Below are positions 1 through 47,700 of a DNA stretch of 47,700 nucleotides, in pieces (position 1 is the first letter of the stretch; every line of letters starts with the position of its first letter). The notes beneath the pieces are model-generated. The model had not been told where the DNA came from. It made no database searches and saw nothing but the letters and a program-made list of their open reading frames with translations. Origin of the DNA: Nitrospira sp. (GTDB lineage Bacteria; Nitrospirota; Nitrospiria; Nitrospirales; Nitrospiraceae); assembly GCA_016788465.1 (NCBI GenBank), contig JAEURV010000022.1, positions 1 through 47,700 of the forward strand, given 5' to 3'. Made by a program: the position numbers and the translations under genes.

Positions 1-992
1 GCTCCATCGAGGCCGTAGGCAGCAACTTCCATCCCGGCCTGAAACCATCGTTCAAAGCGTGTGAGTGCATCCGGGCCCGTTCCGATGAGCGCGACGAGTT
101 CCGGAGCACGACGGAGGTATTCGACCGTCACCTCCGCATGCAGTTCGGCAAGCAACGAGCCGTACTGCAAAAGCCGGATCCGCCATTCCGTTGATGGCAA
201 CACTTCCAAGAGCTGCGGCGCCTCCGCAAGCCACGTGATGCCGGACTCAGGGGAATGCTCAGCTAATACGCGGCATAACGAGACAACCTTCTCTCGAACG
301 GCAAGGTCTTCGATTCGTTCGAGAATGGACGGGCTGGTTCTGAGGAACTCCATCGTCGCCACGTAATCGGGCTTCCCAAGGCTATTCGGCACAATCAACT
401 TCGTGCCCACCATGGCCCAGCTACGAGCACTCTCCTGAGACAGAATGAGGGCCAATTTGGCAATTTGTCGAACGAACTCAAGCCCGACCACCACATTGAC
501 CTCGGTCAGCTCAATGCCGATGTCGAGCCAGGATCGTACTTGTGCCAACGGCACGTCCGACAGAATCTGCGGAGCCTGGCGTATGAATTCGAGCGCAACG
601 TTCGCATCTTCCTCCGCAATGTCCAGCCCGATGGTCAAGACCTCGGTACGCACATCAACAGAATCGATCAGCCCGAGAACCAAGGGGCTATCCTTGAAAT
701 ATTTGAGCGCGGATGCGCCGGAGGACTCGGTCAATGCGATGCCCAGGTCCAGCCACAAGACGACGTGTGAAAGTCCGCCCCTCCGGTCCAGCTCCGGGAG
801 TGCGTCCACTGCCGCAGATGCGGCTTTTTCAGATAGATCCTCGAGTTCGTCCAATAGGGTCAGGACCTGCGCGGGGGCGTCCGATTTTCCCGTCTCCTGG
901 GTCAAGCGCGCCACCAGGGTCTCCGCGAGCGTCGGACTCAGCTCCGACACCAGCCAGTCTCGCAAAATCTGTCGACTCGACATATCTGTCAT
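1..992 (-). CDS. Helical-repeat protein, N-terminal part (runs off left edge)
   Basis: An open frame on the minus strand starts at ATG 992 (or ATG 983) and stays open to the window edge, giving about 330 residues with no stop. The protein is built of repeats of roughly 35-40 residues, each with a pattern like WLDLGIALTE followed by a helix ending in FLRxSPxxL. Examples are LKYFKDSPLVLGL, LEFIRQAPQIL, MEFLRTSPSIL and VEYLRRAPELV. This points to an alpha-helical (HEAT-like) scaffold. From memory, such repeats precede a VWA domain in long NorD-like proteins, but the part that would show a VWA/MIDAS domain lies outside the window, so this identity is a guess. Neither start has a good Shine-Dalgarno. 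It is divergent from ftrB, with about 100 bp between the starts. Coding is confident; function is not known. Confidence 0.75.
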   Translation of the reverse strand, partial: MTDMSSRQILRDWLVSELSPTLAETLVARLTQETGKSDAPAQVLTLLDELEDLSEKAASAAVDALPELDRRGGLSHVVLWLDLGIALTESSGASALKYFKDSPLVLGLIDSVDVRTEVLTIGLDIAEEDANVALEFIRQAPQILSDVPLAQVRSWLDIGIELTEVNVVVGLEFVRQIAKLALILSQESARSWAMVGTKLIVPNSLGKPDYVATMEFLRTSPSILERIEDLAVREKVVSLCRVLAEHSPESGITWLAEAPQLLEVLPSTEWRIRLLQYGSLLAELHAEVTVEYLRRAPELVALIGTGPDALTRFERWFQAGMEVAAYGLDG

Positions 993-1092
993 GAAGGATA
1001 ACTACGATCAGCGTGAAGGGACGGATTGTAAAGGAGCGAATTATCCTTGTAAACTAGCGGTTCTGCCCATTGTGGCCCTGAGGAGGAGATTC

Positions 1093-1527
1093 ATGGCTGA
1101 ACCGACAGAGGAAAGCCTCGAGAAAATCCGGAAGTTCATCACGGGATTTGCTGAGAAAAGTGGAACTACGATGCATCCGAATGCCGCGGTAACAGAGGCG
1201 GTCGTCAAGGGGTTGGCCTCTCATATCGATGAACTTGGGAAACCGCTCTGTCCATGCAACTTCTACAAGGACAAAGAAGCGGAAGCCAAGCTTCGGCGCT
1301 GGATCTGCGCCTGTGACGAAATGCAGATCTACAAATACTGCCATTGTCTCCTGTTTGTGCGGGAAGATGGGATGCCCATCACGGAATATTTGCCGGAAGG
1401 ACACGAGGGCCGCGAGGTATACGGGCTGATCGCCGACCCAACACCCGATAAAGGCCGCGCCCTCAAACACAAGGCCGGCCAAGCTTCCGCCCCTCAAGAC
1501 GAATCGACCACAGCAACGACGTCCTGA
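1093..1527 (+). CDS. ftrB: Ferredoxin:thioredoxin reductase catalytic (beta) subunit-like protein
   Basis: This 144-residue protein carries the complete FTR-beta cysteine signature: CPC at 53-55, CAC at 72-74 and CHC at 83-85, with spacings of 16 and 8 residues as in the known family. In that family these residues bind a [4Fe-4S] cluster next to a redox-active disulfide that passes electrons from ferredoxin to thioredoxin. Start ATG 1093 was chosen because AGGAGGAG (1081-1088) lies just upstream; the frame is open further 5' but without such a site. The C-terminal ~20 residues are a polar, Ala/Thr-rich tail. No FTR variable (alpha) subunit is adjacent, so the protein may act as a stand-alone FTR-like disulfide reductase in the cytoplasm. 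The stop codon is 2 nt from the next start, suggesting co-transcription. Confidence 0.9.
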   Translation: MAEPTEESLEKIRKFITGFAEKSGTTMHPNAAVTEAVVKGLASHIDELGKPLCPCNFYKDKEAEAKLRRWICACDEMQIYKYCHCLLFVREDGMPITEYLPEGHEGREVYGLIADPTPDKGRALKHKAGQASAPQDESTTATTS

Positions 1528-1529
1528 TC

Positions 1530-2147
1530 ATGATACAACCTCATCACGACTGGAGACGAGGGCTCGCCGGTTTCTTGCTGATGAGTTGTTCGCTGGTACT
1601 CCCAGCGCAAGCCGCAGCGCCTCCCCCTCCGAATCCATCGGCCTTCAACGAGAAAGAGCTGTTCGCCTACAGAGCCAAAGGACATGGGAGTGCGGCAGGA
1701 CAGGTATTCTTGCGTGCTGTGTCTGGCAAAGCCGTCACGCAGGCTGGGGCATCGATTGTTTTGATTCCCATCTCCTCCTACACTCGCGCATGGTTCGACA
1801 AGCAGGTACGAGAGAGCTCGTGCCCGTCAAAGGGTGGGACGTCGTCCGCCGAGGCTCCTGCGGCTCAACCTTCAACAATCGAGTGCCTTCGCGCAGTCAT
1901 GGACCAGTTGCTGTCGGAGAAGCGTCTGCTTCCGTATCTGCGTGTGACACGGGCCAACCCAACCGGACACTTTTGGTTCACGAAAGTTCCCGCCGGCCGC
2001 TATTATGTGGTCAGCCTGCTGGAAGGCAGTGGCGGAGCCCACCAAGATGAGCGGGCCGTGGGTATCGCCTGGTTGACCCTTGAGCTTGAGGCTGATGAAA
2101 AGGCGACCAATCTGGTGGTCACCGATTGCAAAAGCAGTCTCTGTTGA
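1530..2147 (+). CDS. Secreted protein of unknown function
   Basis: The 205-residue product starts with a charged n-region (HHDWRR), a hydrophobic core (GLAGFLLMSCSLVLP) and an AQA-type cleavage site near residue 29, so it is probably exported to the periplasm. The mature part begins with a Pro-rich stretch. It then contains beta-rich segments such as GQVFLRAVSGKAVTQAGASIVL and GHFWFTKVPAGRYYVVSLLEG spread over residues 58-175. Their order resembles a carboxypeptidase-regulatory/transthyretin-like fold (inference). Five cysteines are present in the mature chain. It starts 2 nt after ftrB and is followed after about 50 bp by a response regulator, so it may belong to the same transcript. No enzymatic motif was recognised. 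Confidence 0.75.
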   Translation: MIQPHHDWRRGLAGFLLMSCSLVLPAQAAAPPPPNPSAFNEKELFAYRAKGHGSAAGQVFLRAVSGKAVTQAGASIVLIPISSYTRAWFDKQVRESSCPSKGGTSSAEAPAAQPSTIECLRAVMDQLLSEKRLLPYLRVTRANPTGHFWFTKVPAGRYYVVSLLEGSGGAHQDERAVGIAWLTLELEADEKATNLVVTDCKSSLC

Positions 2148-2198
2148 ACGACCGCCGCCGTCGACGCCGGTCTGTCTGATCCAGACATGAGGGAGGCC

Positions 2199-2882
2199 AT
2201 GCGAATTCTGCTGGTTGAAGATGATGCGGATCTGGCTCAGTTCATCCGGAAGGGGATGAAAGAAGAGCAGTACGCTGTCGATGTGGCCAACGACGGCGAA
2301 GCGGGCTTGGCCCTGGCGTTGGACAACCCCTACGACCTCGTGATTCTCGACATTATGCTGCCGAAGTTGGACGGCCTGACGGTCTGCCGACGTATCCGTG
2401 ACAAAGGTATCTCCACTCCCGTGCTCCTGTTGACGGCGCGCAACACGCTCGAAACCAAGGTGTCCGGATTTGATACGGGTGCGGATCAGTTCTTGGAGAA
2501 GCCGTTCGCATTCGTGGAATTGCTCGCACGAGTCCGGGCGCTTTTGCGGCGTGGCAGCTCCCAGCAGCTTGCACACCTTCAAGCTGCTGATCTTCGGTTG
2601 GATCCGGCTGCTCACCGTGTCTGGCGCGCCGGCCACGAAATCGCGCTCACCAATAAGGAGTACGCTCTCCTGGAATTTCTCCTGCGGAACAAGAATCGCG
2701 TGCTGACACGAACGGCGATCATCGAACATGTGTGGGACATCAGTTATGACCCAATGACGAACATCGTGGACGCCCATATCCGCGCCCTCCGTGCCAAGAT
2801 CGATCGAGATTATTCCCCCCCCTTGATCGCCACGGTTCGAGGCGCTGGGTACATGCTCGAAGACCCGGATGCCTCTGCATGA
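2199..2882 (+). CDS. OmpR/PhoB-family response regulator
   Basis: A 227-residue two-component response regulator. The receiver domain (1-120) has the acidic pair D8/D9, phospho-acceptor D51 in VILDIMLP, T79 and K101 in EKPF. The C-terminal winged helix (about 130-223) ends in the typical VRGAGYMLE. I start it at ATG 2199 (MRILLVEDD, the usual family N-terminus) because AGGGAGG (2190-2196) lies directly upstream; an in-frame ATG at 2187 would add four residues. The stop overlaps the downstream kinase start by 4 nt (ATGA, 2879-2882), so the two are translationally coupled and form a cognate pair. The signal is not evident. The sequence is closest to CusR/CopR/QseB-type regulators, which control metal or envelope stress genes, but the target cannot be read from this window. 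Confidence 0.93.
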   Translation: MRILLVEDDADLAQFIRKGMKEEQYAVDVANDGEAGLALALDNPYDLVILDIMLPKLDGLTVCRRIRDKGISTPVLLLTARNTLETKVSGFDTGADQFLEKPFAFVELLARVRALLRRGSSQQLAHLQAADLRLDPAAHRVWRAGHEIALTNKEYALLEFLLRNKNRVLTRTAIIEHVWDISYDPMTNIVDAHIRALRAKIDRDYSPPLIATVRGAGYMLEDPDASA

Positions 2883-4318
2883 AATCTCTGCGCAGTCTGA
2901 TTAGTTGGTCCGCCTTCGTCCTGATGGCCGGCCTTCTCCTGTTTTCCGGACTCGTGTATGCCGCCAGTGAAACTCTCTTGCAACGGTTCGTCGACGGACG
3001 CCTGCTGGTATTGGCGGAGACCCTCGCCGAATTTGTGGAGCAGTATCCGGACATCCTCGAAAAGCATGACCGCACCGTCACTCCCACAAATGAATTGACC
3101 CAAAACCTGACGGACCAACATGTGTTGCCCGATGTCACACATGCCCTTCGCATCTTTTCGACAGACGGCCGACTCCTGTGGAGCAGCCCGCATGCCGCCC
3201 CTCAGGACTCGTTGTCGCCACGCGTGTTGGAACGAGTCCGAATCTCGACGCTCGTCTTCGACACGCTGACCGCTCCGGACGGCACTCCCGCCCGACATCT
3301 CTTTTTGCCCCTCGTCGTACAGGGTGGTCGGATCCGGTACGTCTTACAGGCAGAAACGTCCCTACTGCACTACCAGGAAACGCTTCATGGGCTCGTGTTT
3401 TTGCTCAGTCTTGGGTCCGGGGCCACGTTATTCGTCGCTTGGGTGGGAAGCCTTTGGTTGGCCAAGAAGGTACTGGCTCCGATCGAAACCCTATGCAAAG
3501 GAGCCGAGACCATGTCAGAAGCTGATCTCGGAAAGCGCTTGGCGCTTGATTCACCCTACCGAGAATTTCGGCGACTCACCCAGGCGGTCAATTCTGTATT
3601 GGATCGATTTCAGCGGGGAAGTGAAGTCCAGCTGAACTTTTGTGAGATCGCTGCCCATGAAATGAAGACCCCCCTGACCATCCTCCAGGGTAATCTAGAG
3701 GTGGCACTCATGAAGGCTAGGACCTCTGAAGAATATCGCGAGGTACTGCTCAACAACCTCCAGCAGGTCGACCGGCTCATCGCCTTAACCCGCCCCTTGT
3801 TGACCCTGGCGAAATTCACCAGCAGCAAGCCGCCGGTCAGCCTCGTTCCACTCGCATTGGAACCGTTGATTCAAGAGATCACGGATGAATTGATGCTCTT
3901 GGCGGACGACCGTCAAATCACGTTGACGTTCGAGTCTCAACCGGTACCCTCGGTACTTGGCGACGCCCAATGGCTCAAACAAGCCCTGATCAACCTGCTC
4001 GACAACGCGCTACGATACACACCATCCGGCGGGTCCGTCACCGTTCGTCTGCTATCGGTTGGACGTGAAGTCACCATCGCCGTCGAAGACACGGGCCATG
4101 GTATCGAGCCGGAGAATATCCCGCATCTCTTTGAGCGCTTCTACCGTACCGATTGGGCCCGTGCGAAAGATGCCGCCGGGACTGGTCTGGGGTTACCCAT
4201 TGTGAAGGAAATTATGGAAGCCCATGGGGGGAGTATTTCCGTCGCCAGCCAAGTGGACAAAGGATCCATCTTCACCTTGCGGCTACCGGCACTGGCAGAG
4301 CAATCCACTCCCACCTGA
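2879..4318 (+). CDS. Sensor histidine kinase (inner membrane)
   Basis: The 479-residue product has TM1 at about 8-28, a periplasmic sensor of ~140 residues, TM2 at about 171-195 and a HAMP-like linker. The HisKA domain carries phospho-acceptor H260 in AAHEMKTPLT. The HATPase domain has an N-box (LLDNALRYTPSG) and G-boxes DTGHGIEP and GTGLGLPIV. It is therefore a complete membrane kinase of the CusS/BaeS architecture and should phosphorylate D51 of the regulator whose stop codon it overlaps. Between H and N boxes the dimerisation region is intact. The periplasmic part has no family-diagnostic motif that I can read, so the stimulus is unknown. No clear terminator follows; the next ~460 bp contain no recognisable gene. 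Confidence 0.93.
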   Translation: MKSLRSLISWSAFVLMAGLLLFSGLVYAASETLLQRFVDGRLLVLAETLAEFVEQYPDILEKHDRTVTPTNELTQNLTDQHVLPDVTHALRIFSTDGRLLWSSPHAAPQDSLSPRVLERVRISTLVFDTLTAPDGTPARHLFLPLVVQGGRIRYVLQAETSLLHYQETLHGLVFLLSLGSGATLFVAWVGSLWLAKKVLAPIETLCKGAETMSEADLGKRLALDSPYREFRRLTQAVNSVLDRFQRGSEVQLNFCEIAAHEMKTPLTILQGNLEVALMKARTSEEYREVLLNNLQQVDRLIALTRPLLTLAKFTSSKPPVSLVPLALEPLIQEITDELMLLADDRQITLTFESQPVPSVLGDAQWLKQALINLLDNALRYTPSGGSVTVRLLSVGREVTIAVEDTGHGIEPENIPHLFERFYRTDWARAKDAAGTGLGLPIVKEIMEAHGGSISVASQVDKGSIFTLRLPALAEQSTPT

Positions 4319-4779
4319 TAGAATGTTGCGGCTGTAGATCCACAATCGAATTCTCCTTCCCCCATATCGACTTGCCAGGCAAACTCTCAGAAAGCTGGGC
4401 CGGACCCCTACCCTATGAATGAAGAGCATGTCGGCTTTTCGGCCCGAGTAGCACAACCCCGTACACCTTCCCAACTTCCCGTAAGCTGGTTGGCACTGCC
4501 GCAGGGTGTCAATGGTTGAGGCCTAGCCTCGTAACTCGCGCAGTACCTGTGCATGCCTCAAGGGTCACGATAGCGATGACGACAGTTCGTTGCCAGTCTG
4601 TTTGGCTAAGCCCATATCAACGAGACTCCCTCGAACTCACCGAATTCTTGGCTTTATCAATATGCTCCAGCAACATAACTAGCTCCTGCCTATATGAAGA
4701 ACTCTTCATGATCTTCTCACCGTAGCTTCATCTTGACAGCGTATCCTTATAAAAAAGAGAAGGGGGGTGAAGAACGATC
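4319..4779. other. Intergenic stretch without recognised gene
   Basis: This 461 bp stretch lies between the sensor kinase and a possible 29-codon ORF. Short open frames exist on both strands but lack a ribosome binding site, family resemblance or coding-like composition. A TTGACA (4733-4738) and an AT-rich TTATAAAAAA (4747-4756) occur near the right end, but they are only 9 nt apart and do not form a normally spaced promoter. Confidence 0.5.
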
Positions 4780-4869
4780 ATGGTCTCCTTTATTGAAGTG
4801 TTCATCTTGGTCAGCATCTTCGGCGTGTTGTACGCAATGCTGCAGCTCTCGCGCGGGGAATCGGAGTAA
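4780..4869 (+). CDS. Possible 29-residue single-pass membrane peptide
   Basis: ATG 4780 is preceded by a strong purine-rich site (AGGGGGGTGA, 4761-4770) and opens a 30-codon frame ending at TAA 4867. The peptide begins MVSFIEVFILVSIFG and continues through VLYAMLQL to a charged tail, SRGESE. This gives one hydrophobic segment of ~20 residues with an acidic residue near its start, the layout of CydX/CcoQ-like accessory peptides that sit in membrane complexes. That comparison is by architecture only; no sequence family was recognised and no membrane-complex gene is adjacent. It stands alone in a ~900 bp gene-poor region, so it could also be a leader peptide. It is short, so chance cannot be excluded. 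Confidence 0.45.
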   Translation: MVSFIEVFILVSIFGVLYAMLQLSRGESE

Positions 4870-5213
4870 TCCAGTTGTTGGATAGTGACCCAGTCTAAGC
4901 AAGAGAGCGCTATATTGATTTGGGGAGGTCTACTTCCTTTGGAGGTACCGGTAGAAGCTAGTCAGGGCTACCTGGGGAGAGGTTGGGTTGCGTAGAACCG
5001 AATCCTTTCGGACCTTCCCGCAGTCTCGTGTCGGGCAGGCAGCAGTGAGGGGGGGGATGCCGTCTTGGGAGTGAATGTTGCTCGCTCGCCGTAGGAATCG
5101 TCTTCCAGATCCGGTTCTCCTCCGCCTGTGCGTTTGACCCAACAATGACTCATCAGCACGCTGTTCGCTGACCTAATATCTTCCCAGTCTAAACGGAGGT
5201 CGTTCTGTCCTTA
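4870..5213. other. Gene-poor stretch upstream (right) of the small ORF, next to smpB
   Basis: 344 bp with no convincing protein gene; two overlapping minus-strand frames need TTG or GTG starts and encode Arg/Pro-rich low-quality sequence. Because ssrA often neighbours smpB I looked for tmRNA hallmarks (a tRNA-like 3' end with CCA, GGTTCGA-type T-loop, ANDYALAA-like tag) on both strands and found none. G-rich and C-rich runs could form hairpins, so an unrecognised structured RNA remains possible. Confidence 0.4.
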
Positions 5214-5687
5214 TTATTTTCTCTCCTTAATCGCCCGTTCAACTTCCCGCCCTGCTTCGCGGGCTTTGATCGAATCACGGCGATCATGCTGCTTCTTCCC
5301 TTTCGCCAATCCGATTTCCACCTTAGCCTGACCACGCTCTGAGAAGTAGATCCGCAGAGGAACCAACGTGAGTCCTTTCTGCTGCGTCTTTCCTAGGAGC
5401 TTGTTGATCTCTTTTCGGTGGAGTAGCAATTTCCTAGTTCTGACAGGGTCATGGTTCATAATATTGCCGTGACTGTAGGGACTGATGTGACAGTGGTAGA
5501 GAAAAACTTCGCCGTCTTTGACCCCTGCATAACTGTCTTGTAGGTTCACTCGTCTGTCCCGAAGCGATTTCACCTCAGTGCCCTTGAGTACAATCCCGGC
5601 TTCGAACTTTTCTTCGATAAAATAGTCGTGGTAGGCTTTCCGATTGGTGGCCACGATCTTCTGTTGGTCCTCTTTGTCTCTTGCCAT
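5214..5687 (-). CDS. smpB: SsrA-binding protein SmpB
   Basis: The 157-residue protein is a full-length SmpB, the partner of tmRNA in trans-translation rescue of stalled ribosomes. Family hallmarks are all present: [17 protein letters not shown] near the N-terminus, [39 protein letters not shown], and the basic tail [14 protein letters not shown] that enters the mRNA channel. GGAG lies 7 nt before ATG 5687. It is divergent from the DciA-like gene with only 51 bp between starts, so both promoters must share or overlap this gap. The tmRNA gene itself is not in the neighbouring bases. Confidence 0.96.
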
Positions 5688-5738
5688 ACCCCGGCTCCAA
5701 TGCCTTGATCTGGTCTGCGCTAGCGCCTATGATGCCAC

Positions 5739-6245
5739 ATGGCTCGGCCCGGTACACTTGATTCCTTCGGCACGATTCTGTCCGGTCTTTCCAAACGGCT
5801 TGGCCTTGAATCGAGACTGGTGGAGCTGCGCTTGCAGCATCAGTGGCGTAACCTCGTCGGCGAACCCATGGCGTCCCACACCTGGCCGGCCCATATTCGC
5901 TTCAAAAAACTCTATTTGATCGTCAGGAATTCCGTCTGGCTTCAACAATTGACCTTTCTCAAACCGGCTCTCCTGACAAAGCTACAGGCAGAGGCGGGTC
6001 AGGAGCTGGTAACGGACATTGTTGGTCGCGTCGGAGAGCTTCCGAGTGATCTAGAGGCGCCACCCCCGGTTGATCTCAATCCAGATACCCAAGCGCTGCA
6101 ATCCGAGGGCTCATGGGCCGAGGTCGTCACACATACCACGACCATACAAGATCCCGCCCTTCGTGATCGATTTAGAGAGGTGATATCGAGATACCCTGCT
6201 CAGGTTCCGCCTCAACCGGCAAGGGATCCGTCACGCGCCCCCTGA
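5739..6245 (+). CDS. dciA: DUF721/DciA-like protein (putative replicative helicase loader)
   Basis: The 168-residue protein carries the DUF721 signature over about residues 9-90: LGLESRLVELRLQHQWRNLV, a conserved W, HTWPAHIRFKKLYLIVRNS, then WLQQLTFLKPALLTKLQAEA. In other bacteria DciA interacts with DnaB and is needed to load the replicative helicase where DnaC/DnaI is absent. Its location a few kb from dnaA, dnaN and gyrAB agrees with that role. The C-terminal half (about 110-168) is Pro-rich and probably disordered. Its last 74 bp overlap the 3' end of the convergent membrane-protein gene. The start lacks a strong Shine-Dalgarno; ATG 5739 is the first in frame after the smpB divide. The gene symbol is assigned on domain grounds. 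Confidence 0.8.
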   Translation: MARPGTLDSFGTILSGLSKRLGLESRLVELRLQHQWRNLVGEPMASHTWPAHIRFKKLYLIVRNSVWLQQLTFLKPALLTKLQAEAGQELVTDIVGRVGELPSDLEAPPPVDLNPDTQALQSEGSWAEVVTHTTTIQDPALRDRFREVISRYPAQVPPQPARDPSRAP

Positions 6246-6783
6246 ACAGGACCCGGGTCTCGCTGGGAATAGGTCCGTCTTGGGGCATTGAACCAAGACC
6301 ACCGTCTTCCTCTTGATCCAGCAAACGATAATATCCGCGCATGGACTTTTGATAGTCCTTCACAACGGCTCCGTCCCCAGCCATGTATTTAGCCAGGACC
6401 TCCGGATCGGTCCAGCCATGGTCATCAAAGATGTAAATCATGATCTGTTTATATGGCCCACCGGAATCCCCAGGCGTCGTGGGATAGATCTTCATCCGAG
6501 CGAAATCATGCGTCTGGTGACCGACCTTTCGAAAACGCCTGATCAACGACTCAACTTCCTTATCGGTTGTACCGCGAGGAACATCCGTCACAACGAGAAA
6601 GCCTGACTGTGCACCGACCGTATAGGGGGGAATCGATCGATCAGGACGGCTCAGATACATGCCTCCCCAAATTAAGGCAAACGACCCGACAAAGACACTG
6701 AGCGCGAACTTGACGACGATGTCGAGGGGCTTCTTGGTCTTTGGGTCACTCGGAGACATAGAAGCAGCGAGCAGCTTGGGCAT
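6172..6783 (-). CDS. Single-pass membrane protein of unknown function
   Basis: The 203-residue product has a short cytoplasmic N-terminus, one TM at about 24-46 (VKFALSVFVGSFALIWGGMY) and a large C-terminal domain with a beta-alpha pattern. That domain includes GFLVVTDVPRGTTDKEVESL, KQIMIYIFDDHGWTDPEVLA and an acidic, Pro-rich tail. The residues around the first of these could form a ferredoxin-like fold, but no family was recognised. It starts 17 nt after the gyrA stop, so it is probably the last gene of the gyrB-gyrA transcript. Start could be M1 (6783) or M9 (6759); neither has a clear ribosome binding site. Its 3' end overlaps the convergent DciA-like gene by 74 bp, which is unusual for two well-conserved coding regions. 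Confidence 0.8.
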   Translation of the reverse strand: MPKLLAASMSPSDPKTKKPLDIVVKFALSVFVGSFALIWGGMYLSRPDRSIPPYTVGAQSGFLVVTDVPRGTTDKEVESLIRRFRKVGHQTHDFARMKIYPTTPGDSGGPYKQIMIYIFDDHGWTDPEVLAKYMAGDGAVVKDYQKSMRGYYRLLDQEEDGGLGSMPQDGPIPSETRVLFRGRVTDPLPVEAEPEQGISISPL

Positions 6784-6799
6784 GGAACGATCGGCGGGC

Positions 6800-9286
6800 T
6801 TAATCCGATTGGTTCTCGGTTGTATCCTCCGACGTGGCGTCCTCTCGCTCGGCGGCCTCCGCTAATCTGGCGACGGCGACGACTCGGTCGCCGTCGCCGT
6901 CGAGATCCAGAATCCGAACACCTTGGGTATTCCGGCCGATTTCACGAATGTCATCCACTTTGCACCGTAGCACTTTCCCCTGGGCGGCCATCAGCATAAT
7001 CTGATCGTCATCTCGTACTTGCAGGAATCCCACGGCCAACCCGTTTCGCTCGGTGGTCTTGACGCTGATAATACCCTTTCCACCACGACCTTGCACCCGA
7101 TACTCGCCCACTGGTGTCCGCTTCCCATAGCCACCTTCCGTCACGGTCAGGATTGATGCGGTCGAATCCGGAGTCATGGTTTCCATCCCGATGACTTCAT
7201 TCCCTTCCTCGAGTGTGATTCCCTTCACACCATGTGCCATCCGGCCCATCGGCCTCACTTCCTCTTCTTTGAATCGAATCGTAATACCCTGTCGCGTCCC
7301 TAATAAAATTTCGCGCTGCCCATCGGTCAGTTGGACTCCGATCAATTTATCTCCGCTTTCAAGTCCTAATGCAATGATCCCGCCCTGCCTGGGGTTGCTG
7401 AATGCGGACAACTCCGTCTTCTTGATGATTCCTTTTCTCGTCGCCATCACGACATAGCGATCCTCACGAAACTCTTTGACCGGCAAGGTCGCGGTCACTT
7501 TCTCACTCCCGGATAGTGCAAGGAGATTGACGAGTGCTTTCCCTTTCGCTGACCGGCTGGCCTCAGGAATCTCGTGGACTTTCAACCAATAGACCTTTCC
7601 CGCGTCGGTAAAAAACAGTAACGAATCGTGGGTGGATGCGGAAAAGAGCGTCTCCACAAAATCCTCATCCTTGATGCCCATGCCGATTTTGCCTTTCCCT
7701 CCTCGTCGCTGAGCCCGGTAGAGAGACACGGCATTCCGCTTGATATACCCGGAGTGAGAGATCGTCACGATCACTTCTTCCGCTGCAATCAGGTCTTCAA
7801 GACTGATTTCGGCTTCCTCCTTAACGATCTGTGTCCGGCGGTCGTCTTTGTACGTTTCACGGATCTCAGTCAGCTCGTTCTTAATGATGGTGCGCACCAA
7901 CGACTCGCTGGCCAGCACGGATTTTAGATATTCAATTTGCTTGAGCACGTCCTGATATTCCTCGACGAGCTTGGTTCGTTCCAGCTGTGTCAAGCGCTGC
8001 AGTCGCATGTCGAGAATCGCATTGGCTTGGATCTCGGTCAGGCCAAATTCCCGCATCAACCCTGCACGGGCTTCGTCAGGCGATTGCGACCGTCTGATGA
8101 GGGCGATGACGGCGTCGAGATGATCGAGCGCGATTTTGAGTCCTTCCAGGATATGCGCCCGTTCCTCCGCCTTTCTAAGTTCGAAGGCAGTCCGCCGCAC
8201 CACGACCTCGCGTCGATGCTCTAGGAAATGATGGAGGATCTGTTTGAGAGTGAGGATTTCTGGCCGATTGTTGACCAGCGCCAACATGATGACGCCGAAG
8301 GTGGTCTCGAGTTGGGTATGTTTATAGAGATTATTCAATACCACCAGAGGAATTTCGTTCCGCTTGAGTTCGATCACCACTCGCACCCCCTCTCGATCCG
8401 ACGATTCATCGCGGAGATCGGAGATGCCCTTGATCCGGTCATCTTGAATCAACTCGGCTATTTTTTCGATCAGCTTGGCCTTGTTGACTTGATAGGGAAC
8501 TTCCGTGACGATGAGCCGCTCTCTCTCCGTGCGTTCATCGGTCTCGATCACGACTTTTGCCCGCAACCTCAACAGACCGCGTCCGGTCTCATACGCATCC
8601 TTAATCCCACCCATGCCATAGATGAAACCGGCCGTCGGAAAATCTGGTCCAGGGATCTTGTGCATCAACTGGGCGATCGTCACATCGGGATTCTCCAACA
8701 AGAGAAGCAATCCATCGATGATTTCACCGACATTGTGCGTGGGAATATTGGTTGCGTAGCCGACCGCAATGCCTCCCGCTCCATTGACCAGGAGGTTTGG
8801 AACTCTCGTCGGAAGAACCAGTGGTTCTTGCCGTGACTCGTCATAGTTAGGGCCGAAATCAACGGTTTCCTTGTCGATATCGGCCAGCATCTCCTCAGCC
8901 AGCTTCGTCATACGGGCTTCGGTATACCGCATGGCCGCCGGTGAGTCCCCGTCCATTGACCCATAGTTGCCTTGGCCGTCAACGAGTGGATAGCGCATAT
9001 TGAAATCCTGCGCCATGCGCACGAGGGTATCGTAGATCGCCGAATCGCCATGAGGATGGTAGTTCCCCATGATCTCGCCGACAATCTTGGCTGATTTTCG
9101 GTAGGCTCGATTGGAGGCCAAGCCCATCTCACTCATGCCGAAGAGGATCCGGCGATGAACCGGCTTCAACCCGTCACGAACGTCAGGCAATGCTCGCCCC
9201 ACGATGACGCTCATGGCGTAATCGAGGTAGGAGGACTTCATCTCGTCTTCGATCGCGATCAGACCTAACCGTTCATCTTGGGGCAT
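6800..9286 (-). CDS. gyrA: DNA gyrase subunit A
   Basis: The 828-residue full-length GyrA breaks and rejoins DNA during supercoiling. The catalytic tyrosine is Y121 in AAMRYTEARM. The quinolone-resistance region reads YHPHGDSAIYD, with S82 and D86 at the positions equivalent to E. coli S83 and D87, i.e. the wild-type, quinolone-sensitive residues. The GyrA box QRRGGKG (526-532), which distinguishes GyrA from ParC, is intact, and six beta-propeller blades follow to the acidic tail. GAGGAG precedes ATG 9286 by 5 nt. It lies 81 bp downstream of gyrB on the same strand, so the two probably share a transcript. Confidence 0.98.
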   Translation of the reverse strand: MPQDERLGLIAIEDEMKSSYLDYAMSVIVGRALPDVRDGLKPVHRRILFGMSEMGLASNRAYRKSAKIVGEIMGNYHPHGDSAIYDTLVRMAQDFNMRYPLVDGQGNYGSMDGDSPAAMRYTEARMTKLAEEMLADIDKETVDFGPNYDESRQEPLVLPTRVPNLLVNGAGGIAVGYATNIPTHNVGEIIDGLLLLLENPDVTIAQLMHKIPGPDFPTAGFIYGMGGIKDAYETGRGLLRLRAKVVIETDERTERERLIVTEVPYQVNKAKLIEKIAELIQDDRIKGISDLRDESSDREGVRVVIELKRNEIPLVVLNNLYKHTQLETTFGVIMLALVNNRPEILTLKQILHHFLEHRREVVVRRTAFELRKAEERAHILEGLKIALDHLDAVIALIRRSQSPDEARAGLMREFGLTEIQANAILDMRLQRLTQLERTKLVEEYQDVLKQIEYLKSVLASESLVRTIIKNELTEIRETYKDDRRTQIVKEEAEISLEDLIAAEEVIVTISHSGYIKRNAVSLYRAQRRGGKGKIGMGIKDEDFVETLFSASTHDSLLFFTDAGKVYWLKVHEIPEASRSAKGKALVNLLALSGSEKVTATLPVKEFREDRYVVMATRKGIIKKTELSAFSNPRQGGIIALGLESGDKLIGVQLTDGQREILLGTRQGITIRFKEEEVRPMGRMAHGVKGITLEEGNEVIGMETMTPDSTASILTVTEGGYGKRTPVGEYRVQGRGGKGIISVKTTERNGLAVGFLQVRDDDQIMLMAAQGKVLRCKVDDIREIGRNTQGVRILDLDGDGDRVVAVARLAEAAEREDATSEDTTENQSD

Positions 9287-9367
9287 TTCTTCTCCTCGAA
9301 TCGCACAGCCATGAGCGTTCAGGCATCAGCTCAGGAAGTTGATCGCTGCAGGCTGACGGCTTCCTCG

Positions 9368-11839
<2,472 letters not shown>

Positions 11840-11979
11840 CTACCTATTCCACTCTTGTGATCAGAGGACTTATTCTTGTTTGAGGCATAGCATTCGTCCA
11901 TGGATCGGCAGCGAGGCTTCGATACATGGAGGCACCCGGCAATGGTGGAGCCATGCCCGTAAATGCGTTCAACATCCTG

Positions 11980-13113
11980 TTAAATCTTCACCGGCATCAC
12001 AACACACTTAAAACCAGGGCTCTCCGGCTCCTGAATCAGACATGGACTCAGTGGGGTCTCCATCTGGAGAGAGATCGTTTCACCCTCCATCACGCTGAAG
12101 ACATCCAGAAGGTATCGGGCATTGAAGCCGGTCGTCAGACTTTCCCCCTCATAACGCGCGGGTAGCTCTTCGGTCGCTTCACCGAAGTCCGGGCTTGCTG
12201 AAAAGAGCGTCAACTTGCCGGACCCAAAGGAAAGTTTGACTGCGCTGGCCTTGTCTTTTGACAGAACGGATACACGACGCAGGGCACTCTCCAGATCCGT
12301 GCGATTGACGCTGATATGCTTGCCCCCGTCTTTGGGGATGACCTGTTGGTAGTTGGGATAACTCCCCTCCATCAACCGTGACGTCAGAAGAAGACCGCTC
12401 TTCCGAAAGATCATCAGATTTTTTGAAAACCCGATGAGTGGTTCCCCCTCTTCCCCTTCCTCCAGGAGATGACGAATCTCGTGAGCGGCTTTCTTGGGAA
12501 TAATCGCCTTCATCTCCTGAGGAGCGCCCGTCGGCTTGGCCCCAGCCTTGCCGACCTCCTGTTCCGCGACAGCCAGACGGTGACCGTCCGTGCCGACTAG
12601 TCGGAGGGTGGTCTTCTTCTCCGTCATGATCATAGTGACGAGGAGTCCGTTGAGAATGTACCGGGCATCGTTGTCTCCGGCTGCAAAGAGTGTCTTCCGA
12701 ATCAATTCGAGAAGCCCGTCTCCGGCTAGAGGCATTAATCCCTCCCGTTCGATGGCCGGCAACGCCGGATAATCGGAGCTAGGAAGGCCCACGACTTTGA
12801 ATTGGCTTCTCCCGGCCTGAATCGTCGTCCAGTTATTGTCCGTCGCCGTCAGCTCGATGTCACCAGCCGGTAATTCCTTCACAATCTCAAACAGCTTTCG
12901 TGCGGAGATCGTGACTCCCCCTGTCGATAACACCGTTGCCTTGTATAACCCTCTCATGCCGAGCTCAAGGTCTGTCGCGACGATCTCAACTCCGTCCTGT
13001 TTGGCTTCCAGGAGGATATTCGACAAAATCGGCATGGTGTTGCGCTTTTCCACGACGCCTTGCACCCGCTGAAGGCCCGTCAACAATTCATCTCGCCCGA
13101 TCCGTACTTTCAT
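11980..13113 (-). CDS. dnaN: DNA polymerase III beta subunit (sliding clamp)
   Basis: The 377-residue clamp is recognised by MKVRIGRDELLTGLQRVQGV at the N-terminus, KKTTLRLVGTDGHRLAVAE in the middle domain, and the typical C-terminal ending PGFKCVVMPVKI. It forms a ring dimer that tethers polymerase III to DNA. I start it at ATG 13113, which has GGGGGAG six nt upstream and gives the family's normal N-terminus; an upstream ATG at 13128 would add five residues but has no ribosome site. Only 23 bp separate it from the dnaA stop, so dnaA and dnaN are co-transcribed. The gap to gyrB (11837-11979) holds no gene. Confidence 0.97.
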   Translation of the reverse strand: MKVRIGRDELLTGLQRVQGVVEKRNTMPILSNILLEAKQDGVEIVATDLELGMRGLYKATVLSTGGVTISARKLFEIVKELPAGDIELTATDNNWTTIQAGRSQFKVVGLPSSDYPALPAIEREGLMPLAGDGLLELIRKTLFAAGDNDARYILNGLLVTMIMTEKKTTLRLVGTDGHRLAVAEQEVGKAGAKPTGAPQEMKAIIPKKAAHEIRHLLEEGEEGEPLIGFSKNLMIFRKSGLLLTSRLMEGSYPNYQQVIPKDGGKHISVNRTDLESALRRVSVLSKDKASAVKLSFGSGKLTLFSASPDFGEATEELPARYEGESLTTGFNARYLLDVFSVMEGETISLQMETPLSPCLIQEPESPGFKCVVMPVKI

Positions 13114-13136
13114 GGAAGGCTCCCCCATCGAGGTCG

Positions 13137-14483
13137 CTAACTGCGAAGAATCTGTTCCTTTAATGATTCGATCGTCGTCTGCAATCCTGTATCAGTCTCC
13201 TTTGCCTTTGTCACCTGGCGGCAGGCATGAATGATGGTCGTATGGTCTTTCCCACCGAATTGCCGTCCAATCTCAGGGTATGAGGCGTCCGTCAGTTCTC
13301 GACAGAGGTACATGGCAATCTGTCGAGGATGAACCAGTGTCTTGCTTCGTCGGCGCGATTTAAGCTCCGCGAGCTTGACATGAAATTGCGCACAGACGGC
13401 TTCCTGGATATCGTCCATCGCAACAACCTTTTTCTTGTCTCCAATAATATCCTTCAGGACATTTCTTGCGAGATCGAGGCTGATGACTTGCCCAGTAAGG
13501 GAAGCATAGGCTCCAAGGCGAACGAGACTCCCCTCAAGTTCTCGAATGTTACTCTTCATAGTGGTTGAAAGAAATTGAATCACATCCTCCGGGAGTTTGA
13601 CTCCTTCATCCTCAGATTTCTTCCTCAGAATGGCAATTCGCGTCTCGACGTCCGGGGGTTGCAAGTCCGCGATCAGCCCCCACTCGAATCGAGAGCGTAA
13701 GCGTTCCTCAATATCCGGCATGTCCTTGGGAAAGCGATCGCTTGAGAGGACGATCTGCTTATGGCCTTCATAAAGCGCATTGAATGTATGGAAAAATTCC
13801 TCTTGTGTCCGTTCTTTACCGACCAGGAATTGAATATCATCGATCATCAGCATGTCGATGTGGCGGTAGCGCTTTCGGAGATCCATCATTTTATCGTAGC
13901 GTATGGAGTTAATGACCTCGTTTGTAAATTGTTCGGTCGTTAAGTACGCGATTCGGAGATCCCTTTGTTCAGCGACATGATTCCCTATGGCGTTGAGGAG
14001 ATGGGTTTTTCCGAGTCCCACACCTCCGTAGATAAAGAGAGGGTTGTATGTTTGGCCGGGTTGCTCCGCCACGGCCATACAAGCCGCATGGGCGAACTGA
14101 TTTCCAGCTCCGACAACAAAGTTCCTGAACGTATATTTCGGGTTGAGGAGAATGCCACGTCGTGGCTTCGGTTGCGGCTGACTCTTCACTACTCCTTGAG
14201 GACTAGACTGCGGCTCAGCAGGACTGGATGCTGGTTTGTCTCGTACAACAAATGCAACCGTAAGAGGTTCACCCGCACCTGCTATGGCTACGGCTTCAGC
14301 AAGGAGTGCACCATAATGAGTATCCAACCACTCTCCAAAGAATTTATTGGGCACTCCGATGTAAACGGTTGAATTTTCAACCCTATCGAATTGCACCGGC
14401 AAGAACCACGTGTCAAAGACTTGTTTAGGCACTTTCTGCTGAATGTACTCAAGAGCTTCATCCCACTCAATCTCTATACTCAT
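13137..14483 (-). CDS. dnaA: Chromosomal replication initiator DnaA
   Basis: The ~448-residue protein has all four DnaA domains. Domain I (WDEALEYIQQKVPKQVFDTW) is followed by a Pro/Gln-rich linker (about 85-112). The AAA+ domain has Walker A GGVGLGKTH, Walker B MLMIDDIQF and arginine finger region RLRSRFEWGL. Domain IV has the DNA-binding signature GGKDHTTIIHACRQV. It melts oriC and recruits the replicative helicase. ATG 14483 is preferred; a GTG nine nt upstream (14492) is possible and AGAGG sits awkwardly between the two. DnaA-box-like sites at 14499-14507, 14511-14519 and 14522-14530 lie within 50 nt of the start, so autoregulation is likely. Confidence 0.97.
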   Translation of the reverse strand: MSIEIEWDEALEYIQQKVPKQVFDTWFLPVQFDRVENSTVYIGVPNKFFGEWLDTHYGALLAEAVAIAGAGEPLTVAFVVRDKPASSPAEPQSSPQGVVKSQPQPKPRRGILLNPKYTFRNFVVGAGNQFAHAACMAVAEQPGQTYNPLFIYGGVGLGKTHLLNAIGNHVAEQRDLRIAYLTTEQFTNEVINSIRYDKMMDLRKRYRHIDMLMIDDIQFLVGKERTQEEFFHTFNALYEGHKQIVLSSDRFPKDMPDIEERLRSRFEWGLIADLQPPDVETRIAILRKKSEDEGVKLPEDVIQFLSTTMKSNIRELEGSLVRLGAYASLTGQVISLDLARNVLKDIIGDKKKVVAMDDIQEAVCAQFHVKLAELKSRRRSKTLVHPRQIAMYLCRELTDASYPEIGRQFGGKDHTTIIHACRQVTKAKETDTGLQTTIESLKEQILRS

Positions 14484-14802
14484 ACGTCTCACTTACCTCT
14501 ATACACAGGATTACTCACACCTGTTGATAACTACTCCTTCTTGGTCGTTTTCTAGTAAAAAATGGGTGGTTAAGAGCACACTTGGCCACATTCAGTCGAG
14601 CTACTCTCCTCCCCCTCGGCAATCTATCAACAAGCTGCCCATTTATTTCCATATCCCTATACAGAGTATTTCCACAGGGTTATTCATACTGAAAATTAGA
14701 AAGTGTATGAATATTATCAATCACTTCCACACTATTCCCTCTATACACTTCCCTACTCCTAATCCGACGACGACGAATTTTCTTTATTCCAGAATATCGG
14801 AG
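14484..14802. promoter_or_regulatory. Putative oriC / dnaA promoter region
   Basis: A 319 bp AT-rich non-coding region between dnaA and the DsrH-like gene. Comparing it with the DnaA box TTATNCACA gives several one- or two-mismatch sites: CTATACACA (14499-14507), TTACTCACA (14511-14519), TTATCAACA on the minus strand (14522-14530), TTGGCCACA (14582-14590), CTATCAACA (14624-14632) and ATTTCCACA (14668-14676). An AT-rich stretch at about 14680-14800 could serve as the unwinding element. Location next to dnaA-dnaN is the classical oriC position. No perfect box occurs, so a site elsewhere near this block remains possible. Confidence 0.55.
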
Positions 14803-15057
14803 TTACAGAGTAATAACGCGATGACTTCTCAGTAGTAACTCAAGCAACTCCTTGTATGACAACAGATTCCCTTTTTCCCAAGGGAAACCAACTGCACTTT
14901 TCAACACTTTTCCTGCCGATAAAGACTTTTCAACTGCAATAACAATGGCACTCTTGTCTCCAGAAGACAAAAGAGGCGAGCTTTCATCTACCGGAGGCCG
15001 AACTAAATAAACTATTGATTCCACCGAAAACTCCACATTTAAAACACAAGTGTGCAA
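14803..15057 (-). CDS. Possible DsrH/TusB-like protein
   Basis: A short protein of up to 84 residues, beginning at a TTG (15057), whose reading frame overlaps the end of the upstream DsrF-like gene by 19 bp. N-terminal MHTCVLNV resembles the LHxL start of TusB/DsrH, followed by a region where the family has its helix-strand repeats (SAIVIAVEKSLSAG) and the C-terminal LLSYKELLELLLRSHRVITL typical of its last helix and strand. Sequence similarity is weak; the call leans on gene order and size (DsrE-like, DsrF-like, this gene). The start codon is uncertain and has no clear ribosome site, so translation is probably coupled to the upstream gene. It ends right at the candidate origin region. Confidence 0.55.
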   Translation of the reverse strand: MHTCVLNVEFSVESIVYLVRPPVDESSPLLSSGDKSAIVIAVEKSLSAGKVLKSAVGFPWEKGNLLSYKELLELLLRSHRVITL

Positions 15058-15380
15058 TCCATCGACTCAATCAGAGCAGCCACAATGGCTTCCGTCTCAC
15101 ACCGAACGGAAAACTCACCACTTAATGCTGATAGATCAAATGTTTTAGGGAGGATAAATGGAATATTCAGCTGCTCAATAGAGGGAAGGTATTTCTCAAG
15201 AATATCAAGATCAATGATGTCATCCGTATCGTCCGTCAACAAGCGAACAGCCTCACCAATCAATATAACCGTGGTGTTATGAGATCCAGCAACAAGTCCA
15301 AGAGCAATGCGCAGAGCCTCAACCGGCCTATGCGTAGTTCGTGGATCTTCTTGAATAATAACAGCGACGTTCTTTGACAC
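15039..15380 (-). CDS. DsrE/DsrF (TusC)-like sulfur-relay protein
   Basis: The 113-residue product has the DsrE/F fold pattern: an N-terminal strand KNVAVIIQEDP, a helix VEALRIALGLVAG, a strand TTVILIGEAVRLL, an acidic insertion, and C-terminal segments IPFILPKTF and TEAIVAALIESMDCTLVF. The RIALGLxAG...VILIGEAV motif matches the TusC/DsrF group, which in other bacteria forms a hexamer with TusD/DsrE and TusB/DsrH to pass persulfide sulfur. It starts at GTG 15380 with no visible ribosome site, 17 nt after the upstream stop, so coupling with the DsrE-like gene is likely. Only one Cys (near the C-terminus) is present, which is normal for a non-catalytic subunit. Confidence 0.7.
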   Translation of the reverse strand: MSKNVAVIIQEDPRTTHRPVEALRIALGLVAGSHNTTVILIGEAVRLLTDDTDDIIDLDILEKYLPSIEQLNIPFILPKTFDLSALSGEFSVRCETEAIVAALIESMDCTLVF

Positions 15381-15397
15381 TAGCGATTTGTCACGCG

Positions 15398-15715
15398 TTA
15401 CGTAAAAGAGATAAATGGCTTACAGGCATCAATGAGTCCGGACAGAACAACCAACCCACAAAGGGTGAACTCCTTTTCAAGATGAGTCGTTGAAACATGA
15501 TGCTGCTGACAGCCATATGCACACACAAACATTCTGACCCCTGCCTGGGCAAGTTTTTGATATGACGGGGATGTCATATTTTTAACCCCCTCATCAATGA
15601 GGTAGAGATACACCTCATGGCCGGTATCCAATGCTGCTTGGGCAAGCCCAATAACTGTCTCGGAGCTTTGGTGTGTCGGCGGAAGGGCTAGAAGGAATCC
15701 AATTTTTTGTTTCAC
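15398..15715 (-). CDS. DsrE (TusD)-like sulfur-relay protein
   Basis: A 105-residue DsrE-family protein: KIGFLLALPP at the N-terminus, helix ETVIGLAQAALDTGHEV, strand YLYLIDEGVKNM, then LAQAGVRMFVCAYGC. C65 lies where TusD/DsrE has its sulfur-accepting cysteine, and a second Cys (C69) follows four residues later, with QQHHV in place of the usual RRGV. The C-terminal LCGLVVLSGLIDACKPFISF corresponds to the family's last helix. Start is GTG 15715 without a strong Shine-Dalgarno. It is the first of three same-strand genes in the order D-C-B, about 107 bp after hisS. The family moves sulfur either to tRNA thiolation or in dissimilatory sulfur metabolism; which one applies cannot be told here. Confidence 0.75.
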   Translation of the reverse strand: MKQKIGFLLALPPTHQSSETVIGLAQAALDTGHEVYLYLIDEGVKNMTSPSYQKLAQAGVRMFVCAYGCQQHHVSTTHLEKEFTLCGLVVLSGLIDACKPFISFT

Positions 15716-15822
15716 AGGTTAATTCACAGGAATTTATGTGAATATTCAGCGCATTCGATATTTTATTCACCAGTGGGAGACTAAGTGGTTTTGAGGGGAA
15801 AGTCAATGGCTAAAAGCAGCAC

Positions 15823-17091
15823 TCAGGCAGGCAAAAGAAGCGGCTCTATCTGACTTGGAAGAGATGTTAAACGCACGTCATGCTGGCTCTTGGATTCCAT
15901 ATTTCGAAGCACTGCGAATCCCTTTGCAACCTCATCATCACCTAGTAAGAGTGTGAACTGACAGCCAATCCGGTCGGCTTGGCGTAGGTGAGCTTTTAAA
16001 GTTGTCGAACGGAAATCAGAGACAGCTGATATACCGAAGAGACGAAGCTCCTCAAGAGCGATAAGCCCTGCCACGGAACCTTTTTCTCCAAAACCGGCCA
16101 CATAGACCGTCTTATTACCGGAAAAGAGACATTTTTGAGAGTCCGGCAATAACATGGCTATACGTTCAAGCCCCACAGCAAAACCGACTGCCGGAGTCGA
16201 GATACCTCCGAGCGTTTCTACGAGCCCGTCGTATCGTCCGCCTGCTCCGACAGCATTCTGGGCACCAAGATTGGCTGCTGTGACCTCGAACGTCGTGAGG
16301 TTGTAATAATCAAGGCCGCGAACAAGCCGGTGGTTCAGGGAATAGGGGATATGAATGAGATCGAGACCGGCTAAAACTTGGGCAAAGTAAGAGCGAGCGG
16401 CCTCCGACAAAGATTCAGAGAGGCGGGGTGCAGGTTCCGTAATGCTACGACATTCTGGAACCTTACAATCGAGGACGCGAAGCGGATTGGCCTCGATGCG
16501 GTGTTTGCAATTGCCGCACAAATCAGCATGGTGGTGCTTGAGATACTCGACGAGTTGAGGACGATACGCTTCTCGATCGGCTGCCTGGCCAAGGTTGTTG
16601 ATTTCGAGCGTGAGGCTAGGAAGACCGAGCTCGTTGAGAAGACGCCACAAGAGGGCAATCACCTCTACATCAGCGCGAGGATCTGCCATTCCGTACGATT
16701 CCACCCCGAATTGATGAAACTGTCGTAGCCGTCCAGCCTGCGGGCGCTCGTGACGAAACATCGGCCCAGTGTAGAAATACTTCTGAGGCACCGGGATTGC
16801 CGCACGATTATGCTCGATATAGGCCCGTACGGTGCCGGCAGTCCCCTCCGGTCGTAGAGTCAATGAGGTGCCGTCCCGGTCTTGGAACGTATACATCTCT
16901 TTCTCAACAATATCGGTAGATGCCCCGATACTCCGTGCAAACAGGGTAGTCACCTCGAAAATTGGAATACGGATTTCGTGAAACCCATATCGGGTCGCCC
17001 ACCGCCTCGCAGACTCCTCGATAAACCGCCAGCGGGGGGTCTCTTCCGGTAGTAGGTCTTTGACGCCTTTGATACTTTTAATCACGGACAC
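15823..17091 (-). CDS. hisS: Histidyl-tRNA synthetase
   Basis: The 422-residue class II synthetase charges tRNA-His. Seen are IKGVKDLLPEETPRW at the N-terminus (motif 1 region IPIFEVTTLFARSIG), motif 2 YFYTGPMFRHERPQAGRLRQF, histidyl-specific LVRGLDYYNLTTFE and GAGGRYDGL, motif 3 VGFAVGLERIAML, and a C-terminal anticodon-binding domain (about 325-422). Start GTG 17091 has AAGGAG eight nt upstream. It is divergent from the ThyX-like gene with a 157 bp gap. The downstream gap to the DsrE-like gene (107 bp) shows no strong terminator, so read-through into the sulfur-relay trio is possible. Confidence 0.97.
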   Translation of the reverse strand: MSVIKSIKGVKDLLPEETPRWRFIEESARRWATRYGFHEIRIPIFEVTTLFARSIGASTDIVEKEMYTFQDRDGTSLTLRPEGTAGTVRAYIEHNRAAIPVPQKYFYTGPMFRHERPQAGRLRQFHQFGVESYGMADPRADVEVIALLWRLLNELGLPSLTLEINNLGQAADREAYRPQLVEYLKHHHADLCGNCKHRIEANPLRVLDCKVPECRSITEPAPRLSESLSEAARSYFAQVLAGLDLIHIPYSLNHRLVRGLDYYNLTTFEVTAANLGAQNAVGAGGRYDGLVETLGGISTPAVGFAVGLERIAMLLPDSQKCLFSGNKTVYVAGFGEKGSVAGLIALEELRLFGISAVSDFRSTTLKAHLRQADRIGCQFTLLLGDDEVAKGFAVLRNMESKSQHDVRLTSLPSQIEPLLLPA

Positions 17092-17248
17092 GGACTCATC
17101 TCCTTACGAAGGTGTCTGTCATACGGCAGAGTTCGCGCGGACTATAGCGGCGGCCTCTGCGGCAAGTCAACGTTGTGAAGCTTGCGCCGCCCTACATCGG
17201 AAGGTATAGTGCCCAGCATATGACCCTGGATCTGTCCCTCAACCAGCT

Positions 17249-18736
17249 ATGAACCAAGATCAATCAGGCCGTCGGGTCCTGGCCCTGGCTCCTATGCCCC
17301 CCGAGAAGTCCGCCTATGCGCTGGCGCGGTACAGCCGCTCGCCGGACTCCATCGAGCAGAGCATCCGATGGGTGCACGGACACTCGTCGGGCAAATTCTG
17401 GGAACAGTTTTATTTTGATTACGGACATGCTTCGATTGCTGATCTTGGACACGTCATCATCTGCTTCGAAGAAATTTCAGAACTCGCCGCAATACGCTTG
17501 GAAGATGAGCCGCTGTGGGATGGCCAGGCGAAATCAAGCCGCTATCAGAGCTTTGCCTCAGACCGATGGTTTGTGCCGGGCCGGATTCGAGGCAGCGAAA
17601 CCGAAGCTCTCTACGAGGGGATTCTCCGAAGTCTCGGAGACGTGTACCGACTTCTCCATGAGCCCTTGAAACAATTCCTGGCCGAACGCGAGCCAAGGCC
17701 TGAGTCAATGAAGCAGGCCGATTATGATCGGACAATTGCCGCACGGGCCTTCGATGTCACACGGTACTTGCTTCCCCTCGCGGCGAAGACCAATGTCGGG
17801 CAGGTCGTCAGTATCCGAACCTTGGAGAAGCAGATCACTCGGCTCTTGTCATCTCAGCTCCCTGAGTTACGAGCGATCGGGGAGGATCTGAAGGACGCGT
17901 GCCAGCGTCAGCCGGTGAATCTGTGGGGTGAACTCTGTGGTCAGTCCGCAGCCCTCAACGATCCTCTGGCGCCGACCCTCTCCCGGCATGCCAAAGCGAA
18001 TGCCTACCAAGAAACGGTCTATGCTGATCTTGCCCGCCATGCGAAGGAGGCTTTACGCGGCACAGGGTTGGATCAGCCTGGGAGTTGGGGAGCGGTGGAG
18101 TCGGTTGAGCTGATTGACTCCCATCATCCCCTCGATGAAATCGTGACGACGCTGCTGTATCGTGTCTCACAGGCTCCCTATCGCAAGATCCTGGCGGTTG
18201 TGAGTGAGTGGTCGGAGAAGGAGAAACAAGCGACTATCGAAGTGGCCACAAGACAGCGTGGACCGTACGATGAACTCATCAAGGAATTCCGCAGCGGCTA
18301 TGCCTTCATATTCGATATTTTGATGGACATTGGTGCTTGGCGAGACATGCACCGTCATCGACGATGCCAGCAAGTGCAACAGAACTTTACGACCGTCCAT
18401 GGTTACGATGTCCCGCAGTCGTTGGTCGACGCTGGTTTGGATCAGGAATATCGGCAGGCGATGGGTGCCGTCCAACAGGACATCGAATCACTGAGAAAGA
18501 AAGATCAGGAAGCCTCTCTCTACGCCATTCCGTTTGGCTTCAAAGTCCGCTGTTTGTTTAAAATGGACTATGCCGAGGCAGAGTACATCGCCAAGCTCCG
18601 ATCGGGTGTGAAGGGTCATTGGTCGTACCGGACGGTGGCGTGGCAGATGAAACAACAGTTGGCCAAGAGATATCCCTTCCTCGGCGACAGCATCCAGGCG
18701 ACACCACCCGATGTCGAAGATGTGTTGACACGATAA
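17249..18736 (+). CDS. Double-length ThyX-like (FAD-dependent thymidylate synthase family) protein
   Basis: The 495-residue protein appears to contain two ThyX-type halves. The N-terminal half has YGHASIADLGHVIICFEEIS and SSRYQSF, echoing the HxS...F...S and S-x-RY elements of ThyX. The C-terminal half has DMHRHRRCQQVQQNFT, a variant of the RHRxxS/Q ThyX motif. Canonical ThyX is ~220-250 residues, binds FAD and dUMP as a tetramer, and makes dTMP using methylene-THF. Here the classical RHR motif is present only in the second half, and the first half keeps the RYQ part, so a complete active site could form from both halves of one chain. Whether it makes dTMP is not shown. It starts at ATG 17249 with no obvious Shine-Dalgarno and is followed after 16 bp by a TPR gene. 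Confidence 0.8.
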   Translation: MNQDQSGRRVLALAPMPPEKSAYALARYSRSPDSIEQSIRWVHGHSSGKFWEQFYFDYGHASIADLGHVIICFEEISELAAIRLEDEPLWDGQAKSSRYQSFASDRWFVPGRIRGSETEALYEGILRSLGDVYRLLHEPLKQFLAEREPRPESMKQADYDRTIAARAFDVTRYLLPLAAKTNVGQVVSIRTLEKQITRLLSSQLPELRAIGEDLKDACQRQPVNLWGELCGQSAALNDPLAPTLSRHAKANAYQETVYADLARHAKEALRGTGLDQPGSWGAVESVELIDSHHPLDEIVTTLLYRVSQAPYRKILAVVSEWSEKEKQATIEVATRQRGPYDELIKEFRSGYAFIFDILMDIGAWRDMHRHRRCQQVQQNFTTVHGYDVPQSLVDAGLDQEYRQAMGAVQQDIESLRKKDQEASLYAIPFGFKVRCLFKMDYAEAEYIAKLRSGVKGHWSYRTVAWQMKQQLAKRYPFLGDSIQATPPDVEDVLTR

Positions 18737-18752
18737 AATCTTCGCACTGCTC

Positions 18753-19784
18753 ATGAACACCCATCAGCAAGCATGTGAAGCCGCGCTCGCGGCCGGAGCA
18801 TGGGATACGCTGTTCACCGAATCCATGGCGTGGAGCCGAGAGCCGGATGGGGCAAAGGACCCGCGCCCGCTCTTTGCCAGGAATGTGGTGTACCTCGTGC
18901 AAGGTCGGTTTGCCGAGGCTTGGAAAACCCATGCGCTCTGTCTTGAAGCCTCGGAACATATCGCGGCCGTGGGAGAGTGGGTAAAGGATTTGCTCGAGCG
19001 GCAGGGGGACAATGGCTATACCCATCTTGTCATGGGCTTATTTCTCGCCCAGTCTGGGCAATCCGAACAATCGATGGGACCCTACGCGGAGGCCGCAAAA
19101 CTGCTTCCACAGTCTGCCTATCCGCACTACTTCTTGGCGCAGATTCACGAACGGGCCGGCCATCTCGAAATGGCGATTAAGGAGTATCGTGAAGCTGTCC
19201 GACTGGCACCGGACTATGCGCCGGCCCGTATGAATCTGGGCGTGGCCTATCAAGACCAGGGGCGGCTGGAGATGGCGATTAAGGAATACCGTGAGGTGAT
19301 CAAGCTCACCCCGAATGATTCAGCTGCTCATTCCAATCTCGGTTGCGCCCTGGCTGAGCAAGGGAAAATGGAACCGGCGGTGCAATCCTACAAGACGGCA
19401 TTGAAGCTGAACCCCCAGGACGCCGAAGTGCACTTTGCGCTGGGTGGCCTCTATGAAACGCGTGGTCGCCTGGACCTGGCACAAAAGAGCTATCACGATG
19501 CGCTCAATGCCAATCCGGACTTTGGCGCAGCCCACTCTGCACTTGGGTGGCTCGCGTTAGGGAAGCAGCGGCTTCAAGAGGCGGCGGACATTTTCAGCCG
19601 GGCACTCAAGTGCAATGAGGAAGACGCTAGCGCCTATCACGGCATTGCCGAAATCTACGCGATCCGCGGCAAACGCCAAAGCGCGATGGAAAACTACACC
19701 AAAGCGCTGAAGTACTACCGCGATCCCGAAAAACGAAATCAGATCATGAATCAGCTGTTCCAGGAGGGACAGGTGGGGGATTAA
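18753..19784 (+). CDS. Tetratricopeptide-repeat protein
   Basis: The 343-residue protein has about seven consecutive TPRs between residues 85 and 325. Each has the W/L-G-Y-A-P pattern, for example HYFLAQIHERAGHLEMAIKEY, NLGCALAEQGKMEPAVQSY, ALGGLYETRGRLDLAQKSY and IAEIYAIRGKRQSAMENY. The N-terminal 80 residues are helical too but diverged. No signal peptide or TM is seen, so it is probably a cytoplasmic scaffold. Repeats 2 and 3 are nearly identical around LEMAIKEYRE, also at DNA level, suggesting recent duplication of one repeat. It follows the ThyX-like gene by 16 bp and probably shares its transcript; no partner can be named. Confidence 0.88.
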   Translation: MNTHQQACEAALAAGAWDTLFTESMAWSREPDGAKDPRPLFARNVVYLVQGRFAEAWKTHALCLEASEHIAAVGEWVKDLLERQGDNGYTHLVMGLFLAQSGQSEQSMGPYAEAAKLLPQSAYPHYFLAQIHERAGHLEMAIKEYREAVRLAPDYAPARMNLGVAYQDQGRLEMAIKEYREVIKLTPNDSAAHSNLGCALAEQGKMEPAVQSYKTALKLNPQDAEVHFALGGLYETRGRLDLAQKSYHDALNANPDFGAAHSALGWLALGKQRLQEAADIFSRALKCNEEDASAYHGIAEIYAIRGKRQSAMENYTKALKYYRDPEKRNQIMNQLFQEGQVGD

Positions 19785-19954
19785 GGGTCGTGCCCTCTCT
19801 ATATGACCCCATGCAAGGGATTGCTCAGAACGACGGATTTCTCAGAGAGCAGTTGAAAGGGATAACAACAGAGGACCTTCTGGAGAAACACAAGAGAAGA
19901 TTCTAGTCATTGGTTTTGGACGAGATACGCTTCACGGACGACGAGCGACGAAAC

Positions 19955-20224
19955 TTACAGTTCTCGAATCGCCCCCTGCAGTACGGTAATCTGCGTGGTC
20001 GGATCACCCGTCGCTTGCAGTTCGTTACGGATCTGGTCCTTGAGGTAGGAGGAATAGCCGACGCGGTCGATGAGGAAGTCGAGGAAGCGCTCGGTCGGTA
20101 ACAGACTTTGTTCCTTGAGTTCGTCGATGGTCTCATCACTCACGGGGACGTACGTGCTGCCGATATGGAAGACCACGTTGTAGTGGCGTCCTGTCGCTAT
20201 CCGCTCGAATCTCAAGCCCTTCAC
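19955..20224 (-). CDS. Small protein of unknown function (89 aa)
   Basis: A GTG start at 20224 is preceded by AGGAGG at 4 nt, one of the best ribosome sites in the region, which supports this as a real gene. The product begins MKGLRFERIATGRHYNVVF and contains HIGSTYVPVSDETIDELKEQ, then two amphipathic helices (RFLDFLIDRVGYSSYLKDQI) and a C-terminal VLQGAIREL. No TM or signal peptide, no Cys. It stands alone, convergent to the TPR gene, and its ribosome site lies about 10 bp from a dispersed hairpin repeat. No family was recognised. Confidence 0.75.
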   Translation of the reverse strand: MKGLRFERIATGRHYNVVFHIGSTYVPVSDETIDELKEQSLLPTERFLDFLIDRVGYSSYLKDQIRNELQATGDPTTQITVLQGAIREL

Positions 20225-20236
20225 AGATCCTCCTCG

Positions 20237-20362
20237 GCAGGATGTTGAAAAAACCCGCTAGATTCGTTCTCGCATCGCTCAATGCCTCAACATACTAAGA
20301 AGTATGCCTCAGCATCTCGCGCTCACTGTGGCCTCGCTGGACGGTCTTTACGAACATCCTGC
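20237..20362. repeat. Dispersed structured repeat, copy A (126 bp)
   Basis: Bounded by a perfect 10 bp inverted repeat, GCAGGATGTT (20237-20246) and AACATCCTGC (20353-20362). An inner hairpin CATACT/AGTATG lies near the middle. A second, diverged copy lies at 22033-22155 in the opposite orientation. It has no ORF and no transposase, resembling a MITE/REP-like family that I remember as common in Nitrospira genomes. Confidence 0.8.
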
Positions 20363-20505
20363 AAGTGCTATAAAAACCGGCTCATTTTAGACAAGGTCGA
20401 GTCGTGAAGACAAGGGCAACCTTCAGCCCATGGTGGTGGACAGTCATGACGGGGGGCATTTATCATAGATCGCCTCTTGATTGAACTGACTGGTGGGATG
20501 AAATT

Positions 20506-21987
20506 GTGATGACCGCGGTGGAACTGATCGAATCATGGATTGCGAACCTTGAAGCCGAGCAAGCTCGGCTGGCGGAAGTGGGACAGGATCCTCCGGCTAT
20601 GGCACCAGAAGGGCGATTCGTCCGGACGACCGGGGGGCTCCATCTGTACGAATTCGTTGTATCCGGTGGGGTCAAGCTGTCGATCGACCTTCCGGTCTCA
20701 ATTGTCCCTGGCGATGACACGGAGACGACAGAGGGAATCGTACTGGCGCAAACGGGACAGTCGATTCTGGTGCAGCTGATCGATCATCTCGGACGGGAAG
20801 TCCCCTCTGTCACCTTGGTTCCAGATCAAGAGGGATTGATTGGTACAAAAGTGGCCCGCCTGAAGGAGGTTCTGGCAAAGCCCGACCTGTACCACCTTGG
20901 GCCAGCCGAGCGGTTGGCGGCGCTTCTACAAATGCCGACCGGGGAAGTAGAAACGTTCTCTGCTAGCTCCTCCGTCTTCACGACCCTGTGGTCTGATGAT
21001 CGAGCGCTCCGTCGACAGAGACTTGGGAGCCTGGCGATGGACCTGGTTCGCGCTAATAAGCGTATCTTGTTGCTGAGCCCAGACCATACAAACTGTGATG
21101 AGCTTGTCGGGGTGGTGGGGCAGACCATGAAAGCAGGCGGATTGAATCCCAAGACGTGGGTGACGCGCTATGAACTCCCGATGATCTCACAAGCTGCAGG
21201 CCTCGATCTTCCGGATCTGGGATTTGAAGCGCAGATGCATCAATTCTACGCCAAGTCCCAGGGCGATAAGGCTTCGTTGAAGCAGAAGTATGACCGGTTT
21301 CGCGAGTTGGCTCCATTTCTGTCTCAGAAGGAAGCGAAACAAAGAGATTTGGACGAAGTCCGGCTTTTGGAATGGCGCCTGGTAACGCAGTTCCGAGAGC
21401 TTCAAGTCAAGCTGGCAGGAGTCGACACAACGCTCAAAGAATTTGAAACGCTCCCGCTGTTTCAACGCCTCGCGCTGCAGGCCGTTGGAAAAAATGTCGA
21501 CTCGCTCAAGCAGTACCGTGTGCTGTATCAGAGTCAGATGGATCGCTTGGACAGCGAGATCGATGTGGCCAAAGGGAGAATTCAGCAACTTGTTCCGGAA
21601 GCGGCAGTGCCCCGAGGGCAGCGTGCTGAGTTTGAAGATCTCAAGGAGCAGATCGCGAAACTCGGTGGAACCAAGAAAGTCCGTGAACTCCTCGCGGCTG
21701 AGGAGAATCCGAATCGTCAGGCCTTCGTCCAGAATCGACGGCTGGTTGCCGCAACTCCCACGAGAGTCGCGACCGACCCCTTGTTTAGCCGTGTGCGGTT
21801 CGATGTGCTCATGGTCGATGATGCTCCACAGATTGCTGTGCCATCGTTGTTGGCTGCGGCCGGACTTGTCCGTGAACGCATTTTGGTCAGTGGCGATCCG
21901 AGAGACATCAGCGCAGCTGGGCAATGGGCGATGCCTCAGGCAGGCACCCGAAGTGCTTCGGAAACCGCTCCCGTACCACTTGCTTGA
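20506..21987 (+). CDS. SF1-helicase-like protein with degenerate P-loop
   Basis: The 493-residue protein resembles the N-terminal half of DNA2/UPF1-type (AAA_11/12) helicases. Residues 1-115 form a beta-rich domain (GGLHLYEFVVSGGVKLSIDLP). At about 155-195 the usual GPPGTGKT is replaced by SVFTTLWSDDRALRRQRLGS, but the following strand NKRILLLSPDHTNCDELV is preserved. Residues 260-400 are a long coiled coil. Near residue 437 comes VLMVDDAPQIAVPSLLAAAG, where helicases have DEAxQ, followed by RILVSGDPRDISA like the GDxxQLxP motif. No motifs IV-VI follow; it ends after ~40 more residues. So it looks like a helicase-derived protein that lost ATP binding, or a 3'-truncated one. Start is GTG 20506 or ATG 20509. 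Repeat copies flank it on both sides. Confidence 0.75.
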   Translation: MMTAVELIESWIANLEAEQARLAEVGQDPPAMAPEGRFVRTTGGLHLYEFVVSGGVKLSIDLPVSIVPGDDTETTEGIVLAQTGQSILVQLIDHLGREVPSVTLVPDQEGLIGTKVARLKEVLAKPDLYHLGPAERLAALLQMPTGEVETFSASSSVFTTLWSDDRALRRQRLGSLAMDLVRANKRILLLSPDHTNCDELVGVVGQTMKAGGLNPKTWVTRYELPMISQAAGLDLPDLGFEAQMHQFYAKSQGDKASLKQKYDRFRELAPFLSQKEAKQRDLDEVRLLEWRLVTQFRELQVKLAGVDTTLKEFETLPLFQRLALQAVGKNVDSLKQYRVLYQSQMDRLDSEIDVAKGRIQQLVPEAAVPRGQRAEFEDLKEQIAKLGGTKKVRELLAAEENPNRQAFVQNRRLVAATPTRVATDPLFSRVRFDVLMVDDAPQIAVPSLLAAAGLVRERILVSGDPRDISAAGQWAMPQAGTRSASETAPVPLA

Positions 21988-22032
21988 CGTGAGTGAGGAG
22001 AATTCAGGATAATCGGTCTTCTCGCAGGTTTC

Positions 22033-22155
22033 GGGAGTGTTTGAAAAGGCCCTTCAGCGAGGCCACAGTGAACGAATGGTTGAGGCGTACTCTTTGCCGG
22101 TACGTCGAGACCATGAGCGAAACGAGAATAAAGCTGGTGGCCTTTTTCAACATCC
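22033..22155. repeat. Dispersed structured repeat, copy B (inverted)
   Basis: The reverse complement of this segment aligns with copy A (20237-20362): both begin GGATGTTGAAAAA, share TTCTCG and CGCTCA, and both contain CACTGTGGCCTCGCTG before the right end. Terminal inverted repeats are imperfect here. The inner hairpin is CGTAC/GTACG instead of CATACT/AGTATG, so the stem is kept although its sequence changed. It ends 6 bp before the tRNA-Leu gene. Confidence 0.8.
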
Positions 22156-22161
22156 CCTCGA

Positions 22162-22248
22162 GCCGAAGTGGCGGAACTGGCAGACGCACTAGATTCAGGG
22201 TCTAGCGCCCTCACGGGTGTCCGGGTTCAAATCCCGGCTTCGGCACCA
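22162..22248 (+). tRNA. tRNA-Leu (anticodon CAG)
   Basis: An 87 nt class II tRNA. Acceptor stem GCCGAAG pairs with CTTCGGC, discriminator A (22245), encoded CCA (22246-22248). The anticodon stem CTAGA/TCTAG encloses loop TTCAGGG with anticodon CAG (22196-22198). A long variable arm (GCCCTCACGGGTGT) and T-loop GGTTCAAATCC follow. Its 3' 55 nt are also the left attachment site of the integrated element, which preserves a complete tRNA. Confidence 0.97.
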
Positions 22249-22250
22249 AC
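22194..22250 (+). repeat. Left attachment site (attL), 57 bp direct repeat
   Basis: Identical over 57 bp to 30238-30294. It starts in the anticodon loop of the tRNA-Leu gene and ends two bases after the encoded CCA. Bases outside the repeat differ at once (a/c before, t/c after). Confidence 0.95.
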
Positions 22251-22343
22251 TGTTTTTATCCATCCTATTAATAAGTTACATAGTTTTTTGCCTTTTTTCC
22301 GCAAGGCCAGGAAAAACCCAGGTTAGGCTCTTTTCGGGCCAGT

Positions 22344-22364
22344 CTGTCAAGTAACTGTCAAGTG
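22344..22364 (+). repeat. Subterminal TGTCAAGT pair, left (possible integrase arm site)
   Basis: Two copies of TGTCAAGT, 11 bp apart (22345-22352 and 22356-22363). The whole 21 bp block recurs exactly at 30100-30120 in the same orientation, just inside the other end of the element. Position and pairing resemble arm-type sites of tyrosine integrases; function is inferred. Confidence 0.65.
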
Positions 22365-22397
22365 AGCGCGAGAAAGGCTATGGGGAAGATTAAGGGA

Positions 22398-23567
22398 TTA
22401 ATTAGCCGGGGGTGTAGCGCGATCTGCTCTCATTATGTCGAAAATTTCAGTCGCTAGATAGATTCTATAACGCTTCTTGCCCGTTGCTTCCTTCAATATT
22501 CCCTCTTTGACTAGCTTGTTAATAGCCATTTGGACTCCTTCGGTAGAAGCTTCTAGTCTGTTGGCCATAGTTGGGGCGCTGAGAGCTGGCGAGTAAAAAA
22601 GTTCGTCTACAAGCTTTAAAACAAGGTTTGAAGAATGATTGCTCTGAATCCGCTTTCTATAGCTTTGCCATAGCCCCAGAATATTGTTAGCTCTGTCTAT
22701 AGCGTCCTGAGACTGGACAATAATACCCTTCAGAAAATAGTTGATCCAATCATTCCAAGTGCCCCTTTGGCTGACTGATAACAGATGGTCCATGTACTCG
22801 CGCTTATACCGCTCGAAGTACGCACTTAAATAGAGCAGAGGTAGCGGCAGCAGCTTGCGTTCGACAAGTAACAAGATAATTAGAAGTCTTCCTATCCTAC
22901 CGTTCCCATCAAAGAATGGATGGATCGTTTCAAATTGGTAATGGATTAGAGCCAGCTTAATAAGAATAGGAATTTGATCTGGCTCCGAGATGAAGCGCTC
23001 TAAAGCATCAAGGGCAGCATTCATATCATCAACAGGGGCAGGGACAAATCTAGCGTCTCTTATAGTCTGACCTGCTAATCCTATAAAGTTTTGTCGGTTT
23101 CGAAATTCCCCCGGTCGGCGCTCCCCCCCTCTTGCTCCTGACAGTAACTTGTCGTGGAGTTCTCGAATGAGTCTCAATGAGACGGGCAAAGAGGTTAACC
23201 TTTGAATTCCATGTTCCATGGCAATAACATAGTTGGCTACCTCTTTAACGTCTGGTGTTACTACCTTCCCAGGGCTGTCCGCAGCGAATAGAGCTAACTC
23301 CTCTTCAGTTACTATGGTTCCTTCAATCCGGCTTGATATAATGGCCTCTCTCTTCAGGAAAGGCTTTATTAAAAGGTGTGGGTTCGGGAGCATGCGACCC
23401 ACACCAGAAAGCTGCCCCAATGCTCCCCTCGCTTCACTCAGGCTATCGGCAATCTCCCAATTAAGGTTCAAGAGGGGAGGAAGAGGGTTGGGAATAAAGG
23501 CTAGACAGCCTTCCGGGATTGGGACAAGCCTCCCAGGCGCCGATGGTAGGAAGTCTTCCTGTTTCAT
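22398..23567 (-). CDS. Fic-domain protein (putative AMP transferase)
   Basis: Counted from ATG 23567 the protein has 389 residues. An N-terminal Fic_N-type domain contains the inhibitory-helix motif SSRIEG (S78, E82, G83), of the [S/T]xxxE[G/N] type that blocks the active site in class II Fic enzymes. The Fic core carries HPFFDGNGRIGR (216-227) with catalytic H216 intact. A C-terminal winged helix (about 310-375) could bind DNA. Family members transfer AMP from ATP to protein Ser/Thr/Tyr residues. ATG 23567 has GAGGG upstream; a GTG at 23612 would add 15 residues but sits next to a TATAAT (minus strand, 23620-23625). It is the outermost gene next to attL and likely cargo: regulator, toxin-like factor or anti-phage function are all possible. 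Confidence 0.92.
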   Translation of the reverse strand: MKQEDFLPSAPGRLVPIPEGCLAFIPNPLPPLLNLNWEIADSLSEARGALGQLSGVGRMLPNPHLLIKPFLKREAIISSRIEGTIVTEEELALFAADSPGKVVTPDVKEVANYVIAMEHGIQRLTSLPVSLRLIRELHDKLLSGARGGERRPGEFRNRQNFIGLAGQTIRDARFVPAPVDDMNAALDALERFISEPDQIPILIKLALIHYQFETIHPFFDGNGRIGRLLIILLLVERKLLPLPLLYLSAYFERYKREYMDHLLSVSQRGTWNDWINYFLKGIIVQSQDAIDRANNILGLWQSYRKRIQSNHSSNLVLKLVDELFYSPALSAPTMANRLEASTEGVQMAINKLVKEGILKEATGKKRYRIYLATEIFDIMRADRATPPAN

Positions 23568-23649
23568 TGCTAACTTTCCCTCTAGAAGGTAGCTTTGGTC
23601 GCTTAAGACCACATAGTGTATTATAAGGGGACAGTTTAAGCAAAGTATT

Positions 23650-23760
23650 AGCTTAGAAGATTAGAGACCAGGCTAAGCCAATTCTTATAGGCTTATAAAA
23701 AGTTTCTTAGGATAAGCTTAGTTTTTTTACTTCTTCTCAGCTTAGAGACGTTGACTAAGC
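23650..23760. promoter_or_regulatory. Cluster of GCTTAG hexamers between integrase and fic
   Basis: In this AT-rich 162 bp gap, GCTTAG occurs at 23651, 23716 and 23740 on the plus strand and as CTAAGC at 23673 and 23755, i.e. five copies in 110 bp. The 23671-23679 copy lies in the palindrome GGCTAAGCC. It is upstream of fic and downstream of the integrase. A repressor operator array or an integrase/Xis accessory site are candidate roles. Confidence 0.4.
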
Positions 23761-23774
23761 ATCTATCTATACTT

Positions 23775-24824
23775 TTAGGATTGTAGAATAAGGTTAGGTT
23801 CTGGAGTTAATGGGAAGTCCAAAACCCTTACAGCTGAGGTCAGATGCTTCGGGGAGAGGTGTGCATATCGAAGTGTCATCGTCGGCGAAGTATGTCCGAG
23901 AAGGTTGCTCACCGTGGCGAGGGGGACACCTCGCATAATGAGCCAGGACGCAAAGGTATGCCTGAGGTCGTGAAAGTGGAAATCGGTTAGTCCTGAAGCC
24001 TCACAGGCCCGTTCAAAGCCATGTCTCACATCATCCCACCGATGCCCGGCAGGATCGTGAAAGACCCAGGGGACATCGGGCCGGGTTCGTAAACCACTAA
24101 AGAGGCCCCAGAGCGTTTCGTTGAAGGGGAGGGCACGTGCCTTCCCATTCTTGGTCTGCTTCAGCCGGATAAACCCATGTGTCATGTCGACACAGTCCCA
24201 GGTAAGCCCTAACAGTTCTCCTTTTCTCATGCCAGTATGAAGAGCGGTCAGCACGATAGGCCTCAGCCAGTCCTCACAGGCTTGAAGCAATCGCTCTGCC
24301 TCAGCTTCCCCTGAGAGGTACCGCAACCGGCCATCTGGTTCTTGGTACTTGCGTATGGCGGTCAGCTCTTCCCGAAGGGCCTTCCGTAACAACTTCCACT
24401 CGACGGCCTTACTTAAGGCATGCTTCAGCGTCGCCATTTCCCGGTTGATCGTGGCAGGGCCAACCTTCTCACCCAAGCGCAGCGCCCTGTAGTGATCTAA
24501 GATTTCCACAGTGAGGGTGTGAATCGGTGGATTGCCCCATACTCGGGCGAAGTGGGCAAAATGAATCTTCTTGGTCGCCAGTCCGCGTTGATGCCCGACA
24601 AAGGCGAGATATCGCTCCTTCAGTTCCTCCAGTGCAACCGGCTTGATTGTCGGAGCCGGAACGATGCCCTCCATCGCTTCTTTCCGCCGATCAATGAGCC
24701 GCTGTTCTGCATCCTTCTTGTTGCTCGTTTTGCAGGATTCAAATTGTTGCCTGCCGATGGCATTACGATATGTCATCCACCAGATGTTTCCCCGCTTGTA
24801 GAGGCCTCGCGTTGACCGTGCCAT
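23775..24824 (-). CDS. int: Tyrosine-family site-specific integrase
   Basis: The 349-residue recombinase has an N-terminal AP2-like DNA-binding part (GLYKRGNIWWMTYRNAIGRQ), a SAM-like core-binding domain (about 62-160) and the catalytic domain. Active-site residues are all visible: R200 in HTGMRKGELLGL, H285 and R288 in FHDLRHTFASWL, H311 in LLGHTSPTMTL, and nucleophile Y320 in LRYAHLS. It should integrate and excise the surrounding element at the tRNA-Leu att core. ATG 24824 lies 4 nt after the stop of a ribbon-helix-helix gene, so the two are co-transcribed from the promoter at 24993-25022. The next gene, fic, follows after 162 bp. Confidence 0.96.
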   Translation of the reverse strand: MARSTRGLYKRGNIWWMTYRNAIGRQQFESCKTSNKKDAEQRLIDRRKEAMEGIVPAPTIKPVALEELKERYLAFVGHQRGLATKKIHFAHFARVWGNPPIHTLTVEILDHYRALRLGEKVGPATINREMATLKHALSKAVEWKLLRKALREELTAIRKYQEPDGRLRYLSGEAEAERLLQACEDWLRPIVLTALHTGMRKGELLGLTWDCVDMTHGFIRLKQTKNGKARALPFNETLWGLFSGLRTRPDVPWVFHDPAGHRWDDVRHGFERACEASGLTDFHFHDLRHTFASWLIMRGVPLATVSNLLGHTSPTMTLRYAHLSPKHLTSAVRVLDFPLTPEPNLILQS

Positions 24825-24828
24825 GTGT

Positions 24829-24963
24829 TCACCGTCCTTTGTTGAGTTCCCGTTCTAGTAAAGAACGGATGTACCCAGATACCGTGTACCCCTGTGTCCG
24901 TAGCGCATCGAGCTGTGCCTTCAATGAGACGGGAAGCCGAATCAACACCTTCGTTTGTTTCAT
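24829..24963 (-). CDS. Ribbon-helix-helix (CopG/Arc-type) small DNA-binding protein
   Basis: A 44-residue ORF with AAGGGA seven nt before ATG 24963. The sequence MKQTKVLIRLPVSLKAQLDA has the RHH beta strand (TKVLIRLP) followed by helix 1, a turn at TQGYTVSGY, and helix 2 (YIRSLLERELNKG), i.e. a complete minimal RHH fold. It ends 4 nt before the integrase start, so it is probably an autoregulator of the integrase operon or an accessory factor for excision. The likely operator is the palindrome at 25023-25044. Similar small RHH proteins are also antitoxins, but the adjacent gene is an integrase, not a toxin. Confidence 0.85.
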   Translation of the reverse strand: MKQTKVLIRLPVSLKAQLDALRTQGYTVSGYIRSLLERELNKGR

Positions 24964-24992
24964 GAGAAATCCCTTCCATCTAATGTGCTAGC

Positions 24993-25022
24993 AGTATAGC
25001 AAGATATATAGTTATATGGCAA
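24993..25022 (-). promoter_or_regulatory. Sigma70-type promoter for RHH-integrase
   Basis: On the minus strand TTGCCA (25022-25017) and TATACT (24998-24993) are separated by 18 bp, close to the consensus -35 and -10 boxes. The -10 lies 30 nt before the RHH start at 24963. The region between is AT-rich. Confidence 0.65.
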
Positions 25023-25044
25023 GCTAGAGAGTTGACTGTCTAGC
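25023..25044. promoter_or_regulatory. Palindromic operator candidate
   Basis: A 22 bp imperfect palindrome with outer arms GCTAGA and TCTAGC (25023-25028, 25039-25044) and an inner AGT/ACT pair. It abuts the -35 box of the integrase promoter and lies just before the divergent RHH gene. Binding by one or both flanking RHH proteins is inferred. Confidence 0.55.
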
Positions 25045-25067
25045 TGGTGTGCTGTACCGTTCCCGGC

Positions 25068-25235
25068 GTGACACGAGAGAAAGCAACCGCGCAGAAGAAG
25101 ACCTTCGGTTTACGGCTGAATCAGGAACTCATGAAGGAGTTGTCCCACCTAGCCGTGGACAAGGAACGATGGGTCAATGATTTAGTTGACGAAGCAATAC
25201 GCGACTTGCTCAAGAAGTATCAGAAGCAAAAGTAG
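25068..25235 (+). CDS. Second ribbon-helix-helix-like small protein
   Basis: From GTG 25068 the product is 55 residues, beginning MTREKATAQKKTFGLRLNQE. KKTFGLRLN fits the RHH strand, ELMKELSHLAVDKE helix 1, and WVNDLVDEAIRDLLKKYQ helix 2, giving a typical Arc/CopG-type dimeric DNA-binding fold. An upstream in-frame GTG (25047) would add seven residues; neither start has a good ribosome site, so the N-terminus is uncertain. It is transcribed away from the other RHH gene, with the palindrome and promoter between them. Such a divergent pair of regulators is reminiscent of a lysogeny-type switch, but the fold alone does not prove that. Confidence 0.7.
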   Translation: MTREKATAQKKTFGLRLNQELMKELSHLAVDKERWVNDLVDEAIRDLLKKYQKQK

Positions 25236-25338
25236 ACTACCTCGAAGACGATCCTCACTTGTTCAAAACCTCCCCTAGAGCTCTGTTGCAACAGAAAGCC
25301 GTTCCTTCTTAGAATCTGCCGCTCTGGCGAGTTCACCC

Positions 25339-26178
25339 ATGAACACCTGTCCATCCTGTCTATCTGAGCTTGCTGAAAAAAGTCGTTACTGCATTAAGTG
25401 TGGCAGACAATTTCTCTGGGGAGAAACCAACAGGGAATTCGATACGTGGAGATCGCCTGCCCTCACCACTGCCGATGAAGCGGCTCGGAAATTAGCTGTC
25501 TCTTTTCTCTATGAGCCAGACGTAGAACTATTTCTGAAAGGAAAGGACGAGGGTTTCATTGAAAATTTCAAATATTTCTTGAAGGATGTTCTCTGCACAC
25601 GGGCAACATGCTTTGATCCGACGCTTAAAATGGTCGATCAAACTAGGGATCCCACAGAATGGATTGAAGATGTGAAACGCATTGCAGTGGCATACTTGGA
25701 AACCCCCTGGTTGCACAACCCTTGGCTGACTAATTACCTAATACGGGAAGTGGCCTCCTGTCAGCTGCAGGCTTTGGCATACCAACGGAACAGAGGAATT
25801 TATCCTGAATATCATCTTAGGCGCTCATTGAAAGAACCGTATAACTCAATCGCCCCTCCTTTGTTAGGGGCGGCTTTCTTTCTCTGCCTTCTGACGCTCC
25901 TGTACTACCTGCTTTCTTATGATCAGATCGGATGGGCGGCATTGGTATTGCTTTACTTTGTCTATCATTACTCGCTCAAAGTATGGCAAATGATCTCTCG
26001 GGGAAAAAGTCGTCGAAAGCTCTTCGAGTATCTGGAAATGTACTCAATTATCACTCATGATATTTTCTCTAGTTCTTATGATGTAGACACGATCCTACGT
26101 CGTCTCAAGTCCTGTGAGGCAAAGGGGCTATTTCCCTATAGCGTGCTATTTGCACTATTGGAGCTCAAAAAGCGCTGA
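25339..26178 (+). CDS. Zinc-ribbon, two-TM membrane protein of unknown function
   Basis: The 279-residue protein begins with a four-Cys zinc ribbon (C4, C7, C18, C21; CPSC...CIKC). A soluble region (25-165) rich in acidic and aromatic residues follows, with many Trp in TPTEW/LETPWLHNPWLTNY-type segments. A hydrophobic hairpin spans about 170-214 (PPLLGAAFFLCLLTLLYYLL, then WAALVLLYFVYHYSLKVW), and the C-terminal domain of ~60 residues is cytoplasmic. No enzymatic motif was recognised. It is the only plus-strand gene of size in the element, is not linked to replication genes and ends at a plausible terminator, so it is probably independently expressed cargo. Membrane-anchored effectors of defence systems share this layout, but that is only analogy. 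Start ATG 25339 has no strong Shine-Dalgarno. Confidence 0.82.
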   Translation: MNTCPSCLSELAEKSRYCIKCGRQFLWGETNREFDTWRSPALTTADEAARKLAVSFLYEPDVELFLKGKDEGFIENFKYFLKDVLCTRATCFDPTLKMVDQTRDPTEWIEDVKRIAVAYLETPWLHNPWLTNYLIREVASCQLQALAYQRNRGIYPEYHLRRSLKEPYNSIAPPLLGAAFFLCLLTLLYYLLSYDQIGWAALVLLYFVYHYSLKVWQMISRGKSRRKLFEYLEMYSIITHDIFSSSYDVDTILRRLKSCEAKGLFPYSVLFALLELKKR

Positions 26179-26220
26179 AGAAGGACGCTGCTACGAAAAG
26201 GACGTGTGTGGTGGTCACAT

Positions 26221-26260
26221 GGCACTAGCCATGAATATGCAGGGCTACGCCGCCTTTTTT
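26221..26260 (+). terminator. Possible intrinsic terminator
   Basis: GGCacTAGCC (26221-26230) can pair with GGCTAcGCC (26243-26251), a stem with a small internal bulge; the hairpin is followed by GCCTTTTTT. It lies 43 nt after the stop of the zinc-ribbon membrane protein. Confidence 0.55.
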
Positions 26261-26445
26261 GTATTTCGAGGGTGCTTTTAGGAGCCCATAGCCCCTTCAG
26301 CAACTGTATGCTGGCGCGGTAGATCGGAGTGTCCTGAATATCTGAGTGGTGTCCTCTAAACTTAGGCATCTGGGGGGATTTGGGCGGTTGGGCTATATAT
26401 TTCTTACGTCCTTTTTGTATTTCCATGATGCGTTGAGGAGCCCAT
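26253..26445. repeat. Diverged ~37 bp direct repeat in a 426 bp non-coding stretch
   Basis: Segments 26253-26289 and 26410-26445 share CCTTTTT, GTATTTC and GAGCCCAT blocks with a few differences between. They lie in the gap 26179-26604, which holds no convincing gene; a 121-codon minus-strand frame across it merely translates the repeat twice and overlaps the upstream gene. Role unknown. Confidence 0.5.
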
Positions 26446-26604
26446 CTCTCCTCAAATCTGCCCTTTGCCGATCTTGTTGCAGGTGAAGCTTTGAGAAGCA
26501 TCCTGAGAACTCAGGTGGTCCAGCGTCGAGGTTTCAAAAGAGCATTTCCACTTCCTATGCCCTGTGCGGCTGTGTTCACTTTTGGTGCGTTTGGTGCGCT
26601 CTAA

Positions 26605-27018
26605 CTAGGCCTGTGAACCGACGGCTATGACCCACCGGACGGGCAGTCGGCATTCGGCTTCAGTTAGTGGGTGGAACGCCTCAAAAGTTCCGTCTGGGTA
26701 TACGGCCAATACCTTCCCCTGTTGCCGTGGTAGAGCTTCACTCATCCATTCAACCCAATCGCCAACCTGAAGAACTGGGCGGACTTGATCCAGTTGCTTT
26801 TCTTGGAGCCGGACAGGATCTCCTCCAAGCAGATCAACCGGGATGCCCGGTTCTAGGTGAAGTGCTCCGGTTCTCCTGCATATATCTGGCGTGGCTTCTG
26901 GGGGAGTGAGAACCTCTGAGACTGGCGGAAGGATTGCTTGGCAAACAAGGCAGGCAGGCCAGTGAATATTGATCACTGCCTCGCATTCAGAACACCGAGA
27001 AACTGCCGTCATGGTCAT
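26605..27018 (-). CDS. Zinc-ribbon protein with C-terminal beta domain, unknown function
   Basis: A 137-residue protein with an N-terminal four-Cys motif (C9, C12, C23, C26), a linker, and a C-terminal domain starting VGDWVEWMSEALPRQQGKVL and continuing AVYPDGTFEAFHPLTEAECR. That domain reads as an SH3/KOW-like barrel. The ribosome site GAGGG lies nine nt before ATG 27018. The iteron-like cluster lies directly upstream of it and the replication ATPase gene upstream of that, on the same strand. A role in replication control or as a DNA/RNA-binding accessory is possible but not shown. From memory, similar small proteins occur in Nitrospira mobile regions; I cannot check this. Confidence 0.75.
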   Translation of the reverse strand: MTMTAVSRCSECEAVINIHWPACLVCQAILPPVSEVLTPPEATPDICRRTGALHLEPGIPVDLLGGDPVRLQEKQLDQVRPVLQVGDWVEWMSEALPRQQGKVLAVYPDGTFEAFHPLTEAECRLPVRWVIAVGSQA

Positions 27019-27045
27019 ATATCCGTCCCTCTATGAAACTTATGG

Positions 27046-27230
27046 GGAAACCATGAGGAAACTTCTGGTTTCCTGTCTCGGAAAATGTTTTGAGGTCGGA
27101 AACCATGCATCACCGCTCTGGCAGCTATGTTTTTTTAGAAAGTTTCCTGAAGTCTGTGTGTGAATTGCCGGAACCAAATTAGGAAACCTTTGATTGCTGC
27201 TGGAAACCAGATAGGAAACTCTGAGGAAAC
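27046..27230. repeat. Iteron-like GGAAAC cluster (candidate replication origin)
   Basis: Within 185 bp, GGAAAC occurs in direct orientation at 27046, 27057, 27098, 27182, 27202, 27214 and 27225, and inverted (GTTTCC) at 27068 and 27142. Neighbouring copies are 11-12 bp apart, about one helical turn, and the 13-mer GGAAACCATGAGG occurs twice (27046, 27225). Chance would give about 0.1 copies. It sits just 3' of the RepA/DnaB-like gene, so it is a strong candidate for the element's iteron origin. Confidence 0.7.
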
Positions 27231-27245
27231 CATGAGGCAAGCCGG

Positions 27246-28619
27246 TCATTGGACACCTGCTTTGATCCTCTTGAGGAGTTTCGACGCATACCCTTTTGTG
27301 ATTCCAAGCTCTTCCGCGATGTCACTAGGACTGATGACGCCCTCGTTGAATAATCGCTGTGCCTGGTCCAGCTTGCATTCTTCGATAGGTTGGTAGACCC
27401 ATTGCAGGCGATCATTGACGGTCTGAAGCCGAACATCCAGAGGCGCTACATCCTTGCCGGTCACACTCCGGGACTTGGTAAACGCCAACTCAAAATGGCA
27501 TCCTTCACGGTCATCCGCTCCAGGTGGCTTCGACAATTGGATTACCGTATCAAGAGAGTCTTCCCGCCCACTCGTGCCCCGTTGTTTCCCGTCCTTTCCG
27601 GCATGATGAACTAAAACGGTCGCCAGCCCTCGATGGCGAAGCCGGATCAGCCACGCGCCAATGGGCTCCCAGTCTTCTTTACGGCATTCGTCGATGCCAC
27701 TGAAGAGACATGAGATATTGTCGAGGATCAGCACGCGAATGTCCGGGCGAGCATCGAGGATCCTGACCACTTCTTGCCGCATGGGCTCAGAGGTAAGAAT
27801 CAAGTCCTTCCCCCCGCACCGCTGATAAACCAGCTGACTCGTTAGAAATTCCAAAGACGCTCTTGGAGGTTTACCCATGAGAGCTGTCGTCCTGGTTCGA
27901 AGTTCATCGAGCTGCATCTCCCCATCCACATAGAGGACCCCTACCGGATTCTCGACCTTCCAGTTCCACAGGTCTTGCCCGCTTGTCAGTGAAACGGTTA
28001 GGGCTAATTGGAAAAAGGTTTTCCCGACGCCACGAGGGCCGTAGACCATCACGTTGCCCCCTTCAGGTAGCCAGGGCAAATGCTGAGGGCGCTTAGGAAG
28101 ATCAAGGCTGAGGAGACTACTGTAACTGACTAGCGCCTCTGAAAGAGGCAGCCTCGTGTCAGGCTTCTGGTAGTCGTGGAGGGCTCGCAGTCGAGCGAAT
28201 AATTCTTCAGGATCGGCTCCTGAGTATGCCCGCTCCTGGATGGAATAGATTTCCCGAATGATCCTCCGGTTCTCGGCAGCTTTGCGGACTGAGAGGCAGT
28301 AGCTTTTGATGTTCACCGATGACACGACACCGGCAACGAGCTCAGCAAGGTAGGCAGCTCCACCAATGTTGGTAAGCTCCCCTTTCTGTTTGAGGCGTTC
28401 AGTCAACGTGACATTGTCAATTGAATCTCCGCATTCGGCCAGATCGAGCATTGCCCGATAAATGCATTGATGCCCCTGTGACGTGAAGTCTCCATCTGCC
28501 ACAAGTTCTTGAGCTACAGCCAAAGCAGCGGGGTCTAGCAATACGGCACCTAGAATAGCTTGCTCGGCCTCAGGTGCTTGGGGAAGTGATCGGGGAAGGT
28601 CAAGGGCAGCTTCTATCAT
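27246..28619 (-). CDS. DnaB-N / RepA-type replication ATPase
   Basis: The 457-residue protein joins an N-terminal DnaB-like domain (about 13-115: PEAEQAILGAVLLDP, then GGAAYLAELV) to a RecA-fold ATPase. Walker A is GPRGVGKT (194-201) and Walker B is VLILDN with D300; LVHHAGKDGKQRGTSGRED then follows as in AAA_25/RepA hexameric helicases of RSF1010 type. A C-terminal HTH (SPSDIAEELGITKGYASKLL) could contact origin DNA. It is therefore probably the helicase/initiator of the element. It overlaps the upstream AlpA-like gene by 4 nt, so both are translated from one message. No primase domain is visible, so priming would rely on the host or another mechanism. Confidence 0.88.
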   Translation of the reverse strand: MIEAALDLPRSLPQAPEAEQAILGAVLLDPAALAVAQELVADGDFTSQGHQCIYRAMLDLAECGDSIDNVTLTERLKQKGELTNIGGAAYLAELVAGVVSSVNIKSYCLSVRKAAENRRIIREIYSIQERAYSGADPEELFARLRALHDYQKPDTRLPLSEALVSYSSLLSLDLPKRPQHLPWLPEGGNVMVYGPRGVGKTFFQLALTVSLTSGQDLWNWKVENPVGVLYVDGEMQLDELRTRTTALMGKPPRASLEFLTSQLVYQRCGGKDLILTSEPMRQEVVRILDARPDIRVLILDNISCLFSGIDECRKEDWEPIGAWLIRLRHRGLATVLVHHAGKDGKQRGTSGREDSLDTVIQLSKPPGADDREGCHFELAFTKSRSVTGKDVAPLDVRLQTVNDRLQWVYQPIEECKLDQAQRLFNEGVISPSDIAEELGITKGYASKLLKRIKAGVQ

Positions 28620-28831
28620 AGCCTGCCCCCTTCTGCTTCTGCGGGAGGCATCGGACGCCGTAAGGCTGCCAGCACTTCGTCAATCCGAAAGCGAACGCCT
28701 CGGCCTTCTGTCCCTACTGAGTAGCAAGGTATTTGGCCAGACCTCGCCATCCGGTACGCCGTACCTTTCGTTAGAATGCCGCGCTCCTCAAGCACCGCAG
28801 CTGTAACCAACTCACATTGATCCTGTTCCAT
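28616..28831 (-). CDS. AlpA/excisionase-like helix-turn-helix protein
   Basis: A 71-residue protein with the MerR-like HTH_17 layout: VTAAVLEERGILTKGTAYRM (HTH) followed by the wing SGQIPCYSVGTEGRGVRFRI and DEVLAALRR. Proteins of this type act as excisionases or as activators of integrase genes in P4-like satellites (AlpA). ATG 28831 is chosen because GGAGG sits five nt upstream; a GTG at 28843 would overlap that ribosome site. The stop overlaps the replication ATPase start, which couples the two genes. Whether it binds near the att ends or the integrase promoter is unknown. Confidence 0.82.
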   Translation of the reverse strand: MEQDQCELVTAAVLEERGILTKGTAYRMARSGQIPCYSVGTEGRGVRFRIDEVLAALRRPMPPAEAEGGRL

Positions 28832-28938
28832 GTAGACCTCCACAGATTAAGGGGGATACTCCTATAGCTTCCATGAGAGGCCGTCCGACCTCAGGAAGCC
28901 ACCTCTACCTATGGAGAAAACGAAAAGGAGTGGGGTAA

Positions 28939-29898
28939 TTAGTCGTCGGAGGAAGGATCGGACCCGAAATCTTCCATGCGTAAAACTCGTCTAGTACGGG
29001 CATGTTCAATAGTGGATAAGTCCAGGCCTGTGCGTTCTCTCCACGCCGATTTTTCCTTACGAAGTAAAGGTTTGTGTTTCCCGCACAACTCCCCGGAAGT
29101 CGTATACGTTTCTGCGCAATCGGTGCAATTTGAAATATCCTCCACCGCCTCAGGCAAATTCTCTGGGTCTAACAGATGTCTGAGTTTGGGGTTCTTCAGA
29201 ATGGGACGTTCAAGGCCATCAAGGAATTCATTCTGAATATCCAAGGTTGCAATCTTCCTGCGGACCGAAAGATAGGCATCACGAATAGTGGATGGTCTTT
29301 TCCCGAGTTCTTCTGCGACATCCTTGAATGTCGCCTGCTTTTCCCCGGTTCCCTTGGTCATGAGATCAAAAACTTTCAGTTGGAACTTAAGGCTCGGGGG
29401 CTTCTTGCGATCATGGCCACCGAAATACGAATGCCTCAGTTCCTGATGGATAAGTGGAATCAGTTGGTCGAGAGTGAGGGAATGGTCTACTGAAATCTCA
29501 ATAATGGTCTTAAACCCTCCGCCAGGGCGAGAACCGAGAATACGGACGGGGGCGGCTGATACCGAAAAATCGGATTTTCCCTTTCTTGCCGCCTGGTACC
29601 ATCGCTCTAGTCCTTTGATAGTAATTAGCCGCTCTGTATCGGGCCAAAATGCCAGATCCGGGAGACGATGTACTCGCCATTTGCCGAGATAGCGAAAGTG
29701 TAGAAAGTCAAGTTTTCTGAGTGACTTAGAGCTCCAGAGTGGTTCATGTCGATTGACCCATAATTTCAGCTTTTCATAGTCAGTTAGGTATTTAGCGACA
29801 TCTTTGCGAAACTCCTCGTTGCGAACTAAGAGCGTCCACCTGTCGTAATCCGCTCTTAGAAAGTCCTGGAGTGCTTCCTGTGCGTTTTTCCTTCCCAT
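28939..29898 (-). CDS. Element protein with HTH and Cys-rich tail, unknown function
   Basis: A 319-residue protein with AAGGAAGG just before ATG 29898. The N-terminal half (1-160) is Trp-rich and basic (YDRWTLLVRNEEFRKD, KLKLWVNRHEPLWSSKSLRK) and could fold as an alpha/beta DNA-binding or nuclease-like domain, though I see no catalytic motif. Residues 191-216 (KDVAEELGKRPSTIRDAYLS) are a clear sigma-region-4-like HTH. Three cysteines follow (C258, C261, C272; CTDC...LCGKH), perhaps with a His as fourth ligand, so a zinc site is possible. It lies at the right end of the element, 108 bp upstream of the AlpA-like gene on the same strand. It may be the master regulator or an origin factor; that is inference. 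Confidence 0.78.
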   Translation of the reverse strand: MGRKNAQEALQDFLRADYDRWTLLVRNEEFRKDVAKYLTDYEKLKLWVNRHEPLWSSKSLRKLDFLHFRYLGKWRVHRLPDLAFWPDTERLITIKGLERWYQAARKGKSDFSVSAAPVRILGSRPGGGFKTIIEISVDHSLTLDQLIPLIHQELRHSYFGGHDRKKPPSLKFQLKVFDLMTKGTGEKQATFKDVAEELGKRPSTIRDAYLSVRRKIATLDIQNEFLDGLERPILKNPKLRHLLDPENLPEAVEDISNCTDCAETYTTSGELCGKHKPLLRKEKSAWRERTGLDLSTIEHARTRRVLRMEDFGSDPSSDD

Positions 29899-30237
29899 GC
29901 CCTTCCTTTACGGGCGCACTGACGTGTTTTTGGTTTTGTATATATTGACTATGGCCCTATCATCAGGAAGCGAGCTTTTTTACCGGAGGAAAATTTTTGT
30001 GACGGTCTGGTGCGGAGCAGGCGATGGCGTCGACGCACTTAAAATTTTCCCCCATACCCTCCCATGCCCCCCTTTGGCGATTTCAGGCTGACGGGTTTAC
30101 TGTCAAGTAACTGTCAAGTGGCTGCCCGATTCTACCGTTTCCTGGGGTAGCGTGCTGTTTCGTGGATATAGATAAAGCCTAGGGAAAATGCAACAATACG
30201 TCACGGTGGGTCACAGGAGGAGAATGGTTGCGCTCCC
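29899..30237. other. Non-coding right end of the element
   Basis: 339 bp between the last element gene and the right attachment site. It holds the promoter region of the minus-strand genes (AT-rich at 29930-30000) and the subterminal TGTCAAGT pair at 30100-30120. No further gene or RNA was recognised. Confidence 0.5.
30100..30120 (+). repeat. Subterminal TGTCAAGT pair, right (possible integrase arm site)
   Basis: Exact 21 bp match to 22344-22364, same orientation, with TGTCAAGT at 30101-30108 and 30112-30119. It lies 117 bp inside the right att copy. Confidence 0.65.
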
Positions 30238-30294
30238 TTCAGGGTCTAGCGCCCTCACGGGTGTCCGGGTTCAAATCCCGGCTTCGGCACCAAC
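30238..30294 (+). repeat. Right attachment site (attR), 57 bp partial tRNA-Leu duplication
   Basis: Identical to 22194-22250. Only the 3' part of the tRNA is present, without acceptor 5' strand, D arm or anticodon 5' stem, so this is a tRNA remnant and not a functional gene. Confidence 0.95.
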
Positions 30295-30584
30295 CCTACC
30301 GTTTGGTAAGACTATTGCACTCCCCTTCGAGCACACAGACAGCTCGAAGCCATGCTTGACATCGATGTGGAGCCTCCCACAGCCATCACCATTTCTTACG
30401 GCGTTCCACGTATCATCATGACGTACGGAAATGGTATTTTGATGACAGCATGGTCGGCTTCAATAACAATGGATTCAGTCACAATCCACTCCCTTGGCAA
30501 GTATGCAAACCTTCAAGAAGCCGCTATCAGATTACCAATGACGGATCGGTCGACTTGCGAGAGATGACTAAGTTGAAAGGTAGG

Positions 30585-31145
30585 ATGACAATGAGACGAC
30601 TTGTGCTCGCAGGAATCTTGATCCTGAGCAGTGCGGCGATCGTAGCAACGGCGGAACCGCTGCCCGGGGCTCCAAAGCCGGTGGTCCCCCCCAAATCGAT
30701 CCCGCTAGCTGGGGAAGAACCCTACGAGGCGCTCAAGCGTGGCGACTACCGAGTTGCAGCAGGACTCTTCTCTCCACGGGCAGAAAAGGGCGATGTGCGA
30801 GCGCAGTACAATCTCGGGCTCCTGTATGCTAGCGGGATGGGTGTGGTGCAAGACTACCAGGCCGCATTGAAGTGGCATCGCTTGGCGGCAGGGCAAGGCC
30901 ATGCTGGCGCCCAAAACGAACTCGCGCAGATGTATGCCAAGGGACAGGGTGTTCAACAGGATCAGGTGCGCGCCTATGTCTGGTACAGCGTCGCGGGGGA
31001 GTCGTCGACCGGTGGGTCAAAGACGGAAATCATCAAGGACCGGGACCACATGGCGAAGCGTATGACGCCGGATCAGATTCAGAAAGCAGAGGGGCTGACC
31101 AAACAGTGTCTGGAATCGCAGTTGAAGAAATGCGGCGAGAGATAA
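30585..31145 (+). CDS. Exported Sel1-repeat protein
   Basis: A ~186-residue protein with a signal peptide (RRLVLAGILILSSAAIVATA, cleavage near residue 22-25) and a Pro-rich linker. Two to three Sel1-like (TPR-related) repeats follow: DVRAQYNLGLLYASGMGVVQ, then HAGAQNELAQMYAKGQGVQQ and DQVRAYVWYSVAG. The C-terminus is basic with two Cys. Such proteins are periplasmic scaffolds for protein interaction. The frame is open further upstream to 30450, but that part lacks coding character and the signal peptide begins only at 30585/30591, where AGG-rich bases precede. It is the first chromosomal gene right of the element; the 290 bp between attR and this start hold nothing recognisable. Confidence 0.82.
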   Translation: MTMRRLVLAGILILSSAAIVATAEPLPGAPKPVVPPKSIPLAGEEPYEALKRGDYRVAAGLFSPRAEKGDVRAQYNLGLLYASGMGVVQDYQAALKWHRLAAGQGHAGAQNELAQMYAKGQGVQQDQVRAYVWYSVAGESSTGGSKTEIIKDRDHMAKRMTPDQIQKAEGLTKQCLESQLKKCGER

Positions 31146-31397
31146 AGTGCTAGCTAGAGTCTAAGATTACACCCCATCCAAATCGTGACTTTCCATAGTT
31201 CTGTTGGCCAAGGGGCATCCAAGCAGATTCCTCATCAACTCCCAATAGCTCCGTGCAGGTAGACAGGTCCGGCGAGACTCCAATCGTTCTTTCCCGTCTT
31301 GCGTTCATTGAAAATGCATGGATCTATCGCGAAGGTTTCAGACTCCTTTCGGCTTGGGCTCATTCAAGGGCGTGCGTTCTCGTATGGGAAGATTGAT

Positions 31398-31442
31398 GGT
31401 TCGACAAGCTCACCACGAACGGCCTTCTGGGATAGAAGGCCT
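31398..31442. repeat. REP-like motif and perfect hairpin
   Basis: GGTTCGACAAGCTC (31398-31411) and CACCACGAACGG form a REP-like motif known from many bacterial genomes. It is followed by the inverted repeat GGCCTTCT-GGGAT-AGAAGGCC (31421-31441), which overlaps the stop of the following minus-strand gene. It lies in the 295 bp gap between convergent genes and may act as a bidirectional terminator, although no T-run follows. Confidence 0.6.
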
Positions 31443-32760
31443 AAGCCGTACGGAGATTCTTGATCTCTCTCAAAGTCATTTCGATTTCCTCTGACGAATT
31501 CACGAGACTCGGGGCGAGTCTGACATACTTCGTTGCGTAGGGTGTGACACTCCCGACAATGTTGCGTTGCCTGAGCTTCTCTACTACTGTGCGTGGTGCC
31601 AGACCGGCTACTTCAAGACACACAATCCCAGCCGACAGATCTTGCGACATCGGTGTGTGGAGGGTCACGTGGGGCATGGCCGCCAAACCCTGTTTCAACT
31701 GCTGGTTGAGCTCATAGATGCGCTGCGTCACTTTGGATTTCCCGATGGCCTGATGAAATAGGAAGGCTTCATCCAATGCCCAGCGATGTTCAAACGAATG
31801 GAATCCGCCGGGAGTCATGTGGACTGATTGAGGGAGACCCTTTGAGGATTTGTTCTCCATCCAGAGGTCATAGGCCTGACTGCTAAAGGTCGGGATCGTC
31901 GCCCTGGCGATCGGCCAGGCTTTTGGCTGGCCCCATACCAAACCGGTTCCACGGGGACCGAACATCCATTTGTGTGTCCCGGCGATCAAGAAGTCACAAC
32001 CCAGCTCGTTCACACGGAAGTCTTCGACTCCCAATGCATGGACTCCGTCCACGCAGAAGATGACCCGATTCTGTTCATCCCGCGAACGATTGATAGTCTG
32101 GATCGCCTGCGCCATCTCATGAATGGGCAGTTTGAGCCCTGTGCTGGAGTGGACCCAAGTGACAGCCACGATGCGTGTCATTGGGGTGATGCCTTTGCGC
32201 AACGATTCGACGATTTCATCGCGTGAAACGGTCTTGAGTGAACGATAGAGGTGAATCTGTCGTACCATGGCGCCTGTCCGTTCAGCGCGAAGGCGCAACG
32301 CAGTTTCCGTCGAATAGTGGTCATGGGTCGTTGTCAAAATTTCCTGCTCGTTGCCAAGCTTAAGACCACCATAGAGAAGCCCCAGTCCCATCGTCGTGCT
32401 GTCGGTCAAGGCAATGTCGGCAGTGTTAGATCCCAGATACTCGGCTGCCGCCAAGAGGACTTTCGCCTCCTGTTTCTCTTCATGTTCGGACCAATAGCCG
32501 ATCGGATCGGCATCCAGGCCGGCTCGATGTCGTTCGATCGCGTCGCGCACCGGGGCGGGATGGGATGCAAGGAAGAACGCGGCCAAGTGGATAAGCTGTG
32601 GAGAGAGAGGAAACTTGGCTCGTAGGTCCTCCCAGTTTGTGAAGCGGTGTGGCGAGGGTTGCTGATTGGCCAAGGTGCGAGAGGATGCACTGGCCAGCAC
32701 CGCTGCACTCAAGGCCAACCCTGTCCTGACCAGAAAGCCTCGACGTCCAATGTCGGTCAT
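31441..32760 (-). CDS. Tat-exported class V aminotransferase-like protein
   Basis: The 439-residue protein opens with a twin-arginine signal (RRGFLVRTGLALSAAVLAS), so the folded PLP protein should be exported to the periplasm. The body is a class V aminotransferase fold of the cysteine desulfurase / isopenicillin N epimerase type. Seen are TDSTTMGLGLLYGGL (PLP phosphate region), TTTHDHYSTETALRLRAERT, FCVDGVHALG with D238 against the pyridine nitrogen, and the PLP lysine K264 in IAGTHKWMFGPRGTG. The substrate is not evident; the Cys loop of cysteine desulfurases was not seen, so an epimerase/lyase-like activity is more likely. It is an isolated monocistronic gene, with gcvP upstream on the same strand separated by a strong hairpin. 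Confidence 0.87.
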   Translation of the reverse strand: MTDIGRRGFLVRTGLALSAAVLASASSRTLANQQPSPHRFTNWEDLRAKFPLSPQLIHLAAFFLASHPAPVRDAIERHRAGLDADPIGYWSEHEEKQEAKVLLAAAEYLGSNTADIALTDSTTMGLGLLYGGLKLGNEQEILTTTHDHYSTETALRLRAERTGAMVRQIHLYRSLKTVSRDEIVESLRKGITPMTRIVAVTWVHSSTGLKLPIHEMAQAIQTINRSRDEQNRVIFCVDGVHALGVEDFRVNELGCDFLIAGTHKWMFGPRGTGLVWGQPKAWPIARATIPTFSSQAYDLWMENKSSKGLPQSVHMTPGGFHSFEHRWALDEAFLFHQAIGKSKVTQRIYELNQQLKQGLAAMPHVTLHTPMSQDLSAGIVCLEVAGLAPRTVVEKLRQRNIVGSVTPYATKYVRLAPSLVNSSEEIEMTLREIKNLRTA

Positions 32761-32832
32761 GGGATGTCCTCCTCAGAAATGAGTCCACTGTATGCTTTAT
32801 GGGGAAAATCGGGCAAAGAGAGAAACAAGTCA

Positions 32833-32862
32833 AGCCCCTGGCTGGTGAGCCAGCCAGGGGCT
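32833..32862 (-). terminator. Strong hairpin terminator after gcvP
   Basis: AGCCCCTGGCTGG (32833-32845) pairs perfectly with CCAGCCAGGGGCT (32850-32862) around a TGAG loop, 26 bp after the gcvP stop. In the minus direction a moderately T-rich stretch (TGACTTGTTTCTC) follows. Confidence 0.8.
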
Positions 32863-32887
32863 CGGAATAAGGGTAGTGGAGCTTCGA

Positions 32888-35776
32888 TTAGTTCTGATAG
32901 GTCTCCATCGGCGGACAGCTGCAGACGAGATGGCGGTCGCCATAGGCTTCGTCGATCCGGCTCACGCTTGGCCAGAACTTGCTTTGTCTGACCCAGGGGG
33001 CTGGAAAGGCGGCCTGCTCGCGGCTATAGGGGCGGTTCCATTCTGTAGCGATCACGCTTGCCGCGGTATGAGGTGCGTTCTTCAGGATATTGTTAGTTCG
33101 CGGTTGGCACCCGTCGACGATCTCCTGAATCTCGGCTCGGATTAAAATGAGTGCTTCGCAGAGCCGATCGAGTTCCTGTTTAGATTCGCTTTCCGTCGGT
33201 TCGATCATAAGTGTGCCAGCTACGGGGAATGACACAGTCGGCGCATGGAAGCCGTAGTCCATCAGTCGTTTGGCAACATCCATCGCCTCGATACCGGCGC
33301 TCTCTTTGAATTCGCGCAAATCCAAAATAAACTCATGCGCCACTAGTCCTGACTCTCCGCGATATAGGATGGAGTAGTGCTTTTCCAGGCGCTTCGCCAT
33401 GTAGTTGGCGTTGAGGATGGCCACCTGGGTCGCCTTGGTCAAACCTTCGCGTCCCATCATGGCGATATAGGTCCAGGAGATCGGAAGAATGCCTGGACTG
33501 CCGAACGGCGCCGCTGAGACTGGGCCAATGGTTTGTGGGCCACCGAGCTTGACCACAGGGTGTCCTGGTAAGAACGGGACCAGGTGCTGCGCGACACCGA
33601 TGGGTCCCACGCCAGGCCCACCACCGCCATGCGGGATACAAAACGTCTTATGGAGGTTGAGATGGCACACATCGGCTCCAATATCGCCGAGACGGCAGAG
33701 GCCGACCATGGCATTCATGTTGGCTCCGTCGATATACACCTGTCCGCCGTGGGTATGGACGATTTGGCAAATGCGCCGCACGCTGGCCTCAAACACACCG
33801 TGGGTCGAGGGATAGGTCAGCATTAGGGCCGCCAATCGGTCTCGGTATTCAGCCGCTTTGGTTTCCAGATCCGCGACATCCACATTTCCGTTTCGATCGC
33901 AGGCGACGACGACCACGGTCATGCCGACCATGGCTGCGGTAGCTGGATTTGTTCCGTGGGCTGAGACCGGGATCAAACAGACATCCCGGTGTCCCTCACC
34001 CTTTGACCGATGGAAGGCTCGGATCACCATCAAGCCGGAGTACTCGCCCTGTGAGCCCGCATTCGGTTGAAGCGAAAATGCCGAAAATCCTGCGATCTCG
34101 GCCAACCACCCTTCCAGTTGACGGAACAGGGTTTGATAGCCACGGGTTTGGTCAACCGGGGCAAACGGATGCAGCTTGGCGAACTCCGGCCAGGTCACCG
34201 GTAGCATTTCTGATGTGGCATTGAGCTTCATTGTACAAGAGCCCAATGGGATCATTGAGTGCACGAGTGAAAGGTCTCGCGCTTGCAATCGATAGAGATA
34301 GCGGAGCATTTCGTGTTCAGAATGATAGCGGTGGAACACCTCATGCGTGAGATACGGGCTGATCCTCATCAATGGAGTGGGGTAGGTTAGAGTGATGGAA
34401 GAGGCAAGGTCCGAGAGTTGGAACGGCAACTGGTCATGGCCGACAAAGATCCGCAGGATGCGAAGCACTTCCTGCTCGGAACTGACTTCGTCGAGCGACA
34501 GGCCTATGGCCCCGTCTTCGTACTGTCGGAAGTTGATGCCTTGCGCTTCCGCTCTCGCGACGATCTGTTCGGCTTGGGGCATGGATACCGGTACTCGAAT
34601 CGTATCGAAAAAGAATTTGGGCAACACCTCAAATCCCAAACGACGCAAGCCCTCCGCAAGCAACAGTGTCAAGCCATGAACCCGTTCGGCGATGCGACGC
34701 AACCCGTCTGGCCCATGGTAGACCGCAAACATGGCTGCCATTACCGCCAGTAAGACCTGGGCGGTACAGATGTTGCTTGTGGCCTTTTCCCGTCGGATGT
34801 GTTGCTCGCGTGTTTGCAGGGAGAGTCGGATGGCCGGCTTGCCGGTGACATCTTTGGAGACGCCAACGAGTCGACCGGGTATCTGCCGTTTGAACTCTTC
34901 TTTGGTCGCTAGAAACGCGGCATGGGGTCCACCGAAGCCGATGGGGACACCGAACCGTTGAGTCGAGCCTACAGCGATATCGGCGCCGAATTCTCCAGGT
35001 GAACGGAGAATGGTGAGTGCCAGAAGATCAGTGGCCACGACGACAAGAACCCCGGCCTCATGGGCCTGGGTCACCAAGGCACTGAAATCGCCCACATAAC
35101 CATCCGTGGCAGGGTACTGGAGGAGAATGCCGCATAGTTCTGGGCGTGCACAATCAGCGGCCGATGGGACTCCCATTTTGAGGACGATACCCAATGGTTC
35201 AGCCCTAGTCCGCAACACAGCGAGAGTTTGCGGATGGCAGTCGCGCGAGACGAAGAACTCATGGCGTTCTTGGCCGCCATGGCGGGCGATCGCGTAGCAC
35301 ATAGCCATCGCCTCTGCGGCCGCCGTCGCTTCATCCAACAGCGAGGCATTGGCCAGCGGTAGACCGGTCAGGTCTCCAACCATGGTCTGGAAGGTGACGA
35401 GGGCCTCCAAGCGGCCTTGTGAGATCTCGGCTTGGTATGGAGTGTACTGCGTATACCAAGCCGGATTTTCAAGAATATTCCGTTGAATCACTCCGGGAGT
35501 AACACAGTCGTAGTATCCCATGCCAATGAGTGACCGATAGACCTTGTTCTGGGCGGCAATACTCTGGAGTCGCGTGAGTACGGCTTGCTCACCCTCACCG
35601 TTTGGAATGTCCAGGCCCCGCTGAAGGCGGATATCGGGTGGAACGGTTGTATCAACCAATGTCCCAAGTGACTGATGGCCTAACGTGGCCAGCATCTCTT
35701 GAATATCTGCATCGGTAGGGCCAAGGTGTCGATGCACAAAGTCGTCCGTTGGTTGAAGCCATCTCGGAGTATTCAT
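32888..35776 (-). CDS. gcvP: Glycine dehydrogenase (decarboxylating), P protein
   Basis: A 962-residue single-chain P protein (both GcvPA and GcvPB halves), which decarboxylates glycine and loads the aminomethyl group onto lipoyl-GcvH. Seen are the N-terminal [58 protein letters not shown], the Gly-rich [20 protein letters not shown] with the PLP lysine in [17 protein letters not shown], and C-terminal [12 protein letters not shown] 35776 is preferred because AAGGGG and GGTGG lie upstream; a GTG at 35788 directly abuts the same ribosome site. gcvT and gcvH are not next to it. Together with folate enzymes such as purU it would feed C1 metabolism; a reductive glycine direction is also possible in autotrophs. 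Confidence 0.96.
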
Positions 35777-36070
35777 GAAGTCAGCCACCCCTTTGTTCGA
35801 TTGTCGAGACCGCTGCCATTCGCACGAATGGTGTTCTGCTCGTCATGTTGACCGGGTAGCCTACCATGGGATCATCATATTTCCAAGGGACCGGATCTGT
35901 TCCTTGTGGCGATGACAAACTTTGAGCGATGGGGTAGTAGGCCAAAAATAGGCATCAGGAATTATTGGGTTTATCCGTCGAAGCATGAGCCTGCACCGCC
36001 TCTCTCTTTCGTTGCTTTTTAAAGAATTCACGCTATTGTGAGGTGGTCTACCAAGTCCGGAGCGTTGACC

Positions 36071-36706
36071 ATGAACGCCACAAGTCGAGGCTCCAGTCCG
36101 GATTCTGAGAAGCTATCCACTGGCCGCTCTTTTAAAGGAATAGCCCTCGTCATCGCGCTGCCCGTCGGTCTCCTGGCCGTAGGCGGATATATGATCCTCA
36201 ACGGCAATGGGATCCCGACCACTTTCTTGGCACCTGATTCTCAGCGGACCGCCTCACTGACGGAGTATCCATCGAACTCCAGGACGGCGGAGGCGCGCCT
36301 CACTCGCGAGGAAATCGACCGGCTTCTTGGAGCTCTCGACGAGGCCGTCCGTAGAAAAGATGTCGATGGTGTCCTCCGCCATATTTCCTATGACGCAACG
36401 ATCACTATCCATTTAAAGCAAGGCCCACAGCAGCAAACGGCCTCGCTGACATGGGATGACTATCGGAAGACACTGGCCATGGCATTCGCTTTTCCAAGCG
36501 ACCATGATTTCGTGCGCACGCATACGTCGGTCTCGTTGTCGCCGGATGAGCGAAGTGCGAAGGTATCCTTCAAGTCGACCGAAACTCTTCGCCCAGCCAA
36601 TCATGAATTCAAGGCAGAAGGGGAAGAAACCCTCCTCTTCACGATCCGCGAGGGGAAACCGATGATTATCTCTCTGGAACAGACCTTCCCCGGTGACTCC
36701 ACCTAG
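36071..36706 (+). CDS. Membrane-anchored NTF2-like protein, unknown function
   Basis: From ATG 36071 (GGAG eight nt upstream) the product is 211 residues. A short basic, Ser-rich cytoplasmic N-terminus precedes one TM at about 23-44 (GIALVIALPVGLLAVGGYMI). The rest is predicted periplasmic: a Ser/Thr linker and, at about 75-205, an NTF2/SnoaL-like domain (EEIDRLLGALDEAVRRKDVD, GVLRHISYDATITIHL, FTIREGKPMIISLEQTF). This fold is used for small-molecule binding or protein interaction; no catalytic residues are evident. An upstream GTG (36038) would add 11 residues. It lies just before a two-component pair, 149 bp away, and could be part of its sensing, but this is only position. Confidence 0.8.
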   Translation: MNATSRGSSPDSEKLSTGRSFKGIALVIALPVGLLAVGGYMILNGNGIPTTFLAPDSQRTASLTEYPSNSRTAEARLTREEIDRLLGALDEAVRRKDVDGVLRHISYDATITIHLKQGPQQQTASLTWDDYRKTLAMAFAFPSDHDFVRTHTSVSLSPDERSAKVSFKSTETLRPANHEFKAEGEETLLFTIREGKPMIISLEQTFPGDST

Positions 36707-36855
36707 TGAAGTACGTCAGAAGTCGCCGGACATACTCTTGGTCCTTAGCCTCTCAGTCCTGTGAATCAGGCCTCCCTCCGGTTTCTCTGACCTCGAGATT
36801 CATGGAGCGTCGTTTGGTATAATCACTCCCCTGATCAATCTTTGCGGGAGTGGGT

Positions 36856-37527
36856 ATGCGGGTGCTTGTTCTTGAAGACGAAACCAAAGTCGGTTGCTTT
36901 ATTAAGCGGGCGCTGGAAGAAGAAAGCTACGCCGTCGATCTCTGCGAAGACGGGGCTAAGGGATTGGAGATGGCATTGGCGACGGACTACGATCTCCTGG
37001 TGGTCGATGTCATGTTGCCGGGTATGTCTGGATTGGATGTACTCAAGAATATTCGTCAAAAACGTATCCAAACGCCCGTATTGATTCTATCGGCTCAATC
37101 GCAGATCGATCAACGAGTCAAAGGGCTGGATGCTGGTGCCGATGACTATCTCACCAAGCCGTTTGCCATTGACGAGCTCCTTGCACGGGTTCGCGCCTTA
37201 CTGCGTCGTGGTGCTACTGAAAGTCCAGGCGTACTCCAAGTCGATGACTTGATGCTTAACCCGGCGACACGTGAGGTGACACGAGGCGGGCAGCGTATCG
37301 ACCTGACCTTGAAAGAATATGCCTTACTGGAATACTTGATGCGTCATACCGGTCGGGTGCTCACCCGACCAATGATCTCTGAGCATGTGTGGAATCAAGA
37401 CTTCGATACGTTTACGAACGTCATTGATGTCTATGTGAACTATCTCCGAAACAAGATCGACCGTGGCCGAACGAAAAAGCTGATCCATACCATCCGCGGA
37501 AGCGGATACATGCTGAAGGCTGACTAG
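36856..37527 (+). CDS. OmpR-family response regulator (CusR/CopR-like)
   Basis: The 223-residue regulator starts MRVLVLEDE at ATG 36856, with GGGAG five nt upstream; an in-frame GTG at 36850 overlaps that site. Receiver residues: E7/D8, D51 in LLVVDVMLPG, S79 and K101 in LTKPF. The winged-helix domain ends IHTIRGSGYMLKAD, as in CusR/CopR-type regulators of heavy-metal or envelope stress genes. The kinase gene follows after a 105 bp gap that contains no stop-start overlap, unlike the pair at 2199-4318, so the two loci are not recent duplicates by arrangement. It may control the DegP-like protease two genes downstream. Confidence 0.93.
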   Translation: MRVLVLEDETKVGCFIKRALEEESYAVDLCEDGAKGLEMALATDYDLLVVDVMLPGMSGLDVLKNIRQKRIQTPVLILSAQSQIDQRVKGLDAGADDYLTKPFAIDELLARVRALLRRGATESPGVLQVDDLMLNPATREVTRGGQRIDLTLKEYALLEYLMRHTGRVLTRPMISEHVWNQDFDTFTNVIDVYVNYLRNKIDRGRTKKLIHTIRGSGYMLKAD

Positions 37528-37632
37528 CAGGATGTGGAGCCCGGTGGTTCTAACCCAGGCCGCCACTGCAGCAGTCCAAGACCGAGGTTGTGCCACGATG
37601 CTCGTTCGTCCTTATAGGCCAGGAGGTAGCTG

Positions 37633-39036
37633 ATGCCGCTACGTGTCCGGTTGACCCTCTGGTATGGGACCGTACTGGCTCTGGTCTTGATCGTGTTCTC
37701 CGTGGTTCTCTATGCCATTACGGCGAGAAGTCTCCGCGATACCGTCGATGAAGCGTTGGAAGACACGGCGACGACGGCCGTACGCTCGCTCGAAACGCAC
37801 GGGTTTTTGCCCCTAATCGATGAAGAAGAACTGCTCTCTCAGTTTCCGGAGCTCACACGCATCGACAAATTCTTCCAGATTTTCAGCCCTTCCGGTACCA
37901 TCACGATCCGCTCCCCGAATATCAAACAACACGAGGTTCCACTGAGTCGGACGGCTCTCGACGCCGCGTTCGCTGGGCAGAGCATCTATGAGTCGGCCAA
38001 GTACCCCAAGGAGCCTCCCTTGCGATTGATTTCCATGCCGATCATGTACCGAGGCAATCTGCTATACATCGTGCAGGTCGGTACGTCGATGGAGTCAGTA
38101 GGTGAGACGCTTCATCGCTTTCTTATTCTCGCTCTGGTAGCAATCCCGATCGCGTTGGCCGTGTCGCTCGCCGGAGGCTGGTTTCTGGCTGGGCGGGCGC
38201 TTCGTCCGGTCGATAGGATTACCCTGGCTGCGCAGCGAATTGCCGCTGGAGATCTGAGTCAGCGACTCAGTATTCCAGGGGCCCACGATGAAATTGGACG
38301 CCTGGCGGCAACCTTTAACAACATGATCGGCCGGCTGGATGCTTCGTTTCGCCAGATCCGTCAATTTACCAGCGATGCGTCTCATGAGTTGAGAACGCCG
38401 TTGACGGTGATGAAGGGTGAGACAGACTTGGTTCTGAGAAAATCTCGACCTCTTGAAGATTACAAGGCGGTGCTGGAGAGCAACCTCGAAGAGATTGACC
38501 GGATGACTCGCATCGTGGATGAACTGTTGTTTCTCTCCCGTGCCGATATGGGAGAGGTGAAGGTGGAGTCCGAGCCGGTTTCCCTCCAGTCGTTGGTGGA
38601 AGACGTTCATCGTCAGGCGAAACTGCTGGGACACGAACGACAGATTGAAGTGGTGCTGGGAACCGTCATGCCGCTTATTGTTCAGGGGGATGACCTGCGG
38701 CTTCGTGAATTGCTGCTCAATCTAGTTGAGAACGCGATGAAGTACTCGAACCCTGGCGGCAAAGTTGAGATCTCATTGTTGAAAGACGGTCAGGAAGCAC
38801 GGCTTTCCATCACCGATCACGGCATCGGCATTGCCGCGGGTGACCACAAGAAGATTTTCCAACGTTTCTTCCGCACGGATGTGGCTCGTTCCCACACAAA
38901 GAAGGGAACTGGGCTCGGGCTCGCCATTTGCGCCTGGATCGCCGATCTCCATAAGGGACGGGTCGAGGTCAAAAGTGAACTTGGCCAAGGATCGACCTTC
39001 ACTGTCGTGCTGCCGCTCGCACGCTTATCAGCTTAG
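37633..39036 (+). CDS. Sensor histidine kinase (CusS-like)
   Basis: A 467-residue membrane kinase with AGGAGG before ATG 37633. TM1 is at about 7-30, a ~130 residue periplasmic sensor follows, TM2 is at 162-186, then HAMP (LAGRALRPVDRITLAAQRIA). The HisKA domain carries H251 in SDASHELRTPLT. The HATPase has LVENAMKYSNPGG, DHGIGIAAGD and GTGLGLAIC. The architecture and SDASHELRTPL box are those of CusS-type metal or envelope sensors. Being next to a DegP/HtrA protease, it may respond to envelope damage. No known ligand-binding motif was recognised in the sensor region. Confidence 0.93.
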   Translation: MPLRVRLTLWYGTVLALVLIVFSVVLYAITARSLRDTVDEALEDTATTAVRSLETHGFLPLIDEEELLSQFPELTRIDKFFQIFSPSGTITIRSPNIKQHEVPLSRTALDAAFAGQSIYESAKYPKEPPLRLISMPIMYRGNLLYIVQVGTSMESVGETLHRFLILALVAIPIALAVSLAGGWFLAGRALRPVDRITLAAQRIAAGDLSQRLSIPGAHDEIGRLAATFNNMIGRLDASFRQIRQFTSDASHELRTPLTVMKGETDLVLRKSRPLEDYKAVLESNLEEIDRMTRIVDELLFLSRADMGEVKVESEPVSLQSLVEDVHRQAKLLGHERQIEVVLGTVMPLIVQGDDLRLRELLLNLVENAMKYSNPGGKVEISLLKDGQEARLSITDHGIGIAAGDHKKIFQRFFRTDVARSHTKKGTGLGLAICAWIADLHKGRVEVKSELGQGSTFTVVLPLARLSA

Positions 39037-39210
39037 CAGACTTTAATACTCGGCTAATCCCTTTCTCATCACTGATTGTTACGGTTCCTTCCAGATGAAG
39101 GGCGAGGATTTGCTCATCTACGCAGGGAGCGACGATACAGCCCTGCGCTACACCTGATGCTGAAATCAGGAGTAGACAGTGTCGTTGGTTAGCGTCAAGA
39201 AGGAGGACAT

Positions 39211-40698
39211 ATGTCATCGTACATGAACCGTGCGATCTATTTTATCGCTGGGATCAGCCTCCTGGCTGGGTTCCTGGGCTGGGGGAGTAACGTGCTCACA
39301 TCATCCTACGCCTCCAGTGTCCCCATTCAGGTCGAGGCGCCCGTGACCGTTACTGCCCCGGCTCCCGGCTTTACCGAGGTTGCCAAGCAGGTCACTCCGG
39401 CGGTCGTCAATATTACGACGGTCATGGCCGAGAAGGCTTCGGATGGACTTTCCCAGCCTGATGAGTTGCGTGACAGGATGGAAGAATTCTTTGGGAAGCC
39501 TCTCGATCCCTGGGGACGTGGACCTCATAACCCTCGGGAGTTTCGCGGGCCCCGCAAAGGCCAAGGGTCAGGCGTCATCATCTCGCCGGATGGATATGTC
39601 CTGACGAACAATCACGTAATCTCCAATGCGCGCGAAGTGCACGTCACGCTTCCCGACAAGCGTGAATTTAAGGGGAAGATTGTCGGCACCGACCCCAAAA
39701 CCGACCTTGCTGTGGTCAAGATCGACGCGAGCGCCCTTCCCGCTGTTGCGTGGGGCGATGCGTCCATCCTGCAAGTCGGTGAATATGTTCTGGCGGTGGG
39801 CAATCCCTTCGGACTGAATTCCACTGTCACGCTTGGAATTGTAAGTGCCGTTGGACGTGGTCATATGGGCATCACGCAATATGAAGATTTTATTCAGACA
39901 GACGCTGCCATTAATCCAGGTAACTCAGGTGGTGCGCTGGTGAATACCAAAGGGGAGCTCGTGGGCATCAACACGGCCATCTTTTCACAGACCGGCGGAT
40001 ATCAAGGTGTGGGTTTTGCGGTCTCCACGACGATGGCCAAGCCGATTTACGAAAGTCTGGTAAAGACTGGGACGGTGGTTCGAGGCTATCTTGGGATCGG
40101 TCTTCAAGAGTTAACCCAGGACTTGGCTAAGTCGTTTGGCGTTAAAGATTCCAAAGGCGCGTTGATCAGCGATGTGAAGGAGAATGGCCCGGCTGACCTG
40201 GCCGGACTCAAGCAGGGCGATGTGGTCCTTGAATATCACAGCACTCCCGTAGAGGATGGGGTTGCGTTGCAGCGATTGGTCACCAAGACTCCGGTTGGCA
40301 CAAAAGTATCGCTGAAAGTGATGCGCGATGGGCGTGCACGTGAGCTTATGGTCAAAGTCGGTGAGCAGCCCGACCAAGAAAAGATTGCCAAGGTCGAAAC
40401 CAGCCAAGGAGACTATGGCTTGGCTGGTATATCGGTCGAGGACTTAGATCAAGAGACCGCCAGGGAGTTGGGCTTCATTGGCAAGCCACAAGGTGTGATT
40501 GTGACCAAGATCGAACCGGACAGCGGAGCCGAGAGGGCAGGACTCATGCCAGGCGATGTGATTCGAGAGCTCAATCGGCAACCGGTTAAATCGGTGAAGG
40601 ATTTTGCAAAAGTGTCTTCTGACCTGAAGAAAGGGGATAACGTTCTGATTCTCGTCAATCGGCGTGGGAGTTCGCTATTCCTGTCCAGCAAGGTCTAG
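39211..40698 (+). CDS. DegP/HtrA-family periplasmic serine protease
   Basis: The 495-residue protease has AAGGAGG before ATG 39211 and an N-terminal hydrophobic segment (about 7-30: AIYFIAGISLLAGFLGWGSN) that serves as signal or anchor. The catalytic triad is H135 in LTNNHV, D165 in TDLAVVKI and S239 in NPGNSGGAL. Two PDZ domains follow, at about 288-385 (VRGYLGIGLQELTQDLAKSF) and 400-490 (GISVEDLDQETARELGF). It degrades or refolds damaged envelope proteins. An acidic insertion (MAEKASDGLSQPDELRDRME) corresponds to the LA-loop. Its place after a two-component pair suggests stress control, although 174 bp separate it from the kinase stop. Confidence 0.95.
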   Translation: MSSYMNRAIYFIAGISLLAGFLGWGSNVLTSSYASSVPIQVEAPVTVTAPAPGFTEVAKQVTPAVVNITTVMAEKASDGLSQPDELRDRMEEFFGKPLDPWGRGPHNPREFRGPRKGQGSGVIISPDGYVLTNNHVISNAREVHVTLPDKREFKGKIVGTDPKTDLAVVKIDASALPAVAWGDASILQVGEYVLAVGNPFGLNSTVTLGIVSAVGRGHMGITQYEDFIQTDAAINPGNSGGALVNTKGELVGINTAIFSQTGGYQGVGFAVSTTMAKPIYESLVKTGTVVRGYLGIGLQELTQDLAKSFGVKDSKGALISDVKENGPADLAGLKQGDVVLEYHSTPVEDGVALQRLVTKTPVGTKVSLKVMRDGRARELMVKVGEQPDQEKIAKVETSQGDYGLAGISVEDLDQETARELGFIGKPQGVIVTKIEPDSGAERAGLMPGDVIRELNRQPVKSVKDFAKVSSDLKKGDNVLILVNRRGSSLFLSSKV

Positions 40699-40718
40699 CC
40701 GCAGTCGCACAGAACAGC

Positions 40719-40743
40719 GGAGCGGGTCCCATGGATCCGCTCC
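40719..40743. terminator. Hairpin between convergent degP-like and purU genes
   Basis: GGAGCGGGTCC (40719-40729) and GGATCCGCTCC (40733-40743) form an 11 bp stem with one G-T pair around a CAT loop, 21 bp after the protease stop. No clear T-run follows on either strand, so termination is likely but not certain. Confidence 0.6.
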
Positions 40744-40777
40744 CTAGTTGTGTGCAGGTGGACGTTTTTGGCAGCAG

Positions 40778-41644
40778 CTAGTCGAATACGACAGTCTTCC
40801 TCCCGTAGACGAGAACACGCCGTTCGACGTGTCTCCGGACGGCGCGTGCCAGCACGACTTCTTCAAGATCCCGCCCTTTGCGAACGAGATCCTCTACTGT
40901 ATCCCGATGGCCCACGCGAATCACGTCTTGTTCGATAATAGGTCCTTCGTCCAGGTCTTGAGTTGCGTAATGGGCGGTCGCCCCGATGATCTTCACACCA
41001 CGATCGTAGGCTTGTCGGTAAGGGTTGGCTCCGATAAATGCTGGCAGGAAGGAATGGTGGATATTAATGACGGGGCAGGCGACCTGAGTCAGAAAATCTG
41101 CGCTGAGGATCTGCATATAGCGAGCCATGACCACAAGCTCGACGTGATGTTCCTTCAGGAGGGCTAGGACCTGTTGTTCCTGCTGGGGTTTGGTTTCCTT
41201 CGTGACCGGATAGACGGCATAGGGAATGTTGAATAGTTCAGCCCAGCTTGCGCAGGTGTCGTGGTTCGAAATGATGATGGGGATGTCGATGTGTAGCTCG
41301 TCTCGACGGTGCCGCTGAAGAAGGTCGGCCAGACAATGATCCTGTTTCGAGACCAGAAGGCCGACACGAGGCCGTAAGCTGGACGGATACACTTCATAGT
41401 GCATCTCGTACACCTTCGCGATCGGATCAAAGGCGGCCGGTATATCCCCTGGAGGTATCTGAAGTCCATCCGTGGCAAATTCCATCCGCATGAGAAAATC
41501 GTTTGTTTCCTCATCGGTATGGTGGTCGGAGTCGAGAATGTTGCCCCCAAAATCGTGAATGAACCCCGATACGCGTGCAACGATGCCTTTGCGATCCTTA
41601 CAACGGATCAGGAGAACGATCGAGTCCTTCTTCCTTGCGGTCAT
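40778..41644 (-). CDS. purU: Formyltetrahydrofolate deformylase
   Basis: The 288-residue enzyme hydrolyses 10-formyl-THF to formate and THF. An ACT domain (about 8-85: IVLLIRCKDRKGIVARVSGF) precedes the formyltransferase-fold catalytic domain. Its signature segments are ISNHD, VINIHHSFLPAFIGANPY and GATAHYATQDLDEGPII, the last carrying the catalytic Asp. ATG 41644 is chosen: AGAGGAG lies nine nt upstream and the length is then normal; a longer frame to 41704 would add 20 residues without support. In an autotroph with gcvP nearby, it would balance formyl-THF pools and supply formate. rimO is upstream on the same strand, with the gap of 60 bp. Confidence 0.95.
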   Translation of the reverse strand: MTARKKDSIVLLIRCKDRKGIVARVSGFIHDFGGNILDSDHHTDEETNDFLMRMEFATDGLQIPPGDIPAAFDPIAKVYEMHYEVYPSSLRPRVGLLVSKQDHCLADLLQRHRRDELHIDIPIIISNHDTCASWAELFNIPYAVYPVTKETKPQQEQQVLALLKEHHVELVVMARYMQILSADFLTQVACPVINIHHSFLPAFIGANPYRQAYDRGVKIIGATAHYATQDLDEGPIIEQDVIRVGHRDTVEDLVRKGRDLEEVVLARAVRRHVERRVLVYGRKTVVFD

Positions 41645-41704
41645 GACTGTGTGCTCCTCTGTCGTCGTTACAATGAGTCTGCTAGAAAGGGCAAGGTTCG
41701 GCAA

Positions 41705-43147
41705 TCAGTGAGCAGTTGTTGTCATGATGCGTCCAACCAGATCGAATCCTGCCGCGTCGGTAATCTCGACCCTGCAGAAGTCACCGGATGCTGGATCAGA
41801 AGTTTTGCAACCGGCATCGACTGAGTCCTCATCGATATAGACGACGCCATCGATCTCAGGCGCCAGCCCTTCGTGACGTCCTTCGAGAACGCCCTCCGTC
41901 TCCTCGGATCGCCCATCAATCAGGACATCAAGAACTGAGCCGATCTTCGCTCTCCCTTTGGATGCGGCAATTGCTTCCTGCACGGAGAGGATGGAATTCC
42001 GACGATCATCCATTATATCCTGCTCAACCTTGTCACCTAGTTCGGCTGCCGATGTATCGTCCTCATCCGAGTACACAAAGACCGCGACTCGGTCAAACTC
42101 CGCCTGTTCCACATACGTGCGCAGCTCGGTGAACGCAGCATCGGTTTCTCCAGGGAATCCAACAATGAAGGCCGTTCTGAAGGTGACTCCAGGGATACGG
42201 CTTCGGATACGATCGACAAGAGATTCGATGGCCGTACGATTTCCGAGGCGATGCATGCGGGCAAGCACACGATCGTTGATATGCTGGAGTGGCATATCGA
42301 TATATTTGACGATCTTCTCTTCCCCTGCATAGAGATCGAGGAGGTCATCCGTGACTTGTTGGGGGTAGAGGTAAAATGGCCGGATCCATCGAAGACCATC
42401 CACCTTGACCAGGTCACGAAGAAGCGACACGAGACCTTGGCGAAGGCCAAGATCGACCCCGTAGTTGATGGTGTCTTGCGAGATCAGGTTGATTTCCTTC
42501 ACCCCTTCGGCGGCGAGCTGGCGGGCTTCTGCCACAATAGATTCCACCGGTCGGCTGCGCTGTTTCCCACGCATCAACGGGATCGCGCAGAACGTACAGT
42601 TGCGATTGCAGCCTTCGGCAATTTTGACGTAGGCGCTGTGCTGCTTGCCGAGTCTGAGACGGGGAGCGAGTTCGTCGTACAGATAGGGGGGCTGACTGAT
42701 CCAGAGGCGCTTGTGCCGTTTCTTGGGAGCTAACAGCTCTCGACAGATCTCGGCGATCTTGCCGAATTCCCCGGTTCCGACCACCCCGTCCAGTTCCGGC
42801 AATTCCTTGAGCAAGTCCCCTTGATAGCGTTGGGCCAGGCAGCCGGCAGCAATCAAAACGCGGCACGTGCCAGACTTTTTCAAGTGACCATGTTCAAGGA
42901 TCGTATTGATCGACTCTTGTTTGGCCTCTTCGATGAAGCCGCAGGTATTGACGATGACCACTTCGGCTTGTTTTGGATCACCGGTCAGTTGAAACCCTTC
43001 CGTGACCAATGTCCCGAGCATGATTTCTGAATCGACCTGATTTTTTGAGCAACCAAGGTTGACGAAACCAATGGTTATTGCGGATGGGTTGACGCGGGCG
43101 CTCGTCGTGGAGCGTGCACGCGTTGGAATAATCAGTGGTTGTGACAT
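41705..43147 (-). CDS. rimO: Ribosomal protein S12 methylthiotransferase
   Basis: A 480-residue radical SAM methylthiotransferase that modifies an Asp of ribosomal protein S12. The N-terminal MTTase domain carries C33 (NLGCSKNQVDSE), C69 (NTCGFIEEAKQE) and C103 (AGCLAQRY) for the second cluster. The radical SAM cysteines are C180, C184 and C187 in GCNRNCTFCAIP. A TRAM domain occupies the last ~70 residues. LGCSKNQVDSE and FIRPFYLYP-like WIRPFYLYPQQV identify RimO over MiaB. The N-terminal 20 residues (basic, Thr/Arg-rich) are longer than usual. It is divergent from the gamma-CA-like gene, with 82 bp between starts. Confidence 0.95.
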   Translation of the reverse strand: MSQPLIIPTRARSTTSARVNPSAITIGFVNLGCSKNQVDSEIMLGTLVTEGFQLTGDPKQAEVVIVNTCGFIEEAKQESINTILEHGHLKKSGTCRVLIAAGCLAQRYQGDLLKELPELDGVVGTGEFGKIAEICRELLAPKKRHKRLWISQPPYLYDELAPRLRLGKQHSAYVKIAEGCNRNCTFCAIPLMRGKQRSRPVESIVAEARQLAAEGVKEINLISQDTINYGVDLGLRQGLVSLLRDLVKVDGLRWIRPFYLYPQQVTDDLLDLYAGEEKIVKYIDMPLQHINDRVLARMHRLGNRTAIESLVDRIRSRIPGVTFRTAFIVGFPGETDAAFTELRTYVEQAEFDRVAVFVYSDEDDTSAAELGDKVEQDIMDDRRNSILSVQEAIAASKGRAKIGSVLDVLIDGRSEETEGVLEGRHEGLAPEIDGVVYIDEDSVDAGCKTSDPASGDFCRVEITDAAGFDLVGRIMTTTAH

Positions 43148-43229
43148 GTCAGGCAGTCTACGGGAGGGTTAAAAAGGCTGTCAATGCGCCTCTTGCGGAA
43201 GGTCGAGCAATTCCCCTAGAGTGCGCATC

Positions 43230-43766
43230 ATGATTCGTACCTTTCAAGGCATCAAGCCTACGGTTCCTAAGTCCTGTTTTATCGAAACGACGGCAGTCGT
43301 GATTGGTGACATCATCATGGGGGAAGAGTGCAGTGTCTGGTTCAATGCCGTGATCCGAGGCGATGTGCACTACATTCGGATCGGTGAACGGACCAACGTG
43401 CAGGACCTCTGCATGCTCCACGTGACTCATGATACCCATCCCTTGATCATCGGTAGTGACGTCACCATCGGTCATAATGTCGTGCTGCACGGCTGTACGA
43501 TCCACGATCGTGTTCTGGTGGGGATGGGTGCCATTATCATGGATGGCGCGGTGATCGGGGAAGACTCGGTGGTGGGAGCTGGAGCCTTGGTGGTTGAAGG
43601 GACGGTTGTGCCTCCGAAGAGTCTCATCCTGGGTTCTCCTGCAAAGGTTAAGCGGCCGGTCACCGAGAAAGAATTAGCCTGGATTAAAGAATCGGCGGGA
43701 AACTACGTGAGATATGCCAGTCAGTACATGGGTGACTCGGGAAAAAATGCTGGGTTCAAAGTTTAA
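43230..43766 (+). CDS. Gamma-carbonic-anhydrase-family hexapeptide protein
   Basis: The 178-residue protein is a left-handed beta helix of the gamma-CA/YrdA/PaaY group. MIRTFQGIKPTVPKSCFIET opens it; ECSVWFNAVIRGDVHYIRIG, TNVQDLCMLHVTHD and IGHNVVLHGCTIHDRVLVGM carry the hexapeptide repeats and three His placed as in zinc-binding sites. It should form a trimer and may hydrate CO2, but many family members lack this activity. ATG 43230 was preferred to GTG 43221 because homologues start MIRxFxG. It stands alone, divergent from rimO, and is followed by a short 8 bp tandem repeat. Confidence 0.92.
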   Translation: MIRTFQGIKPTVPKSCFIETTAVVIGDIIMGEECSVWFNAVIRGDVHYIRIGERTNVQDLCMLHVTHDTHPLIIGSDVTIGHNVVLHGCTIHDRVLVGMGAIIMDGAVIGEDSVVGAGALVVEGTVVPPKSLILGSPAKVKRPVTEKELAWIKESAGNYVRYASQYMGDSGKNAGFKV

Positions 43767-43768
43767 AA

Positions 43769-43796
43769 GTTGGCAAGTTGGCAAGTTGCCAAGTTG
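43769..43796 (+). repeat. 8 bp tandem repeat GTTGGCAA
   Basis: Two exact GTTGGCAA copies (43769-43784) followed by GTTGCCAA (43785-43792) and GTTG. The last two units form the inverted repeat TTGGCAA-G-TTGCCAA. It fills the 32 bp between two convergent stop codons and could be a slipped-strand hotspot or a weak terminator. Confidence 0.75.
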
Positions 43797-43798
43797 TC

Positions 43799-44521
43799 TT
43801 ACTTTCCAACTTTCGAACGTTTAGACTTTCGCACCCCGATCCGAACAAAACAGATCGGATCGCCCACAAGCGCCGTAGGGTACTGTTTCCGTTCCACGTG
43901 GTAAGGCACTCTGTGCCTATGGCACCAGTCTGCAATCCAGACCACTTCTTCCGTTGACGTCGTCACCAGACCTGGGATTGTCAATTTCGGCAAACATCGA
44001 TTGACGATCGTCTGCACCATCCGCCGTTCCTTCTGAAACTCAATGGTATCGAACGTCACCGGATCCGCCCGCCCATAGGACAGGGGTGCGAGGTGGGGAA
44101 ATCTTTCGGGATCGTTCAGGACACTGACCATCCAGAGATGATCGAAACTGCCCTGTGCTGAAGAGGCATCGTGAGCAAGGAAGCGAACTGGTAGGCCCTG
44201 GCAAGCACGGTTGAGGACTGTGACCTCTGATCGCCTGAGATTATAGGGTTCCACGTGGCGTTGGTGGTCGAGTACTTCCACAATTATAGCCGGCAGCTCC
44301 GTTACGCCTGCTCCGATAAAGAGGCTCCGACCGCCACGCGCCAACTTCCGGACGAGAGCCTCAGCCACCTTCGTTCCCAATCGTCGGCAGGGTTCCCGCT
44401 TCGCCTGCCAGAATTCATCCCCGCCTTCATAACAGTAGACGGACTCCAGGCGTTTGTAGTCGAGGTGGGCGAATACATCAGCGATCACATCTTGCGTGGA
44501 ACCAGATACCGGTCTCTTCAT
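43799..44521 (-). CDS. Rossmann-type protein (methyltransferase-like), unknown function
   Basis: The 240-residue protein has a nucleotide-binding style Gly motif SLFIGAGVTELPAIIVEVLD at about 65-84, resembling SAM motif I. Then come SEVTVLNRACQGLPVRFLAHD (acidic end of a strand, like motif II) and SFDHLWMVSVLNDPERFP, like motif IV-V. The C-terminus has PKLTIPGLVTTSTEEVVWIAD and a basic tail. A class I methyltransferase is therefore plausible, but the family could not be named and the catalytic motif is not obvious. It starts at ATG 44521 with no strong ribosome site and is same-strand with the M28 peptidase, 93 bp away, so it may be the last gene of an argB transcript. Confidence 0.75.
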   Translation of the reverse strand: MKRPVSGSTQDVIADVFAHLDYKRLESVYCYEGGDEFWQAKREPCRRLGTKVAEALVRKLARGGRSLFIGAGVTELPAIIVEVLDHQRHVEPYNLRRSEVTVLNRACQGLPVRFLAHDASSAQGSFDHLWMVSVLNDPERFPHLAPLSYGRADPVTFDTIEFQKERRMVQTIVNRCLPKLTIPGLVTTSTEEVVWIADWCHRHRVPYHVERKQYPTALVGDPICFVRIGVRKSKRSKVGK

Positions 44522-44614
44522 GAATACCTTGTTATGCCTTGCCTTGAGACTGGTTTCGAATGATGTCTCAACCCCTCAAGCCGTCAGCAGTCTATCCAAA
44601 TCAAGGCTCTAAAG

Positions 44615-45481
44615 CTATGTCGATGGTCGACCAGCTAACTCACTGACGGTGGTTGTGAGGCCGTCGGCCACAGCGGCGATGAAGTCGAGGTTCAACGTAT
44701 CGAGGGTATCGGTGGACTTATGGTAATGGGGGTTTCGGAAGTTCGCAGTGTCGGTCAGCATCACGGCGGGGAGGCCCTGTTCCCAGAATGACGTGTGATC
44801 ACTCCGTCTGGTGTCCGGGAGCTTTTCTCCGTTGCCCGGCACGACCAACGGTACAATTGGAAGGTGCGGATTCATGGCCTGGGTAACCGAGCCGGTTAGG
44901 TGGTGTGAGCGTTCGTTGCCGATGACAGCCAGAAAATTTCCCGTTGTGGGTACCGCGATTGGGATACCAGGAGGGATTTTCTGCGAATTGGGTTGATGGC
45001 TTGCATACCCGACACATTCCAGCACGATGGCCCCATAGATGACTTCACCATTCTTTCGTAAAAGAGCCGTATAAGCCCGGCTTCCAAGAAGATTGTCTTC
45101 CTCAAGGTTAAAGGCGATGAAGCGGATCGGTTTGGCCAACGTCATGGTTCTGACCTGATGAGCGACGTGAAGCATGACCGCGAGCGCGCTGGCATTATCG
45201 TCGGCGCCTGGAGAACCTTGCACGGAATCGAAGTGTGCGGCAAGGATCAGGGGTGGTGCGGCTTGTGATGGGCCATGCTCAGGAAGCACCGTTCCGAGCA
45301 CATTCTGGTATGTGTGGCCCAAGGCTGGGAAGGGGTGCGTGGTCACAACCAGCCCAGCTTCCGAAAACCGACGGTGCAGATAGGCTTCTGTTTGGCGTAA
45401 GCGGTTCGGCGAGGTGATGGGGTGCCGTTCCCCCACCAGAGCCTGCAGATCTTCTCTGATTCGATTCCGATCGATGGGCAC
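44615..45481 (-). CDS. M28-family metallopeptidase (aminopeptidase-like)
   Basis: The 288-residue protein has the M28 metal sites: H83 and D85 in LAAHFDSV, bridging D94 in GADDNAS, catalytic E127 and ligand E128 in FNLEEDNLLGS, and a late His in NPHYHKSTDT. The family removes N-terminal residues using two zinc ions. No signal peptide or TM is visible, so it is probably cytoplasmic. GTG 45481 is the start, with GGAAA about eight nt upstream. It follows argB by 26 bp and is probably co-transcribed; the relation to arginine synthesis is not obvious, but an M28/M20-type hydrolase next to argB invites the idea of a deacylase-like role (inference). Confidence 0.88.
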   Translation of the reverse strand: MPIDRNRIREDLQALVGERHPITSPNRLRQTEAYLHRRFSEAGLVVTTHPFPALGHTYQNVLGTVLPEHGPSQAAPPLILAAHFDSVQGSPGADDNASALAVMLHVAHQVRTMTLAKPIRFIAFNLEEDNLLGSRAYTALLRKNGEVIYGAIVLECVGYASHQPNSQKIPPGIPIAVPTTGNFLAVIGNERSHHLTGSVTQAMNPHLPIVPLVVPGNGEKLPDTRRSDHTSFWEQGLPAVMLTDTANFRNPHYHKSTDTLDTLNLDFIAAVADGLTTTVSELAGRPST

Positions 45482-45507
45482 AGAACTGGTTTCCAGATTT
45501 AGGAGGG

Positions 45508-46404
45508 TCAGGTCACAATTTCGGTGCCGATACCCTTCCGCGTGAAGATTTCAAGCAGGATGGCATGCGGAATACGGCCATCAATAATGTGGGCTTTCCC
45601 AACCCCGTCGCCCAAGGCGTCCAAGCAGGCGTGGACTTTTGGAATCATGCCTTCGGTGATCACGCCTTTTTTCATCATCCGCTGCACATCTTTTCGGGAT
45701 ACGGTCGAAAGATGGCGTCCGTTGGCATCGCGAATGCCTTTGATATCCGTCATCATGAGCAGTTTTTCCGCACGCAACGCACCGGCGATTGCTCCAGCGA
45801 CAAGATCGGCGTTGATATTATAGGTATTACCCTCGCGATCTGTGCCGATTGGGGCGATGATCGGGATGTAGTGGTCTTCCTGGAGGTTCCGTAACAGGCC
45901 AGGATCGACTTTTTCGATATCACCCACCAATCCAAAATCGCCCTTGGCGTCTTCATCATTCAGGTCGCGATTGAGGCTTTCTGCCCAGGCCTTCGCCGTC
46001 AAGGGCTTGCTGAGGATCAACCCTCCATCCTTCCCACTCAACCCGACCGCGCTGCCGCCATGCCGGGTGATCAGGTCGGTCAGCTCCATGTTGATTTTCC
46101 CAGCCAGGACCATCTCCACGATTTCCATCGTGGCAGCGTCGGTGATTCGGACGCCATGTCGGAATTTCGCCTGAATACCCAGTCGGTCGAGCATCTTGTC
46201 GATTTGCGGCCCGCCGCCGTGGATGATGACCGGATTGATGCCGACATACTTCAACAGGACGACATCTTGCGCAAACCGCTCTTTGAGCGATGCGTCAGTC
46301 ATCGCATGGCCGCCATACTTCACGACCACAGTCTTGCCACGAAACGTTCGGATGTATGGCAGGGCTTCGATCAGGACGTCGGCTTTCTTGATGAGTTTGT
46401 TCAT
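45508..46404 (-). CDS. argB: Acetylglutamate kinase
   Basis: The 298-residue amino-acid kinase phosphorylates N-acetylglutamate in arginine biosynthesis. Seen are VVVKYGGHAMTD at the N-terminus, IIHGGGPQIDKMLDRLGI, VGLSGKDGGLIL, and the C-terminal GGVIPK-like GVITEGMIPKVHACLDAL followed by HIIDGRIPHAILLEIFT. The N-terminal helix KLIKKADVLIEALPYIRTFR resembles arginine-sensitive hexameric NAGKs, so feedback inhibition by arginine is likely. It lies 66 bp downstream of hslU and 26 bp upstream of the M28 gene on one strand, suggesting an operon. Confidence 0.97.
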   Translation of the reverse strand: MNKLIKKADVLIEALPYIRTFRGKTVVVKYGGHAMTDASLKERFAQDVVLLKYVGINPVIIHGGGPQIDKMLDRLGIQAKFRHGVRITDAATMEIVEMVLAGKINMELTDLITRHGGSAVGLSGKDGGLILSKPLTAKAWAESLNRDLNDEDAKGDFGLVGDIEKVDPGLLRNLQEDHYIPIIAPIGTDREGNTYNINADLVAGAIAGALRAEKLLMMTDIKGIRDANGRHLSTVSRKDVQRMMKKGVITEGMIPKVHACLDALGDGVGKAHIIDGRIPHAILLEIFTRKGIGTEIVT

Positions 46405-46440
46405 GCGTGGCTCCCAGCTATCAGCCGCCAGCGCTCAGCA

Positions 46441-46458
46441 ATCAGTCGGATGACTGAT
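46441..46458. terminator. Small hairpin between hslU and argB
   Basis: ATCAGTC (46441-46447) and GACTGAT (46452-46458) form a perfect 7 bp stem with a GGAT loop, flanked by degenerate CTCAGC/ATCAG units. No T-run follows; it may only attenuate read-through or be an mRNA processing site. Confidence 0.4.
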
Positions 46459-46470
46459 CGCCGGTCGCTC

Positions 46471-47700
46471 TTAGAGAATATACCGGCTCAGATCCTGATC
46501 CTTGACGATGTCCTTCAACCGATCACGAACGTAGGCGGCGGTGATATTGATTCGCTTGTCCGGCCAGCCTGGTCCCTCGAAAGAAATTTCCTCCAACAGC
46601 CGTTCCATGATGGTGAAAAGGCGACGGGCACCGATGTTCTCGGTCCGTTCATTCACTTGGACGGCGATCTCTGCAATTTCTTCCAGACCGTCCTTGGCGA
46701 ACTCGATGGCTAATCCTTCCGTCGCCATCAAAGCCTGATATTGGCGGACCAATGCGCCTTTCGGTTCAGTGAGGATACGGACAAAATCCTCTTTCGACAG
46801 GGGACTGAGTTCGACGCGGATCGGGAAGCGGCCTTGGAGTTCCGGGATGAGGTCAGATGGCTTAGCCACATGGAATGCCCCGGCGGCAATGAAGAGAATA
46901 TGATCGGTCATGACCGGACCATGCTTCGTGTTAACGGTGCAGCCTTCGACGATGGGGAGCAAATCTCGTTGTACCCCTTCTCGGGATATATCGGGCCCCG
47001 ACGTGCGCTCGCGACCGGCGATCTTATCGATCTCGTCCAGAAACACGATCCCCGTCTGTTCCACCTTGTTGATCGCTTCACGCGTGGTGTCGTCCATGTC
47101 GATCAACTTCTGAGCTTCCTCCTGCGTCAGGTGCTTCAGCGCTTCAGGCACCTTCATGAGCCGCTTCTTCTTTTTACCCTGGAACATACCGCCCAACATG
47201 TCGCGGAGATTGTTTTCGAGGTCATCCAGGCCCCCCACATTGGAGATGACGCCGACCGGGACTCCCCGTTCTTTGACCTCCATTTCAACGGTTCGCTCAT
47301 CCATCTTACCTTCGCGCAACTGGAGACGGAGTTTCGACCGGGTCGTCTCATGAGAGTCCGGCGGAGTTTGGGTGGCCGTCTCAATTGTGCTGTCCACAAA
47401 ACCAGGTCGGGGCGGAGGCGGGGGCAAGAGGAGATCGAGCAGGCGCTCCTCAGCATGTTGTTCAGCCTTTTGTTGAACGAACGCCAAGCGTTGAGTCTTG
47501 ACCATATTGATAGCCAGCTCGGTGAGGTCGCGAATGATCGATTCCACATCGCGCCCGACATAGCCCACTTCGGTAAATTTTGACGCTTCGACCTTGATGA
47601 ACGGCGCCTCGGCCAACTTAGCCAGCCGTCGTGCGATCTCCGTTTTGCCCACGCCGGTCGGCCCGATCATGATGATGTTCTTCGGCATGACCTCATCACG
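46471..47700 (-). CDS. hslU: ATP-dependent protease ATPase subunit HslU (5' end outside window)
   Basis: The frame is open to the right edge, where RDEVMPKNI continues the usual HslU N-terminal sequence; about 40 N-terminal residues are missing. Present are Walker [34 protein letters not shown] with the pore GYVG, the I domain with a Pro-rich insertion ([11 protein letters not shown]), Walker [13 protein letters not shown], and sensor region [12 protein letters not shown]. The C-terminal hook DLSRYIL inserts into HslV. HslU unfolds proteins for HslV; hslV is expected just upstream, outside the window. argB follows 66 bp downstream on the same strand. Confidence 0.97.

Follow-up and report, generated by a model that had tools for sequence, protein, structure and literature searches.

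A candidate iteron-type replication origin 3' of an AAA_25-HTH helicase gene in a tRNA-integrated element of Nitrospira

The integrated element and its helicase

The window analysed is a stretch of 47,700 nucleotides from Nitrospira sp., and it holds an element of 8044 bp (8.04 kb) which is integrated in a tRNA-Leu gene and flanked by perfect 57-bp direct repeats. The features of the element are summarized in Table 1. The integrase gene, together with the direct repeat of a tRNA 3' end at both ends, places it among the tRNA-targeted integrative elements. The tRNA-Arg gene which ARAGORN called at 30200-30292 appears to be a false call made on the attR copy of the tRNA-Leu 3' end. The element proteins were scanned with Pfam and PHROGs. 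No packaging gene was recognisable among the proteins searched, and RepB and RepC were not named in these scans, in which the 319-aa and 137-aa proteins stayed without assignment. The Fic-domain protein has a possible C-terminal HTH and showed a strong match to the phage family phrog_5978, of unknown function. An identical 21-mer, CTGTCAAGTAACTGTCAAGTG, composed of two CTGTCAAGT units, was observed near both ends of the element in the same orientation (22344-22364 and 30100-30120); the two copies are probably arm-type sites of the integrase or excisionase. The gap that separates the zinc-ribbon gene from the 279-aa cargo gene contains a 46-bp direct repeat with 78% identity (26251-26296 and 26407-26452).

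Table 1. Coordinates of the element features in the window
Feature	Position	Strand	Remarks
attL	22194..22250	+	3' part of tRNA-Leu (22162-22248), 57-bp direct repeat
Fic-domain protein	22398..23612	-	cargo between integrase and attL; Pfam
Tyrosine integrase of the element	23775..24824	-	Pfam, PHROGs
Arc-like (ribbon-helix-helix) small protein	25047..25235	+	PHROGs
279-aa cargo protein	25339..26178	+	possible N-terminal zinc ribbon; Pfam, below cut-off
Zinc-ribbon protein, 137 aa	26605..27018	-	next gene after the array
Iteron array, proposed replication origin core	27046..27230	.	nine exact GGAAAC/GTTTCC (7+, 2-); shuffles and conservation
Exact hexamer copies	27046, 27057, 27098, 27182, 27202, 27214, 27225	+
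Exact hexamer copies	27068, 27142	-
Conserved non-iteron block in the 40-bp gap	27155..27170	+	window sequence TGTGTGTGAATTGCCG; approximate consensus TTGTGCGATTCTGC; seven-array alignment
Rep, proposed initiator helicase	27246..28619	-	DnaB-type N-terminal domain, RecA-fold AAA_25 motor, C-terminal HTH
Codons of the Rep C-terminal HTH (residues 412-457), proposed iteron-binding domain	27249..27386	-	recognition-helix region GITKGYASKLLKRIK
HTH_17 excisionase/AlpA-like protein	28616..28843	-	directly upstream of rep; Pfam, PHROGs
319-aa protein	28939..29898	-	no family match (Pfam, PHROGs)
attR	30238..30294	+	second identical 57-bp copy

The domains of Rep were assigned by Pfam as DnaB_N (12-112) and AAA_25 (182-344), with weak HTH matches at about 420-455. 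The AlphaFold2 model, built on a 27-row alignment, had a mean pLDDT of 81.5; the motor and a three-helix HTH at 412-456 (pLDDT 85-97 by block) were confident, and the DnaB_N part, which matches DnaB by sequence, was poorly predicted. The motor most closely matched the structure of RSF1010 RepA, a hexameric replicative helicase (Z 22.0, 2.8 A, 223 residues), to which the sequence match was 6e-10. For the HTH, a sequence match was obtained to the B. subtilis repressor DeoR, in its DNA-binding domain (PDB 7bhy); the conserved half-site pattern of DeoR is TTCAA (PMC11229326).

The hexamer array and its conservation

The array occupies the gap between the helicase stop codon (27246) and the zinc-ribbon gene. 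An earlier note on this DNA had described nine hexamers, seven direct and two inverted, immediately 3' of a replication ATPase gene, and the same copies were recovered on recounting 27046-27230. The successive spacings are 11, 11, 30, 44, 40, 20, 12 and 11, in accordance with its statement that several copies lie 11-12 bp apart, and the repeated 13-mer which it mentioned falls within the repeat at 27043 and 27222. At a period of 10.5 bp the seven direct copies are in phase and share roughly the same side of the helix (vector length 0.93), and two further hexamers differ by one mismatch (GGAAAA at 27080 and GGAACC at 27170). The expected number of GGAAAC copies per 185 bp at the rate of the window itself is about 0.14, close to the value of about 0.1 given earlier. 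When the whole window was shuffled 60 times (first-order), no 185-bp span held more than 3 GGAAAC copies or more than 7 copies of any hexamer. That the array is a chance or generic repeat with no function is therefore extremely improbable, as the shuffles never reach nine copies and the array is conserved across genera and families.

Nine further Nitrospirota loci were found by whole-genome and contig searches, namely G004 (L003/L024), G045 (L004/L025), G329 (L036), G294 (L037), G148 (L038), G264 (L059), G084 (L062) and the Nitrospira contigs L022 and L023. With the window included, the array was found directly 3' of the helicase gene in 10 of 10 loci, which bears out the check on homologous elements proposed in the earlier note; a relative which lacks the repeats and still replicates, the case named there as contrary evidence, was not encountered among these close helicase relatives. 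The relatives carry 9-16 copies of GGAAAC, except L023, in which nine GGCAAC copies stand at the same spacing and the recognition helix reads ASR in place of ASK, a concerted change. The spacing frame 11/12-11-30/31-44-40-20-12-11 is common to seven loci (the window, L022-L025, L036 and L059). Outside this frame the region has diverged in the alignment of the seven arrays, and the invariant columns are mostly in the hexamers, with a few in the block within the 40-bp gap. The 20-12-11 block is inverted in L037, L038 and L062, where the array extends into the next ORF. Single-strand folding of the array gaps revealed no hairpin common to all arrays; a gap hairpin was significant in L022 (z -3.9), with another in the neighbouring gap of L024 (z -2.4), and none was significant in the window, L023, L025 or L036.

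Four of the relatives are likewise integrated in tRNA genes, L023 in tRNA-Gly, L024 in tRNA-Thr, L036 in tRNA-His and L038 in tRNA-Met, and a second tRNA-end copy was located 6.7-9.9 kb away. The N-terminal domains of the helicases are swapped (DnaB_N, DUF3854, Toprim, CHC2 zinc finger-Toprim), and the motor, the HTH and the array are kept together. A search of 396 genomes with a degenerate pattern was unspecific on its own, its reversed-pattern control also giving matches, and L033-L035 were rejected as chance matches of this search.

The repeats might also belong to a coding sequence, as several relatives have a 69-78 aa ORF that runs through the array and overlaps the stop codon of rep; such ORFs are present in the window, L022, L023 and L024. 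Their peptides have no evident similarity by eye, the spacings of 11, 20 and 40 shift the hexamers between frames, and it is the hexamer and the helical spacing that are conserved; a coding role is hardly credible.

Another reading is that Rep binds the array as a site of regulation or copy-number control (incompatibility/handcuffing) and that replication starts elsewhere. Iterons often serve also as control sites, and the array sits between two genes of one operon. The AT content of the array is 56% against 46% for the window, with 76% in the best 25-bp step, and the failure to find a pronounced AT-rich melting region in the array likewise favours a regulatory site. However, the array lies 3' of rep and not at the rep promoter, the fusion of a DNA-binding domain to a helicase is to be expected mainly where replication starts, and the architecture recurs with different downstream neighbours. 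A purely regulatory function is hence considered improbable, and regulation and origin function are mutually compatible.

Association of the array with the recognition helix

The window helicase as a single query matched no viral contig, and alignment-based IMG/VR searches were needed, which yielded about 80 further loci. The array test took the best non-overlapping hexamer in 430 bp around and after the stop codon and compared it with 200 first-order shuffles. Among the proteins with an HTH, which include those of the Nitrospirota, 42 of 64 gave a significant array (p<=0.01), versus 2 of 10 among the proteins with no HTH (Fisher p 0.012). In a stricter test, from which L044 (coding tandem repeat) and L130 (ambiguous protein) were removed after inspection, none of the 8 homologues devoid of the HTH had an array (p 0.0005). 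The hexamer runs of L041 and L044 were judged by inspection to be coding low-complexity repeats and were not taken as arrays in this test. For the other 22 homologues with an HTH, the 400 bp 3' of the gene held no significant array; weaker arrays were present in this region in L103, L119 and L071, the array of L054 lies inside the gene upstream, and that of L094 lies 1 kb further downstream with the word CGCACA, which its relative L113, having the same recognition helix, also uses.

The hexamers vary by viral group (CGCAAC, GGACCA, GGGACA, TGATTCA, GTAAAC, GGGTAC and others). Arrays directly 3' of a more distant helicase of this kind were found in three annotated phage genomes, with 13 GGTTCA in Alteromonas phage PB15, 6 GGGACA in Salicola phage CGphi29 and 8 GGGACA/GTCCCA in ct3Oc712. 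No array was found 3' of the gene in Streptomyces phage mu1/6, Skermania phage SPI1 or phage ct76p945, and no clear array in Caldicellulosiruptor plasmid pATHE01, a distant ATPase match. In L054 (3511-3629), a CGCACG array was observed inside the gene upstream of the AAA_25-HTH helicase, reminiscent of the lambda O iterons. GGAAAC arrays were also observed in two viral contigs 3' of a VapE-type primase-helicase, which has a motor of a different family (L026:1350-1549 and L027:11761-11960); the former contig has large-terminase- and portal-like ORFs, and convergence on the same word is possible.

The relation between the hexamer and the helix was analysed for 42 loci after removal of near-duplicates. 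L103 and L119 (p about 0.06) were included by hand on the grounds that their words fitted; L123, L130 and L136 were left out by hand owing to doubtful HTH alignment. The similarity of the motifs correlated with the identity of a nine-residue segment of the recognition helix (Mantel r 0.544, p 0.0002), and the correlation was 0.450 (p 0.0005) when corrected for motor identity, which is not the full phylogeny. For the viral loci alone it was 0.306 (p 0.0005). The first, N-terminal part of the HTH explained far less (0.159 after the motor-identity correction). GGAAAC is also found with the distant viral Reps L103 (GITKGQVSKIK) and L082 (TTRGTVSKYL), which share the helix pattern [ST].G..SK; GTAAAC is found with KGYVSR (L096, L119) and GGCAAC with KGYASR (L023).

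The hexamer is most likely read by the C-terminal HTH of the helicase itself, which is favoured as binder because the arrays accompany the HTH and the hexamer changes with the recognition helix. This domain and the neighbouring zinc-ribbon protein had both been named as candidate binders in the earlier note; co-variation argues for the former, and the latter loses ground as its gene is not beside the array in L037 and L038. Binding by another protein of the element (zinc-ribbon, HTH_17) or of the host, for instance at a partition or packaging site, would find some basis in the zinc-ribbon gene that follows the array in five Nitrospirota loci; a CxxC-CxxC N-terminus like that of the zinc-ribbon protein is also present in L022, L023, L024 and L036. 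The gene arrangement in L037 and L038 and the tracking of the hexamer with the Rep recognition helix render such a binder very unlikely.

The proposed origin and related systems

The array very probably represents the replication origin of the 8-kb element, at which the C-terminal HTH of Rep would read GGAAAC and make Rep a self-recruiting initiator helicase. Short direct repeats near helical spacing adjoin a putative initiator gene, as in iteron origins, and the conserved array, its link with HTH-bearing helicases and the way in which the hexamer varies with the helix lend sequence-based support to the iteron-type origin candidate first put forward in the earlier note. Several Rep subunits would dock through the HTH on the helically phased hexamers downstream of their own gene, the docked protein may distort or melt the DNA, and the helicase ring would be loaded at the array by Rep itself. 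The excised element would then replicate from the array, and the swapped N-terminal front ends may act in priming. Against this reading stand the 22 HTH-bearing homologues with no significant array in the region tested, the want of a pronounced AT-rich segment and the lack of a hairpin common to all arrays.

Among known systems, the alpha protein of phage P4 is a satellite primase-helicase with its own origin-binding domain and ori, and the oriV of RSF1010 is an iteron-based origin. P4 alpha resembles Rep in being a satellite helicase with an origin reader and differs in helicase class. Rep shares with the IncQ plasmid RSF1010 the RepA-type motor (closest solved fold, Z 22; hexameric state by likeness). 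The RSF1010 oriV is melted by a separate protein, RepC (PMC8965321), whereas Rep combines helicase and HTH in one protein, whose N-terminus may include a domain of the primase type. P4 alpha has primase and helicase activity, and the RepA of the Vibrio PLE satellite, likewise a satellite-encoded initiator with a repeat-type origin, is a RepA_N protein with no predicted helicase or primase activity (PMC7145576).

The closest parallel in architecture is with SaPI Rep and SCCmec Cch2, whose C-terminal domain is reported to bind short repeats directly downstream of their own genes (PMC7581432). As in these SaPI (PICI) and SCCmec systems, the helicase belongs to an integrated element, the array lies directly 3' of the gene for a helicase with a C-terminal DNA-binding domain (here an HTH by prediction), self-loading is proposed and a primase part is optional. 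The SaPI/Cch motors are of the DUF927 and D5/Primase_Cterm families (PMC7581432), whereas the Rep motor is of the RecA-fold RepA/DnaB type, with Pfam matches to DnaB and AAA_25 and to neither of those families. Like the SaPI origins, the candidate would be of the iteron kind and served by a helicase that is itself the initiator; what sets it apart is the class of the motor. The chances are about even that it stands for a large new initiator class in phages and satellite-sized elements, in which a RecA-fold helicase with a DeoR-like C-terminal reader, a swappable front end (primase or DnaB_N) and an array hexamer predictable from the recognition helix would load itself with no separate initiator or loader. 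No description of an AAA_25-HTH helicase combined with a 3' array was found in the papers searched, which is not proof of absence, and for Nitrospira itself a non-exhaustive literature search gave no account of a system of this kind.

Rings of the DnaB/RepA type normally depend on an initiator, and often on a loader as well, and the present system raises the mechanistic question of whether such a ring can load itself through a fused DNA-binding tail. With approximately forty naturally occurring combinations of a recognition helix and its hexamer, the loci provide a data set on how an HTH reads DNA. Searching 3' of AAA_25-HTH helicase genes is a rule by which candidate origins can be located in isolated phages, Alteromonas phage PB15 among them, and in dozens of uncharacterised viral contigs. 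For the Nitrospirota, a repeat with no annotation has become a specific, testable candidate origin for a family of mobile elements.
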